In this document: in pieces, positions 1 through 64,000 of the stretch
Position numbering within the stretch: the stretch's first letter is position 1
Layout: every line of letters begins with the position of its first letter
DNA from: Lacipirellula parvula
GTDB taxonomy: Bacteria; Planctomycetota; Planctomycetia; Pirellulales; Lacipirellulaceae
NCBI RefSeq assembly: GCF_009177095.1
Contig: NZ_AP021861.1
Coordinates: 2,772,501 to 2,836,500 of the forward strand
DNA length: 64,000 bases
Direction of reading: 5' to 3'
Made by a program: the position numbers and the translations under genes
The notes under the pieces: generated by a model
The model's database searches: none
The model's input: only the letters and a program-made list of their open reading frames with translations
What the model was told of the DNA's origin: nothing

Positions 1-210
1 CAAGCATTTCGACGTGCGGGTGCGGAGGAGGGGACCATTCGATTGAAGCTGCGCGGACTCGATCCGAACGCATCCTACGAAGTGACCGATTTCGACCATG
101 GCGACAGCACGCATCTCGGCCAGAAGCTGATGGACGAAGGCTTGGAGGTGGCCCTTGAGCCAGAAGGATCTGCGGTGTTCACGTACAAGGTGAAAGCCGC
201 GGAAAATTGA
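1..210 (+). CDS. Alpha-galactosidase-like protein (GH36/melibiase type), C-terminal fragment
   Basis: Only the last 69 codons are inside the window, read in frame 1 to the TGA at 208-210. The segment contains LRGLDPNASYEV, then GQKLMDEGLEVALEPEGSA and a final beta-strand. This matches the C-terminal beta-sandwich end of GH36-type alpha-galactosidases, where a 'LxGLDPxxxYxV...G..LM..GL.V.L....SAV' pattern is usual. The catalytic (beta/alpha)8 barrel is outside the window, so the substrate cannot be judged. The reading frame and stop are seen directly; the family is inferred from this short tail only. Confidence 0.55.
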   Translation, partial: QAFRRAGAEEGTIRLKLRGLDPNASYEVTDFDHGDSTHLGQKLMDEGLEVALEPEGSAVFTYKVKAAEN

Positions 211-417
211 ACGGGCGTAGAACTGCAGGCCAGACGTTCGCGCTTCGGTACCGGCAATCGGCGTCACGACCTGCCACTGAGAAGCCGTCTCCGCTTCGTT
301 TGTGAGCGAGACGGCGAGTTCGGTCCGCGCTTTGTTCTGCTGGCGAGGCTTGTGTACCATGTGAGCGACGAACGCGCTACTCCGACATCGACGCCAAGCT
401 CAACGCAGTGAGAAAGC

Positions 418-1527
418 ATGCGAAGCCTGCTCCTGATCGCCATCTTGTCTGCTCTCGTTTCCGCTCCATCAGTTCACGCCGCGCGACCGAAGCCCCCCGT
501 GCGAGATCCGCAGGAGGATGGTTTCGTCGCAGCCGTCGAACTTCCGGACGGCGAGCTGCCGCCGAAAGACGCCGTCGGCAATTTTGTCCTCGGCCCGAAG
601 CACCCGGTGGCGCCGGAGATGCTCGATCCGCCCGGCGGGCTGCGGGGTAGGGTGGTCGAGTTCACGATGAAGTCGGCTGACAGCAAGATCTATCCTGGCG
701 TCGCGCGCGATGCCGGCACGTCAGGCAAGGTTGATCCGGCCGACCCGGCAAAGCTGATCGTCACAACCAGCCGGCCGGCGCCATACGAGCGTCGCGTCGC
801 CGTCTACATTCCGAAGGACTATGTGGCGGGGACGAAGGCGCCGTTTATCGTCGGCGCCGACGGGCCCGACAACGGCCTGTTCACGGCGCTCGACAATCTC
901 ATCGCTGAGAGACGGGTGCCTCCGCTCGTGGCGATCTCCATCGGCAACGGCGGCGGCGACGCGCAAGGGAGCCAGCGCGGACTCGAATACGACACCGTGT
1001 CGGGCCTCTATGCCGAGTTTGTCGAAAAGGAAGTTTTGCCGCGCGTGGAGAAAGAATGCGGCGTCATGCTCACCGACGACCCCAACGGCCGCGCGACGAC
1101 CGGCTGCAGTTCGGGCGCCTCGTGCGCGTTTACGATGGCGTGGTTCCGCCCCGACCTGTACCGCCGCGTTCTCAGCTACTCGGGCACTTACGTTAATCAG
1201 CAGTGGCCGTCGAACCCCGAGACGCCGCACGGGGCTTGGGAGTACCACGAACGCTTGATTCCCAGCAGCCCGCCGAAGCCGCTCAAGATCTGGCTCGAGG
1301 TAAGTGATCAGGATAACTTTAACCCGAATCGCATGCGCGACGGCATGCACGACTGGGTGCTGGCCAACGAGCGGATGGCCCATGTATTGGCCGAGAAGGG
1401 GTACCAGTACCAGTTCGTCTTCGCGAAGAACGCCGGCCACTGCGACGGCGCGGTGAAGCGACAGACATTGCCGTACGCACTCGAGTGGCTGTGGAGCGAC
1501 TACAAGCCGGCCGAAGCGAAGCCGTAG
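418..1527 (+). CDS. Secreted esterase, enterochelin-esterase-like alpha/beta hydrolase
   Basis: A 369-residue protein with a clear signal peptide (MRSLLLIAILSALVSAPSVHA) and an alpha/beta-hydrolase domain of the putative esterase family (PF00756, IroE/Fes/esterase D group). The nucleophile elbow is G229-C-S231-S-G233, so Ser231 is the likely nucleophile. A conserved His lies in NAGHCDG (His341) and an acid in the EVSDQDN strand (about Asp297). The segment YERRVAVYIPKDY resembles the start of the catalytic domain in sugar-ester and siderophore esterases. About 200 bp of non-coding DNA separate it from the upstream glycosidase fragment. It probably hydrolyses an ester in the periplasm or outside the cell; the substrate is unknown. 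It is convergent with the isoaspartyl peptidase gene, 25 bp away. Confidence 0.8.
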   Translation: MRSLLLIAILSALVSAPSVHAARPKPPVRDPQEDGFVAAVELPDGELPPKDAVGNFVLGPKHPVAPEMLDPPGGLRGRVVEFTMKSADSKIYPGVARDAGTSGKVDPADPAKLIVTTSRPAPYERRVAVYIPKDYVAGTKAPFIVGADGPDNGLFTALDNLIAERRVPPLVAISIGNGGGDAQGSQRGLEYDTVSGLYAEFVEKEVLPRVEKECGVMLTDDPNGRATTGCSSGASCAFTMAWFRPDLYRRVLSYSGTYVNQQWPSNPETPHGAWEYHERLIPSSPPKPLKIWLEVSDQDNFNPNRMRDGMHDWVLANERMAHVLAEKGYQYQFVFAKNAGHCDGAVKRQTLPYALEWLWSDYKPAEAKP

Positions 1528-1552
1528 GGCCGCGCCTGCAATAGCTTGTCGC

Positions 1553-2602
1553 TCAACGAGCGTTTGATGCGTCGCCGCTCTTCTCGGGCTCGATCGCCAC
1601 CTCAAACCGCCCCGACGAATCAGCCATCCCGCGCGGCATCGCTGCCGTGTTGAACTCCGCAACCAAATCGCCTGCGTGATCGACGGCGATTAGCCCGGCC
1701 GTATCCTTCGGCAAGCGGTCGCGGACTTGCACAATCGCCGCGTCGGCCAGCGAAACGTCCGCGTAACGCATCCGCGCCGCGACGTCGTAACACACGGCGT
1801 TGCGGATGAACAGCTCGCCGACGCCGGTGCCGGAGATCGCGCACGTTTTGTTATCAGCGTACGTGCCGGCGCCGATGATCGGCGAATCGCCGATGCGTCC
1901 ATACTTTTTCATCGCCAATCCGCCGGTCGACGTGGCGGCGGCGAGATTTCCATGCGTGTCGAGCGCGACGCAGCCGACGGTGCCGTAGTGATCGGGGGCC
2001 GCGAGTTGCGAGGTCTTGGGCTTCGCTTCGCCGTCGCGCGCTTCAGCCTCGGCTTTTGCTTTCGCCTTTTCGTATTCCGCCCGCGTGCGATCAGTCCAAA
2101 AATAATCGGGCGAAACGATCTCGGCGCCAACCTCGCGCGCAAACTTCTCTGCACCGTCGCCGGCGAGCAGCACATGCTTCGTATCGGTCATCACGCGACG
2201 TGCCAGCGAGATCGGATTCTTCACCGTCGACACCCCGGCGACGGCGCCGGCCGTGTGGTCGGCGCCATTCATGATCGAGGCGTCGAGTTGATGCTGCCCC
2301 GTCGCCGTGTAAGTGACGCCATGGCCAGCATTGAAATAGGGCGAATCTTCCAGCACGCGCACCGACTGCTCGACGGCGTCGAGACTGCTGCCACCTTTGG
2401 CAAGGATATCGCGACCGACAGTGAGCGACTTCTCGAGCGCCTGCTCAATTCCTTTGCGAGCCTCAGGCGTCAGATCGGCCCAACCGCCCGCGCCGCCGTG
2501 AATCGCGATGGCGTACTTTGCCGGCTCCGCCGCCACGGCCGGCGATGCGGCGATCAGTCCAACGGCAAAATGACAAATTGCGAACGCGGCGAGACGATTC
2601 AC
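1553..2602 (-). CDS. Isoaspartyl peptidase/L-asparaginase, secreted Ntn hydrolase
   Basis: Type 2 asparaginase (PF01112), which cleaves isoaspartyl dipeptides or asparagine after self-cleavage into alpha and beta chains. I chose the GTG at 2602-2600 because AGAAGG lies at proper spacing before it and the signal peptide (NRLAAFAICHFAVGLIAASPAVAAE) starts there; an ATG 25 codons further up gives an unnatural extension. Visible hallmarks are IAIHGGAGG near residue 35, FNAGHGVT, the processing site before Thr208 in YGTVGCVALD, TSTGG and SGTGVGE. The linker before the nucleophile (AKAKAEAEARDGEAK) is unusually charged. Length of 349 residues is normal. It is divergent from the DMFA2-like gene with only 92 bp between starts, so both promoters share that gap. 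Confidence 0.88.
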   Translation of the reverse strand: MNRLAAFAICHFAVGLIAASPAVAAEPAKYAIAIHGGAGGWADLTPEARKGIEQALEKSLTVGRDILAKGGSSLDAVEQSVRVLEDSPYFNAGHGVTYTATGQHQLDASIMNGADHTAGAVAGVSTVKNPISLARRVMTDTKHVLLAGDGAEKFAREVGAEIVSPDYFWTDRTRAEYEKAKAKAEAEARDGEAKPKTSQLAAPDHYGTVGCVALDTHGNLAAATSTGGLAMKKYGRIGDSPIIGAGTYADNKTCAISGTGVGELFIRNAVCYDVAARMRYADVSLADAAIVQVRDRLPKDTAGLIAVDHAGDLVAEFNTAAMPRGMADSSGRFEVAIEPEKSGDASNAR

Positions 2603-2694
2603 GGCATTACCTTCTTGGGCGTGAGGAATTCCGGGCGCTGCTGCAGCATAATGGCCGCGACTCCAACTTGCCACCAATTGCGAACGGAGAAGCG

Positions 2695-4215
2695 ATGCGG
2701 CGCCTCGGCTACGTTTTACTAGTGCTCGTCATCGGAATCGATCGGCATCGTGCGAGCGGCGCCGACGAATCTGCGCACGCAGCGAATCCAATCGTTGCCG
2801 AGAACGCGCAGGAGGGATCGCTCGACTGGCAGCTCACTCGCGTCCGCGTCGACGATCGCGGTTTTCGTTCGCCATGGATTGAGGGCTACTGCTCGCGGCA
2901 AAGCGTGAAAGCGGGCGAGTCCATCGACATCATGGTCTCTACGAACCCGCCGCAGCGATTCGAAATCGAAATCTTCCGCATGGGCTACTACGGCGGCCGC
3001 GGCGCGCGACTCATGACGAAGCTTGGCCCCTTCGACGGCGTAACGCAGCCTGATCCGCCCAAAGGTGAAAAGAACCTCCACGAATGCCGCTGGCCCGCAG
3101 CCACAAAGCTGACAATCCCCACTGATTGGCTCAGCGGCGTCTATCTAGGCCGACTGACGACGCTGCCCGAAGATAAGGACAAACCTTACTGGCAGAGCTA
3201 CGTCATCTTCATCGTCACCGACGATCGCCCGGCCGACATTTTGTTTCAATGCTCCGACAACACTTGGCAAGCCTACAACCGCTGGCCAAATGATTTCTCG
3301 GTCTACACGCATCCGCAGGGAGGGCAGGGCCCTTGGGCCGACGTTAGCTTCGATCGTCCCTACGCCCGCGAAGCTCAGCACAACGAGATCGTCAACGACC
3401 CGCTCACCGTCGGTGCCGGCGAGTTTCTGCCCTTCGAGTTTCCACTCGCCTATTGGTTGGAAGAGCAGGGGTACGACGTCGCCTATTGTTCGAACAGCGA
3501 CATGCTCACGCCCGATCGCGGCCTCAAGTGCCGAGCGTTCATCAGCGTCGGCCATGACGAGTATTGGGACATCCGCCAGTTCCGCAGCGTCGAGGTGCTG
3601 CGCGACGCCGGCGTCGACTTGCTCTTCCTCTCGGGCAACGCCGTCTGTTGGGTGACGCCGTATCGAGCGAGCGTCGACGGCCGCGAGAATCGCATCATGT
3701 TCCGCGGCGGGCCGTACGGCGCCGACAACGACTATGCCGAGCAGCGCCAGCGCGAGCATGGTCCGTTCCCCGAACGCGGTCCCGACGAAGGGCTCCTCAT
3801 CGGGGCCCGCAACATCGAACCGGTCAACGGTGGCGGCGATTGGATCGTCACCCAGCCCGAACATTGGATGTTCAACGGCACGGGCCTCCAGGCGGGCGAC
3901 CTAATCCCCGGCCTCATCGGCTGGGAGTACCACGGCGCCCCGGCCGACATCCCGGGATTAGAAGTTGTCGCCGCGGGCACGGCTTGGGTCGGCGGCGACG
4001 AACCGCAACAGTGGACCGCGACGATCTATCCGGGCCCGAAGCAAAATTTCGTCTTCAACGCCGCCACGATCTTCTGGTCGCAAGGCCTCAGCACGCCGCC
4101 CGGGCACACGCTCCCGTGGTCGCACTGGTCGCGCCCTCACGGCCCTGACCGGCGAGTCCAGCGGATCACCAAAAACCTGCTCGACCGAGCTCTCGCTCCG
4201 CCGACAACAGAATAA
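2695..4215 (+). CDS. N,N-dimethylformamidase beta-subunit-like protein (DMFA2_C)
   Basis: 506 residues starting at the ATG preceded by GGAGAAGCG. An N-terminal hydrophobic segment (LGYVLLVLVIGI) looks like a signal peptide. The body resembles the large-subunit C-terminal domain of N,N-dimethylformamidase (PF20254): RMGYYGGRGARL, QCSDNTWQAYNRW, SNSDML and FISVGHDEYW are typical stretches, the last lying in a glutamine-amidotransferase-like fold. Many bacterial members are annotated only by this domain and no amide substrate has been shown, so formamidase activity should not be assumed. No small alpha subunit is encoded beside it. Neighbours are other secreted hydrolases. Confidence 0.72.
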   Translation: MRRLGYVLLVLVIGIDRHRASGADESAHAANPIVAENAQEGSLDWQLTRVRVDDRGFRSPWIEGYCSRQSVKAGESIDIMVSTNPPQRFEIEIFRMGYYGGRGARLMTKLGPFDGVTQPDPPKGEKNLHECRWPAATKLTIPTDWLSGVYLGRLTTLPEDKDKPYWQSYVIFIVTDDRPADILFQCSDNTWQAYNRWPNDFSVYTHPQGGQGPWADVSFDRPYAREAQHNEIVNDPLTVGAGEFLPFEFPLAYWLEEQGYDVAYCSNSDMLTPDRGLKCRAFISVGHDEYWDIRQFRSVEVLRDAGVDLLFLSGNAVCWVTPYRASVDGRENRIMFRGGPYGADNDYAEQRQREHGPFPERGPDEGLLIGARNIEPVNGGGDWIVTQPEHWMFNGTGLQAGDLIPGLIGWEYHGAPADIPGLEVVAAGTAWVGGDEPQQWTATIYPGPKQNFVFNAATIFWSQGLSTPPGHTLPWSHWSRPHGPDRRVQRITKNLLDRALAPPTTE

Positions 4216-4773
4216 GTGAGTCCGGTCGGGTGCCACTGGCGTGCCGCCAGTGCTGAAGTACCTCAACGGCATGGCTACTGAACGACTTGCAAGCAGCCTG
4301 AAGAGTGGGGCTGTCGGCTCACCTCATAACTGAAGGTGATCCGTGTCCCCGCTTCTCACTGGCAAGATGCCAGTGGCACCCCCGCTCATCTGTATAGAGA
4401 GCCCCAACCCCACTCGCGGCCTGCCAAATTGGCGGAACCCGCCCGCGGCAAGAAATCGCCTCCCCAACCCTCGCCCTGCCAATTTCCCCCACGAAACACC
4501 GGCGTTTCGGGCCCCGAACCAGCAGTTTTTCCCCGTTGGCACGCCCATTGCCTTAATTGGCCCTCACACCACGGTCTGCCTGCCATTTCCGGCAGAACGC
4601 CCGCCTCGACGCCTCAAAATGCGGCCCGAGCGGCTATCGCAAACCCCTTAAGCCGTTTAGATTTAGCGATTCGCCGCAGTCCGCTCCAGGCAACCATACA
4701 CACCTCGAATCACCGTCCGGCCGGCCCATCGCGGCCCCGGACTGATCGCATCAGTCTTTTAGGAGGATTTCAC
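4216..4773 (+). other. Intergenic region with split dyad; upstream region of groEL1
   Basis: No gene seen in about 560 bases. Two inverted arms at 4228-4256 and 4352-4384 share GGGTGCCACTGGC / GCCAGTGGCACCC, and each arm contains a smaller CACTGGC/GCCAGTG hairpin. The groEL1 ribosome site TAGGAGGA is at 4760-4767. I looked for a CIRCE operator (TTAGCACTC-N9-GAGTGCTAA) and saw none. Confidence 0.5.
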
Positions 4774-6468
4774 GTGCCCAAGCAGATGGTCTTTGAAGAC
4801 GACGCACGCAAGCCCCTCGCGGCCGGCGTCGAGAAGCTGGCCCGAGCCGTCCGCAGCACGCTCGGCCCGCGCGGCCGCAATGCGGTGCTCGACAAGGGAT
4901 GGGGTTCGCCCAAGGTGACCAAGGACGGCGTCACCGTCGCCGAGGACATCGAGCTGGAAGACGCCTACGAAAACCTGGGCGCCCAACTCGTTAAGGAAGC
5001 CGCCAGCAAGACCAACGACGTTGCGGGCGACGGCACCACCACCGCCACCGTGCTGGCCGAAGGGATCTTCCGCGAAGGTTTGAAGATGCTCGCCGCCGGC
5101 GCCGATGCGATGGCCCTGAGCCGCGGCATCCAAAAGGCCGTCACGGCCGTCACCGAAGCGATCCAAAAGGCCGCCGAGCCGCTCGACGTCAAGGACAAGA
5201 AGTCGCTGCAGCAGATCGCCACGATCGCCGGCAATAACGATCCGACGATCGGCGCCGTGCTGGCCGATGCCTTTGCGAAGGTCGGCAAAGACGGCGTCAT
5301 CACCGTCGAAGAGGGCCGCGGCAACGAGACGACCGTCGAGGTCGTCGAGGGCATGCAGTTCGACCGCGGTTACCTGTCGCCTCACTTCGTCACGAACGAA
5401 GACGACCAAACCGCCGATCTCGACAACTGCCTGGTGCTGGTCTTCGAAGAGAAGATTTCGAGCGCCAAGAGCCTCGTGCCGGTTCTTGAAGCCGTCTCGA
5501 AGGCGGGCCGTCCGCTGATGATCATCGCCGAAGACGTCGAAGGCGAAGCCCTCGCGACGCTCGTGGTGAACAAGCTTCGCGGCATCGTCCAGGTTGTCGC
5601 CGTGAAGGCCCCCGGCTACGGCGATCGCCGCAAGGCGATGCTCGGCGACATCGCCGCGCTCACCGGAGCCACGGCGATCTTCAAGGACCTCGGCATCAAG
5701 CTCGACGGCGTCCAGCTGTCGGACCTCGGCAAGTGCCGCAAGGTGATCATCTCCAGCGACAACACGACGATGGTCGGCGGCGGCGGCAAGAAGGAAGCGA
5801 TCAGCGGCCGTGCCGAGCAGATCCGTCGCGAAATCGAAACGACCGACAGCGACTACGATCGCGAGAAGCTGCAAGAGCGTCTGGCGAAGCTCGCCGGCGG
5901 CGTGGCCGAAATCAAAGTCGGCGCCGCGACCGAAACCGAAATGAAGGAACGCAAGGACCTGCTCGTCGACGCGAAGTCGGCCACGCAGGCCGCGCTGGCC
6001 GAGGGCGTCGTCCCCGGCGGCGGCGTTGCCTTGCTGCGTGCGGAGAAGGCTCTCGACAAGCTCGGCCTCGAAGGCGATCTGAAGCTTGGCGCCGACATCA
6101 TCCGCAAGGTGCTCGATTACCCGCTGCGGGCCATCGCTGAGAACGCCGGCGTCGACGGCGCCGTCGTCGTCAACCGCGTTCGCCAGCTCAAGGGCAAGAC
6201 CGAAGGCTACAACGCCGACAAGGACGAGTACGGCGACATGATTGCCGCCGGCGTCATCGACCCGGCAAAGGTCGTTCGCACGGCTCTGCAGAACGCCGCG
6301 AGCGTCGCCGCGCTCTTGCTCACCACCGACGCGCTGATCACCGACCTTCCGAAGAAGGAAGAAGACGGGGGCGGCGGCCACGACCACCACGACCACGGCA
6401 TGGGTGGAATGGGCGGCATGGGTGGCATGGGCATGGGCGGCATGGGTGGAATGGGCGGCATGATGTAA
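4774..6468 (+). CDS. groEL1: 60 kDa chaperonin GroEL, paralogue 1 (GGM-tailed)
   Basis: 564-residue group I chaperonin that folds client proteins with GroES in the cytoplasm. The start is a GTG with a strong AGGAGG 7 bases upstream; longer frames reaching back to 4336 are not credible. Signatures include [27 protein letters not shown], the ATP-site [27 protein letters not shown] and [13 protein letters not shown]. The C-terminus has a His-rich stretch (GGHDHHDHG) followed by GGM repeats, the flexible tail found in the chamber of canonical GroEL. It is followed by groES and then a second, tail-less groEL, so the three form one chaperonin locus. The His-rich insertion could bind metal (inference). 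Confidence 0.97.
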
Positions 6469-6480
6469 GAAGCGAGGAAG

Positions 6481-6563
6481 TGGTCAGCCGTCAGCTCTCA
6501 GCCAATAAAGGCTAGTGAATTATCTGACTTGAATGGCTGACTGCTGATCGCTGAAAGCTGACC
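6481..6563. repeat. Imperfect hairpin repeat after groEL1
   Basis: Dyad built from GGTCAGC/TCAGCTCTCAGCC on the left and GGCTGA/GCTGA/AGCTGACC on the right, starting 12 bases after the groEL1 stop. Probably a terminator or attenuator between groEL1 and groES. Confidence 0.5.
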
Positions 6564-6626
6564 GCTAAGCCGTTCCACACAAACTCGATCAACACCTCAA
6601 ATAAACATAATCAAGGAACCGTTTTC

Positions 6627-6926
6627 ATGGCCAAAATCAAGCTTCGTCCGCTCGACGATCGCGTTGTCGTTCAACCCCTCGAGGCCGAGGAAGTCACCGC
6701 CGGCGGCATCGTGCTGCCAGGCGCCGCCCAAGAGAAGCCGCAACGCGGCAAGGTCGTCGCCGTCGGCGTCGGCAAGCTCCTCGATAGCGGCAAGCGCGGC
6801 GAACTGTCGGTCACCGTCGGCGACGAAGTCATCTTCGGCAAGTACGGCGGTTCGGAAGTCGAAGTTAACGGCGAGGAATACAAGATCCTCCGCGAGAGCG
6901 ACATTTTGGCCAAAGTCGTCGGCTAG
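6627..6926 (+). CDS. groES: 10 kDa co-chaperonin GroES
   Basis: 99-residue co-chaperonin that caps the GroEL ring. It begins [19 protein letters not shown], with the mobile-loop segment [24 protein letters not shown] carrying the GroEL-binding IVL tripeptide, and ends with the domed-core strands [14 protein letters not shown]. Length is standard. A ribosome site (AAGGA) lies before the ATG. It sits between two groEL genes, an arrangement that would let either ring type pair with the same lid. Confidence 0.96.
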
Positions 6927-6945
6927 TAAGCCGCGTCCGCGCATC

Positions 6946-6971
6946 GGACTGGTCGCTTAAGCGACCAGTCC
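6946..6971. terminator. Perfect 26-base palindrome between groES and groEL2
   Basis: GGACTGGTCGC, then TTAA, then GCGACCAGTCC: 11-base arms without mismatch, 19 bases after the groES stop. It can act as a bidirectional terminator or as an operator for groEL2, whose GTG is 58 bases downstream. No U-tract follows, so simple intrinsic termination is not certain. Confidence 0.6.
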
Positions 6972-7029
6972 AGCCCCGACGAAGACTTTCCATTCAAAAC
7001 AAATTCACTCCTGAATCAGGAACCTTACA

Positions 7030-8649
<1,620 letters not shown>

Positions 8650-8682
8650 CGCGTCAGCCGTATAATTAGGAAAGTTCGCAAG

Positions 8683-8719
8683 CCGGGCCACTCGATTGGC
8701 GATCAAACGAGTGGCCCGG
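8683..8719 (+). terminator. Intrinsic-type terminator after groEL2
   Basis: CCGGGCCACTCG / CGAGTGGCCCGG, 12-base perfect arms with a 13-base loop, 33 bases after the stop codon. Confidence 0.7.
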
Positions 8720-8740
8720 TTGCGTGTCACAGCATGAGAA

Positions 8741-8860
8741 GAGGGTTCAGGAGTTGGGGTTCGGGGTTCAGTTGAGGGAGTCAGTGGTCCGTGGTCTGTT
8801 GCTGAAAAGGCATGAGCCCAACGTCTTTAGCAACTGACGACTGACAACGGGCCACTGACA
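8741..8860. repeat. Composite intergenic repeat, copy A (left of dnaJ)
   Basis: Two parts: a GGTTC-rich part (8741-8778) and a hairpin part with GTCAGTGGTCCGT ... AGCAACTGACGACTGACAACGGGCCACTGACA. The whole unit recurs in reverse orientation at 10655-10783, on the other side of dnaJ-grpE. Confidence 0.75.
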
Positions 8861-8897
8861 GATCAACCAATCTCGTCGCCCCTACGGACAGCTTCGA

Positions 8898-10040
8898 ATG
8901 GCAACCAAACGCTGTTATTACGAAACGCTCGAAGTCACCCGCACCGCGTCGGGCAGCGAAATCTCTGCGTCCTACCGGAAGTTGGCGGTAAAGTATCACC
9001 CCGACAAAAACCCCGGCGACGAAGAAGCGATCGCACGCTTCAAAGAATGCAGCGAAGCCTTCGAAGTTCTCAACGATAGCGACAAGCGGGCTCGTTACGA
9101 TCGCCACGGCCACGCCGGCGTCAACGGAGGCGGGGCGGGGCAGTTCAACGACGTCGAAGACATCTTCTCGGCGTTCGGCGATATCTTTGGCGACATCTTC
9201 GGCGGGCGTCAGCGCGGCGGCGGTCGTCGCGCGCGTCGCGGCCGCGACGTGCGCTGCGAGGTGACGCTCACGCTCAAAGAGGCCGCCGAAGGCGCTCACA
9301 AGAAGGTGACGTTCCACCGTCACGAAAGCTGCACAACCTGCGAAGGCTCGGGCGCCGCGGCCGGCAGCAAACGCGAAGTTTGCTCCTACTGCGGCGGTCG
9401 CGGCCAGGTGATCCAGCAGATGGGCATCGTCCGCATGCAGACGACTTGCCCGCAGTGCCACGGCGAAGGTTCGGCTGTGTCGAACCCCTGCAAGTCATGC
9501 CGCGGCTCCGGTCAAACGGCGAAGAAAGTTGAAGCGGAAGTCGACGTCCCCGCCGGCGTCGACAACGGCATGCAGATTCGCATGACAGGGCAGGGCGAGC
9601 CGAGCCTCGAAGGGGGGCCCGCCGGCGATTGCTACTGCGTCGTCACCGTGCTGCCGCATCCGCTGTTCGAACGCGAAGGCCAGCATCTCATTTGCCGCAT
9701 CCCCATCGCCTACTCGCAGGCGGTGCTGGGCGCGACGCTCGAAGTGCCGACGCTCAGCGGCCCGATGGAACTCAAGGTCCCCGCCGGCACCCAGTCAGGC
9801 GAGGTCTTCCGCCTCCGCGGCAAAGGCCTCCCCGATCCCCGCGTTCACGGCCTCGGCGATCTGCACGTGCAGGTGACGATCGAAGTCCCCAAGAAGATCA
9901 CCGCCGAAGAAAACGAACTCCTCCGCAAGCTCGCGGAGCTGGAACACAAAAACGTCGCCCCCGCGCGCAAAGGCTTCTTCGACAAAGTGAAGGAGTTCTT
10001 CGCCCCGGAGGAAGAACATACGGAAGTCGAAGCGTCCTAA
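8898..10040 (+). CDS. dnaJ: Chaperone protein DnaJ (Hsp40)
   Basis: 380-residue type I Hsp40, the co-chaperone that stimulates DnaK ATPase and delivers clients. Order of domains: J domain with HPD at residues 34-36; a Gly/Phe-rich linker (about 75-105, FGDIFGDIFGGRQRGGG); four zinc-binding CXXCXGXG repeats between Cys145 and about residue 208; then the C-terminal substrate-binding beta domains (VPAGVDNGMQIRM, GDLHVQVTIEVP). The length matches E. coli DnaJ. grpE follows after 19 bp, and no dnaK is present in the window. The upstream gap holds repeat copy A, so transcription probably starts between the groEL2 terminator and dnaJ. Confidence 0.96.
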   Translation: MATKRCYYETLEVTRTASGSEISASYRKLAVKYHPDKNPGDEEAIARFKECSEAFEVLNDSDKRARYDRHGHAGVNGGGAGQFNDVEDIFSAFGDIFGDIFGGRQRGGGRRARRGRDVRCEVTLTLKEAAEGAHKKVTFHRHESCTTCEGSGAAAGSKREVCSYCGGRGQVIQQMGIVRMQTTCPQCHGEGSAVSNPCKSCRGSGQTAKKVEAEVDVPAGVDNGMQIRMTGQGEPSLEGGPAGDCYCVVTVLPHPLFEREGQHLICRIPIAYSQAVLGATLEVPTLSGPMELKVPAGTQSGEVFRLRGKGLPDPRVHGLGDLHVQVTIEVPKKITAEENELLRKLAELEHKNVAPARKGFFDKVKEFFAPEEEHTEVEAS

Positions 10041-10059
10041 CGCTCGCTGGAGAGAAACA

Positions 10060-10650
10060 ATGCCAAGCCATCCTTTTCGACAAGATCAGCCGTCGCGCGA
10101 CGGCGGCGAAGACAACCCGTCCGACGCCCAGCTCGAAGGCGCCACGGCCGACGGTGCGCCGGGCGACAACGCCGGCATCGCCGACGGCATGAACGGCGGC
10201 GACCTGCTGGAAGCCGAACTTGCCACCGAACGCGATCGCAACTTGCGGCTCCGCGCGGAGATTGAAAACCTCCGCACCCGCAGCTCGCGCGAACTCTCCG
10301 ACCAAATCCGCTACGCCGCGCTGCCGATGGCTCGCGACCTGCTGCCGGTGCTCGACAACGTCGACCGCGCCATCGCCGCGGGCGAAAAGGCTGGCGAGAA
10401 GGGTCCGCTCGTCGACGGCATCAAAATGGTCCGCCAACAGCTGATCAGCGCTCTGCAGCAGCAGCAGTGCCAAGAGATCAAAGCCCTCGGCGAACCGTTT
10501 AACCCGCAGTTCCATGCCGCGATCCTGCAGCAACCCTCAGCCGACGTCCCCGCGAACCACGTGATGATGGTCACCCAAGCCGGCTACCAACTCCACGACC
10601 GCGTCGTCCGCCCCGCGCAAGTGATCGTCTCCAGCGGACCAGCCGCCTAG
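10060..10650 (+). CDS. grpE: Nucleotide exchange factor GrpE
   Basis: 196 residues, the DnaK nucleotide-exchange factor. The acidic, disordered N-terminus (about 1-45) is followed by the dimerising coiled coil (LEAELATERDRNLRLRAEIEN) with the GrpE-specific pattern RTRSSREL, then ARDLLPVLDNVDRAIA and the C-terminal beta domain ending GYQLHDRVVRPAQVIV. All are family hallmarks. It lies 19 bp after dnaJ with a GGAGAG ribosome site, so the two are likely co-transcribed. Confidence 0.95.
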   Translation: MPSHPFRQDQPSRDGGEDNPSDAQLEGATADGAPGDNAGIADGMNGGDLLEAELATERDRNLRLRAEIENLRTRSSRELSDQIRYAALPMARDLLPVLDNVDRAIAAGEKAGEKGPLVDGIKMVRQQLISALQQQQCQEIKALGEPFNPQFHAAILQQPSADVPANHVMMVTQAGYQLHDRVVRPAQVIVSSGPAA

Positions 10651-10654
10651 CGGC

Positions 10655-10783
10655 GTCAGTCGTCAGTGGTCCGTAGTCAGTTGCTAGAAGACGTTGAACC
10701 CAAAGTCACCAGCAACTGACGACTGACAACGGACCACTGACATCCCCCAACTGAACCCCGAACCCCGAACCCTGAACCCTCCC
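10655..10783. repeat. Composite intergenic repeat, copy B (right of grpE), inverted relative to copy A
   Basis: Starts 4 bases after the grpE stop. The hairpin part is GTCAGTGGTCCGTAGTCAG ... CTGACAACGGACCACTGAC and is followed by CAACTGAACCCCGAACCCCG. Reverse-complementing copy A at 8741-8860 gives the same order of parts with few differences. Confidence 0.75.
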
Positions 10784-10792
10784 GCTTCTCCA

Positions 10793-11146
10793 ATGCCCAC
10801 CTACGACTACGAATGCGACGCCTGCGGACATGAGTTCGAGTTGTTCCAGGGAATTAACGACGCCGTCCAGCGCAAGTGCCCCAAGTGCGGCAAGCTGAAG
10901 CTGCGGCGCCTCTTCGGCACCGGCGCCGCCGTCGTGTTCAAGGGCTCGGGCTTCTACGAGACCGACTACCGCAGCGACTCGTACAAGAAGGCCGCCGAGA
11001 AGGACAAGAAGTCGTCGTCTGAGTCTTCAAGCAGTTCCAGCGAGAAGTCGTCAGAGAAGAGTTCGGAGAAATCGTCGTCCTCCGAGAAGTCGTCTTCGAG
11101 CAGCAGCGAGACTAAGTCGAAATCGAAGAAGCCGAAGAAGGATTAG
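10793..11146 (+). CDS. FmdB family zinc-ribbon protein with Ser/Lys-rich tail
   Basis: 117 residues. The N-terminal ~60 residues are an FmdB/CxxC zinc ribbon (PF09723): MPTYDYECDACGHEFE with Cys8/Cys11 and Cys29/Cys32 as likely zinc ligands, followed by FKGSGFYETDYRS. The rest, from about residue 68, is a low-complexity SSSEKSSEKSSEKSS tail ending in a basic cluster (KSKSKKPKKD). Members act as putative regulators in C1 metabolism or as small zinc proteins of unknown role; no amidase is nearby here. It follows grpE across repeat copy B and precedes yacG, another small zinc protein. Confidence 0.85.
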   Translation: MPTYDYECDACGHEFELFQGINDAVQRKCPKCGKLKLRRLFGTGAAVVFKGSGFYETDYRSDSYKKAAEKDKKSSSESSSSSSEKSSEKSSEKSSSSEKSSSSSSETKSKSKKPKKD

Positions 11147-11253
11147 AAGAAAATCCACGCTTCATTCTTTCTTCGTGCGTCTTCGTGACCATCGTGTCTT
11201 TGTGGTGAGTTCTTTTGATCACTGCTCCAGCGGGTCGTTGACCCACGGCTACT

Positions 11254-11421
11254 ATGCGTTGTCCCACCTGCGAACGCGAATTTCAGCCTGCTGAATCGAC
11301 GATGCTCCCGTTCTGCAGCGAGCGGTGCCGCACGATCGATCTCGGCCGCTGGTTGGAGGAAGGGTACGCCCTTCCCGAACTGACCGAAGTCGACGACGAA
11401 GCTTTCGGCGACGGCGAATAA
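11254..11421 (+). CDS. yacG: DNA gyrase inhibitor/zinc-binding protein YacG
   Basis: Short gene, 55 residues: begins MRCPTCEREFQP and continues LPFCSERCRTIDLGRWLEEGY. The four zinc cysteines are C3, C6, C21 and C25, in the YacG order C-X2-C...C-X3-C, and DLGRWLEEGY is the family signature. YacG proteins bind GyrB and inhibit gyrase in E. coli. The tail is acidic (TEVDDEAFGDGE). The start codon lies directly after a GGGTCGTTGACCC hairpin that recurs, reversed, near 16.86 kb. It lies between fmdB and a membrane-protein gene, all on the plus strand. Confidence 0.9.
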   Translation: MRCPTCEREFQPAESTMLPFCSERCRTIDLGRWLEEGYALPELTEVDDEAFGDGE

Positions 11422-11552
11422 CCCGTCTGCGTTCTTTCTCAGCGACCGCAATTTCGCGGTCGCCGCCAACGACGCGATTGGCCTATAATCCGGCCAACGC
11501 CGCGGCCCACGTTCCGCCGCTGCGACCAAGCTCGCCATCAGACGCACGCCTC

Positions 11553-12788
11553 ATGACTCCCTCGCCGCATCAGCTTTCCTCCGTCCGTTGGCCCGCCATC
11601 TTTCCGTGGCTCATCCTCGTTCGCGCCGCTCGCGTCTCGCTGATGTTCCGCGTCATCGTCCTCGCGCTCCTCGGCGTCGCGGCAACGCACGGCGGTTGGC
11701 GGCTGATTGATTCCATGCTGCAAGGCAGCCAATCATTGGAGTCGTTGGAACGCGCGCCGCAGATCTCGATCCCACTGATGCCCGAAAGGCATGAGCCGCC
11801 GACGACGTTCAACGAGCCGATCATCGTGAAATCGGAATTGACGGTGGGAGCCTTCCTCTCCGCCTGGCATTGGCTCGGCCGGCCGTTCGGCTTGCTCGCA
11901 CTGCGGCCAACGCTGCAAGAGAGCGTCACGCTCGCGCTCGCTGGCGTTTGGAGCGTCGCCGTCTGGGCCCTGTTCGGCGGAGCGATCGCTCGCATCGCTG
12001 CCGTTTACCTTACCTACGGCGAGACGCTCGGGCCAATCGCCGCCATCCGCGCAGCGGCCCGCACGTGGCTGGCGGCCGTCGGCGCCATCGGCCTGGTCGC
12101 GCTCGCGACGCTCGTCGTTGCGCTGCCGTTGATCGTCGCCGGGGCGCTGCTCCGCTTCGATCTCATGGTCTTGCTCATGGGCATGGCCTGGATCGTCGCA
12201 CTTCTTTGCGGAGCCGTGGTCGCCATCCTCGCCGTCGGCCTCGCACTCGGCTGGCCGCTCATGTGGGCCACCTCCGCTGTGGAGCGCACCGACGCGTTCG
12301 ACGCGATCAGCCGCGGCTTCGCCTATCTCTATCAGCGCCCGCTGCAGCTCTTGTTCTACGTCCTCGTCGCCAGCCTGATTGGCGTCCTCGCGCAACTCGC
12401 AGTTTCCGCCGCCGTCGTCGCGACGACGACCGCCACCGAGTGGTCCGTCGCCCTCGGCGCCGGCGAGGGCCGCACGAGCGACCTCGGCTTTGATCAGCAG
12501 GGCGTTAGCGGCGACGTCGATTCCGTCGGCGAGATCGGCGCCGGCGGCATCCAGTTCTGGACCGGCGTCGTCCAGGGAGCGTCGACTTACTTCCCGCTCG
12601 CCTACTTCTGGCCCGCTGTCACGGCAATCTACCTGTTGCTGCGACGCGAAATCGACGGGACCGAGATGACCGAGGTCGTGTTCGACGAAGGCGAATCGTT
12701 CCGCGGTCTGAAGCCCCTCACGCCAACCGCCAGCGGCGTCCCGCAGATTGAAGGCTCCGGCAGCGAGCAGGCTACGACGAGCAAATAA
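11553..12788 (+). CDS. Multi-pass membrane protein of unknown function
   Basis: About 411 residues from the ATG at 11553; a longer frame reaching back to 11325 overlaps yacG and is rich in Arg/Ser, so it was not used. Hydrophobic stretches include VSLMFRVIVLALLGVAA, LALAGVWSVAVWALF, WLAAVGAIGLVALATLVVAL, LMVLLMGMAWIVALLCGAV, PLQLLFYVLVASLIGVLA and YFPLAYFWPAVTAIYLLL, giving at least six membrane segments. The segment AISRGFAYLYQRPLQLL suggests a conserved cytoplasmic motif. I recognise no enzyme family. A TATAAT at 11484-11489 may be its promoter. The stop codon is immediately followed by a hairpin shared with the convergent gene. Confidence 0.7.
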   Translation: MTPSPHQLSSVRWPAIFPWLILVRAARVSLMFRVIVLALLGVAATHGGWRLIDSMLQGSQSLESLERAPQISIPLMPERHEPPTTFNEPIIVKSELTVGAFLSAWHWLGRPFGLLALRPTLQESVTLALAGVWSVAVWALFGGAIARIAAVYLTYGETLGPIAAIRAAARTWLAAVGAIGLVALATLVVALPLIVAGALLRFDLMVLLMGMAWIVALLCGAVVAILAVGLALGWPLMWATSAVERTDAFDAISRGFAYLYQRPLQLLFYVLVASLIGVLAQLAVSAAVVATTTATEWSVALGAGEGRTSDLGFDQQGVSGDVDSVGEIGAGGIQFWTGVVQGASTYFPLAYFWPAVTAIYLLLRREIDGTEMTEVVFDEGESFRGLKPLTPTASGVPQIEGSGSEQATTSK

Positions 12789-12884
12789 AAGCCACCGGCT
12801 CCGCCGGTGGACGGATTGAAAGAATCTCTACGAGCGCTAGGTAACTCGACTGGCACGTCGTCCACCGGCAGAGCCGGTGGCTCT
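12789..12884. terminator. Bidirectional hairpin exactly filling a convergent gap
   Basis: Arms AAGCCACCGGCTCCGCCGGT (from 12789) and CACCGGCAGAGCCGGTGGCT (to 12882). The left arm starts at the base after one TAA and the right arm ends next to the opposite-strand TAA. A second copy is at 39733-39815. Confidence 0.75.
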
Positions 12885-13237
12885 TACCGCGCCAGCGCCG
12901 CGACGAGCGCATCAAGCCGCCCCTCAAACTGCCCGCGGGTAACGACCTCGTCGCACCCCGCCGCCACGGCCGCCGCGAGCGAATCGCGCTGCACATGCGG
13001 CCCGCCGGCCAGAATCTTCGCTGCCGGCGCCGCGGCGCGGAGTTGAGCAACCGCCTCCGCCACATCGAGCGCGGGCAACCGCAAGTCGATCGCAACGAGC
13101 GCCACGCCGTCCGCAGCACAGCGCGCCACGGCGTCCGCCGCGCTCCCCGCCACGCCCACGGTCGCCCCATGCCGATCCGCCGCCCCCTGGGCCGCAGACA
13201 TCAGCATCAAATCAGAACTCAACAACAAAAAATGCAT
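12884..13237 (-). CDS. Degenerate response-regulator receiver-like protein
   Basis: 117 residues with the alternating beta-alpha pattern of a stand-alone CheY-like receiver domain. Asp51 in VALVAIDLRLP sits where the phosphorylated Asp should be. The N-terminal acidic pair is reduced to one Asp (LLLSSDL), and the usual Lys near the end is replaced: GCDEVVTRGQF has Arg-Gly where TKP is typical. No output domain and no histidine kinase lie nearby. Next gene upstream on the same strand is the P-II gene, 60 bp away, so a shared transcript is possible. A receiver that no longer signals by phosphorylation is the best reading, at moderate confidence. Confidence 0.6.
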   Translation of the reverse strand: MHFLLLSSDLMLMSAAQGAADRHGATVGVAGSAADAVARCAADGVALVAIDLRLPALDVAEAVAQLRAAAPAAKILAGGPHVQRDSLAAAVAAGCDEVVTRGQFEGRLDALVAALAR

Positions 13238-13297
13238 CCCAATCCCCAGTCGCTCGCGGCGTAGCGACTACCGGCGTCGCGAGTCCGAACAATTAAA

Positions 13298-13645
13298 TTA
13301 AATCGCTCCCGGCCCGCGCGCTCCGTCGCTCACCTGAATCGCCTCGTCCATCGGCAACACAAACACCTTGCCGTCGCCGATCGTCCCTTCGCCGCCGGTG
13401 CGGGCAACTTGTTCTAGGACCTCGATCGTCTTCTCAACAAAATCGTCGTTCACGGCGATCTCAAGCGCCACCTTCCGCAGCAAGTTCGTCTTGTACTCGG
13501 CGCCGCGATAAGTTTCGTCCTGGCCGCGTTGTCGGGCAAACCCCATGGCGTCGCCGACGGTGAGCCGCGACACGCCGATCCGCCGCAGCGCTTCTTGCAC
13601 CGCTTTCAGCTTCGGAGGTTGGATGATTGCGATGATGAGCTTCAT
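13298..13645 (-). CDS. glnB: Nitrogen regulatory protein P-II
   Basis: 115-residue P-II signal protein that reports 2-oxoglutarate and ATP/ADP status to nitrogen enzymes and transporters. The start MKLIIAIIQPPKL is preceded by no credible extension. The T-loop YRGAEYKTNLL places Tyr51 exactly at the uridylylation position, and GEGTIGDGKVFVLPMDEA is the conserved nucleotide-binding B-loop/C-terminal region. No amtB or glnA is adjacent, which favours a GlnB-like rather than GlnK-like label, but the two cannot be separated by sequence here. It is divergent from the APH-family gene (97 bp between starts). Confidence 0.92.
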   Translation of the reverse strand: MKLIIAIIQPPKLKAVQEALRRIGVSRLTVGDAMGFARQRGQDETYRGAEYKTNLLRKVALEIAVNDDFVEKTIEVLEQVARTGGEGTIGDGKVFVLPMDEAIQVSDGARGPGAI

Positions 13646-13742
13646 AACTGCCGCCGACTGACGAGAAACCGTTCTTTTTGGGTAAGATAGAGCATACCCC
13701 GCCGCCCGCGATTCGAGTAGGTCGGCCCACGAGGCCCGCGAC

Positions 13743-14783
13743 ATGGAACAACTCGTCAAAGAGCTCGTTGCGACCCTCGGGGCGTGGCTTCCAGCCCCGC
13801 ACGCGGCGTTGTTTGCTGGGCTCGGCGAGGGAAGCAGTTTTAGCGGCGCCGGGCTCTGGCGGGTCGAGCATCGCGATGCCATCTACGTGCTACGCCGCTG
13901 GCCTGCCGCGGCGACGTCGCAGCGCCTCGACGAAATCATTCGCCTGCAGCGTCACCTCGCTGCGGCGAATCTCGCCGTCGCCGCTCCGCTCGCGCTGGCG
14001 GACTCGCCTGAGAAATTCGTTCACACGCATTTCGGCGCCAACGCCGAGTTCTGGACGCTCTCGCCGTGGCTTGCGGGCGTCGCCGATTACTGGACCTACC
14101 CGCGTGCCGCGAGACTCAAATCGGCGCTCCGCACCCTCGCCGACGTCCACCTCGCGGCATCCAGCCACGCTCCCCCCGACGCGAATGGCGGGCCGCGTAC
14201 CGCTCGTTCGCCCGCGCTGCAGAAACGAGCGGACCGCCTCGCCGCGCTGCAAGCCGGCGATCTCGCCGAACTAAAATCATACGTCACCCGCGGCCCTGCC
14301 AGTCTTACCCGCGAGTTGGCATTCCACGCCCTCGCGCACAGCGAACGCGCCCTCCCGCGACTTAGTCACGAATCGCACCGCTGGCGCGAAGAGTCGCTCC
14401 CGCTGCAGTGGGTGCTCCGCGACGTCTGGCACGACCACCTCCTCTTCACTGAGGACCGCGTCACCGGCGTCCTCGACTTCGGCGCCGTTGCCGTCGATTC
14501 CCCTGCCGGCGACGTGGCACGCTTGCTCGGCAGTCTCGTTGGCGACGACGAAGCGGCATGGCAGCTCGGTCTCGACGCCTACGCCAGTCGCCGCCAGTTA
14601 GCGCCCGACGAACTCGCCGCCGCACGGTTCTTCGACGCCAGCGGCACGCTCCTCTCGGCGATGAATTGGGTCCACTGGCTCTACCGCGATAGCAGCTCGC
14701 TGGGCCCGAATGTCGACCTCCCCGCGGCACACCGCCGCTTGGAACGGCTCGTCTCGCGGCTCCGTTCGCTCGCCTCCGTCTAA
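13743..14783 (+). CDS. Aminoglycoside phosphotransferase (APH)-family kinase
   Basis: 346 residues of the APH/choline-kinase fold (PF01636). Visible: a glycine-rich start GEGSSFSGAGLWRV, the Lys-equivalent strand DAIYVLRRWP, the Brenner-type catalytic loop VWHDHLLFTEDRVTGVLDFG, and the metal-binding Asp in LDFGA followed by DSPAGDVARLLGS. The usual Asn after the catalytic loop is not obvious in HDHLLF. The family phosphorylates small molecules (homoserine, choline, sugars, antibiotics); the substrate is not predictable. No resistance genes are near, so antibiotic inactivation is unlikely. It is divergent from glnB. Confidence 0.78.
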   Translation: MEQLVKELVATLGAWLPAPHAALFAGLGEGSSFSGAGLWRVEHRDAIYVLRRWPAAATSQRLDEIIRLQRHLAAANLAVAAPLALADSPEKFVHTHFGANAEFWTLSPWLAGVADYWTYPRAARLKSALRTLADVHLAASSHAPPDANGGPRTARSPALQKRADRLAALQAGDLAELKSYVTRGPASLTRELAFHALAHSERALPRLSHESHRWREESLPLQWVLRDVWHDHLLFTEDRVTGVLDFGAVAVDSPAGDVARLLGSLVGDDEAAWQLGLDAYASRRQLAPDELAAARFFDASGTLLSAMNWVHWLYRDSSSLGPNVDLPAAHRRLERLVSRLRSLASV

Positions 14784-14967
14784 AAACCGCCAGAAAAAGT
14801 GTCGCTTTTCTCGGCAAACCGCACGCCGCTGACGCTCGGCGCCGCAAACCCCGGTCGCCGATCGCCGTTGACCCGGTTTTCGCCCCAACCGTAAAATCTT
14901 CTCATCGGCAGAGGCGGCGGGGATTCCGCGCGCGATGCTGGCATCTCCCGGTTAGGAATTCGACGGA

Positions 14968-16842
14968 ATGACTCTTTCACGATATCGCGGGGCCTCCGCC
15001 CGGTTGGCGGCGTTCCTCTGTCTTCTCGTCGCCGTGCAGACGGCGGCCGCGCAAGAGTTCAATTTCGGCAAGTTCGACAACAAGCTCGGCGGCGGCCTGG
15101 GCGGCTTCGGGCAGAACGACCAGAAGGTCACCGTCTCGGCCGAGTTCACCGAGCCGACCGAAACGGCCCCGGCGATGCTGTTCGTCACGGCGAAGATCGT
15201 CCCCGGCCTCCACCTCTACGCCGCCGACCAAGGCGCCCTCGCCGACGGCGACGGCCCGAGCCCGACGCGCATCAAGCTGCAAGACGGCGAGCCGGTGAAG
15301 CTGCTCGGCAAGTTCCAACACATCGAGCAACCGAAGACGCACGTCGACGGCATCATCTGGAAGGGCCTCGAAATCCGTGAGCACTACGACCAAGTGACGT
15401 GGTACGCACCGGTCGAGCTCCCCGCCGGCTTCAACGCCGCAACCGCGGCGATCAGCGGCGCCCTCGACGGCCAGGCGTGCGACGAAAAATCATGCACGCC
15501 GATCGACGTCGCCTTCACGGCCAAGCTCGGCAAAGGTTTCGACATCCCCACGACGCAAGCCGCCACGCCGCCAAGCCCCGCGTCAACCCTCTCGCTCTGG
15601 ACCGTCGCCGGCTACGGCATCATCGGCGGGTTGATTCTCAACCTGATGCCGTGCGTGCTGCCGGTCATCGGCCTGAAGGTACTGTCGTTCGCAGAGCAGG
15701 GGGGCCGCAGCCGCGCTCGCGTCCTCGGCTTGAATCTTGCTTACTCAGCCGGCCTGCTCTCGGTCTTCATGATTCTGGCGACGCTCGCCGTCGGCGTGCA
15801 GCTTGGCGTGAGCCGCGAGAATTTTGGCTGGGGCGAACTCTACACGCTCACTTGGTTCAAAGTCGGCATGACGGCCCTCGTCTTCTCGATGGCTCTCAGC
15901 TTCATGGGCATCTGGGAAATCCCGATTCCCGGCTTCGCCGCCTCGAGCACCGCGTCGAAGTTGTCGGCAGAGGAAGGTCCGCTTGGCGCTTTCTGCATGG
16001 GCATCTTCACGACGCTACTGGCGACGCCCTGCAGCGGGCCGTTCCTCGGCCCGGTCTTCGGCTACACGATCAGCCAGCCCGCCGCCGTCACGTTCCTGGT
16101 CTTCGGCTCGGTGGGCGTCGGCATGTCGTTGCCCTACCTGCTGATCGGCATGTTCCCGTCGCTGGTCAGCTGGCTGCCCAAGCCCGGCCCATGGATGGAA
16201 ACGCTTAAGCACCTGCTCGGCTTCGTGCTGCTCGGCACGGTCGTCTACCTCTTCTCGACGATCAACGAAGACTACTTCCTGGCGACGCTGGCGATGCTGT
16301 TCGGCATTTGGTTCGCCTGCTGGTTGATTGGCCGCGTGCCGATCTACGCCGAGTCCGGCGAAAAAATCCGCGGCTGGGTAACCGGCGCCGCGATCGCCGC
16401 GCTCATCGGCTACGGCTCGTTCCAATTACTGACGCCGAGCGAGTCGATGCTCCCCTGGCAGCCTTATTCCCCGGAAGCGCTCGCGATGGCCCGCGCCCAG
16501 GGCAAGACGGTGATGGTCGACTTCACCGCCGACTGGTGCCCCACCTGCAAGACGAACCTCAAGTTCTCCATCAATCGCCAAGAGGTGAAGGACGTCGTCG
16601 AAGAGAACGACGTCGTGACTTTGCTGGCCGACTGGAGCGACAAGAACGACACGATCAAGCAAGCGGTGATGGAACTCAACAGCCGCAGCATTCCGCTGCT
16701 GGCGATCTACCCATCCGATTCGAGCCGCGAAGTGATGGTGCTGCGAGACGTGATCACGCAGTCGCAAGTCCTCGAAGCCCTCGCCGAAGCGGGCCCGTCG
16801 CTCGACCCCAAAACCGCCGCCGTGACGAGCGAAAAGAAGTAA
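14968..16842 (+). CDS. dsbD: Thiol:disulfide interchange protein DsbD-like, with thioredoxin domain
   Basis: 624 residues. Signal peptide (LAAFLCLLVAVQTAAAQE), an N-terminal DsbD-alpha-like beta domain (about 45-200, VTAKIVPGLHLYAADQ), a membrane transporter core with paired cysteines in LNLMPCVLPVIGLK and LLATPCSGPFLGPV, and a C-terminal thioredoxin-like domain with W523-C524-P-T-C527 (FTADWCPTCK). This is the full three-domain DsbD layout, which carries electrons from cytoplasmic thioredoxin to periplasmic proteins. The cysteine contexts PCVLP and PCSGP match the family. It probably serves cytochrome maturation or protein repair. It is convergent with purM; a long hairpin lies between. Confidence 0.92.
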   Translation: MTLSRYRGASARLAAFLCLLVAVQTAAAQEFNFGKFDNKLGGGLGGFGQNDQKVTVSAEFTEPTETAPAMLFVTAKIVPGLHLYAADQGALADGDGPSPTRIKLQDGEPVKLLGKFQHIEQPKTHVDGIIWKGLEIREHYDQVTWYAPVELPAGFNAATAAISGALDGQACDEKSCTPIDVAFTAKLGKGFDIPTTQAATPPSPASTLSLWTVAGYGIIGGLILNLMPCVLPVIGLKVLSFAEQGGRSRARVLGLNLAYSAGLLSVFMILATLAVGVQLGVSRENFGWGELYTLTWFKVGMTALVFSMALSFMGIWEIPIPGFAASSTASKLSAEEGPLGAFCMGIFTTLLATPCSGPFLGPVFGYTISQPAAVTFLVFGSVGVGMSLPYLLIGMFPSLVSWLPKPGPWMETLKHLLGFVLLGTVVYLFSTINEDYFLATLAMLFGIWFACWLIGRVPIYAESGEKIRGWVTGAAIAALIGYGSFQLLTPSESMLPWQPYSPEALAMARAQGKTVMVDFTADWCPTCKTNLKFSINRQEVKDVVEENDVVTLLADWSDKNDTIKQAVMELNSRSIPLLAIYPSDSSREVMVLRDVITQSQVLEALAEAGPSLDPKTAAVTSEKK

Positions 16843-16850
16843 CGTTGCTA

Positions 16851-17020
16851 CAGTAGCCGCGGGTCAACGACCCGCCGGAGCGTTGAGGAAAAAGGCTAAC
16901 CACCAAGACACCAAGGGCACAAAGACGCACTAAGCAAGCGAAGGAAGAAGATATTCCGAAGCGTAGGCTCCGGCTCACTCTTCCTTCGTGATTCTTAGTG
17001 CCCGTCGTGCCTTCGTGGTA
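16851..17020. repeat. Intergenic hairpins between convergent dsbD and purM
   Basis: A small GCGGGTC-AAC-GACCCGC hairpin (16859-16875) is followed by a long imperfect dyad. Its left arm, 16901-16950, has CACCAAGACACCAAGGGCAC; its right arm, 16981-17019, has TTAGTGCCCGTCGTGCC and TTCGTGGT. Related single-arm sequence occurs at 11160-11212. Probably a bidirectional terminator. Confidence 0.6.
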
Positions 17021-17035
17021 AAAGCGAACTTGTTT

Positions 17036-18097
17036 CTACGCCCAACGCGCCTCGCCCTTGCCCTCAACAATCCGCCCAATCCGCCAGCTCTCAAACCCCA
17101 GCCCGTTGAGCTGTTGCTGAATGCTCTCGGCGTAGTAGTCGCTCACCACCAGCGTCAGCCCGACGCCCATGTTGAAGACGTGGAACATCTCGGCCTCTTC
17201 GACGTCGCCCAGCTTCTGCAGCCACGGGAACACCGGCGCGATCGGCCAGCTGTCGCGGAAGATCTCCGCATCGACGTGATTGGGCAGCACCCGCGACAGA
17301 TTCTCGTGTAGCCCGCCGCCCGTGATGTGGGCCACCGCGTGGACGACGCTTTTTACCTTGTAGTGATTGAGCACGTCGCGGACCGGGCGCGTGTAGAGCC
17401 GCGTCGGTGTCAGCAACACGTCACCGACCGTTTTGTCGCTGAAGTCGACCTTGTCGTTCACTTTCAGTCCGGCGTGATCAAGCACGATCTTGCGTACGAG
17501 GCTGTAGCCGTTCGAGTGGATGCCGCTCGACGCGATGCCGATCACCGCGTCGCCCGGCGTCACGTTCTGCCCGGTGAGCATCCGCGACTGCTCGACGATA
17601 CCGACGCAGAATCCGGCGAGGTCGTAGTCGCCCGGCTGGTAGAGATCAGGCATGATCGCCGTCTCGCCGCCGACGAGGGCCGCGTCGCAGTCGAGGCACC
17701 CTTGGCTGATGCCGCTGACGATCTGCTCGAGCAGCCCTGGATCGTCCGCCGCCATCGCCACATAGTCGAGGAAGAAGAGCGGTTCCGCTCCGCAGCAGAT
17801 CGCGTCGTTGACGCACATCGCCACGAGGTCGATGCCGACCGTGTCGTGCCGGCCGAGCAATTGGGCGACCTTCAGCTTCGTGCCGACGCCATCGGTGCAG
17901 GAGACCAGCACTGGCTCATTATAGTTCCGCGCGAACAGGCCGCCGGCAAAATCGAGCTTGAACAGCCCCGCGAACCCATTGGCCCACGGCAACACCCGCG
18001 GGCAGTGCGTCCGCCGCATCAACCGCGGGAGCCGCGACATCGACTCCTCGTAGGTGGCCAGATCGACGCCCGAATCTTTGTAAGTCAGTTTTGCCAT
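17036..18097 (-). CDS. purM: Phosphoribosylformylglycinamidine cyclo-ligase (AIR synthetase)
   Basis: 353 residues, the fifth step of purine synthesis (FGAM to AIR, ATP dependent). Starts [13 protein letters not shown]; hallmarks are [70 protein letters not shown] and [17 protein letters not shown]. The length is typical. Near the N-terminus the loop normally holding GxFGGxF reads [13 protein letters not shown], consistent with divergent members. It is not in a purine operon here, although purN lies 17 kb away on the same strand. Confidence 0.95.
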
Positions 18098-18678
18098 TGA
18101 ACTTGCTTGCGTGAAGATGGCTGCAAGGGAGCGATTTTAAGGGCCCAGCCGCCGACCGTCGAGGGTCGGAGTAGTGGGAGGGAGAGGGGGAAATGACGAA
18201 TTCCCGAATGACGAATGACGAATGAGGATCGCTTGAGTCCTCCATTCGTCATTCGGATTTCGTCATGCGTCATTCATTTCTGGGGCCCAAGCGATTCAAT
18301 CCCCGCCCCTGCCAACAGCCCCCGGGGCTGGCATCTCGCCCCCGCCCGGGTACGATTGTGCAGGTCCTATCGGTGAGCGGGCGACGGCGGCCGGCGCAAC
18401 CCGACAGTGGCGCCGCGTAGCGAAACAAAGCCTTCCGCGCCGGTGCGCCTACCTGCTCCGCCTAAGCTATGTTGAAGCGGAGGCACGGGTTGACGCGCGT
18501 GTGCGGTAAGGCGAAGGTGCGCTGCGGCACATTTGCGTTTTCAAGACTAACGGGAGATTGAGTCGAAGCATGAGGCGTGGCCCAGCGCTGCGCCTTCAGG
18601 GAAGCAAGGCACAGCGGCGGCAACTGGGACCACACCTCCTGAAGCCGGCCACCGTCATCCCGAGAGCCTTCCCGATCC
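18098..18678. other. Intergenic region with imperfect hairpin
   Basis: No gene recognised in 580 bases between two divergent genes. At 18191-18283 there is an imperfect dyad of ATGACGAAT units on the left and ATTCGTCATTCG on the right. The remainder is GC-rich; I compared it with tmRNA, SRP RNA and RNase P signatures and found no match. Confidence 0.45.
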
Positions 18679-20790
18679 ATGCTGACCCAATGGACCCCCA
18701 CGCTCACCACGCCGTCGTTTACGCCCGTCATGCCAGCCGCGCAGCGATTCATGCAGTTTCGCTATCCGCTGCCTTACGGTGCGCTCTTACAAGACGGCGG
18801 GGTGCAGTTCGTCGTATACAGCCGCTCGGCTACGGCCATGCGGGTGTTGCTCTACAAGCGAGTTACTGACCGCGAACCGTATCGCATCGTCGACTTCAAT
18901 CGCACCACCGACCGGTGGGGCGACATTTGGAGTCTCTTCGTGCCTGATCTTGAAGCAGGCGCGTTGTACCATTTTCAAGCCGACGGGCCCTACGCCCCCG
19001 AGCGCGGCCACCGCTTCAATCCGCAAGCGCGATTGATCGATCCGTACGCTCGCGCGTTGGCCGGCGCCTTCCAAGCGTCGGAAGACGGCATCATCCGCCC
19101 GCCGAAGTGCGTCGTCATCGACGATAACTTCGACTGGCAAGGCGATCGCCACTTGCGCCGCCCGCTGTCTGAGTCGGTGATCTACGAGATGCACGTCCGC
19201 GGGTTCACCAAGGGCGGCTCCAGCAACGTCGACTCGCCTGGTAGCTATCTCGGCGTCATCGAGAAGATTCCGTATCTACAATCGCTCGGCGTCACCGCCG
19301 TCGAGCTGATGCCGATTCACGAGTTCCCCACGAACGGCGTGTTCGGCGGCAAGCTCGATCGTCCCAACTACTGGGGCTACGACTCCCTCGCGTTCTTTTC
19401 GCCTCACCGCGGCTACCAACAGGGGAACGAGCCGGGCGACCAGGTTCGCCAGTTCAAGGAAATGGTCCGGGCGCTCCACGCGGCCGGCATCGAAGTGATT
19501 CTCGACGTGGTGTTCAATCACACCGCCGAAGGAAATCACATGGGACCGACGCTCAGCTTCAAGGGGCTTGAGAATCGCGTCTACTACATGCTCAATGGCG
19601 ACGGCACCTACAAGAACTACTCCGGCTGCGGCAACACGGTGAACGGCAATCACCCGATCTGCCGCGAGATGATTTTCCACTGCCTCCGCCACTGGGTTTA
19701 CAACTACCACATCGACGGGTTCCGTTTCGATTTGGCGTCGATCCTCAGCCGTAACCGGAACGGCGAGCTCGTGCCGAATCCGCCGATGGTCGAGCTGATC
19801 GCCGAAGATCCGATGCTTGCCGACACGAAGATCATCGCCGAAGCGTGGGACGCCGCCGGGGCGTTCCAAGTCGGCAACTTCGCCGACAAGCGTTGGGCCG
19901 AGTGGAACGGCCACTACCGCGACGACGTCCGCCGTTTTTGGCGCGGCGACCAGGGGATGATCGGCCCGATGGCCACTCGGCTGTCAGGTTCGAGCGACCT
20001 CTACCAATCGAGCGGTCGTCATCCGTATCACAGCATTAATTTCGTCACCTCGCACGACGGCTACCCGCTGAACGACTTAGTCAGCTACGAACACAAGCAC
20101 AATCAGGCCAACGGAGAAGACAACCGGGACGGAGAGAATAACAACAACAGTGCGAACTACGGCGTAGAAGGTCCGACTCGGCGAAAGCACATCGTCGAGC
20201 TGCGTCGCCGCCAGGCGAAGAACATGATGGCGTCGCTCCTATTGAGCGAAGGGACGCCCATGATCGTCGCCGGCGATGAAGTCCTGCGAACCCAGCGCGG
20301 CAACAACAATGCTTACTGCCAAGACAACGCGACGAGCTGGTTCGATTGGAATTTAGTTGAGAAGAACGCGGAGATGTTGCGGTTCACGCAAGCCATCATT
20401 GAGTTTCGCAAGGCTCAGCCCAACGTCCGTCGTCCAATGTTCCTCACCGGCCAAGCGGCCCAAGAGGGACAGATTCCGGACGTCAGTTGGTACGGGCCCG
20501 AGGGGCATGGCGTGAACTGGGGTTCCCAGCAGAAGAGCTTGGTGTGCGTACTCGGCACCGCGGGTCTCGACGACCCGTCCGCCCGGTACATCATGCTGCT
20601 GCTCCATGCGGGGGGCGATTCGCAAGATTTCACCATCCCGGCGGCCGTGCGACGGCTTCCTTGGCGCCTCTTCGTCGATACCGCGGCCGAAGCCCCGGGC
20701 GACGTTTACCCCGGCGTCAACGGCCCCGCAGTCCCCGCCGGCGGACGCGTGAAAATGGTCCATCACTCGATGCGGTGCTATGTAGCATAG
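18679..20790 (+). CDS. glgX: Glycogen debranching enzyme GlgX/isoamylase type
   Basis: 703-residue GH13 debranching enzyme that removes alpha-1,6 branches from glycogen. An N-terminal CBM48-like domain (about 30-140) precedes the (beta/alpha)8 barrel. Catalytic residues are visible: nucleophile Asp351 in DGFRFDLAS, acid/base Glu388 in IIAEAWDAAG, and Asp460 in VTSHDGYPLND. ILDVVFNHTAEGN is conserved region I. NNNSANYGVEG and EGTPMIVAGDEVLRTQRGN are typical of the GlgX group. The start is uncertain: ATG 18679 lacks a good ribosome site, and Met25 (MQFRYPLPYGA) could be the true start. No other glycogen genes are adjacent. Confidence 0.92.
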   Translation: MLTQWTPTLTTPSFTPVMPAAQRFMQFRYPLPYGALLQDGGVQFVVYSRSATAMRVLLYKRVTDREPYRIVDFNRTTDRWGDIWSLFVPDLEAGALYHFQADGPYAPERGHRFNPQARLIDPYARALAGAFQASEDGIIRPPKCVVIDDNFDWQGDRHLRRPLSESVIYEMHVRGFTKGGSSNVDSPGSYLGVIEKIPYLQSLGVTAVELMPIHEFPTNGVFGGKLDRPNYWGYDSLAFFSPHRGYQQGNEPGDQVRQFKEMVRALHAAGIEVILDVVFNHTAEGNHMGPTLSFKGLENRVYYMLNGDGTYKNYSGCGNTVNGNHPICREMIFHCLRHWVYNYHIDGFRFDLASILSRNRNGELVPNPPMVELIAEDPMLADTKIIAEAWDAAGAFQVGNFADKRWAEWNGHYRDDVRRFWRGDQGMIGPMATRLSGSSDLYQSSGRHPYHSINFVTSHDGYPLNDLVSYEHKHNQANGEDNRDGENNNNSANYGVEGPTRRKHIVELRRRQAKNMMASLLLSEGTPMIVAGDEVLRTQRGNNNAYCQDNATSWFDWNLVEKNAEMLRFTQAIIEFRKAQPNVRRPMFLTGQAAQEGQIPDVSWYGPEGHGVNWGSQQKSLVCVLGTAGLDDPSARYIMLLLHAGGDSQDFTIPAAVRRLPWRLFVDTAAEAPGDVYPGVNGPAVPAGGRVKMVHHSMRCYVA

Positions 20791-20811
20791 CTAGGCTCTA
20801 AGTTGTAGGCT

Positions 20812-20852
20812 GTAGGCCGTAGGCGGGGCATTGCTTCTCGCCTACGGCCTAC
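20812..20852 (+). terminator. Hairpin after glgX
   Basis: GTAGGCCGTAGGC / GCCTACGGCCTAC, 13-base arms with a 15-base loop, 21 bases downstream of the glgX stop. Confidence 0.6.
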
Positions 20853-20900
20853 TTCGTTTAGCTGGGCTTTGTTCAAGAAGTTGACAGTGGGAGCATTGAC

Positions 20901-20990
20901 TGTGGGAGGCGTCTCCGACGCCGATAACGGTAACCAGAACGCGCCGTTGCGGCCCTCAACGTCGATTCGGGGTCGGAGACCCCTCCCACA
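20901..20990. repeat. Dispersed hairpin repeat, family B copy 1
   Basis: TGTGGGAGGCGTCTCCGACG on the left and GTCGGAGACCCCTCCCACA on the right. A second complete copy is at 44254-44343 and a single left arm is at 41442-41468. Confidence 0.7.
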
Positions 20991-21036
20991 ATTGAAGGCT
21001 GATTAGGCTCTGAACTCGAACCACGAACTTGCGGCA

Positions 21037-22284
21037 ATGGCGGTATCACGCTCCAACGTTTCGATCATCGGTATTGGCGACGACGGGCTCGACGGCGCTT
21101 CCGAAGCCGTTCGCCGCATCATCACTGAGGCGGACTTGCTGGTTGGTAACGACCGCGTGTTGGCGCTCGTCCCCGGCAACGTGACGGAACGGCTCGTCCT
21201 CGGCGCCGACGTCGAAGCGGCCGCCGACCGCATCGCCGCCGAACATGGACGCGTCGCCGTGCTCGTTTCGGGCGACCCGCTCTTCTACGGCTTGGCCCGC
21301 TATCTCTGCGATCGCGTCGGCATCGAGCGCTGCGAAATCGTGCCGCACGTCAGCAGCATGCAACTCGCCTTCGCCCGCGTGAAGGAGAGCTGGGACGATG
21401 CTTACCTCACCAACCTTGCGAACCACTCGCTCGAAGCCGTCGTCGAGCGGATCCGCACGGCCGAGAAGGTCGGCCTGTTCACTACCGACGAGCATGGCCC
21501 CGACGCCGTCGCAAAGGCCCTCGCGAAGCGGAAGATCGACTACTTCACCGCCTACGTTTGCGAGAACCTCGGCGCCCGCAACGAACGCGTCACCCGCGGT
21601 TCGCTCGCCGACATCGCCGGACAGAAGTTCGACCCGCTCAATGTGATGATCCTCGTCCGCAGCAGCGACGCCCCCGACCGCCCCCGCGACGCCTCGGTGC
21701 GCAGCCTGTTCGGCAACCCCGACGAGGCGTTTGTTCAATCAAAGCCGAAGCACGGCCTGCTCACCCCGGCCGAAGTCCGCGCCGTCGCCCTCGCGCAAAT
21801 GGCGCTCTCGCCGCGGAGCATCGTGTGGGACGTCGGCGCCGGCAGCGGTTCGGTGAGCGTCGAAGCCGCGCTGTTGGCGCCCGCCGGGCAAGTGTTCGCC
21901 ATCGAACAAGACGCCGAAGACGTCGAACTCATTCGCGAGAATGCTGACCGCTTCGCCGCCGAGAACGTGACGCCGGTCGTTGGTCGCGCCCCTGAAGTGT
22001 GGGCCGACCTGCCCGATCCCGACGCCGTCTTCATCGAAGGGAGCGGCCGCGAAATCGCGCGCTTGGCAGAACTAGCGTTCGAACGCCTCAAACCGGGCGG
22101 CCGCTTGGTCGCAAGCGTCTCAAGCATCGAGGGCCTGCACGAAGTGAAGGCGAACCTCGCCGCTGCCACCTCCGACGTCAACGTCTGGATGCTAAGCGTC
22201 GCCCGCGGCACCGACCAACTGCAACGCCTGCGCCTCAACGCGCTCAACCCCGCGTTCCTAGTCTCCGCCACCAAAACGGCCTAG
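21037..22284 (+). CDS. cobL: Precorrin-6Y C5,15-methyltransferase (CbiE-CbiT fusion)
   Basis: 415 residues. The N-terminal half (about 8-205) is a tetrapyrrole SAM methyltransferase of CbiE type: VSIIGIGDDGLDG, ADLLVGNDRVL, VLVSGDPLFYGLARYL. The C-terminal half (about 230-410) is CbiT, a class I methyltransferase: LTPAEVRAVALAQMALSP, then the SAM site VWDVGAGSGSVSVEAA, and AVFIEGSGRE. Fused CbiE-CbiT (CobL) methylates C5 and C15 and decarboxylates the C12 acetate chain in corrin synthesis. No other cobalamin genes are next to it. It is convergent with the cupin gene across a small CCGGAGG/CCTCCGG hairpin. Confidence 0.9.
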   Translation: MAVSRSNVSIIGIGDDGLDGASEAVRRIITEADLLVGNDRVLALVPGNVTERLVLGADVEAAADRIAAEHGRVAVLVSGDPLFYGLARYLCDRVGIERCEIVPHVSSMQLAFARVKESWDDAYLTNLANHSLEAVVERIRTAEKVGLFTTDEHGPDAVAKALAKRKIDYFTAYVCENLGARNERVTRGSLADIAGQKFDPLNVMILVRSSDAPDRPRDASVRSLFGNPDEAFVQSKPKHGLLTPAEVRAVALAQMALSPRSIVWDVGAGSGSVSVEAALLAPAGQVFAIEQDAEDVELIRENADRFAAENVTPVVGRAPEVWADLPDPDAVFIEGSGREIARLAELAFERLKPGGRLVASVSSIEGLHEVKANLAAATSDVNVWMLSVARGTDQLQRLRLNALNPAFLVSATKTA

Positions 22285-22298
22285 CACCCTACAGGCGA

Positions 22299-22320
22299 GC
22301 CGGAGGCTTTATGCCTCCGG
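22299..22320. terminator. Hairpin between cobL and the convergent cupin gene
   Basis: CCGGAGGC-TTTAT-GCCTCCGG, perfect 8-base arms, 15 bases after the cobL stop; another GCCTCCGG follows shortly after. Confidence 0.5.
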
Positions 22321-22346
22321 TCTTCAAGCCTCCGGTCTCCCCTCTA

Positions 22347-22709
22347 TCACTCATCCCGATGCACCGTGGTAGGCGAAAACGCCGGCAGACAAACCGCCAC
22401 ATACTCCGCCCCTTCGACGCCCGGGCTGCTATAGCGAATCCATTCGCCCGCGTCCGTGATGATCGCTTGCCCCGCGGCAACGTCGAAGGTCTCGCCGCGT
22501 GTTTCCACGCGCAGTGATCCGCGCAGCACCAGCGTGTACTCCGCGAACTCCGGCGTCTGGCCCGGCTCGCTCCAGCCTGATGGGCTCACCATCCGCGCGA
22601 CGCTCACCTCGGCGGTCTGAGAATTGACCCGACCGATGTATTCCTCAATCACTTTGGGCGGTTCGCCGTGGGCGTGAATACGCGTCGGCGAATTGATGAG
22701 TCGCGGCAT
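22347..22709 (-). CDS. Single-domain cupin protein
   Basis: 120 residues from the ATG at 22709. A small beta-barrel cupin: motif 1 is reduced (PGQTPEFAEYTLVLRGSLRVE, with Glu and Tyr but without the HxH pair) and motif 2 lies around GETFDVAAGQAIITDAGEWIRYSSP, also without the usual His. Such proteins may be non-enzymatic or bind a different ligand. The reading VARMVSPSGWSEPGQTPE fits cupins annotated near sugar or amine metabolism, but no substrate can be named. It is divergent from the HAD-ATPase fusion gene, with 83 bp between the starts. Confidence 0.7.
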   Translation of the reverse strand: MPRLINSPTRIHAHGEPPKVIEEYIGRVNSQTAEVSVARMVSPSGWSEPGQTPEFAEYTLVLRGSLRVETRGETFDVAAGQAIITDAGEWIRYSSPGVEGAEYVAVCLPAFSPTTVHRDE

Positions 22710-22792
22710 CGCATTTGCTCCTGAGTGGTGTCTGTTGGAGTTCAGGATTTCAACCGAACGGTTGGCAACAGTTCGGCAACCACGGAGCATAC

Positions 22793-24532
22793 ATGCGTTA
22801 CCAAGCCCTCGCCACCGACTACGACGGCACGATCGCCCATAACGGCGTCGTCAGCGAGAGCACCGTCGCCGCGCTGCGCGATCTGCTCGCCACAGGCCGC
22901 CGGCTGATCCTCGTCACCGGCCGCGAGTTGCCCGAACTCCTCGAAATTTTCCCCGAGGTCGATCTGTGCGAATGGGTCGTCGCCGAGAACGGCGGCCTCC
23001 TCTATAACCCCGCGACGAAGGAAGAACGTCCCCTCGCCGAGGCTCCCTCGCCAGCGTTCTTGGAAATGCTCCAAGCCCGGCAGGTCGAGCGCGTCTCGGT
23101 CGGCCGGGTGATCGTCGCCACGTGGGAGCCTTACGAAAACATTGTTCTCAAATCAATTCGCGACCTCGGTCTCGAAAGCCAAGTCATCTTCAACAAAGGC
23201 GCCGTCATGATCTTGCCGGCCGGCGTCAACAAAGCGAGCGGCCTCACTGCGGCACTGAAAGAGATGGGCCTCTCGCCGCACAACGTCGTCGGCGTCGGCG
23301 ATGCCGAGAACGACCACGCGATGCTGAAGCTCTGCGAGTTCTCGGCCGCCGTCAGCAACGCGCTTCCCGCGGTGAAGGAGACTGCCGACTTCGTCACCTC
23401 CGCCGATCACGGCGATGGCGTCGCCCAACTCATCGCCGCGATGGTCGAAGACGACCTCGCGAAGTTCGATGACCGCCTCGCACGTCACCACCTCATCCTC
23501 GGCAAAGCAGGCAATGACGAAATCGCGATTCCCTCGCACGGTCCCTGCATTCTCATCTGCGGGCCCTCGGCCAGCGGCAAGTCGACGCTCGTCACGCGGA
23601 TTGTCGAAACGCTTGAAGAGCAGCATTACCAGTTCTGCCTGTTCGACCCCGAAGGCGATTACGAAAACTTTGCCGGCGCCGTCGCGTTCGGCAGCCCCGA
23701 CGCGCCGCCGGCCGCGGACGAAGCGCTTCAACTCCTCTCGAACCCCGACGCCAACGCGATCGTCAATCTCACCGGCCTGAAAATCCCCGATCGCCCGCCG
23801 ATGTTCCTCAGCATGCTCGGCCCGCTGCTGCAAATGCGCACCCGCACCGGCCGGCCCCACTGGCTGATCCTCGACGAGGCCCACCACCTCCTCCCCGCCG
23901 ATTGGCGCCCGCCCGAAGGCGTGGTTCCCGAGGAGTTTCAAAATGTGATCATGATCACCGTGCACCCGGAACTGCTCGCTCCGGAGATGCTGCAGCGCGT
24001 CGACATGCTGCTGGTCGTCGGCAAGGACGCCGAGGAGATGATCGCCACCTACTGCGACGCTTCCGGCCTCGACGCGCCGGCGCTTGAGCCCGCGCACCTA
24101 CAGCAAGGCGAAGTGCTGCTTTGGAAGCCAGGCAACGAAGAGCCGCCGCTGAAGATCGCCGCGTACCCCTGCAAAACCGAACGCCGCCGCCATCGCCGCA
24201 AATACGCCGAGGGAGAACTCCCTCCCGACCGCAGCTTTTTCTTCCGCGGCCCCGGCGCCAAGCTCAACCTGCGGGCGCAGAATCTCATTATGTTTCTGCA
24301 AATCGCTGAAGGCGTGGACGACGAAACGTGGGAGTACCACCGCCGCGCCGGCGACTATTCAAAATGGTTTGGGTCGTGCGTCAAAGACGACGACCTCACT
24401 GCGGCGGCGAAGCAAATCGAATCGCTCGCCGCCCTCGATCCCCACGAAGGCCGCGAGATGCTGCGGGCTGCCATCGAGCGGGAGTATATCCTGGCGCCAA
24501 CGTCAAAAATGCCCGTCGTCGGCGCGAGTTGA
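22793..24532 (+). CDS. HAD phosphatase - P-loop ATPase fusion protein
   Basis: 579 residues with two recognisable halves. Residues 1 to about 230 are a Cof/SPP-type HAD phosphatase: motif I TDYDGT (Asp9 and Asp11), VTGRE, a cap region, NKASGL with the motif III Lys, and GDAENDHAML. Residues from about 245 to 490 are a HerA/DUF87-like ATPase: Walker A GPSASGKST at 257-265, FDPEGDYENF, and Walker B LILDEAHH with Asp361/Glu362. The last ~90 residues (FFFRGPGAKLNLRAQNLIMF, DDETWEYHRRAGDYSKWF) form a further conserved tail. Start: ATG after CGGAGC. A sugar-phosphate-type phosphatase joined to a DNA-pump-like ATPase is unusual; the joint function is not known to me. Confidence 0.82.
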   Translation: MRYQALATDYDGTIAHNGVVSESTVAALRDLLATGRRLILVTGRELPELLEIFPEVDLCEWVVAENGGLLYNPATKEERPLAEAPSPAFLEMLQARQVERVSVGRVIVATWEPYENIVLKSIRDLGLESQVIFNKGAVMILPAGVNKASGLTAALKEMGLSPHNVVGVGDAENDHAMLKLCEFSAAVSNALPAVKETADFVTSADHGDGVAQLIAAMVEDDLAKFDDRLARHHLILGKAGNDEIAIPSHGPCILICGPSASGKSTLVTRIVETLEEQHYQFCLFDPEGDYENFAGAVAFGSPDAPPAADEALQLLSNPDANAIVNLTGLKIPDRPPMFLSMLGPLLQMRTRTGRPHWLILDEAHHLLPADWRPPEGVVPEEFQNVIMITVHPELLAPEMLQRVDMLLVVGKDAEEMIATYCDASGLDAPALEPAHLQQGEVLLWKPGNEEPPLKIAAYPCKTERRRHRRKYAEGELPPDRSFFFRGPGAKLNLRAQNLIMFLQIAEGVDDETWEYHRRAGDYSKWFGSCVKDDDLTAAAKQIESLAALDPHEGREMLRAAIEREYILAPTSKMPVVGAS

Positions 24533-24620
24533 TTATCGTCAATAGCAGAGATGCCGCGACTGGTGCAGGTCGTCGCGTGCTCGAAATGCTGAACCGCGGT
24601 GGAACTCTCCGCGGACTTCC

Positions 24621-24658
24621 CATACTCATGTCTGAGAGGCGAGAGTATGGTGCCGTGC
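24621..24658. repeat. REP-like hairpin, copy 1 (right of the HAD-ATPase gene)
   Basis: CATACTC ... GAGTATG, arms 22 bases apart start to start, within a 38-base unit that recurs at 25208-25245 as CATGCTC ... GAGCATG. The paired A-T to G-C change keeps the stem. Confidence 0.7.
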
Positions 24659-24680
24659 GACGTCTTGGTTGCACGCTAGA

Positions 24681-25082
24681 CTACCCCGAGACATCCCGGC
24701 GCTTTTTCTCGCCGACCAGGGTTGTCAACGCATCGTTGGGTCCACGATGGAACTCCTCAAGAAGCGTTCCATCTCGCGTTAATGTTCTGCTATTCATGAG
24801 CACGTCATACGCGAACTCCATCTCGCGATACACGGTGCCGTCGTCGTGCCACTCACGCTCAATGCCGTGACGTAAACCATGCACATAAGGGACTTCGAGC
24901 TTATTTGTACCCGCTGGATGATACTCGCGCGTGATACCGTGTTGGAGCCCAGCCTCGAAGTGTAGCTCACTTAACAGGGTTCCATTCGCGTAAAACTCGA
25001 CAGCCGTCCCAGTAAAACGGAGTCCGTTAAATAAGTATATGTGGTCGTTTGAGTACTCTAATTGATCATAAAAGACTTGCAT
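24681..25082 (-). CDS. YwqK-like MORN-repeat protein (antitoxin-like)
   Basis: 133 residues from the Met at 25082 (MQVFYDQLEYSNDH); the longer frame upstream runs through the flanking repeat. It carries about three MORN_2-type repeats (PF07661): FYANGTLLSELHFEAGLQHG, REYHPAGTNKLEVPYVHGLR, EWHDDGTVYREMEFAYDVL. Proteins of this type are annotated as YwqK family antitoxins, but no toxin gene lies next to it. Codon use and base composition are visibly more AT-rich than the neighbours, and the gene is bracketed by two copies of one dispersed hairpin, so acquisition by transfer is likely (inference). Confidence 0.65.
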   Translation of the reverse strand: MQVFYDQLEYSNDHIYLFNGLRFTGTAVEFYANGTLLSELHFEAGLQHGITREYHPAGTNKLEVPYVHGLRHGIEREWHDDGTVYREMEFAYDVLMNSRTLTRDGTLLEEFHRGPNDALTTLVGEKKRRDVSG

Positions 25083-25207
25083 GGTTGTTGCGCGAAATTG
25101 CTTGAAATCTTTGTTTGATACAAACGAGGTGGAACCGACACGCGGGCGACGGGGCGTCGTGGAGCGCCGGCCTGCTGGACCACGATCGGGCGTCTGCGAA
25201 GGTTCGG

Positions 25208-25245
25208 CATGCTCACGCCTGAGGGGCGAGAGCATGGCGCCCTGC
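25208..25245. repeat. REP-like hairpin, copy 2 (between the YwqK-like and helicase genes)
   Basis: CATGCTC ... GAGCATG in the same orientation and spacing as copy 1 at 24621, ending 16 bases before the stop of the helicase gene. Confidence 0.7.
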
Positions 25246-25260
25246 AGCTAAGCCAACAGT

Positions 25261-27390
25261 CTACCGCCGCGGCGAGCGCGATTGCGAACCTTTCGCTCCC
25301 TTAGCCCCTTTGCCCCCCTTCGGCCCGCCAGCTCCCTTCGCCGCCGGGTGCTTCTTATGCGGTCCAAGAGTGGCCGCAGCCGCCGCCCGCGCTTTCGCCG
25401 CATTCTCCGCCTGCCCGGTCATCTCGTACAAAAACCGGCTCGGCACCGTGTCCTTCGGCTTCCCCCACTTCCGCCGCGTGAGGGCGAACGACATCGTCAG
25501 CTTCTCTTGCGCCCGCGTGACGCCGACGTAGCAGAGCCGTCGCTCTTCGTCGATTTGCGATTCGTCCGGCATTTCGAGCGTCCGCTTGTGGGGCAGAATC
25601 CCTTCCTCCATCCCCACCATGTAAACGTACGGAAACTCCAGCCCCTTCGCTGAGTGGAGCGTCATCAGCGCGATCGCGTTGCGTTGCAGCTGGTCCTCTT
25701 TCTCGTCGCGGTTGTCGCTGCCGCCGAGGGCGACGTCGTCGAGGAATCCGCGGAGCAGTGGAATTTCCTCTTCGTCCTTCTTCGTCTTCTTCCCTTTGTT
25801 GTACGCGGCGCCGGCGTTGATCAGTTCCTCGATCGACGCGGTGCGGGCCTCGCGTTCCATGGGATCAGGATAGAGCCGATCGAGCTCGCGGCGATACTGC
25901 GTGCGGTCGACCACCGCGTCGACCAGCTTGTCGACCGGCGCCCCGCGATCGGCGATCTCTTTCAATTCGCCAATGAGTTTCACAAATTTCCCAATCGCGT
26001 TGCCCGTGGCTCCGCCGCCGCCGGCCGCTTCGCGCAGCACGGTCCAAATCGGCTCGCCGCGATTCACCGCCTCGGCCAACAGTTGCTTTACTGTAGCGTT
26101 GCCGATCCCGCGCGGCGGCGTGTTGATAATCCGCAGCAGCGACGTTTCGTCGGTCGGGTTCTCGACTGTCTTCAGGTACGCCAGCAGGTCGCGGACTTCC
26201 TTGCGATCGAAGAACGATTGCCCGCCGACCAGAATGTACGGCAGCTTCAGCCGTCGCAGTTCGGTTTCGAACGCCCGCGGCTGCTCGTTTGTGCGACACA
26301 GGATCGCAAAATCTTTCGCCTGCATTCCGGGCTGCGTCAGCTGCATGTGGATGTCGCCAACCACCCGTTCCGCTTCCTGCGCCTCATCAGGCAGCTGCAT
26401 GATGATCGGCCGCTGTCCGGCGCCGCGGGCGGGCCGCAAGATTTTGTCGTGCCGCTTTTTGTTGAACGCAATGAGCGTGTTGGCGTATTCGAGAATGGCC
26501 CCGGCCGAGCGGTAGTTCTCCTCAAGCCGCACGACCTTCGCGTCGGGCCAATCTTCTTTGAACCGCAAAATGTGCTCGACCTCGGCGCCGCGCCAGCCGT
26601 AAATCGACTGGTCGTCGTCGCCCACGACGCACAAGTTGCGATGCCCCATCGCCAGCGCTTTGACGATGCGGTACTGGCTGCCGTTGGTGTCCTGATATTC
26701 ATCGACCAGCACGTGGTCGAAATGCCCTGCCTCCTCGCGGCGGATGGCCGGATACTTGGTGAACAACTCCTCCGTGCAGAGGAGCAAGTCGTCGAAGTCG
26801 ACCATCCCGCGAGCCTTCAGGCTGCTTTGGTAGCGCCGATAAGCCGCGGCGGCGAGATGCTCCTTATCGCTCGTCGCCTCCGACGCCGCTTGCATCGGCC
26901 GCAGCGATTTGTTTTTCCAGTTGCTAATGATCGCCAACAGGTCGCCCGGTCGCAGCGAATCTTCGGGGCAGCGAATGTCGCGCAGCGAGGTCCGCGCGAG
27001 CGACTCCTGGTCGCCCCGATCGCAAATGGCGAACTGGGGGGGATAACCCAGCTGAGTGATGTGCCGCCGCAGCACCTGGACGCACAGTGCGTGGAAGGTC
27101 GAAATCTGCGGCCGAATCTTCGGCCCCTTCGGCTTCGCTCTGCGATGCGTCTTGCCGGGCTTTTCCGGCCCGCCGAGCAGGGCCAGCGCCCGCTCCTGCA
27201 TCTCGCCCGCCGCCTTGCGGGTGAACGTCACCGCCAGAATCCGATCGGGCTTGATCCGATGCTTGATGAGATTCGCAATCCGCGTCGTCACGACGCGGGT
27301 CTTCCCCGTCCCAGCCCCGGCTAAAACGAGCAACGGGCCGCTTAGCGTCTCAACGGCAGCGTGTTGGGCGGGATTCAGTCCGTGAGCCAT
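25261..27390 (-). CDS. ATP-dependent DNA helicase, UvrD/Rep/PcrA family
   Basis: 709 residues from the ATG at 27390 (MAHGLNPAQHAAVE), an SF1A 3'-5' helicase. Motifs in order: Q motif LNPAQ, Walker A AGAGTGKT (24-31), Ia VTFTRKAAGEM, II LVDEYQDTN, III GDDDQSIYGWRGA, IV LEENYRS, V TLHSAKGLEFPYVYMVG, VI VGVTRAQEKL. The tail (about 675-709) is low complexity, rich in Gly, Lys and Ala (GAGGPKGGKGAKGAKG). It most likely acts in repair or replication restart. Whether it is UvrD, PcrA or Rep cannot be told from motifs alone. The start used avoids a long upstream frame that runs through a hairpin. Confidence 0.93.
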   Translation of the reverse strand: MAHGLNPAQHAAVETLSGPLLVLAGAGTGKTRVVTTRIANLIKHRIKPDRILAVTFTRKAAGEMQERALALLGGPEKPGKTHRRAKPKGPKIRPQISTFHALCVQVLRRHITQLGYPPQFAICDRGDQESLARTSLRDIRCPEDSLRPGDLLAIISNWKNKSLRPMQAASEATSDKEHLAAAAYRRYQSSLKARGMVDFDDLLLCTEELFTKYPAIRREEAGHFDHVLVDEYQDTNGSQYRIVKALAMGHRNLCVVGDDDQSIYGWRGAEVEHILRFKEDWPDAKVVRLEENYRSAGAILEYANTLIAFNKKRHDKILRPARGAGQRPIIMQLPDEAQEAERVVGDIHMQLTQPGMQAKDFAILCRTNEQPRAFETELRRLKLPYILVGGQSFFDRKEVRDLLAYLKTVENPTDETSLLRIINTPPRGIGNATVKQLLAEAVNRGEPIWTVLREAAGGGGATGNAIGKFVKLIGELKEIADRGAPVDKLVDAVVDRTQYRRELDRLYPDPMEREARTASIEELINAGAAYNKGKKTKKDEEEIPLLRGFLDDVALGGSDNRDEKEDQLQRNAIALMTLHSAKGLEFPYVYMVGMEEGILPHKRTLEMPDESQIDEERRLCYVGVTRAQEKLTMSFALTRRKWGKPKDTVPSRFLYEMTGQAENAAKARAAAAATLGPHKKHPAAKGAGGPKGGKGAKGAKGSQSRSPRR

Positions 27391-27755
27391 CGGGCATCCA
27401 TGCAGGCGGGCAAAAACTAGGCGGGCCGGCGGCGACAGCCTCAGCGGCGCCGCGCGACCCGCCAGTCTAACGGCTTCGTCGAAGAGAATAAAAGCCACCC
27501 GCAAACTCACCCCAGTCTGCTCTTTGCGCCTTCGCGCCTTTGCGTGAGATATCTTTCCTGAAAATCTCACGCAAAGGCGCGAAGGCGCAAAGAACGGGAC
27601 TTTCCGGCCGAACCGCATTGCGACGCTAGCCTTGACGCAAGTCGTTTCATGGCCTTACACTTCGGGTTTACAGGCGGCCTCCGGTGGTCAGTGAATGGCC
27701 CTCCAACGCCCCTAGCGGTTTCGATCTGCCCACTGCTCACTGCCCACTCGCATTC
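27391..27755. other. Intergenic region between divergent helicase and YfgM-like genes
   Basis: No gene seen. Contains the long perfect hairpin at 27522-27592 and, at 27700-27755, a CACTGCTCACTGCCCACTC stretch directly before the next start codon. Confidence 0.5.
27522..27592. repeat. Perfect 29-bp inverted repeat
   Basis: Left arm 27522-27550 begins CTTTGCGCCTTCGCGCCTTT; the right arm 27564-27592 is its exact reverse complement; loop of 13 bases. A degenerate relative lies at 34315-34382. Confidence 0.85.
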
Positions 27756-28751
27756 ATGAATACCGAACGACGACACGAGCTGGAAACCAACGCCCTGGCC
27801 GAAGGGATCACCACCTGGAGCGACAAGGCGCGCCCCTACACGTCGGCGCTCCTCGGCCTCATCGCCGCGCTGCTCGGTCTGTTCATCGTCGCCTCGCTCT
27901 GGAACTCCTACCAAGAACGTCGCAACCGCGAAGCGTGGCACGAACTGGAAGTCGGCCTCCTCGAAGGCGACATCGAATCGCGGAACCTCCGACTGATCGC
28001 CGACCGCGAAGATCTGCAGGGGACCGACATGACGGAGTGGGCCTACATGAGCTGGGCCGATCGCCAACTCCTCCGCGCGTCGCAGCTCTACCTCACCGAT
28101 CGCGAAGATGCCAAGAAGCGGCTCGATGAGATCGAATCGATCTACGAGCAATTCGCCGACAGCGCCTCGAGCCCTGAGCTGAAGAATCGCGCTCGCCTCG
28201 GTCTGGCCCGCGTCAGCGAAATGCAAGGCGACGTCACTGACGCAGTGGCTCAGTACGAACTCATCGACGGCGCGTTCGCCCCGCTTGCCGAAGACCGGAT
28301 CAAGGCGCTTAAGGCCAAGCCAGCGAAAGAGACTGTCGAGTGGCTCGCTACGGTTGAACTGCCGAAGCGCACGCCGCCGGGCGGCCCCGGTTCGCCTGGC
28401 GCTCGCCCCGGATTTGAAGCCGCTCCGCCGTCGGCTGATCAAGGCGGTGTGAATTTCGAAACGACGCAATCGCTCGAAGAGATCCTCGGCGGCATCAACG
28501 CTGCGGAAGACGCGGGTAAGCGGTACACGGAAGGCGCGGCTCCGGCCGAGGGCGCCGCGGCGCCTGCCGCTGAAACTCCGGCCGCCGGTACGACCGAAGC
28601 GCCGGCCACCGAGGAGAAGCCCGCCGCTGAACCAGCCGCCACGACTCCCGCTGCGGAAACCCCGGCTGCTGACGCTCCCGCAGCCGCCGAAACCCCCGCT
28701 GAATCGCCAGCCGCCGATGGCGCCGTCGCTGAGAAACCGGCAGCTCAATGA
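27756..28751 (+). CDS. Membrane-anchored YfgM-like protein with Ala/Pro/Glu-rich tail
   Basis: 331 residues from ATG 27756. An amphipathic N-terminus (ERRHELETNALAEGI) leads to one membrane span (TSALLGLIAALLGLFIVASLW, about 28-50). A helical, TPR-like region follows (about 55-195; KNRARLGLARVSEMQGDVTDAVAQYELI). From about residue 235 on it is a disordered tail of PAAETPAA-type repeats. The arrangement resembles YfgM/BamB-neighbour proteins that bind the Sec translocon, but the match is structural, not by motif. The stop overlaps the rluD start by 4 bases (ATGA), so the two genes are translationally coupled. Confidence 0.68.
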   Translation: MNTERRHELETNALAEGITTWSDKARPYTSALLGLIAALLGLFIVASLWNSYQERRNREAWHELEVGLLEGDIESRNLRLIADREDLQGTDMTEWAYMSWADRQLLRASQLYLTDREDAKKRLDEIESIYEQFADSASSPELKNRARLGLARVSEMQGDVTDAVAQYELIDGAFAPLAEDRIKALKAKPAKETVEWLATVELPKRTPPGGPGSPGARPGFEAAPPSADQGGVNFETTQSLEEILGGINAAEDAGKRYTEGAAPAEGAAAPAAETPAAGTTEAPATEEKPAAEPAATTPAAETPAADAPAAAETPAESPAADGAVAEKPAAQ

Positions 28752-29809
28752 CGCTGGACGACGAGGGGGCTTGGGATGATGAAGTCGCGCCAGTCACGTC
28801 ACTGGCCAGCGAGTTCGGCGACTACACGCTCACTGTCGACGAAGCGATGGCCGGTCAGCGCATTGATGCGTTCTTAGCCGCAGCGATCGATGGCGTCAGC
28901 CGCGCCCGCATTCGCCGTTCGATCGATGAGGGCCTCGCCACCGTCAACGGCACGCAGCAGAAGGCCGCTTACCGCACGCTGCTGGGCGATCAGATTCAAA
29001 TCCGCATTGCCGCGGCGGTCGAAGCGCCGCTCCCCGAGCCGATTCCGCTCGATCTGCTCTACGAAGACGACGTCATCGCCGTCGTCAACAAACCGGCCGG
29101 CATGGTCGTCCATCCCGCCAAGGGACATTGGGCCGGCACGCTCGCCGCCGCGCTCGTCCATCGTTTTAACGATGGCCTCAGCGCCGTCGGCGGACAAGTC
29201 CGCCCCGGCATCGTCCACCGCCTCGATCGCGAGACGAGCGGCGCCATCGTCGTTGCTAAGAACGACGCCGCCCACGAGTCGCTCGCCCGGCAGTTTCACG
29301 ATCGCGAAGTGCAGAAGGAATACCTCGCGATCTCCGCCGGCCGCTTCGATCGCGACGCCGATCGCGTCAACGAACCGATCGGCCCCCATCCGACGCATCG
29401 CGAAAAGATGGCGATCCGCGGCGACCACCCCGACAGCCGCCCGGCGGAAACTTTCTTCGAAGTGCTTGAGCGCTTCCCCGGCTTCGCGCTGGTTCGCTGC
29501 CGTCCGAAGACCGGCCGCACCCACCAGATTCGCCTCCACCTGATGCACCTCCGCTGCCCAGTGCTGTGCGACAAGCAGTACGGTAGCCGTTCGCGAATTA
29601 CTATCGGCGAGGTGCGCGGCATCACGCGGCAGAAGCGGCTAGGCGGCGACGCCCTCGACGACGAAGTGCTGCTCGCGCGTCACGCGCTGCACGCCCATCG
29701 GCTCAGCTTCGCTCATCCTATGAGCGGCGCGGCGATGACGGTCGAGGCGCCGCTGCCGAAAGATATGGAGCGTTTCCTGGAAGTGTTGCGATCGGCCGCC
29801 GGATCGTGA
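28748..29809 (+). CDS. rluD: Ribosomal large subunit pseudouridine synthase, RluA/RluD family
   Basis: 353 residues. An N-terminal extension of ~30 residues, an S4 RNA-binding domain (about 36-82, RIDAFLAAAIDGVSRARIRRS), then the pseudouridine synthase domain with catalytic Asp160 in VHRLDRETSGAIVVAKN, plus VVNKPAGMVVHPA and KTGRTHQIRLHL. RluD modifies helix 69 of 23S rRNA; RluC or RluA-like alternatives are not excluded, but the S4 domain favours RluC/RluD. It is translationally coupled to the preceding membrane protein. Confidence 0.9.
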   Translation: MTLDDEGAWDDEVAPVTSLASEFGDYTLTVDEAMAGQRIDAFLAAAIDGVSRARIRRSIDEGLATVNGTQQKAAYRTLLGDQIQIRIAAAVEAPLPEPIPLDLLYEDDVIAVVNKPAGMVVHPAKGHWAGTLAAALVHRFNDGLSAVGGQVRPGIVHRLDRETSGAIVVAKNDAAHESLARQFHDREVQKEYLAISAGRFDRDADRVNEPIGPHPTHREKMAIRGDHPDSRPAETFFEVLERFPGFALVRCRPKTGRTHQIRLHLMHLRCPVLCDKQYGSRSRITIGEVRGITRQKRLGGDALDDEVLLARHALHAHRLSFAHPMSGAAMTVEAPLPKDMERFLEVLRSAAGS

Positions 29810-29861
29810 TACAACGGCGGCGCGTCGATTCCTGCGACACCCGCCCTCAAGGAGATTCTCA

Positions 29862-30260
29862 ATGGGACTACTCAGCGAATTCAAAAAGTTCGCCATGCGC
29901 GGCAACGTCGTCGATATGGCAGTCGGCGTGGTGATCGGCGGCGCCTTCGGCCTGATCGTCACCGAGATCGTCGGCAAGGTGATCACGCCGATCATCGGCT
30001 ATCTGCAAGGCGGCGTTGATTTCAAGGAACGCGTCTACACCTTGCAACTGCCTGAGATTGCTGACGGAATGAAGCCGCCGGTGATCGGCTACGGCGCCGT
30101 CCTCCAAGCGATCCTCAATTTCATCATCGTCGCTTTCGTGCTGTTCCTCGTGATCAAAGCGATGAATCGCATGGTGAAGAAAGAGGAAGCAGCGCCCGCT
30201 CCTCCTTCGGAAGAAATTCTCCTTCTCCGCGAGATCCGCGACGCGCTTAACAAGCGCTAG
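29862..30260 (+). CDS. mscL: Large-conductance mechanosensitive channel MscL
   Basis: 132 residues, a pentameric inner-membrane safety valve opened by membrane tension. Starts MGLLSEFKKFAMRGNVVDMAVGVVIGGAFG, the strongly conserved N-terminal amphipathic helix and first span, with a periplasmic loop (about 42-72), second span LQAILNFIIVAFVLFLVIKAMN, and a charged C-terminal helix (SEEILLLREIRDALN). An AAGGAG ribosome site precedes the ATG by 8 bases. It sits 52 bp after rluD on the same strand. Confidence 0.96.
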   Translation: MGLLSEFKKFAMRGNVVDMAVGVVIGGAFGLIVTEIVGKVITPIIGYLQGGVDFKERVYTLQLPEIADGMKPPVIGYGAVLQAILNFIIVAFVLFLVIKAMNRMVKKEEAAPAPPSEEILLLREIRDALNKR

Positions 30261-30888
30261 TAACCGCAACACTCGACTCACTCGTGGCCTCGTTTTAGTT
30301 ACGTAAAGCTCAACGGTTCTGGCTCCCTTCCCCTGGAGGGGACAGCAAGATGCATTTACTATCAGCCCCGACGGGGGCGGCATGATGTAGCCAGGGGCGT
30401 CAGCCCCTGGTTCGGCGCATCGTAAATGCCCCAAAGCCCCGTGAGGGGCGACACAACTCCCCTTTGTCGAGGACGAACAGTGCCGCCCCTCACGGGGCTG
30501 AGAAAGCTGGTCGCCCGAGAGTCCAGGGGCTTGCGCCCCTGGCTACATCACTGGGCCTCTTCTGGGCCGGGATTGGCAACAACTCATGCCACAAGCAAGC
30601 GCGTAATCCTGTTAAGGGCTGGGAAGGGGCGAGGCGCTTGCGCACGGCCTCGACCGTTTTCCGCCCAATTGAGGCCGATCTCGCGTTTGCACGTTTGCGC
30701 GCTCGCCTTGTTCAGCGAATGAAAAGGCCCCGCTCGCGCTGCCGCCATTTAACGCACTTTCTCCGCATTTCTCGGCAGATGTCCTAAAATCAGGCCCAAT
30801 AGACGCAGGGGCCTGTAGTGGTAAAATGCCCGCTTCCGAGGCTCAAGAACTCTTGAGCGCAGTGCGAATTTAATAACGGAAGCGAACA
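30261..30888. other. Intergenic region rich in dyads upstream of lsrF
   Basis: No gene seen in 628 bases. It holds a partial family C arm (30320-30343), a nested dyad TAGCCAGGGGCGTCAGCCCC ... GGGGCTTGCGCCCCTGGCTA (about 30388-30546) with an inner GCCCCGTGAGGGGCG / CGCCCCTCACGGGGC pair, and the operator-like palindrome at 30841-30858. TAAAAT at 30822-30827 may be a -10 box. Confidence 0.55.
30841..30858. promoter_or_regulatory. Operator-like palindrome in front of the lsrF operon
   Basis: GCTCAAGA-AC-TCTTGAGC: perfect 8-base arms with a 2-base centre. It lies 31 bases before the lsrF ATG and about 14 bases after a possible -10 (TAAAAT), a position where a bound repressor would block transcription. 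Confidence 0.5.
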
Positions 30889-31773
30889 ATGCCAGAAGTC
30901 GACGTCAGCAAGAAAGAAAAGAACTACTTCACCGACGTGCCGCAGCAAACCCCCGGGTTCTTCCTCAAGGGAAGCGGCAACCTCGATTGGGGCATGAAGC
31001 ACCGCCTCTCGCACACCTTCAATCCGAAGACGGGCCGCACCGTGATGCTCGCCTTCGATCACGGCTACTTCCAAGGCCCCACCACCGGCCTCGAGCGCAT
31101 CGATCAAACGATCGTCCCGCTCGCCCCGATGTGCGACGCCCTGTTCTGCACCCGCGGCATCACCCGCTCGATGATCCCGGCCGACATTCAGAAGCCGGTC
31201 TTCCTGCGTGCCAGCGGCGGCCCGAGCATCCTCAAGGAACTCTCGGACGAACAGATCGCGATGGACATCGAAGATGCCATCCGCCTCGACGCGGCCGGCA
31301 TCGGCATCCAGGTCTTCATCGGCGGCGAGCATGAAACCCGCTCCGTCCACAACATGACGCGCCTCGTCGACGCCGGCATGCGTTACGGCATCCCCGTGAT
31401 GGCCGTCACCGCCGTCGGCAAGGAACTCGTCCGCAACGCCCAGTACTTCCGACTCGCTTGCCGCATGTGCGCTGAACTCGGCGCCCACGTCATCAAGACC
31501 TACTACGTCGCTGAAGAGTTCGAAACCGTCACCTCGTCCTGCCCTGTGCCGATCGTCATGGCCGGCGGCAAGAAGCTGCCGGAACTCGAAGCCCTGACGA
31601 TGGCTTACAACGCCGTCCAACAAGGCGCCGCCGGCGTCGACATGGGCCGCAATATCTTCCAGTCGGACGCGCCGAAGGCGATGATGACCGCCGTCAACAA
31701 GGTCGTTCATGAAAACATGAAGCCGGCCGAAGCGCTCCAACTCTTCGAATCGCTCAAGGCGGAGTCGAAGTAG
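30889..31773 (+). CDS. lsrF: LsrF-like class I aldolase/thiolase (DhnA family)
   Basis: 294 residues, very close in pattern to E. coli LsrF, the thiolase that acts on phospho-AI-2 breakdown product (3-hydroxy-5-phosphonooxypentane-2,4-dione). Shared stretches: [49 protein letters not shown]. The Schiff-base Lys is Lys203 in VIKTYYV, the same number as in E. coli. It heads an operon: the next gene overlaps its stop by one base. No lsrK, lsrR or transporter genes are present, so the substrate may be another ketose phosphate (inference). Confidence 0.88.
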
Positions 31774-32468
31774 TGAGCCAGTTCGCAGTCCTTGACGTGC
31801 TTCGGACGCGGCCCCCGAAACTGAGCGTCGGCATCCTTGCCGCCGACGCGATGGACTACGGGGCCGGCGTGCGGCTGCTGGAGCAGTTCGGCGTGCTGTT
31901 GCACCTCGACGTGATGGATGGCCGCGTCTGGCCAAGCATCACCGCCGGGGCGCCGGTCCTCGCCGGCCTGCGTACCAGCTTGCTCAAGGACGTTCATCTG
32001 CTGATCGAAGAACCCGAGAAACACGTCGCTGCGTTCGCTAAGGCGGGCGCCGACGTGATCTCGTTCTCGATCGAGCATTGCGGCGACGTTTCTGCGACCC
32101 TCGATCTCATCGGCCAGCAAACGAACGCCAACGACCCAGCCCGCGGCATCGTCCGCGGCGTCTCGCTCGATCCGGCGACGCCGGTCGACGCGATTCGATC
32201 CGTCGCTGACAAGATCGACGCGGTGACGCTGCTCGCCGTCGGCCCGACTACCGGGAAGCAGAGCTTCATCGACGCGCTCCCTGCGAAGATCGCCGCCGTT
32301 CGTGCGTTGAACGAGCAGATCGTCATCTTCGTCGACGGCGCCGTCACCAAGGACAACATCGGCCAACTGGCCGCGATGGGCCCGAACGGCATCGTCACCG
32401 GCAGCGCCGCGTTCGCCGGCAATCCCGCCGAGAATATTCAGTTCATGCTGGAGCAAATCAGTGTCTAA
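31773..32468 (+). CDS. Ribulose-phosphate 3-epimerase-like protein
   Basis: 231 residues; GTG start whose first base is the last base of the lsrF stop. TIM-barrel of the ribulose-phosphate 3-epimerase family (PF00834): HLDVMDGRVWPSITAG corresponds to the metal-binding HVDVMDG strand, VHLLIEEPEKHVAAF to the HLMV strand, and IFVDGAVTKDNIGQL to the VDGGV phosphate-binding loop. It is more divergent than housekeeping Rpe, so it is probably specialised for the sugar phosphate handled by the operon. It overlaps the next gene by 8 bases. Confidence 0.8.
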   Translation: MSQFAVLDVLRTRPPKLSVGILAADAMDYGAGVRLLEQFGVLLHLDVMDGRVWPSITAGAPVLAGLRTSLLKDVHLLIEEPEKHVAAFAKAGADVISFSIEHCGDVSATLDLIGQQTNANDPARGIVRGVSLDPATPVDAIRSVADKIDAVTLLAVGPTTGKQSFIDALPAKIAAVRALNEQIVIFVDGAVTKDNIGQLAAMGPNGIVTGSAAFAGNPAENIQFMLEQISV

Positions 32469-33273
32469 GGTTTTGAGCGGCAAGGTCGCGGTCGTCACCG
32501 GCGCCGCCGGCGCCATTGGCTACGGCATCTGCGAAGTCCTGCTGGAAAACGGCGCCACGCTCGTCGCCACCGACCTGCCGGGCGAGAAGCTCGACGCCTT
32601 CGCGAAAGACCTCGACGCGCTCGCTCCCGGGCAATCGATCGGTTTGCCGATGGACGTCACCAGTCCGGAAGGCGTCGGCGCCGCGCTCGACGAGATTTAC
32701 GCCAAGTTCGGCCGGCTCGACATCATGATTCACAACGCAGGCATCGCGTACGTGTCGAAGATCGTCGACATGGACATCGCCCGCTTCCAACTGCTTGAGA
32801 AGGTGAACGTCGACGGCACGCTCGTCGTCCTCAAGGAAACCGGCAAGCGGATGATCGAGAAAGCGGCCGGCGGCGACATCGTCGTCATGTCGACCAAAAA
32901 CGTCCCCTCGCCAAGCGCTGGCTTCGGCGCCTACAGCGCGACGAAAGCCGCTTGCCATCAACTCGGCCGCATCGCAAGCGTCGAGTTCGCTCCGCACGAC
33001 ATCCGCGTCAACATGATCGCCCCCGACGCCGTGTTCGCCGAAGGCAAATACAAGTCGGGCCTGTGGGATCTCGTCGGCGAAGACCGCATGAAGTCCCGCG
33101 GCGTCAGCGAAGCGGAACTCCACGAATATTACCGCAACCGCAACCTGCTGAAGGCGTCGGTCACCGGCCGCCACGTCGGCAACGCAGTGCTCTACTTCGT
33201 CTCGCGGCAAAGCCCCACGACCGGCGCCACGATTCCCGTCGACGGCGGTTTGCCCGACGCGACGCCCCGCTAG
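32461..33273 (+). CDS. Short-chain dehydrogenase related to sugar-phosphate aldolase/SDR proteins
   Basis: 270 residues; GTG start inside the end of the previous gene. SDR hallmarks: TGAAGAIGYGI for NAD(P) binding, HNAGIAYV, and the YSATKAA active-site Tyr/Lys. The C-terminal part (LWDLVGEDRMKSRGVSE, EYYRNRNLLKASVTGRHVGNAV, TTGATIPVDGG) resembles the dehydrogenase half of bifunctional rhamnulose-1-phosphate aldolase/SDR and sorbitol-6-phosphate dehydrogenase proteins. With the LsrF- and Rpe-like genes it forms a three-gene sugar-phosphate operon. A stand-alone class II aldolase gene lies 1.1 kb away on the other strand. Confidence 0.85.
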   Translation: MSKVLSGKVAVVTGAAGAIGYGICEVLLENGATLVATDLPGEKLDAFAKDLDALAPGQSIGLPMDVTSPEGVGAALDEIYAKFGRLDIMIHNAGIAYVSKIVDMDIARFQLLEKVNVDGTLVVLKETGKRMIEKAAGGDIVVMSTKNVPSPSAGFGAYSATKAACHQLGRIASVEFAPHDIRVNMIAPDAVFAEGKYKSGLWDLVGEDRMKSRGVSEAELHEYYRNRNLLKASVTGRHVGNAVLYFVSRQSPTTGATIPVDGGLPDATPR

Positions 33274-33380
33274 CCGCACGGCCCCCACTTCCGCTTGGGT
33301 GGCATGCCCTCAGATATTCCTGTGGGCATGTATTCAGTGCTAAGGGCGAGGATGCTCCGCGCGCATGTATTGTAATTGTG

Positions 33381-33489
33381 TGGCCCCCTCCCCATGGAGG
33401 GGAGGGCTGGGGAGGGGGGAAGAACCCTGATACCCGCTGCCGTCACCCCTCCCTAACCCTCCCCCTCAAGGGGAGGGGACCAGACGGTT
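33381..33489. repeat. Dispersed repeat, family C copy 1
   Basis: About 109 bases: CCCCTCCCCATGGAGGGGAG ... TCACCCCTCCCTAACC ... CTCAAGGGGAGGGGACCAGA. It matches 40990-41099 over its whole length with scattered changes. Confidence 0.75.
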
Positions 33490-33514
33490 TATTGATGCAA
33501 GTGGGAGCCCGGGG

Positions 33515-34288
33515 CTACATCGGCGCATCCGACGGCGGTGACACCACCACGTCTCCAAACATCGCTCCCATGAGATCGCGCGTCCCGAGCGTCCGCGGCG
33601 TCACGAGCAACTCGCCCGCCGCGAACCCCGCGATTTCTCCCATGTGTTTGGCCTGCGCTTCAACGCGTCCAAACACGTGCTCCTTCTCTTTTGGGAACTG
33701 CGTCGCATAGCACCGTACCGCCGCGAGCTTCTTCTCCAGCGTCGCGCTGATGTCCGAGATGAGATGCCCCGCCCCCTGCAGCGGCGTCGCTGAGTAGAAC
33801 GCCAGCGTGTAGTAAAGCTGCGCCGCAATCTTGTGCGGCGGCAAGTTCTCGAACTGGTCGTCCCACTTCGTCAGCCGCGCGTAAAAAATCGCCGCGTCGG
33901 TGATCTGCATCGCCTGCCAATGGTCAGGCGACGCCATCGGCGTTTTCTCGCCAAAGCCAATCACCAGCTTCGGCCGATACCGCCGCAATTCGATCGCGAG
34001 CGCCACGCGATTCTCGTACGAATCAAAGAGCTTCCGATTCGAAAGCTGCAGCACGATCCGCTTGTGAATCCCGAGCGCCGCCGCCGCCGCCCGCGCTTCC
34101 TCAAGCCGCGCCTCGGGCCCCGGCGAATTCGGCGTCGGCTCGCCGTCGGTGAGATCAATGATCCCCACCTTGTGCCCCTGCTCAGCCAACCGAGCGAGCG
34201 TCCCGCCGCAAGCAATCTCCACATCGTCCGGATGCGCCCCGACGGCAATCACATCAAGCGGTTCGGGAAGTTCAACAACGTTCGACAT
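33515..34288 (-). CDS. PIG-L/LmbE-type deacetylase (BshB1-like)
   Basis: 257 residues. Zinc-dependent N-acetylglucosaminyl-type deacetylase (PF02585): metal-binding AHPDDVE near residue 18-24, DLTDGEPTP, and SPDHWQAM supplying the third His. The pattern [13 protein letters not shown] and the [18 protein letters not shown] end fit the BshB1/BshB group that works on N-acetylglucosaminyl-malate in bacillithiol synthesis; the other bsh genes are not in the window, so other GlcNAc conjugates remain possible. AAGGCGAG precedes the ATG. The downstream neighbour end is separated from the SDR gene by repeat family C. Confidence 0.85.
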
Positions 34289-34314
34289 GCTGCTCGCCTT
34301 CTCTCTCGTATTTC

Positions 34315-34382
34315 CTTTGCGCCTCTGCGCCTTTGCGAGAAATCTTTCCGAAGAGATGTCTCACGCAAAGGCGCAAAGAAGG
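34315..34382. repeat. Imperfect hairpin related to the 27.5 kb inverted repeat
   Basis: CTTTGCGCCTCTGCGCCTTT on the left, TCTCACGCAAAGGCGCAAAG on the right, lying between the aldolase stop and the LmbE start on the minus strand. Confidence 0.6.
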
Positions 34383-34387
34383 AATGC

Positions 34388-35257
34388 CTACTTCAGTTTG
34401 TCCCGTAGTTTTTCCGCGACGCGCTCAGCGATCCGCTCCACGAGCGCCTCTTCATCAAACGGCCCGCCGCTGCGCTTCGTCCACTCCGCCGCCGCCCGCG
34501 ACCACGCCGGGATGCCAAAGGCCCCGCCGTTCACGCCGCTCGCGGCCCACGCCTCGCGGAAGATATCGTCGGCGAACAAATCGCTTCCTTGGTAGCTCGC
34601 CGCATGCCGCGGATCGTCGATGCCGAACCGCTTCTTCAGCGCGAGCAACTCCCACCCTTGCTGCTCCGACAGAAACTCAACGCCGCCGACCTGCTTCGCC
34701 AGGATGAGAATCCGGCAATAGGCGTCGAGAATCTCCGTGAGCCAGTACGCCCGCTCGACGCTCTCGCCGTAGCTCACGACGCCGTGGCTGGCGAGAATCA
34801 TCACGTTCGTTTGCGCGGTGAACGGCAGCACCGTCTCGGCAAACTCCTTGCCGCCGGGCGTCTCGTACCGCGCGATCGGCACGTTGCCGAGAAACACATC
34901 GACCTCCGGCAGCACGCACGACGGAATCGCCTCGCGGGCCACGGCAAACGCCGTCGCATGCGGCGGATGGCAATGGACGACGCTTTTCACGTCGGGCCGG
35001 GCCTTCAAGATTTCGAGATGCAGCAGCACTTCGCTCGAACGCTTCCGCTCGCCGGCAAGTTGATTGCCTTCAAGATCGACCGTCGCGATGTCGCTCGGCT
35101 TCATGAAGCCCTTGCAGATCATCGTTGGCGTGCAAAGAACTTCGTTCGGTCCGATGCGATACGAAATATTGCCGTCATTCGCGGCCGCGAACCCGCGCTT
35201 GTACAGCCGGTCGCCAATGTCGCAAATCTCTTGCTTGATCTGTTCGGCGTCGACCAT
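34388..35257 (-). CDS. Class II aldolase/adducin family protein
   Basis: 289 residues from ATG 35257 (MVDAEQIKQEICDIGDRLY); an in-frame ATG at 35275 is possible but lies next to a hairpin arm. Fuculose-phosphate-aldolase fold (PF00596): AANDGNISYRIGPNE (phosphate-binding), EVLLHLEILKARPDVKSVVHCHPPHA with the zinc His pair, and ASHGVVSYGE with the third His. The acidic catalytic Glu lies in RSSEVLLH. The C-terminus (about 215-289) is longer than in FucA. It could supply aldol cleavage for the nearby SDR/epimerase operon (inference from proximity). Confidence 0.86.
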   Translation of the reverse strand: MVDAEQIKQEICDIGDRLYKRGFAAANDGNISYRIGPNEVLCTPTMICKGFMKPSDIATVDLEGNQLAGERKRSSEVLLHLEILKARPDVKSVVHCHPPHATAFAVAREAIPSCVLPEVDVFLGNVPIARYETPGGKEFAETVLPFTAQTNVMILASHGVVSYGESVERAYWLTEILDAYCRILILAKQVGGVEFLSEQQGWELLALKKRFGIDDPRHAASYQGSDLFADDIFREAWAASGVNGGAFGIPAWSRAAAEWTKRSGGPFDEEALVERIAERVAEKLRDKLK

Positions 35258-35276
35258 GGCAGAATTCAAATTCATC

Positions 35277-35357
35277 AACACAGAGGACACAGAGAGCACA
35301 GAGAAGACAATAAGTAGTTAAAAAGTCTTCTCTGTGTCCTCTGTGCTCTCTGTGTTG
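35277..35357. terminator. Hairpin between purN and the class II aldolase gene
   Basis: Arms at 35277-35309 and 35325-35357 both run CAACACAGAG ... GAGAAGAC when read in pairing sense, but the middle GACACAGAGAGCACA versus AGCACAGAGGACACA units are swapped, giving an imperfect stem. It probably ends ileS-purN transcription. Confidence 0.55.
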
Positions 35358-35426
35358 AAATGTTTTTTTATTGCAGTTGAGATGGTCTTTGCACCGGGCG
35401 TCCGCAGCGCTCACCTCATTCAAATA

Positions 35427-36095
35427 CTAATCGTCAATCATCGCCCCGCCGCGCGGCCGCCCCGCGACAATCCGCACCCGCCGCCCATCGAGTTTGATCC
35501 GCCCCGCCGCCAGCAGCTTGAGCACGTGCGGATACGCCTCTTTCTCGACCTCGAACACCCGCGCCGCGAGCGTGTCCGCCGTGTCGTCGTCGAACACCGG
35601 CGTCGGCTGCTGCCAAATGATCGGCCCCGCATCGTACTCGTTGTCGACGAAGTGCACCGTCACGCCGGCCACCTTGGCGCCATACTCCAGCACCGCCTCG
35701 TGGACGCGATGCCCATACATGCCGTGGCCGCAGAACGCGGGAATCAGCGACGGGTGGATGTTCACCACGCGCCCCGCAAAATCGTCCGGCACTGGCGCGA
35801 GCTTGAGGAACCCCGCCATCGCCACGAAGTCGACCCCCGCCGCACGGCACGCCGCAAAGATCGCATCGCCATACGCCTGCGCCGACGAAAAATTCTTGCG
35901 AATGAGCACTTCCGTCGGCACGGCCGCATCGACGGCGTACTGCAATCCGCCCGCGGTGGGGCTGCTCGAAATCACCAGCCGCACGTCAACCGGCAGGCTT
36001 CCCTCGGCGGCTAGGTCCAGAAAATTCTTCAGCGTTCGCCCGCTGCCCGAGATCAGCACGGCGATCTTCAGCGGCTTCACCGGTTCGCGACTCAT
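35427..36095 (-). CDS. purN: Phosphoribosylglycinamide formyltransferase
   Basis: 222 residues, the third step of purine synthesis (10-formyl-THF dependent). Visible: [18 protein letters not shown], where SGSGR replaces the more common SGxGSN; the catalytic region [12 protein letters not shown] with Asn and His; and [18 protein letters not shown] with the conserved Asp. The start ATG overlaps the ileS stop by 4 bases, so it is translationally coupled to ileS. A basic C-terminal end ([15 protein letters not shown]) extends beyond the core. Confidence 0.93.
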
Positions 36096-39000
36096 GACGC
36101 CACCTGCAGGTAGAGTTCCACATCGGCGTCGCCGACCTTCGTGGCTAACGGCGCCGCGTTGGGAATCGCCTGCGTCGTCAACTTAGCCGCCAGCGTTTCC
36201 GCAGAGATATACTCGCGGAAGCTCTCGACGGCGCCGATCAGTTCCGGCGCCGCGGAAACAACGCCGACGTTGATCCGGTCCGTAAACTCGCAGCCCATTT
36301 CCTTACGGCGATCCTGAATCACCCGCACCAAGTCGCGAGCCAGCCCCTCGGCGAGCAACTCCGGCGTCACTTCCGTCGCGAGCACGACGACGACGCCTTT
36401 GTCGTTCGCCGCCGTCCATCCCGGCTTCGCTTGAAAACGAACCTCCAGCTCTTCCGGCAGTAACTCCACCGCTTCGCCGTCGATCACGAGATCGACCTTG
36501 CCGTTGTCGCGCAAGTTGGCGAGCAACTCGGCCCCGCTCTGGCTCGCCAGCGCTGGTTTTACCTTCGGCATCAGCTTGCCGAGCTTCTTGCCCAGCAACT
36601 TAAAGTTCGGCAGCACCTCATGTTCGACGTACTTATCCGGCTCGTCGCTGAACTCCACCAGCTTCACGTTGAGTTCTTCGGCAATCACCGCCGCATGCTC
36701 TTCAAGCCATTTTTGATGCGTGTTGTCGGCCAGAATCACTTCCACGCGAGCGAGCGGCTGCCGCACCTTGAGGCTCGCGCTCGTCCGCGCTTGGCGGCCG
36801 AGCGACGAAATGTGCCGCACCAGGTTCATCCGCGCGGACAACTGCTCGTCAACAGCCGAGGCATCGCCCGTCGGGTAGTCGCACAGATGCACGCTCTCCG
36901 CAGCACTGCCGGCCTTCGCGCCATTCAGCGGCTTCGCGACCAAATTCTGCCACAGGCTTTCCGCCAAAAACGGCGTGAACGGCGCGATCAACTGAGCCGT
37001 CGTGGTGAGGCACTCGTACAGCGTCCAGTAAGCGTCGAGCTTCTCTGCCGATTGCTTGTCAGCCGCCCAGAATCGATCGCGACTACGGCGGACATACCAG
37101 TTCGACAACGCATCGACGAACTCGGTGATCGCCGCGCAAGCTGCGAAGTTGTCGTAAGCATCCATCCGCTCGACGACGATCGCCGCAGTGCGATTGAGTT
37201 CGCTGACGATCCAGCGGTCGAGCTCGCTCCGCTGAGCCAACGGCCGCTTCGCCGGGGAAGTCGCCGGATCAAACCCGTCGATGTTTGCGTAGATCGTGAA
37301 GAACGAATACACGTTCCACAGCCGCAGCAAAAACTCCGGCACGCTGTCCTTGATCGACTGCTCGCTATACCGAATCGAAGTCCACGGCGGCTGATTCGCA
37401 AAGAAGTACCACCGGAGTGCGTCGGCCCCGTAGCGATCAAAAATCTCGCTGGGTTCGCGGTAATTCCGCTTGCCCTTCGACATTTTGCCGACCTTCTGAA
37501 CAAAGCCGCCGTTGCCGCAAGCCGTCAGTGCAGCTTCTTCTGACAGAAAGAGTTGCTTTCCATCTTTTGATTCCCACCACTCGGCAAGCATGTGGCCAAG
37601 CACAATGCAGTTGCGGAACGGATGAGGGTACGGCATCGCCGTTCCTTTGGCGGAGCCGGGGGCTGAACCCCACAGCATCGTGCTGATCGCCAACTGGCTA
37701 TAAAACCACCCGCGCGTCTGATCGATCGCCTCGCTGATAAAATCGGCCGGGAACTGCGAATGAAACCGCTCCGCGCTCTCGCTTCCCCCTTCCGCCTTCC
37801 CCCCTCCGCCTTCCCCTCGATATCCCCACTGCGCAAACGGCATCGCCCCGCTGTCGTACCAGCAGTCGATCACCTCGGTGACGCGCTCCATCCGCGCCCC
37901 CTTCGCAAACGGCGAGTCGTAAGTCACCGCGTCGATGTACGGCTTGTGCACCCGCAGGTCGTCGACGAGTTCAGGATTCTTCCGCTTCGCCTCGTCCCAC
38001 ACGTCGGTCCCGCGCACGCCCGGCTTGGCGAGCAACTCGTCGTACCCGCCGAGCGCCTCCATCTTCCCAGTTTCGGAGCAAACCCAAATCGGCAGCGGCG
38101 TTCCCCAAAACCGTTCGCGGCTCAGCGCCCAATCGACGTTCGATTCCAGGAACTTTCCGAACCGCCCGTCGCGAATGTGCTCCGGCAGCCAGTTGATCTT
38201 CGAGTTGTTCTCCAGCATCGCGTCCTTGAACGCGGTGGTGCGGATGAACCAACTCTCGCGCGGGTACTGAATGAGCGGATCCTCTTCGGCCCGCCAGCAG
38301 AAGGGATAGTCGTGCAAGTACTGCTCTTGGTGAAACAGCAGCCCGCGCGACTTGAGGTCGCGAATGATGTCCTTATCGCAATCCTTGACCCAGCGGCCAC
38401 GGACGAACTCAGGCGCCTCCGCGGTGAATTTACCGTCAGGGCCGACACAGTTGATCAGCGATGGCGCCTGCTCGCCCAACTGTTCGCGAAGTTGTTGCAG
38501 AACGTTGTAATCGTCTTCGCCGAACGCGGGAGCGATGTGAACGAGGCCTGTACCGCTGTCGGTCGTCACAAAGTCGGCTGATACCACTCGCCAGGAGGAC
38601 TTGATGTCTTTGGCTTGGTAGCAGTCGAACGGGGGAGCGTAGTGCGATCCGATCAAGCTTTCCGCTTTGAGTTCGCCGACAACCTTGAGCGGACGTTTTA
38701 GTTTTGCTTCCAGAGATGGCGCCAAGTCGGAGGCGACGATCAAGGTTTCCTGGGAGTCTTCATCGTAGATGTTGCAGTAGCTCAGCTTGGGGTTGATGGC
38801 GACAAATTGATTGCTCGGAAGCGTCCAAGGTGTCGTCGTCCAAACCAAGAGCGACGCTCCAACTGCCTTACCCTTGTCATCCACAAGCGGAAACTTCACA
38901 TACACGCTAGGATCCGCCACCTCGCGGTACCCTTGCCCCACCTCGCCGCTCGATAGCGCCGTGCCGCCCTGGGCCCACCACCAAACGATCTTGTGCCCCT

Positions 39001-39520
39001 TGTACAGCAGCCCGCGGTCAAACAAATTCTTCAGCGACCACCAGACGCTCTCGATAAAGCTCTGGTGATATGTCACATAGGCGTGCTGCAGATCGACCCA
39101 AAACCCGAGCCGCTCGGTGAGACGCTCCCACTCGTTCATGTACCGCCAGACGCTCGCCTGGCACTTTTGGATGAACGGCTCGATCCCAAAGTTCTCGATC
39201 TCTTCCTTCGAGTGGATGCCGAGCTCTTTGCAGACCTCCACCTCCACCGGCAAACCGTGCGTATCCCAGCCCGCCTTCCGCTCGCAGCGGTAGCCGCGCA
39301 TCGTCTTGTAGCGCGGGTAGAGATCCTTGATCGACCGCGTGAGGCAGTGCCCGGGGTGAGGCATGCCGTTCGCCGTCGGCGGCCCTTCGAAGAACACAAA
39401 CGGCGGCGCCCCGTCCCGCGCGTCGAGCGTCTGCTGGTAAACGTTCCGCTCCTTCCAGAAGCGAAGGACGTCGAGCTCACGCTCAGGAAAGCCGCGGTCT
39501 TTGTCGACAGGTGGGAACAT
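36092..39520 (-). CDS. ileS: Isoleucyl-tRNA synthetase (IleRS2/eukaryote-like type)
   Basis: 1142 residues, charging tRNA-Ile. The class I HIGH motif is HPGH at 55-58 ([12 protein letters not shown]), and the second signature is [12 protein letters not shown], with the Lys at 679. A KMSK followed by K-x-K-N-Y and the Ala/Gly-Met-Pro-H-x-G-H pattern are characteristic of the IleRS2 clade shared by eukaryotic cytosolic enzymes and mupirocin-insensitive bacteria, as opposed to the usual KMSKS bacterial IleRS1. The CP1 editing region and a long C-terminal anticodon-binding part are present. Upstream on the minus strand nothing is coupled; purN follows with a 4-base overlap. Confidence 0.95.
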
Positions 39521-39578
39521 GGGCGGAATTGGTGATCAGGGATCAGTGACTGGTGATCGGTGTGTCGTGAGCTGCCTT

Positions 39579-39604
39579 CTAGCCCCGGGCTCTGCCAGGG
39601 GGGG
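39579..39604. repeat. Family E hairpin, degenerate copy
   Basis: CTAGCCCCGGGCTCTGCCAG: a variant of the CTAGCCCCGGGCTCCGCCCG element at 40905, 42744 and (reversed) 42808. Confidence 0.45.
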
Positions 39605-39732
39605 GCGCTCTGCCGGCCGTGAGGCGTGGTCGCGCAAAACAACCGCCGCAGCCGTAAACGCTTAAGTTTAAGGGATTTCGGTCCACGAACCCAGGGGAGC
39701 GGCAGAACGGCGGCTCGCGCGCTCAAACCCGT

Positions 39733-39815
39733 AAAAGCCACCGGCTCCGCCGGTGGACGCGCCACGAATAGAGCGTCGTTGGCCGCTTTGTCCACCGGCC
39801 GAGCCGGTGGCTTTT
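39733..39815. terminator. Family A hairpin, copy 2
   Basis: AAAAGCCACCGGCTCCGCCG ... CACCGGCCGAGCCGGTGGCT, same unit as 12789-12884. Its right arm ends one base from the stop codon of the flippase gene on the minus strand. Confidence 0.7.
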
Positions 39816-39816
39816 G

Positions 39817-40875
39817 TTAGGCGCTAGGCTTCGCGTCCCCCGCGGCATCCTCTTCCGCCTCAGCCTCCTCCAGCACCTCGCGAACTTTCTTCCGCGCTGT
39901 CACATAAAACGTCGCCCCGATCCCCGCGACCACGTACGTCATCGCCCGGTAGCAAATCGCCGCGAGCAACCCGTCGCCCTGCTGGCTCCCCACTGCCTGA
40001 TAAAGCTGATCCATCGCCGCCTCAAACGTCCCCAGCCCCGCCGGCGTCAGCGGAATCGCCCCCGCACACAAGCTCAGCGGCCCCACCAAAAACGTCGCCG
40101 CCAGCGTCGGCGCCTTAATGGGCAACCCCTGGCCGATGAGCCAAATCGCCGCGACCAGCGACAAGTGGGTGCAGCACGCCACCCCGATTGCCGCGAACAG
40201 GTACCGCCGCTCGTGCCGATACGCATCAGCTGCTCCGAACAGCCGCACGAGCGTCGACCCGACGCCCGGAATCTTCCGCAACCGCTCTCGCAACCATGGC
40301 CCAGTGAGCGCCGGCGTCATCAAGAGCGCGATACCCACGGTACCGATGACGGCCAGTGTGAGCACGAGCGCCATCAGCCCCCGCAATTCATCGTCGAGCG
40401 CAAGCGACTCGCCCGCCGCAACGGCGCCCACTGACGCCACCAGCAGCAGCGCATAGAGCCCCACGACGCGGTCAATGATCACGCTCGCCACCGCCTCGGT
40501 CCGCTTCCCCGGGTGCTCGCGGGCGACCACCATCGCTTTAAAGACGTCGCCGCCAACGCTTCCAAGCGACACTTGGCTGAGCAGATGGCCGAGCGCCCCC
40601 AAGCGAAACGCATCGCGAAACGAAAAATCGAGCTTCAGCGCCCGCACCAGAATCTGCCAACGAACCCAATTGAGCGAGATCCCCACGAGTACCAACACCT
40701 GAGCGAGCGCGAGCCGCCCCCAGTGTTTTGGCTCGTCAACGAGCCGCGTGAAGACCCCTTCGCCCCGCAGCCGGTAGACGAGGAACGCGAGGATTGCCGC
40801 GGCAATCGCCATTTTCAACATGCCCACGACCACCCGGCGACGGTGGTGCGACGAGTGGGGCAGGGGAGCAGGCAT
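39817..40875 (-). CDS. LPG synthase-like flippase domain protein (UPF0104)
   Basis: 352 residues from the ATG at 40875. About eight hydrophobic spans (for example MAIAAAILAFLVYRL, ALAQVLVLVGISLNWVRW, LYALLLVASVGAVAAGESL, LVLTLAVIGTVGIALLMTP) and the signature LSQVSLGSVGGDVFKAMVV plus AGAIPLTPAGLGTFEAAM place it in the lysylphosphatidylglycerol synthase transmembrane family (PF03706). The aminoacyl-transferase domain of MprF is absent, so it is the flippase half alone, often acting on lipid or glycolipid export. The tail is acidic (EVLEEAEAEEDAAGD). Confidence 0.85.
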   Translation of the reverse strand: MPAPLPHSSHHRRRVVVGMLKMAIAAAILAFLVYRLRGEGVFTRLVDEPKHWGRLALAQVLVLVGISLNWVRWQILVRALKLDFSFRDAFRLGALGHLLSQVSLGSVGGDVFKAMVVAREHPGKRTEAVASVIIDRVVGLYALLLVASVGAVAAGESLALDDELRGLMALVLTLAVIGTVGIALLMTPALTGPWLRERLRKIPGVGSTLVRLFGAADAYRHERRYLFAAIGVACCTHLSLVAAIWLIGQGLPIKAPTLAATFLVGPLSLCAGAIPLTPAGLGTFEAAMDQLYQAVGSQQGDGLLAAICYRAMTYVVAGIGATFYVTARKKVREVLEEAEAEEDAAGDAKPSA

Positions 40876-40904
40876 CGGCGGCAGTTTGCAGAAGGTTGGA
40901 TTAT

Positions 40905-40927
40905 CTAGCCCCGGGCTCCGCCCGGGG
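40905..40927. repeat. Family E hairpin
   Basis: TAGCCCCGGGCTCCGCCCGG, a short GC-rich palindrome-like element seen at four places in the window. Confidence 0.6.
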
Positions 40928-40989
40928 GTGGCGTGACGCTGGAGTCTGGCGAGTGCACTGAGAGCAGGATGCCCGCCAAATAGTTCTTC

Positions 40990-41099
40990 TGGCTCCCTCC
41001 CCCTGGAGGGGAGGGCTGGGGAGGGGGGATGAACCCTGGTACCCGCCGCCGTCACCCCTCCCTAACCCTCCCCCTCGAGGGGAGGGGACCAGATGGTTT
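40990..41099. repeat. Dispersed repeat, family C copy 2
   Basis: Same 109-base unit and orientation as 33381-33489: CTGGGGAGGGGGGATGAACC ... TCACCCCTCCCTAACC ... GGGGAGGGGACCAGATGG. Confidence 0.75.
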
Positions 41100-41328
41100 T
41101 GTTTTCCAGCGGCGTCGACGGCAAGTTGCAGCGTGAACCGCTCACCGAAGGCCCCCTAGTGTGACCGCCTCGCCCCCAATCCACCAGGGCGACCCGAGCC
41201 GCAACCCTCCAAAACGCCCATTTTGCAACTCGCTTTTGGCCACTCATCGCGATATACTGTACAGGTGTTTATTTCTGCAGTGGGCAGTGGGGGGGGCGCG
41301 GAGCCGAATCGACCGCAACCTCCTGCTT

Positions 41329-41425
41329 TAAGCCCCCGAAGGGGGCGACATGTTGTAGCCAGGGGCGCAAGTCCCTGGTCAGCTGCCCAAAAAATCCGCA
41401 GCCCCGGAGGGGCGACACAATTCCC
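41329..41425. repeat. Family D repeat, copy 2
   Basis: GTTGTAGCCAGGGGCGCAAG and GCCCCGGAGGGGCGACACAA, matching 30361-30467 (GATGTAGCCAGGGGCGTCAG ... GAGGGGCGACACAA). Confidence 0.6.
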
Positions 41426-41441
41426 ACGATGGGGGGGCATT

Positions 41442-41468
41442 TGTGGGAGGCGTCTCCGACGCCGATTC
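41442..41468. repeat. Family B single arm
   Basis: TGTGGGAGGCGTCTCCGACG only; I do not find the matching right arm downstream, so this copy is truncated. Confidence 0.6.
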
Positions 41469-41635
41469 GACGTTCCATCCCCCTCTGCCGCTGGCCCCTA
41501 AACTCGGGCTCAGCTCCAAACCCGCTCTTTGAAAACTGAATTTCCAACCGCTTCACCGGGCTCCGGCCAACCTGTCGTCACCTCCCGATCGAGGGGCAAC
41601 TGTCGCCTCCAATGCGACATTATGCGCGACACAAA

Positions 41636-41672
41636 GGCGTGTAACTCGTTACACAAAAACGACTTACACGCC
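41636..41672. promoter_or_regulatory. Overlapping inverted repeats upstream of the PEP-CTERM gene
   Basis: GTGTAAC-TC-GTTACAC (41639-41654) is a perfect 7-2-7 inverted repeat. The same GGCGTGTAA also pairs with TTACACGCC at 41664-41672. The two pairings are mutually exclusive. An operator or switching structure is possible; nothing shows which. Confidence 0.35.
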
Positions 41673-42094
41673 AATTCTTAGTGTCGCCTAAAATCGCGTT
41701 TGGCTCTTGGGAGCAATGCGACACGACACGACAACATCCGTCGTCGCCCCCTTCTCAATCGCTCGTGCCGCCTAGCCGCCCTCTCCGCCAACCGCGGCCC
41801 CTCATCCTTCCGGTCGCCCGCACGACCGGCCCAACCGGACGCCGTCGCACCGCGTCCGGATAAAAAAAGGGGACCAATCTGCCCCAAAAAATTGCCGGTT
41901 TCCTAATCGGTGACTAGCGTGGAAGTAGAGCCCGCGCATTTTGCCCAGGCCATTCTCTTTCACCGCATTCCCTAACCGGACGAGGCAGGACTAATGACGG
42001 ACTTCGACGCTCGCTGAGCGTCAGCCCTTCATCAACTACCGCAGACCGCTCCGGCGGCCCGCGTTTCTTCAGTCCACCTTGGGATGCGCTTCTT

Positions 42095-42742
42095 ATGATT
42101 TTCCGACACCGATGGGGCCGCCGCGCGCTTGCGGCGACCTGCGCTTGCCTCGCCGCGACGCTCTTCGCGTCCAACGCTCTGGCTGTCAGTCAGCTCTCCG
42201 GCTACACGTACGTCGATCGTTATAACGATGGAATACTCCTGTTTAGCGATGCGCCGCACCCTGATCTCGTCATCCCCAACGTTGAGATTAAGCTCTACAG
42301 CGTTTCCGGGATGACCGAGACGTTGCTCTCGACCGTCGTCACGAGCGACATCGGCCTCTACTCGTTCACGAACCTCGCGGCCGGCACGTACTCGATCCGT
42401 CAGACCCATCCGTTCCAGTATCTCGACGGCATCGACACGCTCGGCACGATTCGGAACTTGAATAACAACAACGTTCCGCCAGGCGCCAACATCGGCACGC
42501 TGGCCGCCGATGCGTTCACGAACATCGTTCTGCCCGACAACGCTCGCGGCGAGATGTACAATTTCGGCGAACGGGGCCTGCTCGCTCAGTACGCCTCGAA
42601 GCGCAACCTACTCGGTTCCGCTCCGCCGCCGCAGTACGCTCCCGATCCGGAAGTCCTCCCGGAACCGGCGACCGCCTCGCTATTCGCTCTCGGCGGCATG
42701 GGGATGCTCGCCATGAAGCGTCGCGCCAGCCGCAAGCGATAA
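42095..42742 (+). CDS. PEP-CTERM protein with SdrD B-like domain
   Basis: 215 residues. Signal peptide (RRALAATCACLAATLFASNALA), then an SdrD B-like/CNA-B beta-sandwich (about 35-110, SGYTYVDRYNDGIL, IPNVEIKLYSVSG, GLYSFTNLAAGTYSIRQTHP) that stabilises secreted surface proteins, and a PEP-CTERM sorting tail LPEPATASLFALGGMGMLAMKRR. Exosortase normally processes this tail for attachment or export with exopolysaccharide; no exosortase gene is in the window. The stop is followed immediately by a family E hairpin, and the next gene is convergent. Confidence 0.8.
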   Translation: MIFRHRWGRRALAATCACLAATLFASNALAVSQLSGYTYVDRYNDGILLFSDAPHPDLVIPNVEIKLYSVSGMTETLLSTVVTSDIGLYSFTNLAAGTYSIRQTHPFQYLDGIDTLGTIRNLNNNNVPPGANIGTLAADAFTNIVLPDNARGEMYNFGERGLLAQYASKRNLLGSAPPPQYAPDPEVLPEPATASLFALGGMGMLAMKRRASRKR

Positions 42743-42743
42743 A

Positions 42744-42833
42744 CTAGCCCCGGGCTCCGCCCGGGGGGCGGCTTGAAGTAGGGGCGACGTTCCATAGCAT
42801 GGTGCGCGACCCCCGGGCGGAGCCCGGGGCTAG
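42744..42833. repeat. Pair of inverted family E hairpins between convergent genes
   Basis: CTAGCCCCGGGCTCCGCCCG at 42744 and its reverse CGGGCGGAGCCCGGGGCTAG ending at 42833. The second copy overlaps the TAG stop of the minus-strand decarboxylase gene. Together they can form one large stem. Confidence 0.65.
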
Positions 42834-44191
42834 CAGGCGGCGTCGCGCGCCGCAATGATTGCCGCTAGGCTGCGATCAACGTCCGCCTCGGTCGTCGCCC
42901 AACTCGACACGCTGATCCGCATCGCCTTGCGACCTCGCCACATCGTCCCGCCGCACCAGCACTCGCCCGAGCGTTGGATGTGCTCGAGCACGCGATCGGT
43001 CGCCGCGTCATCGGCAAATCCGACGAGCACCTGGTTAATCACCACCTCGTTGAGCACGTCGATCCCCGCCGCACGCAACCCCGCGGCGAATCGCTGGGCG
43101 TGATCGCTGCAGCGATCGACCAGGTCTGCAAGTCCGCTCCGCCCCAGCGTTCGCAGTGCGGCCCACGCATCGAACGCCCGCGCTCGCTGCGACGACTGCG
43201 GCGTGTGGTGCATCGGATCGAGATCTCCCTCCGGCAAGTAGCCGGCCCGCGCCGACATTGTCGGCCGTAACAGGGCCGCATCGCGAATGAGGATGATCCC
43301 CGAGTCGTACGGGACGTTGAGCCACTTGTGCCCGTCGGTCGCCCAAGAGTCGGCGCCGTTCATGCCCGCGGTGAGATGCCGCCGCGCGGGCGACGCTGCG
43401 GCCCACAGCCCGATGGCTCCGTCGACATGCACCCAGCTGTTCCGCTGGCGGGCCCAATCGATGATCTCGTCGAACGGATCAAAGGCGCCGGTGTTCAACT
43501 CGCCCGCTTGCGTCGAGACGATCACCGGGCCGTCGACACTGGGCAAACGGCTCGCGATGATTCGCCCTTGATCGTCCGTGGGCGCGACGATCACCCGCTT
43601 GCGGCCAAGGCCAATGATTGAGAGTGACTTGGCGATCGTCGAGTGGGCCTGCTCGCCAACGATCACGCTCACCGGCGGCGCGCCGATCAGCCCGTCGCCC
43701 GCAGCGTCCCAGCCGACTTGAGAGAGCACGAAGTCGCGCCCCGCCGCGAGGCCGCAGAGGTTCGCCACGGTCGCGCCGCCGACAAACATCGCCTCGCTCC
43801 CGGCGGGCAGGCGGAGCGCATCGACCAGCCACCGCGAAACGACCGACCGCACGCGGCTCGCCAGCGGCGACATCGCCGAGAGCGCCGCGTTCTGATCCCA
43901 CGCCGTCGCGAGGATGTGGGCCGCCATCGCCGCCGGCAGGACGGCCCCGTTGACGAAGCCGAAGTAGCGGCCACCTGTCGTCGCCATCGTCGCCGGCGAG
44001 CCGAGCCGATCGAGCATCGCCAGCGTGTCGTCCGCAGCGGCGGGCCGTTCTGGGAACGGCTCGTCGAACTCCGCCAGCGCGGCCAAACTTGCGGGCGTTG
44101 GCGCCACGCCCCGCTCGGGCAGCGAGGCGTGGTAGGTCGCGGCGCGCTCGGCCGCAGCGCGAATCAGGCGGGTCGTCTCGTCGAGGTCCAT
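42830..44191 (-). CDS. PLP-dependent decarboxylase (pyridoxal-dependent, group II)
   Basis: 453 residues from ATG 44191; upstream frame runs into a repeat. Fold type I decarboxylase family PF00282 (glutamate/aromatic amino acid decarboxylase type): YFGFVNGAVLPAAM, MFVGGATVANLCGLAAGRD, WVHVDGAIGLWAAAS, and Lys289 in WATDGHKWLNVPYDSG forming the internal aldimine. Substrate cannot be decided between aromatic amino acids, Glu or Asp. The stop codon lies within a hairpin arm, so transcripts likely end at the stop. Confidence 0.85.
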   Translation of the reverse strand: MDLDETTRLIRAAAERAATYHASLPERGVAPTPASLAALAEFDEPFPERPAAADDTLAMLDRLGSPATMATTGGRYFGFVNGAVLPAAMAAHILATAWDQNAALSAMSPLASRVRSVVSRWLVDALRLPAGSEAMFVGGATVANLCGLAAGRDFVLSQVGWDAAGDGLIGAPPVSVIVGEQAHSTIAKSLSIIGLGRKRVIVAPTDDQGRIIASRLPSVDGPVIVSTQAGELNTGAFDPFDEIIDWARQRNSWVHVDGAIGLWAAASPARRHLTAGMNGADSWATDGHKWLNVPYDSGIILIRDAALLRPTMSARAGYLPEGDLDPMHHTPQSSQRARAFDAWAALRTLGRSGLADLVDRCSDHAQRFAAGLRAAGIDVLNEVVINQVLVGFADDAATDRVLEHIQRSGECWCGGTMWRGRKAMRISVSSWATTEADVDRSLAAIIAARDAAC

Positions 44192-44253
44192 CGACCAATT
44201 CGATCGGTCGATGGACCCGCCGTCAACCTGCCGCAGTGATGCCTTCGCGCGAC

Positions 44254-44343
44254 TGTGGGAGGCGTCTCCGACGCCGATTCCGTTCTCCACTCGCCGCCGC
44301 TTAGGCCCAGCGAGCCGCTTCGGGGTCGGAGACCCCTCCCACA
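44254..44343. repeat. Dispersed hairpin repeat, family B copy 2
   Basis: TGTGGGAGGCGTCTCCGACG ... GTCGGAGACCCCTCCCACA. Lies between the decarboxylase start and the BBP7 gene stop. Confidence 0.7.
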
Positions 44344-44366
44344 GAAGGCGACCTCCAACGCTGAGC

Positions 44367-45677
44367 CTAGAACGTCAGTTCCAGCCCTAGGTCGGCGCCA
44401 TGGGCGACCACCGTCGTGCCGAACATCCCCGGGAACGCCGGCTGCGCTCCGCCGCCGCCTTGCACCGGCGGCAAGTTCCGCGGATCGCTCGACAAGCCCG
44501 GCGGCAACTCCGATGCGGCTTGCACGACGTCGGTCCAGACAATCACGTTGTAGCCGAAGCGAGCGCTGAGCCGTTCGGTGATCTGGGCGCCGAGGCCGAG
44601 CCGGAAGCGCGGAATGACGACTGCCTTCGTATCGGTGTAGTTGCCGATGTTCGTCTCGCCCGAGGTTAGCAGACCGCCGGGATTCGAAGTCGTGCCGCCG
44701 CCGGCCGGAACAGTGATATCGGTGCCGCCGTTGATCGACACGGCGCGATTGTTGGCGCCGATCGCCATCGTCGCGAGGCCGTCGATCCAAATCCAACCCT
44801 CTTGCCGGCGACCTTGCAAACCAATTTCACCGCCGTGGAATTGGTTGCGAGCGCCGAACTTGTCTTCGACGTATACCGTCGTTCCCGGAACCAGTGGCGA
44901 GGTCGTGTTATCAAGGATTAGGATGTCTTCGTTAACTTGCAGTGCGGAGTTGTGCTGGTAGTAGCGGTACCCGCCGACGAGGGTTACCCAACCGCTCGGA
45001 CCGCACGAGTTCGCGTTGCCGCAGCTCAGCAGGCATTTTTCCAAGCCGAGGCCGGCGCCTTGGAACTGGCTGCTGCTCTGCACGTGGACGTTGCCTGCCT
45101 GTTCGTCCGGCACGTTCACCAGCTGGGCGTCTTGCAGCCCGGTCTCGCTGTTAAAGAACGGACGGGCGTAGATCGTGCCGTCGTCGGGGCCAAGGCTAGA
45201 ATTGAAGTTGTTGCTGCCGACTTGGAAGTAGTCGCCGACGACCGCCAACCCGTTGCATGGATCGAGCCAGTAGCCAGTGCTGACGGCGAAGCCCGAGCGC
45301 CACTTGTCGGTCAGCGCATCGTTGCCGACGAGCGTCGTCGTCGTGTTCTGGCCGAGTTGGCCTGCCGTGGCGAGCGACGTGCCGTCGGGGCTCGACGTGA
45401 CGAGCGCCGGCGAATCGGCGCCGGTGACTTGCCAGTAGAGGTACTCGCCGCGAACCCAGAAGCGATCGCAGCCGTTCGACTTGCAGGCGCCGCCGCAGTT
45501 CGAACCGCACGAACCGCACGAATCGCACGAGGTGCAAGAGTCGTCCGGAAAGCCGCAGACCGGTTCGCCGCAGTCGACGATGCCGCAATCTTGGGCGCTG
45601 GCGGAAAGCGGGCTAGAAGCCAGCAGAAGACAGAGCAGAGCAGCGCCGCGCCGCCCCGCCGAAGCGGTGAAAAGCAT
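44367..45677 (-). CDS. BBP7 family outer-membrane beta-barrel protein
   Basis: 436 residues from ATG 45677 after a GGGGGGAAT stretch. Signal peptide (GAALLCLLLASSPLSASAQD), a striking Cys-rich N-terminal segment (residues about 29-70, CTSCDSCGSCGSNCGGAC), then the BBP7 domain (PF07585): FWVRGEYLYWQVTG, a repeating pattern of alternating beta-strands, YRYYQHNSALQV, and a barrel end VVAHGADLGLELTF. BBP7 proteins are known almost only from planctomycetes. The Cys cluster could cross-link the protein in the cell envelope (inference). It is transcribed away from the tRNA-Ala gene. Confidence 0.85.
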   Translation of the reverse strand: MLFTASAGRRGAALLCLLLASSPLSASAQDCGIVDCGEPVCGFPDDSCTSCDSCGSCGSNCGGACKSNGCDRFWVRGEYLYWQVTGADSPALVTSSPDGTSLATAGQLGQNTTTTLVGNDALTDKWRSGFAVSTGYWLDPCNGLAVVGDYFQVGSNNFNSSLGPDDGTIYARPFFNSETGLQDAQLVNVPDEQAGNVHVQSSSQFQGAGLGLEKCLLSCGNANSCGPSGWVTLVGGYRYYQHNSALQVNEDILILDNTTSPLVPGTTVYVEDKFGARNQFHGGEIGLQGRRQEGWIWIDGLATMAIGANNRAVSINGGTDITVPAGGGTTSNPGGLLTSGETNIGNYTDTKAVVIPRFRLGLGAQITERLSARFGYNVIVWTDVVQAASELPPGLSSDPRNLPPVQGGGGAQPAFPGMFGTTVVAHGADLGLELTF

Positions 45678-46204
45678 GAGATTCCCCCCCAGGAATTTGA
45701 ACGGCGAGCTGCCCCATTGTGAATTCGCGCCGATTGCACCGGTCGCCGCAGTCGTGTTCACCTTTCCTATCGGCGAAACTGTGAGGCCCGATTGACCGCC
45801 AGTCTTGCTCCAAAGGCCTCACGGCGGTTTGCGGGGTTTAAAATGGGAAGAGTTTGACGGCAACCTCCCGCTCGCTGGGGTGATCGGTCCAGTCTGGAGA
45901 GCGTTGGGCTGCGAGCCAGCCGGTTCCGGCTCCTGAATTTCTTGCTCCTGGGCCGCTCGGGATATAATTGTCGCGCCGGTTGCGACAGCCGCCGGCAGAA
46001 AGCTCCGGCTGGCACGCATTGCCGGCCGATCAATCGAGGCAAGGCCAGTGATTTCGGCGGAATTTGGCCGCGACAGCCCACTTTCCGGGCGGTTGGCGAG
46101 CCGGCGACCGTCGAAACGAGGCGTCAAGCAACCCCCGGGTGCGTTGACAGTCTTCGCAAGGCCTGATAATTTCGGCTTTCTGGCAACAACCTGTTGCCGC
46201 CCAA
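45678..46204. other. Intergenic region before tRNA-Ala
   Basis: No gene seen. TTGCTC (45942) with TATAAT (45963-45968) is a weak promoter candidate. The tRNA promoter lies at 46144-46170, and a GGCAACA-ACC-TGTTGCC leader hairpin at 46182-46198. Confidence 0.5.
46144..46170 (+). promoter_or_regulatory. Promoter of tRNA-Ala
   Basis: Perfect -35 TTGACA at 46144-46149 and -10 GATAAT at 46165-46170 with a 15-base spacer (or ATAATT with 16), about 35 bases before the tRNA. A small leader hairpin (46182-46198) follows. Confidence 0.6.
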
Positions 46205-46277
46205 GGGGGATTAGCTCAGTTGGGAGAGCGTTTGGCTGGCAGCCAAAAGGTCATCGGTTCGAACCCGTTATCCTCCA
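46205..46277 (+). tRNA. tRNA-Ala (anticodon GGC)
   Basis: 73 bases. Acceptor arms GGGGGAT / ATCCTCC form a stem with a G3-T70 pair, the alanine identity element. D-arm GCTC-AGTTGGGA-GAGC, anticodon arm TTTGG-CTGGCAG-CCAAA with anticodon GGC (reads GCC/GCU), T-loop TTCGAAC. The T-stem has one T-T mismatch (ATCGG/CCGTT). CCA is not encoded. The 3' half from position 46239 is repeated exactly at 54764-54801. Confidence 0.95.
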
Positions 46278-46308
46278 CTTTGACGTAAGTCATTGCTAAC
46301 TCATGCTT

Positions 46309-46344
46309 AAAGGCCGCTTGCCCGGACGGGGCAACGCGGCCTTT
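46309..46344 (+). terminator. Terminator of tRNA-Ala
   Basis: AAAGGCCGCTTGCCC-GGAC-GGGGCAACGCGGCCTTT, a strong stem 31 bases after the tRNA. It has a close copy at 54836-54870. Confidence 0.8.
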
Positions 46345-46403
46345 ATTCGTGAAGGGGCGCGAAAGGTTCCACCTTGTCTCTTAGAAAAGGAGATCCGCAC
46401 TAG

Positions 46404-46640
46404 GCCGCGTCTAACTCAGGCGATTCCCAGTATCGCCTCCACCGCCAATCCGGGCAGGCAATTGTTACGCTGCACGGGCGTGACCATCTTTTCGGGCCGT
46501 ATAAATCAGCGGCTAGCAAACTTCTCGACGACCGCCTCGTCGCCGAATGGCTCGCGAACGGCCCGCAGCCGATCGTTTCTGCCGAGGACGGGATCACGAT
46601 CACTCAACAGATTGCCCGCTATTGGTATCCCGCAGGCTAA
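46404..46640 (+). pseudogene. Tyrosine recombinase (integrase) N-terminal remnant
   Basis: An open stretch of 78 codons between the TAG at 46401 and the TAA at 46638. It reads SQYRLHRQSGQAIVTLHGRD, then LFGPYKSAASKLLDDRLVAE, WLANG, and ITITQQIARYWYPAG before the stop. Planctomycete integrases characteristically start with YxLHxxSGQAxV-x-x-x-G-R-x-x-x-x-G and continue x-LIAEWLANG...ARYW, so the match is to the first ~80 residues of that family. No start codon is in frame after the TAG, the frame stops at YWYPAG, and the catalytic half (Arg...His-x-x-Arg...Tyr) is missing. It lies directly after the tRNA terminator, the usual site of int in a tRNA-integrated element. Confidence 0.7.
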
Positions 46641-46837
46641 CCACTGCGGGGCTCTCTCAAGTCCTCCGAATAGCTCGCAATTAGTCGCTGTCGCCTAGCG
46701 CCAGAATCTCTCCTGCCTGCCCTCAAGCCATAGAGCGAGTCACTGGGCAGCGCCCCCGCCAAATGACGCTGCATCGTTGGTTTCGTTGTAACTCTCACGG
46801 CGTGAAGCTTAAGACGCTCGTTTGTGGCGGCCGTCAC

Positions 46838-46984
46838 ATGAGTAGCGTGCCCGCCGTGAAGCGATTCTTCGAAGTAGCTACTGCTGCCAGCGATGGCGTG
46901 ACAGAACGGCCAGTTCGCACGAATCGTCAGCGTGAGGCAGCGATCGCCAAAGCCGAGCGAGAACTCAACAAGGCCGGGATCTGA
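46838..46984 (+). CDS. Small hypothetical protein
   Basis: 48 codons from ATG 46838: starts MSSVPAVKRFFEVATAASDG and ends ERELNKAGI, with a basic helical middle (RTNRQREAAIAKAERELNK). A longer frame starts at 46763 but has no better support. The predicted helix and island location are the only clues. Low confidence that it is expressed. Confidence 0.3.
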   Translation: MSSVPAVKRFFEVATAASDGVTERPVRTNRQREAAIAKAERELNKAGI

Positions 46985-47112
46985 CTAGCCTCAACTCGGT
47001 CAGTGCCTGCGCCGAAAAGCCCGGCTCCCGCTTTGACGGAAAATCTAAACGGGAACTGGGCGTGGACTCACGCCAAGCCGTTAGCATCGCTGAGCCGCGG
47101 AACCTGTAGGGA
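46985..47112. other. Short non-coding stretch
   Basis: Nothing recognised between the small orphan gene and the stop of the SUMF1-domain gene. Confidence 0.4.
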
Positions 47113-48120
47113 CTAGCAGGTTAGCTCGTCATCCCTTTTCCGAAAGAACAGACCTGCAACAGCCATCGCCCCCAGGACCGCTGCGCCTGGTTCCGGAACA
47201 GTTGCCACGCGAAAACCAAATGTTTCATGACCGAACATTGGATGGGCCCAGTTCCGCCAATCGACCTGCATTTCTGGATATCCGCCCATGGCTGAGCTGC
47301 CCCGCAGGTCGCGTGCGAAGCCAGGCCCCACCGATTCGTTCCATTCTTCTACATTGCCGTCTTGGTCGAATGTTCCATAGGGGCTTGCGGCCTGCGTGTA
47401 AGCGCCCACATCGGTGAAGAGAGCGCCGGGGATGGGGCTCGTCGACCCGCTCACGGCATAGCCGTCGTTGAAGCCGTTCGCCAGTCCATCGTCATTGAAG
47501 TAATTCGCGGCGGATGGGTTGTCCGCCGGTTTGTCGCTAATCGGAATGGCGTTGCTGCCGGTGGGGAAGTCGAAGTAGACGCCGGCCGTGCCGGCGGTTG
47601 AATCGTGGTACGCCGCCTTGTACCACTCGTCTTGGCTCGGAATCCAAAACTTGGCGTTCGCCGAACGCACCTCGTCGATGCCGCTGCCGATCGTGTAAAC
47701 GCCCGACTCCGTACCGCCGTTGCCTTGGCCGTTGTGCAGCCAGTTGACGAACCGCATCGCATGAAAGAACGACACGGAACTGACAGGCTGCTGCTCACGG
47801 CCAGCTCTCGCGACATACCGGGCGCCGTCTGTCGCGCCGGTCTTCTCGATGCCGCCGTTGACGCCTGCCATGCTTGCGTAGAAGAGGCCTAGGGCGTTAC
47901 TGCCTGCGGGGTCTACCTTATTGAGAAACTCGACGTACTGGGCATTGGTGACTTCAGTTTTGGAAATCGAATAGCTGTACGCAACGGCTCCAAGTCCCGT
48001 CCGAGGATCGGCCGCGTTGCCGGCGTTGCCGACGTGAGCGAAGCTGAACGAGACCGCGTGGGCCGGCGTCGCCCAAGAGGCCACAAAGGCGGAGAGAATC
48101 AACGCTGCGGTAAGTCTCAT
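47113..48120 (-). CDS. SUMF1/FGE-domain protein with PEP-CTERM tail
   Basis: 335 residues. Signal peptide (LTAALILSAFVASWATPAHA), then a formylglycine-generating-enzyme-like fold (PF03781): YSISKTEVTNAQYVEFLNKV, PVSSVSFFHAMRFVNWL, FWIPSQDEWYKAAY, DQDGNVEEWNE and HETFGFRVA are the family landmarks. It ends with a PEP-CTERM sorting signal VPEPGAAVLGAMAVAGLFFRKR. The two cysteines that catalyse formylglycine formation in true FGE are not apparent (the protein has hardly any Cys), so it is more likely a binding or structural member. It lies in the tRNA island; its promoter faces the small membrane protein gene. Confidence 0.85.
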   Translation of the reverse strand: MRLTAALILSAFVASWATPAHAVSFSFAHVGNAGNAADPRTGLGAVAYSYSISKTEVTNAQYVEFLNKVDPAGSNALGLFYASMAGVNGGIEKTGATDGARYVARAGREQQPVSSVSFFHAMRFVNWLHNGQGNGGTESGVYTIGSGIDEVRSANAKFWIPSQDEWYKAAYHDSTAGTAGVYFDFPTGSNAIPISDKPADNPSAANYFNDDGLANGFNDGYAVSGSTSPIPGALFTDVGAYTQAASPYGTFDQDGNVEEWNESVGPGFARDLRGSSAMGGYPEMQVDWRNWAHPMFGHETFGFRVATVPEPGAAVLGAMAVAGLFFRKRDDELTC

Positions 48121-48337
48121 TAGTCATCCTCTCAAAGGCGTTGTCGAAAAACTTTCGCGTTCCAGGCTGGACGAGATAGGTTGTTAGTGTATCACGAAGT
48201 CGCAAGCCGAGGGAAGAAGTCATTCGGACTGCATGTGCCGGACGTTGAGCGACTTTCACGCAAACGATTGCCGAAGTAAGTAGCGGAGACGCGTCGAGTT
48301 TCGAGAACGAAATGCTGACTTAGCTATCGTGAACGCC

Positions 48338-48787
48338 ATGACCGCCTACCTCCGCTACGCCCTGGCGACAACCTGCTTCGTGCTGAGCGTGGCGTGCTTG
48401 GGGCTATGGGGGTGGGCTTCAGCCGACCGTGACTTTTACTGGAGTTACCCACTGGCCTCAGAGAAGGTCGTGGTGCAGTCCGCTAACGGCATGGTCACTT
48501 TAGGGAAAATCCCGTCCTTCTCGCGGCGGTCAGGGATAGAACTGTATTTTTTTAACGTCCGTGAAGAGGCGAGATTCGAGAAATTGGGCTATCCCGAAGG
48601 CGGCGATGAGAAAGTTGGGTGGTTCGGGGCTGTTGGGCCGTTCTATTACTTTCCCCTCTGGTATCCAATACTCGTCTTCACTCTCGCCGGCATCGGCGCC
48701 CTCCGCCTCGGCCGCTTCACGCTCCGCTCGGCGCTTATCGCCACGACGGTTGTGGCGGGGCTGCTGGGGATGGCGGCGGCGTTGTAG
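48338..48787 (+). CDS. Small membrane protein with planctomycete C-terminal motif
   Basis: 149 residues from ATG 48338 (a GTG three codons earlier is possible). One membrane segment at the N-terminus (YALATTCFVLSVACLGLWGW), a soluble part with ELYFFNVREEARFEKLGYPE, and two segments near the end (YPILVFTLAGIGALRLG and SALIATTVVAGLLGMAAAL). The pattern RFTLRSALIATTVVAGLLGM is frequent at the end of planctomycete membrane proteins of unknown role. Function unknown. Confidence 0.6.
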   Translation: MTAYLRYALATTCFVLSVACLGLWGWASADRDFYWSYPLASEKVVVQSANGMVTLGKIPSFSRRSGIELYFFNVREEARFEKLGYPEGGDEKVGWFGAVGPFYYFPLWYPILVFTLAGIGALRLGRFTLRSALIATTVVAGLLGMAAAL

Positions 48788-48809
48788 GAAGTCGTCGGAG
48801 GGAGACGGC

Positions 48810-49478
48810 TCACAGATCTACGCGTTCGCGCCTTCTCGCGCAAACGAACAAGCCGAAAGCCATCAAGGACACTCCCGGCGGTTCAGGTACGGAAGTGAAC
48901 CGCAGGTAGTCAAACGAGCCAAAGAGGCTGCCCTGGGGGCTTGAAAAAGCCCGCGCGTATCCGATGTCTGCAATCGGGCGCGAGATGCTGAGCGTCGCAA
49001 CCTGCTGTCTGCCGAGTGGCGGGGAAAAGACGGTTTCCAGCAGCGTTCCGTTGGGGCTGAACACTTCGAGCGTGCCGATCGCTGAAGACAAATCGCTTCT
49101 TCCAATGACGTCCACAGAAACAGAACTCGCTGCTCCCATGAACTGCATGGCGATTTGTCTCGACTCTGGCGTGAAACCGATGAGATAGTGGCCGAACGAC
49201 TTGGTTCCCGTTGACGTGTAATATCCCCCAAGGACTGAGTCATTCGTCAGCGCGGTGACGGCAATAATGCCAGGGTCTGGAAAGACGCCGAAGTCCGTTG
49301 GAAAACTTGTGCTGAGGACGCCGTCGAAGATCCTGAGCTTCACGCGCGGATTCACGTCGTTTAAGACGGTCCCGTCCGCGTAATCGTCTGGTTCGATCAC
49401 GAATGAGTCAGCAGCGAAAGAGGGGCCGCCGACAATCGCGATTGCGAATCCAAAAACCAGCAAACGGAAACGGATCAT
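48810..49478 (-). CDS. PEP-CTERM protein, hypothetical
   Basis: 222 residues from ATG 49478, with AGGAGAG before it. Signal peptide (LLVFGFAIAIVGGPSFAAD), then a beta-rich body (VIEPDDYADGTVLNDVNPRV, GHYLIGFTPESRQIAMQF, YLRFTSVPEP) similar to lectin-like secreted proteins that bind no recognised ligand. PEP-CTERM signal: VPEPPGVSLMAFGLFVCARR. The basic patch after the span is short. It is convergent with the small membrane protein gene, 22 bp apart. Confidence 0.7.
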   Translation of the reverse strand: MIRFRLLVFGFAIAIVGGPSFAADSFVIEPDDYADGTVLNDVNPRVKLRIFDGVLSTSFPTDFGVFPDPGIIAVTALTNDSVLGGYYTSTGTKSFGHYLIGFTPESRQIAMQFMGAASSVSVDVIGRSDLSSAIGTLEVFSPNGTLLETVFSPPLGRQQVATLSISRPIADIGYARAFSSPQGSLFGSFDYLRFTSVPEPPGVSLMAFGLFVCARRRERVDL

Positions 49479-49601
49479 TAGCAACTCTCCTGAGTTAAGG
49501 ACATTTACATCGATCGCATGGTCGGGCCATTCTAAACAGATTAAATGAATCCCGACAACAAAATAATCGTTCCTCTCCCGCCCGCCTCGGCGGCGGTTAG
49601 A

Positions 49602-49910
49602 ATGGGCGGCATGGCTAGCTGGCACACCAAGAACGTCATTCGCACGCTGTCGGGCTACCTCGTCGTTGACGGAGACGGCGAGATCCGCGTCTATGGCGAT
49701 CCCGAGGGACTTCGATCGCTAGGTCAGGCGCTGATCTCAGTCGCCGATTTGGACCAGTCCGCTCTGGACGACCGTGAATGTCCGCCAGACGACTCGTTCC
49801 ATCAGCACTACACGATCATGCAGGCGGACGGTTCGCTTGGGGGACTCACTGTTGGCCGAGTCGATGAGAAAGCTTCCGGCCGAATACGCGACTGCTTTCC
49901 GGCAGTTTGA
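49602..49910 (+). CDS. Small hypothetical protein, Imm32-like
   Basis: 102 residues from the ATG at 49602 (Met at 49611 is equally possible). Reads WHTKNVIRTLSGYLVVDGDG, EIRVYGDPEGLRSLGQALIS and ends LTVGRVDEKASGRIRDCF. The 'dGdgeIxVyGdpEGLrsLgqaLIsvA' pattern recalls immunity protein 32-type small proteins, with no toxin gene visible next to it. The family idea is tentative. It lies in the island, on the plus strand, divergent from a PEP-CTERM gene. Confidence 0.45.
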   Translation: MGGMASWHTKNVIRTLSGYLVVDGDGEIRVYGDPEGLRSLGQALISVADLDQSALDDRECPPDDSFHQHYTIMQADGSLGGLTVGRVDEKASGRIRDCFPAV

Positions 49911-49963
49911 TCTGAACCCGCCCCGGAATTCGGCGGCTCGGTCTGCTTACGAGGTCGCTCAGC

Positions 49964-50161
49964 ATGGATGGCCGATTAATACTATCGGGAATGCCGCTGG
50001 CGACCGCTGCCATTGGCTTGTGGTTGGCGGGCCGATTTCGCGGCCGCCAACGCAAGGCGACCAAGGAAGAGAAAACTCTCGCGGCGGTCGTGTTGGCGTG
50101 GTCTGCTTTGCCGCTACTCATTTATTGCGGACTGTACTGGCTGTCGATTGAAGGCGGCTAG
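49964..50161 (+). CDS. Small two-span membrane protein
   Basis: 65 residues with two hydrophobic segments, LSGMPLATAAIGLWLAG and LAAVVLAWSALPLLIYCGLY, joined by a basic loop (RFRGRQRKATKEEK). I recognise no family. Positive-inside loop indicates both ends outside the cytoplasm (inference). It lies between the Imm32-like gene and a dockerin-PEP-CTERM gene. Confidence 0.45.
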   Translation: MDGRLILSGMPLATAAIGLWLAGRFRGRQRKATKEEKTLAAVVLAWSALPLLIYCGLYWLSIEGG

Positions 50162-50277
50162 GTCTGCTTTTGCTGGGGAACGGCGGGTTGTGCCGCTACT
50201 CCCCTCGCAGCCGACTAGTCTGGCCGATTACAATACTTCCGATGTAGTCCGCCATGCGATTGCTCCAGAGACGTCAC

Positions 50278-51093
50278 ATGACTCGATCGCTCTTCTCGCT
50301 AATCTGGGCTCTGTCGTCAACGAGCTGTTTTGCAGCGCTCTCGACTGGATTCGAAGACTTGCAGCTGACAACGCCGACAACGCGTTACGCAACCGGAAGT
50401 TCTTTTAACTCTCAGGGAATTAAGTTTACGGTCGTCCCCTATCCGGAAAAATTGCAAGTGTCAGTAACGGGCAATAATTATGCGAAGGGCGGCGGTAAGG
50501 AACTATACATGGGAGGCGGAGTTGGCGTCGCGATATCAATTCCCCCGCAAACCACAAGCATCGGTTTTAAATTCGGTCAGTACAATTCATATAACGGCCT
50601 CACGATTAACGGTCAATCAACGTCAAGGCAGTTGTCGATTAAGTACATGAACGGCATTTCTGTCGGGGGAGTCGCCGTCTCAGTGGTAAGCTCGCCGTCT
50701 CTCGCCTATGGCACGGTGACCCTGACGGGAGCAATCGAAACGCTCACGATTGGCGGAACAGAGTTCGCCATCGACGACTTGTCAATCACGGCGCCTGTCG
50801 CCGACCCTGCGTTTGCCGATTTCAATGGGGACATGGTCGTGGACGGCACTGACTTCCTGCGATGGCAACGCAACCTCGGTAAAGCGAGCGCGACGCGCTC
50901 CGACGGCGATGCCGACAACGACCAGGACGTGGACAGAGCGGATCTCCTTGCATGGCGGTACCACTACAGCAGCGCGGTTTCGGCTGCTGAAGCAGTGGCG
51001 GTTGTCCCGGAACCCGCGGCGATCATTATGGCGATGATGGCGACGATCCCTATTGTCGCACTTTCCGGCGTTCGCCGCCCGCGGCTTGCGTAG
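50278..51093 (+). CDS. PEP-CTERM protein with dockerin-like repeats
   Basis: 271 residues from ATG 50278 (MTRSLFSLIWALSSTSCFA is a signal peptide; an ATG at 50254 is in frame). A beta-rich domain (about 20-170) is followed by a type I dockerin-like pair of calcium loops: FADFNGDMVVDGTDFLRWQR and GDADNDQDVDRADLLAWRYH, each with D-x-[ND]-x-D spacing, then PEP-CTERM VPEPAAIIMAMMATIPIVAL. Dockerin-PEP-CTERM pairs are frequent in planctomycetes and may organise extracellular complexes. Composition is visibly lower in GC than the flanks. No ribosome site of note. Confidence 0.72.
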   Translation: MTRSLFSLIWALSSTSCFAALSTGFEDLQLTTPTTRYATGSSFNSQGIKFTVVPYPEKLQVSVTGNNYAKGGGKELYMGGGVGVAISIPPQTTSIGFKFGQYNSYNGLTINGQSTSRQLSIKYMNGISVGGVAVSVVSSPSLAYGTVTLTGAIETLTIGGTEFAIDDLSITAPVADPAFADFNGDMVVDGTDFLRWQRNLGKASATRSDGDADNDQDVDRADLLAWRYHYSSAVSAAEAVAVVPEPAAIIMAMMATIPIVALSGVRRPRLA

Positions 51094-51132
51094 CTTTTGC
51101 CCCGCCCGTCGCCAGCGGATATCGTGGCGGGC

Positions 51133-51369
51133 ATGGAACGACTTGAACGCATACTCCGTTGGGTTGCATTGTTTTCCTGGGGAGTCGCTTTTGTCGTCTT
51201 AATTTTCTTCCTGCGCGATCGATCGGGCTTTCCGCTTGGATTGTCGATGAGCTTCGTCGCGGCGTTCGCCGTCGCCCTCACGCTATCGTTTGCTAGTTTC
51301 GTCGTCGAACGGGTGGCTCGCCGAAGCTGCACCAAACAGACCACAGGAAACGTCGACGATGATCGCTAA
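51133..51369 (+). CDS. Small membrane protein
   Basis: 78 residues from ATG 51133 (MERLERILRWVALFSWGVAF), with two hydrophobic segments: VALFSWGVAFVVLIFFL and SMSFVAAFAVALTLSFASFVV, and a Cys/Lys-rich end. No family recognised. It may be the second of a run of small island membrane proteins. Confidence 0.45.
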   Translation: MERLERILRWVALFSWGVAFVVLIFFLRDRSGFPLGLSMSFVAAFAVALTLSFASFVVERVARRSCTKQTTGNVDDDR

Positions 51370-51524
51370 GCTTTGGTTTTCCGCTTTGTTCTGCTGGGGA
51401 ACGTCATCTACCTGTGGGGTAAGGCAGCTGCTAAGTAGGCGTGATGCCGCGGAACAATTTGCGGCCGGGGAGCGGGGGCGGTAGAGTGGCCGGCTCTGAA
51501 TCTCACTTGTCGAATAAAGTTCAT

Positions 51525-52097
51525 ATGGCAGATGACTTCGATCGAATCGTCGGCGCTCTCGATAGGTTCGATGAATCGCGTCTTCTTGCAGTCTGTTATT
51601 TCTGTGTTGGCGCAGTGTCGCCAGTTGTTCACAAGTGGGGCGCGCGTGAGACTACTGCCGCATTTGACGAGATCGTCGACATCTTTGGAGTCGGTGACGA
51701 AAAGATTCTTAACGAGAACTACTTAGCGAAACTAGAATCGCTTCCCGAATCAGAGCAAGATGATTCGCATAAACCTGCTTACTACGTAATGAGAGCAATC
51801 GGCGTCGCGAGTTATTGCGTGGGTGCGTCGAGCGATCGCACGCGTTTGGATAGAACAAAATCGGCGTGCGTGAGCGTCTTTAATTTAGCACGCGATTTTG
51901 ACTTCGAGTGCAAAGACGACTGCGATGCAGCCGTGGTGACTGCCTGCTGCACTCTGGAGCTGGATGCCGTTGTCAAACTACTCAGTGGCTCGATGGACGA
52001 TTCACAGGCTCGACGCCTCGCACGGAATCATTCAAACGCTCTGGCGAAAGCCTTTGATGATGCGTTGCCTGGAGTGGTGCGCAATCACAACTGGTAG
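51525..52097 (+). CDS. Hypothetical protein, soluble alpha-helical
   Basis: 190 residues from ATG 51525. No signal peptide. All-helical appearance, with several Cys (YFCVGAVSP, VTACCTLEL) and repeated acidic/basic turns: DDFDRIVGALDRFDESRLLA, AFDEIVDIFGVGDEKILNEN, SHKPAYYVMRAIGVASYCVG. It resembles small immunity-type proteins in size and helical layout but no motif proves it. Base composition is clearly lower in GC than in the flanks, consistent with recent entry in the island. Function unknown. Confidence 0.55.
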   Translation: MADDFDRIVGALDRFDESRLLAVCYFCVGAVSPVVHKWGARETTAAFDEIVDIFGVGDEKILNENYLAKLESLPESEQDDSHKPAYYVMRAIGVASYCVGASSDRTRLDRTKSACVSVFNLARDFDFECKDDCDAAVVTACCTLELDAVVKLLSGSMDDSQARRLARNHSNALAKAFDDALPGVVRNHNW

Positions 52098-52788
52098 CAG
52101 GGCGCGCCGGAGGAGCGAGTCGCCCGCAGGAGGCCATTAACGATGAACCTCTCGCCGCCGGCCGGTCGGCTAAGCTAATTGCCGCCAGCCGCTTCCGCGT
52201 ATCCTCCCGAGCGGCAGTCATCGCTTTCCCGGCCGCGTTGAACGAGGCCTTCGCCATTGCCTTGATCGCCGCCGGCTCGGTGGCGTCGATCGGCCCGTTG
52301 AGCGCTACGACTCTACGGGGTCGAGCACATCGGCCGCCGCCTGGGCCTCTGGGCTAATGGTGACGGCGTCGTTGGGCGACGACTGCGGAGTCGAGCGTGG
52401 ATCTGGGAAGGGGCTAGTCGGGGAAAAGAGTAGTCCATCCTCTGGGTTTGAGAGTGTTGTCGGCGGGCCAGTAATATATCGGTCACGCGCCGAATCCGCG
52501 TAATCCGCTGAGGGAATTGGATTTCCGGTTCCGCCCATGACAAGTGCTACGGCCATGTTTGCTGCCACGCGAAAAGAATGAGAGAAGAGGGACAATTGTA
52601 TAGAAGCCTACTGTGCAAAATGATGCCAAGAAGCAACCGCGGGACGTTGCAAATCGTCACCGCGGAGGTCTGAAAAGATGGGTCGCACAGATTGCGCGGC
52701 GGTGCGGCTACGGCGATTGGCGCACAGAATCAGGCCAGCCGCCGGCGGGTTGCGCGAGGGGCGGCGCTGCGGGGTAGCGCTATGAGGC
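52098..52788. other. Low-coding stretch in the island
   Basis: No confident gene. On the minus strand two short open stretches, around 51982-52257 (ending the reading DATEPAAIKAMAKASF) and 52305-52595, could be pieces of one broken gene. The 52600-52788 part shows nothing. Confidence 0.4.
52305..52595 (-). CDS. Possible small protein or gene remnant
   Basis: 96 codons starting MSLFSHSFRVAANMAVALVM and ending EAQAAADVLDPVES. Codon bias is unconvincing and there is no recognised domain. It could be one half of a frameshifted gene whose other half is read in a different frame at 51982-52280. Low confidence. Confidence 0.25.
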   Translation of the reverse strand: MSLFSHSFRVAANMAVALVMGGTGNPIPSADYADSARDRYITGPPTTLSNPEDGLLFSPTSPFPDPRSTPQSSPNDAVTISPEAQAAADVLDPVES

Positions 52789-52923
52789 TCAGTCGCGGGC
52801 ATTCACTCTGCGGTGCGTCAATCCCATCGCGATCGCTGCTGCGGGAGCCAGCGAAAACAGCGATGGTTCGGGGACGGCAGTCACGAAGGAACGCACCGTG
52901 AAGGAGGGCGAGCCGCGGCGGGG
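52789..52923 (-). pseudogene. Orphan PEP-CTERM tail
   Basis: In frame directly behind the stop of the 52924-53709 gene: the 44 codons after the TAA read SPSFTVRSFVTAVPEPSLFS then LAPAAAIAMGLTHRRVNARD and a TGA at 52791-52789. This is a complete PEP-CTERM sorting tail (PEP, hydrophobic span, basic end) without a protein body or a start codon. It looks like what remains of a second PEP-CTERM gene after the neighbouring gene was joined to its front. Confidence 0.6.
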
Positions 52924-53709
52924 TTATTGGCGGCGGCGGAGGGCGGCGAAGCTCACGATAGCAACGCTGGCCAGTCCGATTGACGCGGGCTCGGGGACGG
53001 CCTCTCGTGAAATACCACTGATGGTGAAACGGGCGCCATCAAGACTGCCTTCTCTCATCGATACCGTTACCTGAGTAACGTCGCTGAAATCGACGCCAGC
53101 GTAACCGAGTTCATTGAAGGCGAAAGCGAAGTCGCCGGCAGCAGTGAACGTTTTCGTAATAGAGCCGGTGCGGATCGTGCCACCTGCATGGTCGCCGCTC
53201 TCGAATGCGACTGTTAGGTATCCAGTTGAGACAGCGGGAAAGTTGTTGGAGCGGGCGAATGTGACGCCGACTGTCACATTGTCCCACTGGGCATCGAAGT
53301 CGATTCCGCCCAAACCGTCAGTCAGGGGGGTAGTGCGGCCATAATCCAACAAGAAAACGCTCGCTTCTTTGAAGCCCAAGCGGCTCGCTGAGGAAAAGGA
53401 GATCGAATGCTCACCGCTTTGCTTCCGAACTGTGGGGAGATCCAAAAATCCTCCGCCCGAGATCGAGATGAAGCGTTCTCCGCCGAGCGTAACGGCAGGA
53501 TCAATTCCGTCGGCAGCAGTTTGGTTGAGGGTGACGGGAATATTCAGCCCAGAAGGGGTCGTCGAAGTCGGGCTTAGATTGAAGCTTGTCGCGTCATCAA
53601 AGGTGTCGATTTGATCGGCGCGGAGACTTGAGGCTCCGAAGTCAGTGGACGTGATCACGGCCAGTAGGAGAGCCGTTCCCAAGCGACGATTGATAGTGGA
53701 GTGCAGCAT
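52924..53709 (-). CDS. PEP-CTERM protein, hypothetical
   Basis: 261 residues, starting MLHSTINRRLGTALLLAVIT with a signal peptide to about ADQ at 33. Body is beta-rich (TFDDATSFNLSPTSTTPSGL, LDLPTVRKQSGEHSISFSSA, QWDNVTVGVTFARSNNFPAV). Ends VPEPASIGLASVAIVSFAAL plus RRRQ. No catalytic motif is seen. Another full PEP-CTERM tail follows in the same frame after the stop. Confidence 0.72.
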   Translation of the reverse strand: MLHSTINRRLGTALLLAVITSTDFGASSLRADQIDTFDDATSFNLSPTSTTPSGLNIPVTLNQTAADGIDPAVTLGGERFISISGGGFLDLPTVRKQSGEHSISFSSASRLGFKEASVFLLDYGRTTPLTDGLGGIDFDAQWDNVTVGVTFARSNNFPAVSTGYLTVAFESGDHAGGTIRTGSITKTFTAAGDFAFAFNELGYAGVDFSDVTQVTVSMREGSLDGARFTISGISREAVPEPASIGLASVAIVSFAALRRRQ

Positions 53710-53953
53710 GGAGCAGTTCCTTAGAGCGCATCAAAGGGTGCCGAAGTACGACTGAAAAGTCGTCTCCCCGTTCCGGCAGGGAGCCATGACGTCAGAATAG
53801 CGGCGGCGAGAGTTCTCCGCAAACTAATATCCTGAAATCCCGAGAATCGTGTAGAGAAACTGGGATTGAATTAGCCCATTTTCATTAACGTCGAGCAGGG
53901 AAGCCTTCGAGAGGCCCGCGATGTGAGCGGGACCCGGAGACAGACGAAGGACG

Positions 53954-54436
53954 CTACGCGCGACCGCGGAGGGCGGCGAGGGCGAGCAGGCCAACGCCAA
54001 GAATTGCGATCGTCGACGGCTCAGGGACAACGCGAAGTTCGCGTAGTAAAAGTCCGCGATCGCCCGAGAAGCGTGTGGCGAATTGCAGTTCGTTCAAGTG
54101 CGGAGTGAATGGCTGAACGGCGTGCAAGATCGTCAGCGAGTCGAAATTCAACTGTGTCTCACCCGGCGACGGCGTCCACCGAAGGATGTAGCCCGGCCCA
54201 TTAACGTAAGCGTCGCTGACAACCGGCGCCACGGCATTGGTCGGCGAGTAGTGTGGCGATTGTCCGGCAATCGTCTTGTTGAGTAATCCGTTCTTCGAGT
54301 TGAACTGGAATTCGAAGAGGCCGTTGAGTTCTTTCAGAGTTACGTCACCAGTCGCTGGATTGTACTCAGCATACGGTGTCGCAAAGGCCGCCGACGACAA
54401 AAGGGCCACTAAGAGAACGAAGAGTAGTTGTCGCAT
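53954..54436 (-). CDS. Short PEP-CTERM protein
   Basis: 160 residues from ATG 54436 (MRQLLFVLLVALLSSAAFAT is the signal peptide); a longer upstream frame is rejected. The mature part has only about 110 residues (AEYNPATGDVTLKELNGLFE, HLNELQFATRFSGDRGLLLR) and ends PEPSTIAILGVGLLALAALR. It could be a free-standing surface peptide. Fourth PEP-CTERM gene of the island. Confidence 0.7.
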   Translation of the reverse strand: MRQLLFVLLVALLSSAAFATPYAEYNPATGDVTLKELNGLFEFQFNSKNGLLNKTIAGQSPHYSPTNAVAPVVSDAYVNGPGYILRWTPSPGETQLNFDSLTILHAVQPFTPHLNELQFATRFSGDRGLLLRELRVVPEPSTIAILGVGLLALAALRGRA

Positions 54437-54763
54437 TGCCTCTGTAGCTCCCGTGTTGTTCCCCCACGGTCTACTGCAGCTGAGCATATGCGGTCTGAAA
54501 TGTCGAGTCAACAGAATTCGGACCATCTCGTGTTTGTTTCTCTTTAACCCCTGGAGGCCCGCCAATGGCACCGCGCGGCGACGACTACATCAATTTCCAA
54601 AACGTAAAATTCCGGTTTGCGAATGATACCACAGACTCCACTTCCGCTATTGCCCCGAGAAGCAGCGAAATGGCGTGCAATGGTTTGCAAACGGGGCAGG
54701 GGGCTGTAGAATGCCGTAAAGCCAAATTAAAACGCCTAAAAACAGGTTCGCGGAATTCGTCTA
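54437..54763. other. Island right end, no gene recognised
   Basis: About 330 bases without a gene. A poorly supported open stretch begins at 54565. The DNA leads into the isolated tRNA 3' half without any copy of the tRNA 5' half. Confidence 0.4.
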
Positions 54764-54801
54764 GCAGCCAAAAGGTCATCGGTTCGAACCCGTTATCCTC
54801 C
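54764..54801 (+). repeat. Isolated 3' half of tRNA-Ala (att-like direct repeat)
   Basis: Identical over 38 bases to 46239-46276: from the end of the anticodon loop to the last base of the acceptor stem. The two bases before it are CTA instead of CTG, and no D-arm is present, so it is not a functional tRNA. Confidence 0.9.
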
Positions 54802-54835
54802 GCTTCGACGTAAGTCGTGAATCTGTAACGCAACC

Positions 54836-54870
54836 AAGGCCGCTTGCCCGGACGGGGCAAAGCGGCCTTT
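54836..54870 (+). terminator. Copy of the tRNA-Ala terminator
   Basis: AAGGCCGCTTGCCC-GGAC-GGGGCAAAGCGGCCTT differs from the tRNA terminator at 46309-46344 by one internal base. The linker between tRNA half and terminator (54802-54835) is diverged from the first copy. Confidence 0.8.
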
Positions 54871-54998
54871 ACGCTTAACTGGCCGCAATCGATTCCGTCT
54901 TTTCTCGTTTGTAGTGCACTCTCGTGGCAGTCGAGCCGGGGCGGCGAGGCTCGTGGTCGACTTGTCGGAGCAGCCTCGCCAGCCGTTAGAATCTGGAC

Positions 54999-55262
54999 AT
55001 GCCTGAAGAACCTACTCCTGAAATCGAGCTCACCTTCGAGCCGATCCCTCAAGCTCTGGCAGATCTTGGCATCTCTGCGCAGGAGTTCGAGGCGGCTTTG
55101 GCCGTCGCGCTCGAAGCGTTCGACGACGATTCGTCGATCGAAGAGGCGCCGATTATCATCAACGGCGTCGAGCACGAACTTGTGAACGTCGCTCGCATCT
55201 TCGTGCGGGGCGAGATCCAAACGCTGCGTGAGATGTTCTCGCCTACCGACGTTGCCGATTGA
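54999..55262 (+). CDS. Small acidic hypothetical protein
   Basis: 87 residues, strongly acidic (MPEEPTPEIELTFEPIPQAL, EFEAALAVALEAFDDDSSIE), one predicted helix-sheet core ending HELVNVARIFVRGEIQTLRE. No domain recognised. It is the first gene outside the putative island. Confidence 0.5.
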   Translation: MPEEPTPEIELTFEPIPQALADLGISAQEFEAALAVALEAFDDDSSIEEAPIIINGVEHELVNVARIFVRGEIQTLREMFSPTDVAD

Positions 55263-55299
55263 CCGACGCGCCGCTTGCCTTCAATGGAGGTCGTTTGCC

Positions 55300-55524
55300 A
55301 TGAACCGACGAGCTGCCGGTATCTCGATGTGCGCGCTGGCGCTGTTTTCATTTCTTTCGCGATACGCATTCGCACTCTGGTATCCCGGCGACACTCCGAC
55401 CCGCTGGGGGGCCGACGATTTCGCGACCCATGTCGGATATGTCGGTCTTGGGCCGTGGTTTGTTGCCGCGGCGCTCTTGCTGGCTGGCATCGCCTTCCTG
55501 GCGAGTGCGGAGCGAGAGTCGTAA
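55300..55524 (+). CDS. Small membrane protein
   Basis: 74 residues from ATG 55300, with AATGGAGG ahead of it. Two hydrophobic segments: SMCALALFSFLSRYAFALW and WFVAAALLLAGIAFLASAER, with a short loop. No family recognised; possibly co-transcribed with the acidic protein gene upstream (38 bp apart). Confidence 0.5.
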   Translation: MNRRAAGISMCALALFSFLSRYAFALWYPGDTPTRWGADDFATHVGYVGLGPWFVAAALLLAGIAFLASAERES

Positions 55525-55770
55525 GTTTTCACCGCGGACCAACGCCAGTCGCGAGAAAACGCGGCCCCACCAAGGCCGGATCGTACTGAACAGTTGCACC
55601 CTCGAGTTGTAAAACGGGGCGCCAAGCAACGGCGGGCAGGATTTGTTTAATCACCGACTGTTTTTGTCTGGTTTCTCTTGAGAAAAAGGAGAGTTGAAAA
55701 CGATCGTCAAATCCACTACTATCTGGGCTGTCTGGTGATCCGCTTTTCAGGAATAGGAAAGGGCCGCTCC

Positions 55771-56457
55771 ATGAGAACTGCAGCTTTGAGTCTTCTTCTC
55801 GCGTTGGCATCGACGAACGCCTTCGCAGCGCTCGTGCTCGACCAGGAATACAATCCGGGAGCGCTCGGCAAGGTCGGATCGATGACCTTTATTACTGGCG
55901 GGCAGTATAAATCACAGCAAGCTCAGACATTTACGGTCGGCGTGGCGGGCCAATTGAAGGCAGTCGAGATGTATCTCGTGAACACATCCGCCACGCAACC
56001 GCTGCAGGTGGAGTTGCGAACGACGGCTGCGGGAAAGCCGACGAGCACCGTGCTGGCTTCCGCCTCCTTGCTCCCCTCGCAGGTTCCCACGATCAGTCAA
56101 ATCCCGGGAATCATCGGCGACTACACCCCCTGGGGCGGCCCGATGACTCGGTTCGAGTTTCCCGGCGTTGCCGTGACGCCGGGCGACGTGCTGGCCGTGT
56201 CGGTCAGAACCACTGATCCGCAAGTCGCTTACCAGTGGATCGTGCCGTCGATGCTGCACATCAGCGATCCGCCCTATCCCAAGTACATGGGCGGCAGCCT
56301 GTGGGAAACAAGCACGTTGGATCCCGATTGGGTGACTTCGCCGACGACCAGCGGCGTATTCCGCACGTTCGTCGACGTCGTGCCGGAGCCGGCGTCGCTG
56401 GCGCTGCTGCTGCCTGCCGCGATGGGGCTCGCTTTCGCTCGCCGTCGGACCGCCTAG
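55771..56457 (+). CDS. PEP-CTERM protein with choice-of-anchor-type body
   Basis: 228 residues from ATG 55771 (MRTAALSLLLALASTNAFAA, signal peptide). The body (QTFTVGVAGQLKAVEMYLVN, PLQVELRTTAAGKPTSTVLA, GVAVTPGDVLAVSVRTTDPQ) resembles beta-sandwich 'QTFTVG..G.L..VEL.L....' secreted domains. It ends VPEPASLALLLPAAMGLAFARR. It lies outside the island, followed by a strong terminator. Confidence 0.75.
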   Translation: MRTAALSLLLALASTNAFAALVLDQEYNPGALGKVGSMTFITGGQYKSQQAQTFTVGVAGQLKAVEMYLVNTSATQPLQVELRTTAAGKPTSTVLASASLLPSQVPTISQIPGIIGDYTPWGGPMTRFEFPGVAVTPGDVLAVSVRTTDPQVAYQWIVPSMLHISDPPYPKYMGGSLWETSTLDPDWVTSPTTSGVFRTFVDVVPEPASLALLLPAAMGLAFARRRTA

Positions 56458-56536
56458 CCTTGGCGGAATCGGTTGGCACGTTTCTAGTCGCCGAGGCAAA
56501 TGTTTGGTCTCGGTCGGCGTCGTGATTAAAACAAAA

Positions 56537-56567
56537 AAGGACCGGCGAGCTTAGCTCGCCGGTCCTT
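56537..56567. terminator. Terminator after the PEP-CTERM gene
   Basis: AAGGACCGGCGAGC-TTA-GCTCGCCGGTCCTT: perfect 14-base arms flanked by A- and T-rich runs on both sides, so it can serve both the PEP-CTERM gene and the convergent dps gene. Confidence 0.85.
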
Positions 56568-56630
56568 ATTTTCTTGTCGGCGCGGTTCAAGCGGCCGTCG
56601 GCGGGCTGCTTGCTGTAACTTTCCCTTAGA

Positions 56631-57233
56631 TCAACCCCCGCTGTCGGCAACCGCCAGCGGCATGTTGACGAGGTGTTCCGCCAGGAACCAAGCTTGCAGT
56701 TCGTTCGGCCGGATCACGCCGCCGACGACCATATCGTTCGTGCCGTCGTCGCCGGCGTCGGCCGCTTCCTTCGCGATCGTATGGCTGAGCTGTAGCACGA
56801 TCTCGTGGGCCTGCAGCAGCCGCGAGATCTGGACTGGGGCCTCTTCGCGACCTTTCGGCGGACGCGGAATCGTCGTCGTTTCGGCCACATCGTGAGCCAT
56901 TGCAACGCTCAAGCCGCCGAGCGTCATGATCCGCTCGGCAATCGTGTCGACGATCTCCGACTGTTCCCCGAAGTGCTTATCGAACAGCAGATGGAGTTGG
57001 TAGAACGTCGGCCCTGAGACCTGCCAGTGGTGCTTCTTGTACATGTCTCGCAGCGTCATCGTATCGGCGAGCAACTGGTTAAGGTTGTCGACGCTTTGCT
57101 TGCGGACTTTCTCGCTCAGTGCGAGCGGCATCGCCACGACGTGGCCGAAGGCTTGGATTTCGTGGGCCTTCTGGTTGGTGATCGGGGTGGCGCGGTTGCC
57201 GGCCGTCGGGGCGTTTTTCGTAGCCGTGGTCAT
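56631..57233 (-). CDS. dps: DNA-binding protein from starved cells (Dps family)
   Basis: 200 residues, a ferritin-like mini-cage protein that oxidises and stores iron and protects DNA in stress. The ferroxidase signature is read in KKHHWQVSGPTFYQLHLLFD and HFGEQSEIVDTIAERI, with His, His, Asp, Glu and Asp at the usual spacing, then LGGLSVAMAHDV. The N-terminal ~40 residues form a basic, possibly DNA-binding, extension (TTATKNAPTAGNRATPITN). C-terminus ends in a long helix LQAWFLAEHLVNMPL. It is convergent with the PEP-CTERM gene, sharing the terminator, and 90 bp after the oxalate decarboxylase start region on the same strand. Confidence 0.9.
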   Translation of the reverse strand: MTTATKNAPTAGNRATPITNQKAHEIQAFGHVVAMPLALSEKVRKQSVDNLNQLLADTMTLRDMYKKHHWQVSGPTFYQLHLLFDKHFGEQSEIVDTIAERIMTLGGLSVAMAHDVAETTTIPRPPKGREEAPVQISRLLQAHEIVLQLSHTIAKEAADAGDDGTNDMVVGGVIRPNELQAWFLAEHLVNMPLAVADSGG

Positions 57234-57322
57234 ATTGAGTCACTCCTGAAACAAGTGATAGAGAACATTGAGCAGTTGCTAAGCATATCAGATGCCAATC
57301 TCCCCCTCGGCGTCCCTGCTAA

Positions 57323-58453
57323 TTACGGCTTCGTAATGGCGGGCGAACGACCGGCGATGAACACGTCGCCTTGCGGGAACTTGGCGAAGAATTCCGGCGG
57401 CTTGCCAAAGTGGTCGGCTAGCAAGTACGCCGGGTTGCCCGACATCCATTGCGAAATACTGATCGCCGCGTAGACGCCTGTATTGAATGCGATCAACAGC
57501 CGCGCGGGAGTCGTCCCGGTGTTCTCGATCGAGTGGCCGTACCCTTGCGGGATGTAACCGACGTCGCCTCCTTGGAGCGTCTCCGTGCGGAAGCGACCAT
57601 GGGAGCCGAACATGGTGACGCTCACCTCGCCCGAGATGACGTACTGCCATTCGTCGGCGGTCGGATGCCAGTGGAGTTCGCGGAGCGCACCCGGATCGAG
57701 ATCGAGCACGACGCCGGTGATCGTTTGCGAGATCGGGAACTTATCGGCGCCGAGCCGCCACTCGCGACCCCCTTCGTGCACCGAGTGGGGCGGTTCAGAG
57801 AGCAGCGCGTACTTGTGCGTCGACTTGCTAACATTCGCTGCCGCTTGCAGCGGCGGAGCGGGCGTCGCCGGCGGTTGCTGGCCGTGGATAAAGTAAACTT
57901 CGGTGGACGGAATGCCGGCGAAGTCCTGCGCGTCGAGGCCGAGGTTTTTGGCCAGCAGTTCCTTCGGCGCGTGGCCGAGCCAGTCGGTGATACTAAACGT
58001 GCCGAACTCGCTGAAGTAGCCGTTGTCGAAAATGAGAATGAAGTGGCACGGCTTGTCGCCGAGGCACTCGATCGAGTGGGCATGCCCGCGTGGGAAGTAC
58101 CAGACGTCGCCTGCCGCGAAGTCGTCAGTCTCGGAGTTGCCCGCGGGATCGACGAGCGTCGTGCGGCAGCGACCTTCCAACACGAAGGCCCACTCCGCTG
58201 CGGTGGCGTGCCAGTGGAGTTCGCGCGTCACGCCCGGCTCCAGCCGCATCGAGACGCCAGCGATCCCCTTCGAGATCGGCAGCTGCTCGACGGTCGCTTC
58301 TTTGCCGAAGCTGCCGTTATCGACGCGGCCCGTCGTCGCTTCGAGTTCAAACTTGAACGTCGGCAGCGTCTTTCCTGAAAGAAGCGGATCGGGCGTGTTG
58401 TTGCGAAATAAAAAGTCGGCGGTGGCTCGCGGCGGAATTCCGAAGTCGGTCAT
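57323..58453 (-). CDS. oxdC: Bicupin oxalate decarboxylase
   Basis: 376 residues, two cupin domains each binding manganese: RELHWHATAAEW with His80, His82, Glu87 and His126, and RELHWHPTADEW with His261, His263, Glu268 and His307. The Arg before each HWH (Arg78, Arg259) matches the substrate Arg. In domain I the flexible lid reads FSEFGTF (148-152), where Bacillus OxdC has SENST; the catalytic Glu149 is kept but the next two residues differ. No signal peptide is seen, so it is probably cytoplasmic; it converts oxalate to formate and CO2. Formyl-CoA-type genes are not adjacent. Length fits the family. Confidence 0.87.
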   Translation of the reverse strand: MTDFGIPPRATADFLFRNNTPDPLLSGKTLPTFKFELEATTGRVDNGSFGKEATVEQLPISKGIAGVSMRLEPGVTRELHWHATAAEWAFVLEGRCRTTLVDPAGNSETDDFAAGDVWYFPRGHAHSIECLGDKPCHFILIFDNGYFSEFGTFSITDWLGHAPKELLAKNLGLDAQDFAGIPSTEVYFIHGQQPPATPAPPLQAAANVSKSTHKYALLSEPPHSVHEGGREWRLGADKFPISQTITGVVLDLDPGALRELHWHPTADEWQYVISGEVSVTMFGSHGRFRTETLQGGDVGYIPQGYGHSIENTGTTPARLLIAFNTGVYAAISISQWMSGNPAYLLADHFGKPPEFFAKFPQGDVFIAGRSPAITKP

Positions 58454-59188
58454 AGCGATTGAAATGAGCGGAAGGGGAGACTAGTTCGCCCGCGATTGGT
58501 CGCGCTGCTCGGGTTCGCGGAGGCGACCTGCTGTCGATATCGAATCGCGACGCGGTGCGAATGGAGGGGTTTTAGGTGAAGTCTACCGCTTCCGCGCGGC
58601 GGCTGGCGACACATCTGGTTTGAACGGAGCAAACGGCCAGTTGCTGCATCGTCTCGCTGGAGTTACCAGCAAACTCGTTGTTGGCGTCGCGCGGCGCGGC
58701 ACTGCAGCGCTGATTCGTCTGCGTGCATGCGCAAATCGACAGAGGCTGCCAATCGCTATCGCCTCAAATCGCAACAGCTATACAGATATCGCTAAAATCT
58801 AACGATCGTTCCTGCTATGCGTTCGCGCCTCGGCCATCTTCGCCGCTGGAGATGATCTTGCAACACCGCGGAATCTCCGACTGGCGACCACGAGGAACCT
58901 GCACAGTTCGCGGCGTTTGCGCTCCATGGGTTCTTTGACAGCCCCAAATCGATTCATTAAGCTGCCAGCTGATTTGTATTATTGGAAACGCCCGCCACTC
59001 ATCGCGAGCGTCGCTCCCGCCACATCACCTCGCCCATTCCAGGTACTTACCGCGTCGTCTGCAAAGTCTCCACTGGCAAACGTCACTGCTGACTTCCCGC
59101 AACGACTGCCTGAACTCTACAGCTCACCAGTGATGGATTCTGCGTGAGTTCTTTTTTGCCCCAGCCGTCCCCAATGGAGGGTGTTCGT
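58454..59188. other. Intergenic region with no recognised feature
   Basis: About 735 bases between the divergent oxdC and DUF1501 genes. No gene or strong dyad was found. GCTAAAATC near 58792 may be a -10 element. The ribosome site of the DUF1501 gene (AATGGAGGG) ends the region. Confidence 0.45.
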
Positions 59189-60493
59189 ATGGCGCTTCTC
59201 AGGTCTCCGCTTCGCCGTCGCAGTTTTCTGGCCGTCGGCGTCGCTGGATTCGGATTGGATCTCGTCGACTTCTTCGCGATTCGCAAAGCCCAGGCGGCTG
59301 AGAATCAATTCGAGACGCCGCCCGTCGTCGCTGAGAGCATCATTCACATCAACCTGCCGGGCGGCATCGCCGCGCAGGAATCGTTCGACCCCAAGCCCTT
59401 CGCCCCGCTGGAGTACCGCGGCGAGCTGAAGGCCATCCCGACCAAAATCGCCGGCGAGTCGTTCAGCGAACTGCTGCCGCTGACGGCCAACATCGCCGAC
59501 CGACTGACGGTCGTTCGCTCGCTCACCCACGGCGAAGCGGCCCACGAGCGCGGCGAACATAACATGTTCACCGGCTACCGTCCGAGCCCCGCGCTCCTCT
59601 ACCCCAGCATGGGTAGCGTGGTGAGCCACGAGTTTGGCCCCCGCAACGATTTGCCGCCGTACATCTGCGTGCCGAATGCGGTGACGCCGTACGCGGGGCC
59701 TGGTTACTTGAGCTCGTCGTACGCGCCGTTCAGTTTGGGCGACGACCCCGCGCGTGCCGGTTTCAAAGTGCGCGATTTGAATCTGCCCGGAGGCGTCGAT
59801 CAGGCTCGCTACCAGCGTCGGCTCTCCGCGCTCGAGTCGATCAACGAACACTTCGCCAAGAAGACGCAGGCCGACAACGTCGCCGCGATGAGCACCTTCT
59901 ACGAGCGGGCGTTCGATCTCATCGGCTCGCCGAAAGCGCAAGAGGCGTTCAACATCGACGCCGAAACGCCGGAGATGCGCGATCGCTACGGTCGCCACGA
60001 AGCGGGGCAGCGGATGCTGATCTCGCGCCGCTTGGTTGAAGCCGGCGCCCGTTTCGTTTCGCTCACGTACGGCGGTTGGGATCACCACGTCAACATCATG
60101 GCCGGCGTGCGCGGATCGCTGCCCGCGTTCGACCAAGGCTATGCCGCGCTGATCACCGATCTCGACGAACGCGGCTTGCTCGACAAGACGCTCGTGCTCG
60201 TGACCACTGAATTCGGCCGCACGCCGAAGATCAACGGCACGGCCGGTCGCGATCACTGGTCGAAGGTGTTTAGCGTCGTGCTGGCCGGCGGCGGCACGAA
60301 GCGTGGCGCCGTCATTGGTTCGTCGGGCCCGACGGCGATGGAGCCGGAAGATTGCCCAATCTCGCCTGAAGATTTGGCGACGACCGTCTACAACCAACTC
60401 GGCATCGCAGCCGCGAAGGAACTGATGGCGCCAGGCGATCGACCAATCGAAATCGTCGACGGCGGCAAAGTCCGCAAAGAACTGTTGGCCTAG
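59189..60493 (+). CDS. DUF1501 (sulfatase-like) secreted protein
   Basis: 434 residues from ATG 59189. Tat-type signal (RRRSFLAVGVAGFGLDLV). DUF1501 (PF07394) is an alkaline-phosphatase-superfamily-like fold: HINLPGGIAAQESFDPKP, LPLTANIADRLTVVRSLTHG, EHNMFTGYRPSPALLYPSMG, YGGWDHHVNIMAGVRGSLP and LVLVTTEFGRTPKINGTAGR carry the conserved Asp/His/Glu residues. In planctomycetes these genes stand beside PPC-domain and DUF1549/DUF1553 genes, as here. Enzyme activity is not established for the family. Confidence 0.88.
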   Translation: MALLRSPLRRRSFLAVGVAGFGLDLVDFFAIRKAQAAENQFETPPVVAESIIHINLPGGIAAQESFDPKPFAPLEYRGELKAIPTKIAGESFSELLPLTANIADRLTVVRSLTHGEAAHERGEHNMFTGYRPSPALLYPSMGSVVSHEFGPRNDLPPYICVPNAVTPYAGPGYLSSSYAPFSLGDDPARAGFKVRDLNLPGGVDQARYQRRLSALESINEHFAKKTQADNVAAMSTFYERAFDLIGSPKAQEAFNIDAETPEMRDRYGRHEAGQRMLISRRLVEAGARFVSLTYGGWDHHVNIMAGVRGSLPAFDQGYAALITDLDERGLLDKTLVLVTTEFGRTPKINGTAGRDHWSKVFSVVLAGGGTKRGAVIGSSGPTAMEPEDCPISPEDLATTVYNQLGIAAAKELMAPGDRPIEIVDGGKVRKELLA

Positions 60494-60562
60494 CATCGAA
60501 CCGCGCGGCGGCTCGTTCGATGCATTGCCGCGCGAGTTCGTCCTTTTGTATTGAGGGCGAGC

Positions 60563-62905
60563 ATGACCAAGTCTGTGGGTTTTATCGTCGCGGTCTGCGG
60601 CATTGCGACGGCGACGGCTGTGAATGCGGCTTCGCCGCGGCTTGACCACCTGCAACCGCAGGGGGGGCAGCGCGGCACGGAGGTCGCCGTCACGCTCATC
60701 GGCGGCCGCGTCGGGCAAGAGCCGCAGCAGGTGTTGTTTTACGATCCGGGCATCGAGCTGAAGTCGATCGAACGGATCGACGACAACCAAGCGAAGGCGA
60801 CGTTTGCGATCGCGGCCGATTGCCAGCCCGGCATCCACGGCATTCGCGTTCGCACGGCCACGGGGCTGACTAACCTCCGCACGTTCCATGTTGGGACGCT
60901 GCCGGAAATCAACGAGACCGAGCCGAACACCGAGTTCGAAAAACCGCAGCCGATTGCCCTCGGCTCGGTGGTGAACGGCGTCATCACAAATGAAGACGTC
61001 GACTACTTCGTCGTCGAAGCGAAAGAGGGCGAGCGGATTTCGGTCGAGGTCGAAGGCCTCCGGCTCGGCAGAACCTTCTTCGACCCGGCGATTGCGATTC
61101 TCGATGAAGAACGATTTGAAGTCGCGGCCAGCGACGACGCACCGCTGCTCTTGCAAGATGGCTTTTGCAGCGTCATCGCGCCGAAGACCGGTAAGTACAT
61201 CGTCGAGATGCGCGAAACTTCCTACCGCGGCGACGATGCGTCGACCTACCGCCTGCATGTGGGCAAATTTCCGCGGCCGACCGTCGCCTTTCCCGGCGGC
61301 GGCAAGCCGGGCGAGGAAGTGGAACTCAAACTGCTCGGCGATCCGCTCGGCGAGAAGGTTGCCAAGGTAAAGCTGCCGGAGACGCCGCCGCTCGATTTCC
61401 GTTTCGCTGCCGAGGACGAGAATGGCGCCGCCGCGACCGGGCTGCCGCTGCGAGTCGTCGACCTGCCGAACGTTGTCGAAGCCGAGCCGAATCACGAGCT
61501 CGACAGCGCGACGCGCGGCGAACTCCCGGCTGCGTTCTGCGGCGTGATCGGCGAGGCAGGCGACCTCGATCGGTTCCGCTTTGCTGCGAAGAAGGGTGAA
61601 GTGTGGGACATGAACATCGTCGCCCGCGAGATTCGGTCGCCCCTCGACGCGATTCTCCGCGTGCGGAAAGCGAGCGGCGAAGAACTCGCCGGTTCCGACG
61701 ACAACGCTGGACGGCCCGACAGCTACATTCGTTTCACTGCCCCTGAGGATGGCGAGTACGTCGCCGACGTCGTCGACCAACTTAACCAAGGCGGCTCGAC
61801 GTACGCTTACCGCCTGGAAATCACGAAGCCGCGGCTCGCCGTCGACATCGTGCTTGAGGAGCGGAGTCAGTTTGAAACAACCGAAGTCGTCGTCCCGCAA
61901 GGAGGCCGCGCGGCGGTGATGGTCACGGCCAATCGCGCGGAGTTCGGCGGCGATCTCAACGTGGCCTTCGGCGCTCTGCCCGAGGGAGTGACGCACGAGA
62001 CGGTGATGCTCACCGGCGACTACAACCGCCTACCGGTGCTGCTCAAGGCGACGCCCGAAGCGCCCCTCGCGGGCCAGCTGACGACCGTCACCGCCGAACT
62101 CACCGACAAGTCGCAGCCGGTGCTCAACCGCTTCCGTCAGCAGACGTGGCTGATTCGCGGCTCGAACAATGTGAACGTTTGGAGCCACTACGCTACGCAA
62201 GGCGCCGTCGCGGTGGCGCAGCCGCTGCCGTTCTCGATCAAGATCGTCGAGCCGAAGGCGCCGCTCGTGCAAAGCGGCTCGAAAGACTTGAAGGTCATTG
62301 CGGAAAAGAAGGACGGCTTTGACGGCCGCATCGCCGTTCGGATGCTCTACGATCCGCCGGGACTATCGTCGCATCAGGGGATCGGCATCGAGCCAGGCCA
62401 AACTGAAGCGGTGATTCCGCTCACCACCAACCCGCAAGCTTGGCCGCGCGACTGGAAGATCATCGTCGTCGCCGAGGCCGACGTGAATGGCACGGTCCGC
62501 ACGGCGTCGGAATTTGCCACGCTGAAGATCGCGCCGCAGTATCTCGCGATGGCTTATCCGACCGTAGCGACGGAACAGGGCAAGTCGCTTGATTATGCCA
62601 TCGGCATCACGCAGGCGACGCCATTCAACGGCGCCGCGAAGGTGGAACTCGTCGGCCTCCCGCCGGGCGTGACGACGCAGCCGCAGGAAATCACGAAGGA
62701 TTCGACCGAAGTGAAGTTCCCGCTGCAAGTCGCCGCCGATGCGCGGGTCGGCCATCACAAGCAACTTTACTGCGTCGTCACCGTCATGGAGAACGACGAA
62801 CCAGTGGTCCACACGGTCGGCACCGGCGAACTGCGGATCGACGCCCCGCTGCCGCCGCCGCAAACCGCTCAAGAAGGAACTCCTGCGACAGGAGAAGCGT
62901 CATGA
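60563..62905 (+). CDS. Secreted PPC-domain protein
   Basis: 780 residues from the ATG at 60563 (a TTG start at 60551 is possible). Signal peptide (FIVAVCGIATATAVNAASPR). An Ig/IPT-like domain first (RLDHLQPQGGQRGTEVAVTL), then two bacterial pre-peptidase C-terminal domains (PF04151) starting ETEPNTEFEKPQPIALG and EAEPNHELDSATRGELP, each with GDVD/DLDRF-type ligand loops. Later repeats of beta domains reach the end (GVTTQPQEITKDSTEVKFPL). It is 69 bp after the DUF1501 gene and overlaps the next start by 4 bases, so the three form one operon. Confidence 0.82.
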   Translation: MTKSVGFIVAVCGIATATAVNAASPRLDHLQPQGGQRGTEVAVTLIGGRVGQEPQQVLFYDPGIELKSIERIDDNQAKATFAIAADCQPGIHGIRVRTATGLTNLRTFHVGTLPEINETEPNTEFEKPQPIALGSVVNGVITNEDVDYFVVEAKEGERISVEVEGLRLGRTFFDPAIAILDEERFEVAASDDAPLLLQDGFCSVIAPKTGKYIVEMRETSYRGDDASTYRLHVGKFPRPTVAFPGGGKPGEEVELKLLGDPLGEKVAKVKLPETPPLDFRFAAEDENGAAATGLPLRVVDLPNVVEAEPNHELDSATRGELPAAFCGVIGEAGDLDRFRFAAKKGEVWDMNIVAREIRSPLDAILRVRKASGEELAGSDDNAGRPDSYIRFTAPEDGEYVADVVDQLNQGGSTYAYRLEITKPRLAVDIVLEERSQFETTEVVVPQGGRAAVMVTANRAEFGGDLNVAFGALPEGVTHETVMLTGDYNRLPVLLKATPEAPLAGQLTTVTAELTDKSQPVLNRFRQQTWLIRGSNNVNVWSHYATQGAVAVAQPLPFSIKIVEPKAPLVQSGSKDLKVIAEKKDGFDGRIAVRMLYDPPGLSSHQGIGIEPGQTEAVIPLTTNPQAWPRDWKIIVVAEADVNGTVRTASEFATLKIAPQYLAMAYPTVATEQGKSLDYAIGITQATPFNGAAKVELVGLPPGVTTQPQEITKDSTEVKFPLQVAADARVGHHKQLYCVVTVMENDEPVVHTVGTGELRIDAPLPPPQTAQEGTPATGEAS

Positions 62906-64000
62906 AGATTCCAGCGACGTTCTTAATTTGTGGGCTCATCACGGCGATGGCGAGCTTTGCCGTCGGCGCGAAGACCTCGTCCCCGCCGAGCGATTTGGCG
63001 CCTGCCGGCAAGCCTGCGCTCGTGAACGACGTCGTCAGCCTCGCTGTCTATCCTCCCGAAATCGTGCTCGACGACGGCGACGATTACCAAGGCGTGATCG
63101 CCGTCGCCACGCGCGCCAACGGCGTGACGCTCGATGTGAGCGATCAAGTCGACTGGGCGGTCGATGGCGCCGCTCGGTTGGAAGGCAAGCGGCTGCTGCC
63201 GGTCGCCGACGGAGCGACTGTGCTCCGCGCCGCCTACGGCACGCACCAAGCCGAGGCGCCGGTGAAGGTGGCCGGCGTCGCCGAGCATCCCGCGGTCAGC
63301 TTCCGTCATGATGTGATGCCGATCTTCCTGCGCGGCGGTTGCAACGCCGGCGGTTGCCATGGTTCGTCCCGCGGTAAGGACGGCTTTCGGCTCAGCTTGT
63401 TCGGCTTCGATCCGGCCGGCGATCATTTCCGTATCACGCGCGAGCAGGCCGTGCGCCGCGTCAGCGTGAGCATCCCGGAGGAGAGCTTGCTGATCACCAA
63501 GGTTGTCGGGCAAGTGCCTCACACCGGCGGCAAGCTATTTGAGCCCGATAGCGTCTATGCCAAGACGCTCCGCGATTGGGTCGCCGCCGGCGCCCAGAGC
63601 GACGTTGCCGCCGCGCCGACGGTGACGCGCGTCGACATCTTCCCGCCCCGAGTCGTCATGGAAGGGGAGGGCGTCAAGCAGCAATACATCGCCGTGGCCC
63701 ACTACTCCGACGGCAAATCGCGAGATGTCGGCGACCTCGCGTTGTTCATGTCGAACAACGAATCGTCCGCGGCGATCGACGCCAATGGCCTCGCGACTGC
63801 CGGCGCTCGCGGCGAGGCGTTCGTCATGGCACGCTTCGATACGCACACCGTCGGCAGCCAAACGCTGGTGCTCCCGCAAGGGGTGGAGTTTGTCCCGAAG
63901 GAGGAGGCGCCGGCCAACTACATCGACGAACTCGTCGGGGCCAAACTCCGTACGATGCGGATCAACCCAAGTGATCTCTGCAGCGACGAAGAATTTCTCC
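62902..64000 (+). CDS. DUF1549/DUF1553-type 'planctomycete cytochrome' protein, 5' part
   Basis: First 366 codons of a longer gene that runs out of the window. ATG overlaps the PPC gene stop (ATGA). Signal peptide (FLICGLITAMASFAVGA). A Big-type Ig domain (VSLAVYPPEIVLDDGDDYQG), then DVMPIFLRGGCNAGGCHGSS, a Cys-X4-Cys-His pattern typical of this family in place of a CXXCH heme site, GKDGFRLSLFGFDPAGDHF, and a second Ig-like domain (VDIFPPRVVMEGEGVKQQYI). The final residues (ELVGAKLRTMRINPSDLCSD) begin the DUF1549 domain. Confidence 0.88.
   Translation, partial: MKIPATFLICGLITAMASFAVGAKTSSPPSDLAPAGKPALVNDVVSLAVYPPEIVLDDGDDYQGVIAVATRANGVTLDVSDQVDWAVDGAARLEGKRLLPVADGATVLRAAYGTHQAEAPVKVAGVAEHPAVSFRHDVMPIFLRGGCNAGGCHGSSRGKDGFRLSLFGFDPAGDHFRITREQAVRRVSVSIPEESLLITKVVGQVPHTGGKLFEPDSVYAKTLRDWVAAGAQSDVAAAPTVTRVDIFPPRVVMEGEGVKQQYIAVAHYSDGKSRDVGDLALFMSNNESSAAIDANGLATAGARGEAFVMARFDTHTVGSQTLVLPQGVEFVPKEEAPANYIDELVGAKLRTMRINPSDLCSDEEFL

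Follow-up and report, generated by a model that had tools for sequence, protein, structure and literature searches.

The question raised by this locus is why one protein should join a HAD phosphatase to a HerA/DUF87-like ATPase and to a further conserved tail. The sequence-only reading of the DNA had offered two answers, namely that the ATPase regulates the phosphatase or that the pair forms a ring-shaped device acting on sugar phosphates or nucleic acids. The window, that is the whole 64,000-nucleotide stretch of Lacipirellula parvula DNA analysed here, holds an open frame at positions 22715-24532 of the plus strand (the strand of every feature given below), which starts with TTG in the ORF list and has an in-frame ATG at 22793. 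Since the alignments of homologues begin at this ATG (MRYxALA...), 22793-24532 are the correct bounds of the gene, which encodes 579 residues.

Architecture and spread of the fusion

The three-domain identity of the protein at 22793-24532 is firm: an HAD-IIB phosphatase domain is followed by a HerA-type ATPase core and an OrfY-type tail, as seen from the ORF, Pfam, the alignment and the predicted model. The fusion of phosphatase and ATPase is thus real and the earlier naming of its domains correct, both being borne out by Pfam, NCBIfam, fold matches and an alignment of 56 homologues (A2) on which all residue-conservation counts given here are based. The AlphaFold2 model of the full protein, made with 56 sequences, has a mean pLDDT of 89.7, and a C-terminal extension (residues 567-579, 24491-24529) is of low confidence (pLDDT < 50).

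A search for this architecture finds it to be widespread. At least 370 stretches of the GTDB species collection encode a relative, and coverage is near full length in 79 of the best 80 of these, the other one (L054) ending at a contig end. These best 80 include members of the Planctomycetota, Cyanobacteriota, Nitrospirota, Pseudomonadota, Acidobacteriota, Chloroflexota, Verrucomicrobiota, Myxococcota, Melainabacteria, Elusimicrobiota and Fibrobacterota. Within the window's own phylum some match occurs in 122 of 294 genomes, and 12 of the 294 hold the near-full-length architecture (G200 in two contig pieces); the listed matches in the remaining genomes are partial and lie in the HAD part. The retention of all three parts across many phyla indicates that the fusion is more than chance. 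The two functions had been called normally unrelated, which is correct for the two families but not for their pairing, since the latter is a widespread and conserved architecture.

The nearest relative of the window protein is that of Lacipirellula limnantheis (82%), and a divergent clade of the phylum (L009-L012) likewise keeps all three parts. On plasmids, the query is covered to 80% or more in 11 of 48 matching records; among these are a Sinorhizobium pSymB, plasmids of Synechococcus, Aminobacter, Paraburkholderia, Caballeronia and Agrobacterium, and a Nonomuraea record. A Nostoc plasmid (C052) encodes a HAD domain that is 58% identical but lacks the ATPase, and annotated copies of the fusion are named only HAD(-IIB) hydrolase. 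In the tree the window protein falls within a planctomycete set of six rows (100/100) and the cyanobacteria alone, among the eight phylum groups listed, form one clade; 27 of 53 inner branches are open and the bootstrap has not settled. Because the other phyla are scattered in this tree, horizontal transfer is likely, if unproven. While the architecture is present in databases and its kinds of domain are themselves known, the literature matches listed include no description of a HAD domain, HerA core and OrfY tail in one protein or of a role for it, an earlier mention in the FtsK-HerA literature being possible. What is new here is the identity of the tail as an OrfY/DUF5752 unit, an ATPase that lacks HerA parts and the finger, and a setting among stress genes in several lineages with no constant partner.

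The HAD motifs looked for were DxDxT, the Thr or Ser of motif II, the Lys of motif III and the GD...D of motif IV, and the HAD-IIB domain (residues 1-224, 22793-23464) carries all of them. Its catalytic residues are kept in all 56 homologues: motif I is D9-x-D11-x-T13 (22817-22831; each residue 56/56), motif II is T42-G43-R44 (22916-22924; T42 in 52 of 56 with Ser in the other four, G43 and R44 in all), the motif III lysine is K147 (23231-23233; 56/56) and motif IV is G169-D170...D174 (23297-23314; G169 invariant in A2, D170 and D174 56/56). The window protein scores above the cut-offs of the broad models Hydrolase_3 (PF08282; 110.4 bits against 20.9), S6PP (37.1 against 20.3, Pfam) and HAD-IIB (TIGR01484; 91.7 against 41.8, NCBIfam). 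It remains below those of the narrower NCBIfam models Cof (TIGR00099; 103.9 against 137), the SPP subfamily (TIGR01482; 80.9 against 107.15) and the phosphoglycolate phosphatases PRK01158 (103.5 against 198) and TIGR01487 (100.9 against 122.75), and indeed below that of every equivalog model among the best 25 of its 46 NCBIfam matches. Since the curated Cof, SPP and phosphoglycolate cut-offs are not reached, family membership gives no substrate. Residues 2-224 superpose on 1wr8 over 221 aligned residues (VIA-align Z 27.5, 2.4 A), 1wr8 and 4dwo being the top solved folds among the rows listed; the phosphatases MpgP, trehalose-6-phosphate phosphatase and sucrose phosphatase rank lower in the same list. 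Elsewhere in the window's genome PF08282 matches three short C-terminal stretches, in frames of 182, 938 and 802 residues, its five places in the genome including two inside the fusion gene.

It is possible that the protein is simply a phosphatase of phosphoglycolate or nucleotides that is regulated by ATP and has no tie to solutes. PRK01158 and TIGR01487 are among its closest full-length NCBIfam models, and the CARF-HAD protein Chp, a HAD phosphatase gated by a regulatory domain, hydrolyses dATP, ATP and IMP according to the available part of PMC12715507. However, the scores with both phosphoglycolate models lie under their cut-offs, and a near-full-length architecture in 12 of 294 genomes of the phylum is a patchy spread unlike that of a housekeeping enzyme, so that we consider this explanation unlikely. 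A more appealing scenario is that the HAD-IIB domain would be a working enzyme whose substrate is a small phosphorylated metabolite, with a sugar phosphate or a phosphorylated solute precursor as the likeliest kind.

The ATPase core and the tail

Residues 230-464 (23480-24184) form the HerA-fold P-loop core and superpose on the HerA structures 9x1m (VIA-align Z 21.1, 2.8 A, 222 aligned) and 4d2i (Z 20.9, 3.0 A, 220 aligned). While the single window protein scores under the DUF87 (PF01935) cut-off, with 19.0 bits against 23.2, all 56 members of A2 match this family at E<=0.1, the best at 6.4e-10. Walker A is GPSASGKST (residues 257-265, 23561-23587; G257, G262 and K263 56/56) and Walker B is LILDEAH (residues 358-364, 23864-23884; E362 56/56, D361 54/56); between them lies DPEGDY (residues 285-290, 23645-23662), with D285 in all 56. 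In the 4d2i alignment the invariant K263, D285 and E362 fall on HerA K154, D176 and E356, the role of D176 being taken from the available part of PMC4351679. The core is therefore likely to bind ATP.

Hydrolysis is another matter. In the part of PMC4351679 available, the trans finger R381 of HerA forms a salt bridge with E356, and R381K is without ATPase activity. Counted along the 4d2i alignment, R381 falls in the stretch that connects Walker B to strand 4, which is 34 residues long in HerA but 23-27 in all 56 homologues. In the window protein it comprises residues 363-388 (23879-23956), and although 27 of the 56 rows have some arginine within it, none is conserved: at most 8 of 56 rows have Arg in any one of the 26 window columns. 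Where strand 4 of HerA ends in 'QRP', most rows have 'VHP', with His at position 391 in 46 of 56 and Arg in three, all from the divergent clade of the window's phylum. Degenerate ATPase motifs in homologues had been named as evidence that would speak against the first interpretation; on this point the outcome is mixed, Walker A and B being intact and the arginine finger not conserved. R349 (53/56) and R466 (56/56) are candidate replacements, and either could substitute for the missing finger.

The core has also lost more extensive parts. The HerA alignment starts at HerA residue 119, the HAD domain standing in place of the first 118 residues, which we take to be the HAS barrel. HerA residues 184-298, a presumably helical insert of 115 residues that separates the D176 strand from the next one matched, correspond to 19 profile positions here. 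Because the N-terminal part, the insert and a conserved arginine finger are all missing, a HerA-type DNA translocase is unlikely, and HerA-style hydrolysis and translocation are not to be expected from the residues present unless another arginine takes over. The ring-shaped device is weakened on the same grounds, and we dropped it, together with the DNA translocase, as the main reading. The reading favoured here is that the ATPase may regulate the phosphatase.

HerA-like ATPases also occur in defence complexes (8xav, Z 20.5), and the window protein has weak PADLOC matches to mad8 (E 8e-11) and HerA (E 4.5e-4), so that it could be imagined as an anti-phage protein in which a HerA ATPase is paired with an effector phosphatase. 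However, the best PADLOC stretches barely exceed the P-loop region (residues 249-295 and 254-295), the restriction-type genes near annotated plasmid copies amount to a single type I subunit beside the Synechococcus copy, and no recurrent defence partner was noticed in the neighbour clusters of 89 loci. A defence role is extremely improbable.

The remaining part of the protein had been described as an extra conserved tail, and conserved it is, with F482, F484, H516 and W525 invariant in all 56 homologues. The tail of the window protein taken alone (residues 390-579) matches no Pfam family, DUF5752 (PF19027) included; among 18 homologues, four match DUF5752 at E<=0.1, the best at 0.019. The profile built from 35 tails finds DUF5752 proteins (hhalign probability 95.2, E 2.6e-8) and OrfY of Thermoproteus tenax, 4cso (hmmsearch E 6.3e-9). 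A smaller profile of 16 rows gives E 3e-8 against 4cso, and a profile of six DUF5752 proteins itself matches 4cso at E 1.3e-42. Since the fold search with the whole model gave only HAD-type and HerA-type rows among those listed, the tail was predicted by itself (mean pLDDT 87.9). This lone model superposes on 4cso with Z 11.4 (VIA-align, 95 aligned, 2.2 A), the next row having Z 4.8, and in Foldseek 4cso fills the top three rows at E values (0.19-0.53) that are not significant alone. By sequence, profile and predicted structure, the tail (residues about 468-566, 24194-24490) is one unit of the OrfY/DUF5752 fold. It is a single unit of about 100 residues that matches two stretches of 4cso, and it differs from a two-unit protein of about 210-230 residues, the DUF5752 model having 208 positions.

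OrfY is presumably a member of a trehalose operon. The depositors of 4cso label the structure a transcription factor, and OrfY is not named in the available part of the T. tenax paper examined; the literature searched yielded no tested role for the OrfY/DUF5752 module. A clue comes from the stand-alone genes. DUF5752 matches above cut-off in 6 of 59 genomes of the window's phylum, and 11 DUF5752 loci were taken from 11 genomes, four of them of one genus. A homologue of the TreT-like trehalose synthase adjoins DUF5752 in 10 of these 11 loci (the exception is L147), an OtsA stretch lies inside the short fetched locus in seven of 11, and in some loci OtsB is also clustered with DUF5752, TreT and OtsA. 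The TreT identity rests on NCBIfam NF041139 for one locus, L119 (E 1.9e-115, below the equivalog cut-off), and on tblastn from L119 for the others. One genome (G168) encodes the fusion on one contig and a DUF5752-TreT pair on another. In Nitrospira sp. BO4 the island of the fusion itself includes GT4, DUF5752 and TreT genes, of which TreT is some 4 kb upstream. The tail thus points toward trehalose or sugar metabolism. Since OrfY-like units also occur within long proteins that resemble receiver and PEP/pyruvate-binding proteins (domain names assigned by eye), the tail is not specific to trehalose and rather marks sugar and phosphotransfer proteins more generally.

Gene neighbourhood

In the window the fusion stands alone. 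It has a divergent cupin gene on one side, and after it come, on the other strand, a MORN gene and then a UvrD-like helicase; together with CbiE/CbiT-like genes, these neighbours do not make up a solute operon. Some 2 kb upstream there is a GlgX-like gene. Nor did inspection of gene neighbours in other genomes turn up a constant partner: across 89 loci the most frequent cluster of neighbours consists of response regulators and is present in 13 labels, where the fusion itself clusters in 67, a label being one per genus or bin and the genes having been picked crudely (longest or conserved ORFs) with some spurious antisense frames.

A marker scan of 98 loci (77 labels) gives lower bounds, as it used one query per marker and many loci extend less than 10 kb a side; it apparently counts one place twice (L040 and L166) and includes the HAD-only Nostoc locus. 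It found GT4 in five labels, Ku in four, GDE, GlgX, catalase, Dps, hemerythrin and CBS in three each, LigD, Mn-catalase and PRC-barrel in two each, USP, OtsA, TreT and DUF5752 in one each, and TPP in none. The commonest marker, SDR dehydrogenase (8 of 77 labels), is given no weight because it was also the sole marker found in the controls, in two of six stretches.

The annotated plasmids allow a comparison with control stretches. Six of the eight fetched plasmid loci were used, Nonomuraea (no features) and the HAD-only Nostoc plasmid being left out, with one hand-picked control stretch per plasmid. Stress-type annotations make up 16 of 123 features near the fusion against 0 of 224 in controls (Fisher 3e-8), and GT4, trehalose or debranching annotations 7 of 123 against 0 of 224 (6e-4); the 123 features include the six fusion genes, the PLSDB gene tables are incomplete, and carbohydrate kinases and sugar transporters, which do occur in the controls, fell outside the keywords. 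Since the keywords were chosen after the focal loci were known and the counts were made by eye, this enrichment is suggestive only. The fusion gene does sit among stress genes in several lineages. GT4 genes recur at close range as well: in Caballeronia and Trinickia a GT4 gene lies directly upstream in the same direction, ending 15 and 38 bp before the fusion, and in Aminobacter a GT4 gene diverges from the fusion, with OtsA, GT4 and debranching genes adjoining.

Some of these neighbours would fit an enzyme of DNA-end processing, in which a HerA-like motor recruits either a 3'-phosphatase or a hydrolase of phosphoglycolate to DNA breaks, the gene lying in repair islands. The HerA fold of the core, the resemblance of the HAD domain to archaeal phosphoglycolate phosphatases and the Ku (4/77 labels) and LigD (2/77) genes nearby are all consistent with this, and the Nitrospira BO4 island likewise contains a LigD piece. 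However, Ku and LigD were not found near most of the 98 loci, the solved structures that match best are small-molecule-type HAD phosphatases, and a conserved finger, the HerA N-terminal part and the insert are missing. A role at DNA ends is therefore highly unlikely.

The GT4 genes lend themselves to a different proposal, that the fusion is the trehalose-6-phosphate phosphatase of an alternative TPS/TPP pathway in which a nearby GT4 acts as the synthase and the OrfY tail binds it. The tail itself, the clusters that DUF5752 genes form with TreT and OtsA, joined at some loci by OtsB, and the Aminobacter locus argue for this, as does the precedent of Sulfolobus acidocaldarius, for which PMC7688234 reports a GT4-family TPS and a non-canonical HAD protein with TPP activity. 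Yet OtsA or TreT lies near only two of the 98 loci and the TPP marker near none, and the HAD domain reaches the cut-off of no equivalog model in the best 25 of 46 matches. A search of the window's genome gave no GT20 (OtsA), with a control that was positive in 6 genomes out of 14; nor did TreT match there, in a search without a positive control. As far as these two kinds of synthase go, this speaks against trehalose-6-phosphate in that genome. The proposal is accordingly unlikely. Trehalose or solute chemistry is hinted at by the tail, by the GT4 genes nearby and by the island of Nitrospira BO4, but the missing GT20 and TreT point the other way, and we therefore speak of a phosphatase of a sugar phosphate or solute precursor and not of a trehalose-6-phosphate phosphatase.

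A possible role and comparison with known systems

How might the three parts act together? Pared down to the P-loop domain and lacking the usual arginine finger, the HerA-type core may serve as a cis ATP-binding switch or a slow ATPase, and such a switch would couple the energy state of the cell to the phosphatase. The OrfY-type tail may act in docking or sensing and so tie the enzyme to sugar or solute metabolism, a role proposed because stand-alone OrfY/DUF5752 proteins adjoin trehalose synthase genes. We regard it as quite possible, and adopt it tentatively, that the protein is a stress-linked, ATP-gated and OrfY-tethered phosphatase of a sugar phosphate or phosphorylated solute precursor in stress or solute metabolism. 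The mechanism itself, gating by ATP combined with docking through OrfY, we infer from the domains and hold with much the same reserve.

A bolder version, which we find appealing but doubtful, is that a HerA-type motor core was stripped to its P-loop, lost its finger and now works within the protein as an ATP switch on a metabolic phosphatase, OrfY being the address tag, in a family found across many phyla in stress islands. If this is true, a core of the FtsK-HerA superfamily serves metabolite control and not DNA pumping. The fusion also offers a handle on the OrfY/DUF5752 module, whose proteins adjoin trehalose synthase genes. Since the gene is carried on plasmids of cultivable rhizobia, Burkholderiales and cyanobacteria, these proposals are directly testable.

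Several known systems resemble the window protein in part. The TPS/TPP pathways of T. tenax (PMC3634074) and S. acidocaldarius (PMC7688234) bring a HAD phosphatase and a GT4 together in one solute pathway, and the complex-forming GT4 of T. tenax is activated via complex formation, all this in the available parts of the two papers; the proteins described there have no ATPase domain, and GT20 and TreT were not found in the window's genome. The archaeal-type phosphoglycolate or HAD-IIB phosphatases PH1421 (1wr8) and TA0175 (1kyt) share the fold of the HAD domain (Z 27.5 and 24.1), and phosphatases of this type are alike in size and catalytic motifs, PRK01158 matching residues 1-218, but the HAD domain of the window protein scores under their family cut-offs and is fused to two more domains. 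OrfY (4cso) and DUF5752 (PF19027) have in common with the tail the fold and the pattern F-x-F...H...D-[FY]-S-x-W...D-x-x-LA, whereas DUF5752 proteins are about twice as long and 4cso has two matching stretches where the window tail is a single unit. With the hexameric DNA translocase HerA (4d2i, 9x1m) the protein shares the P-loop core fold, the Walker A Lys, D176 and the Walker B Glu, but it carries an N-terminal HAD domain, has mostly 'VHP' for 'QRP' in its family, and lacks the insert and a conserved finger. CARF-HAD effectors such as Chp, as described in the available part of PMC12715507, likewise combine a HAD phosphatase with a regulatory nucleotide-binding domain; Chp is a CRISPR effector with a CARF domain and membrane helices, whereas the window protein has a HerA core and an OrfY tail.

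Setting, copies and variants of the fusion gene

Immediately upstream of the fusion gene in the window lies a gene (21037-22284) that joins a tetrapyrrole methylase to a methyltransferase at its C-terminal end, an ordinary arrangement of the CbiE/CbiT type. In Trinickia (L113:8904-9962), Aminobacter (L033:8748-9794) and Caballeronia (L035:7811-9985) the fusion gene is adjoined by one family of GT4 glycosyltransferases (MxIAQVAxLYESVPP...) that falls under the cut-off of every NCBIfam model it matched. The fusion occurs twice in one planctomycetotal genome, G106: one copy is locus L006 and the other lies on contig 43. A Nostoc sp. C052 plasmid encodes a HAD domain with 58% identity to that of the window, without ATPase and tail (L038:10001-10666), which is either a truncation or a naturally stand-alone form.

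OrfY-like units outside the fusion

OrfY-like units also occur within longer frames at eight loci (L136-L142 and L146), and the four that were read (L136, L138, L140 and L141) look like phosphotransfer proteins combining a receiver with a PEP/pyruvate-binding part.

Stand-alone DUF5752 genes and trehalose synthesis

Of 11 loci with a stand-alone DUF5752 gene, 10 (L119-L124, L145, L149, L150 and L154) have a gene for a TreT-like trehalose synthase next to it, often with OtsA preceding the pair; L147 alone lacks such a neighbour. The genome G168 has the fusion gene on contig 2 (L005) and a DUF5752-TreT pair on contig 4 (L154). In Nitrospira sp. BO4 a single island (L065:1-11722) holds a LigD piece, GT4, DUF5752 and TreT together with the fusion gene. 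DUF5752 matches the solved OrfY protein of Thermoproteus tenax (PDB 4cso) with an E-value of 1.3e-42, a link that merits entry in the DUF5752 annotation.
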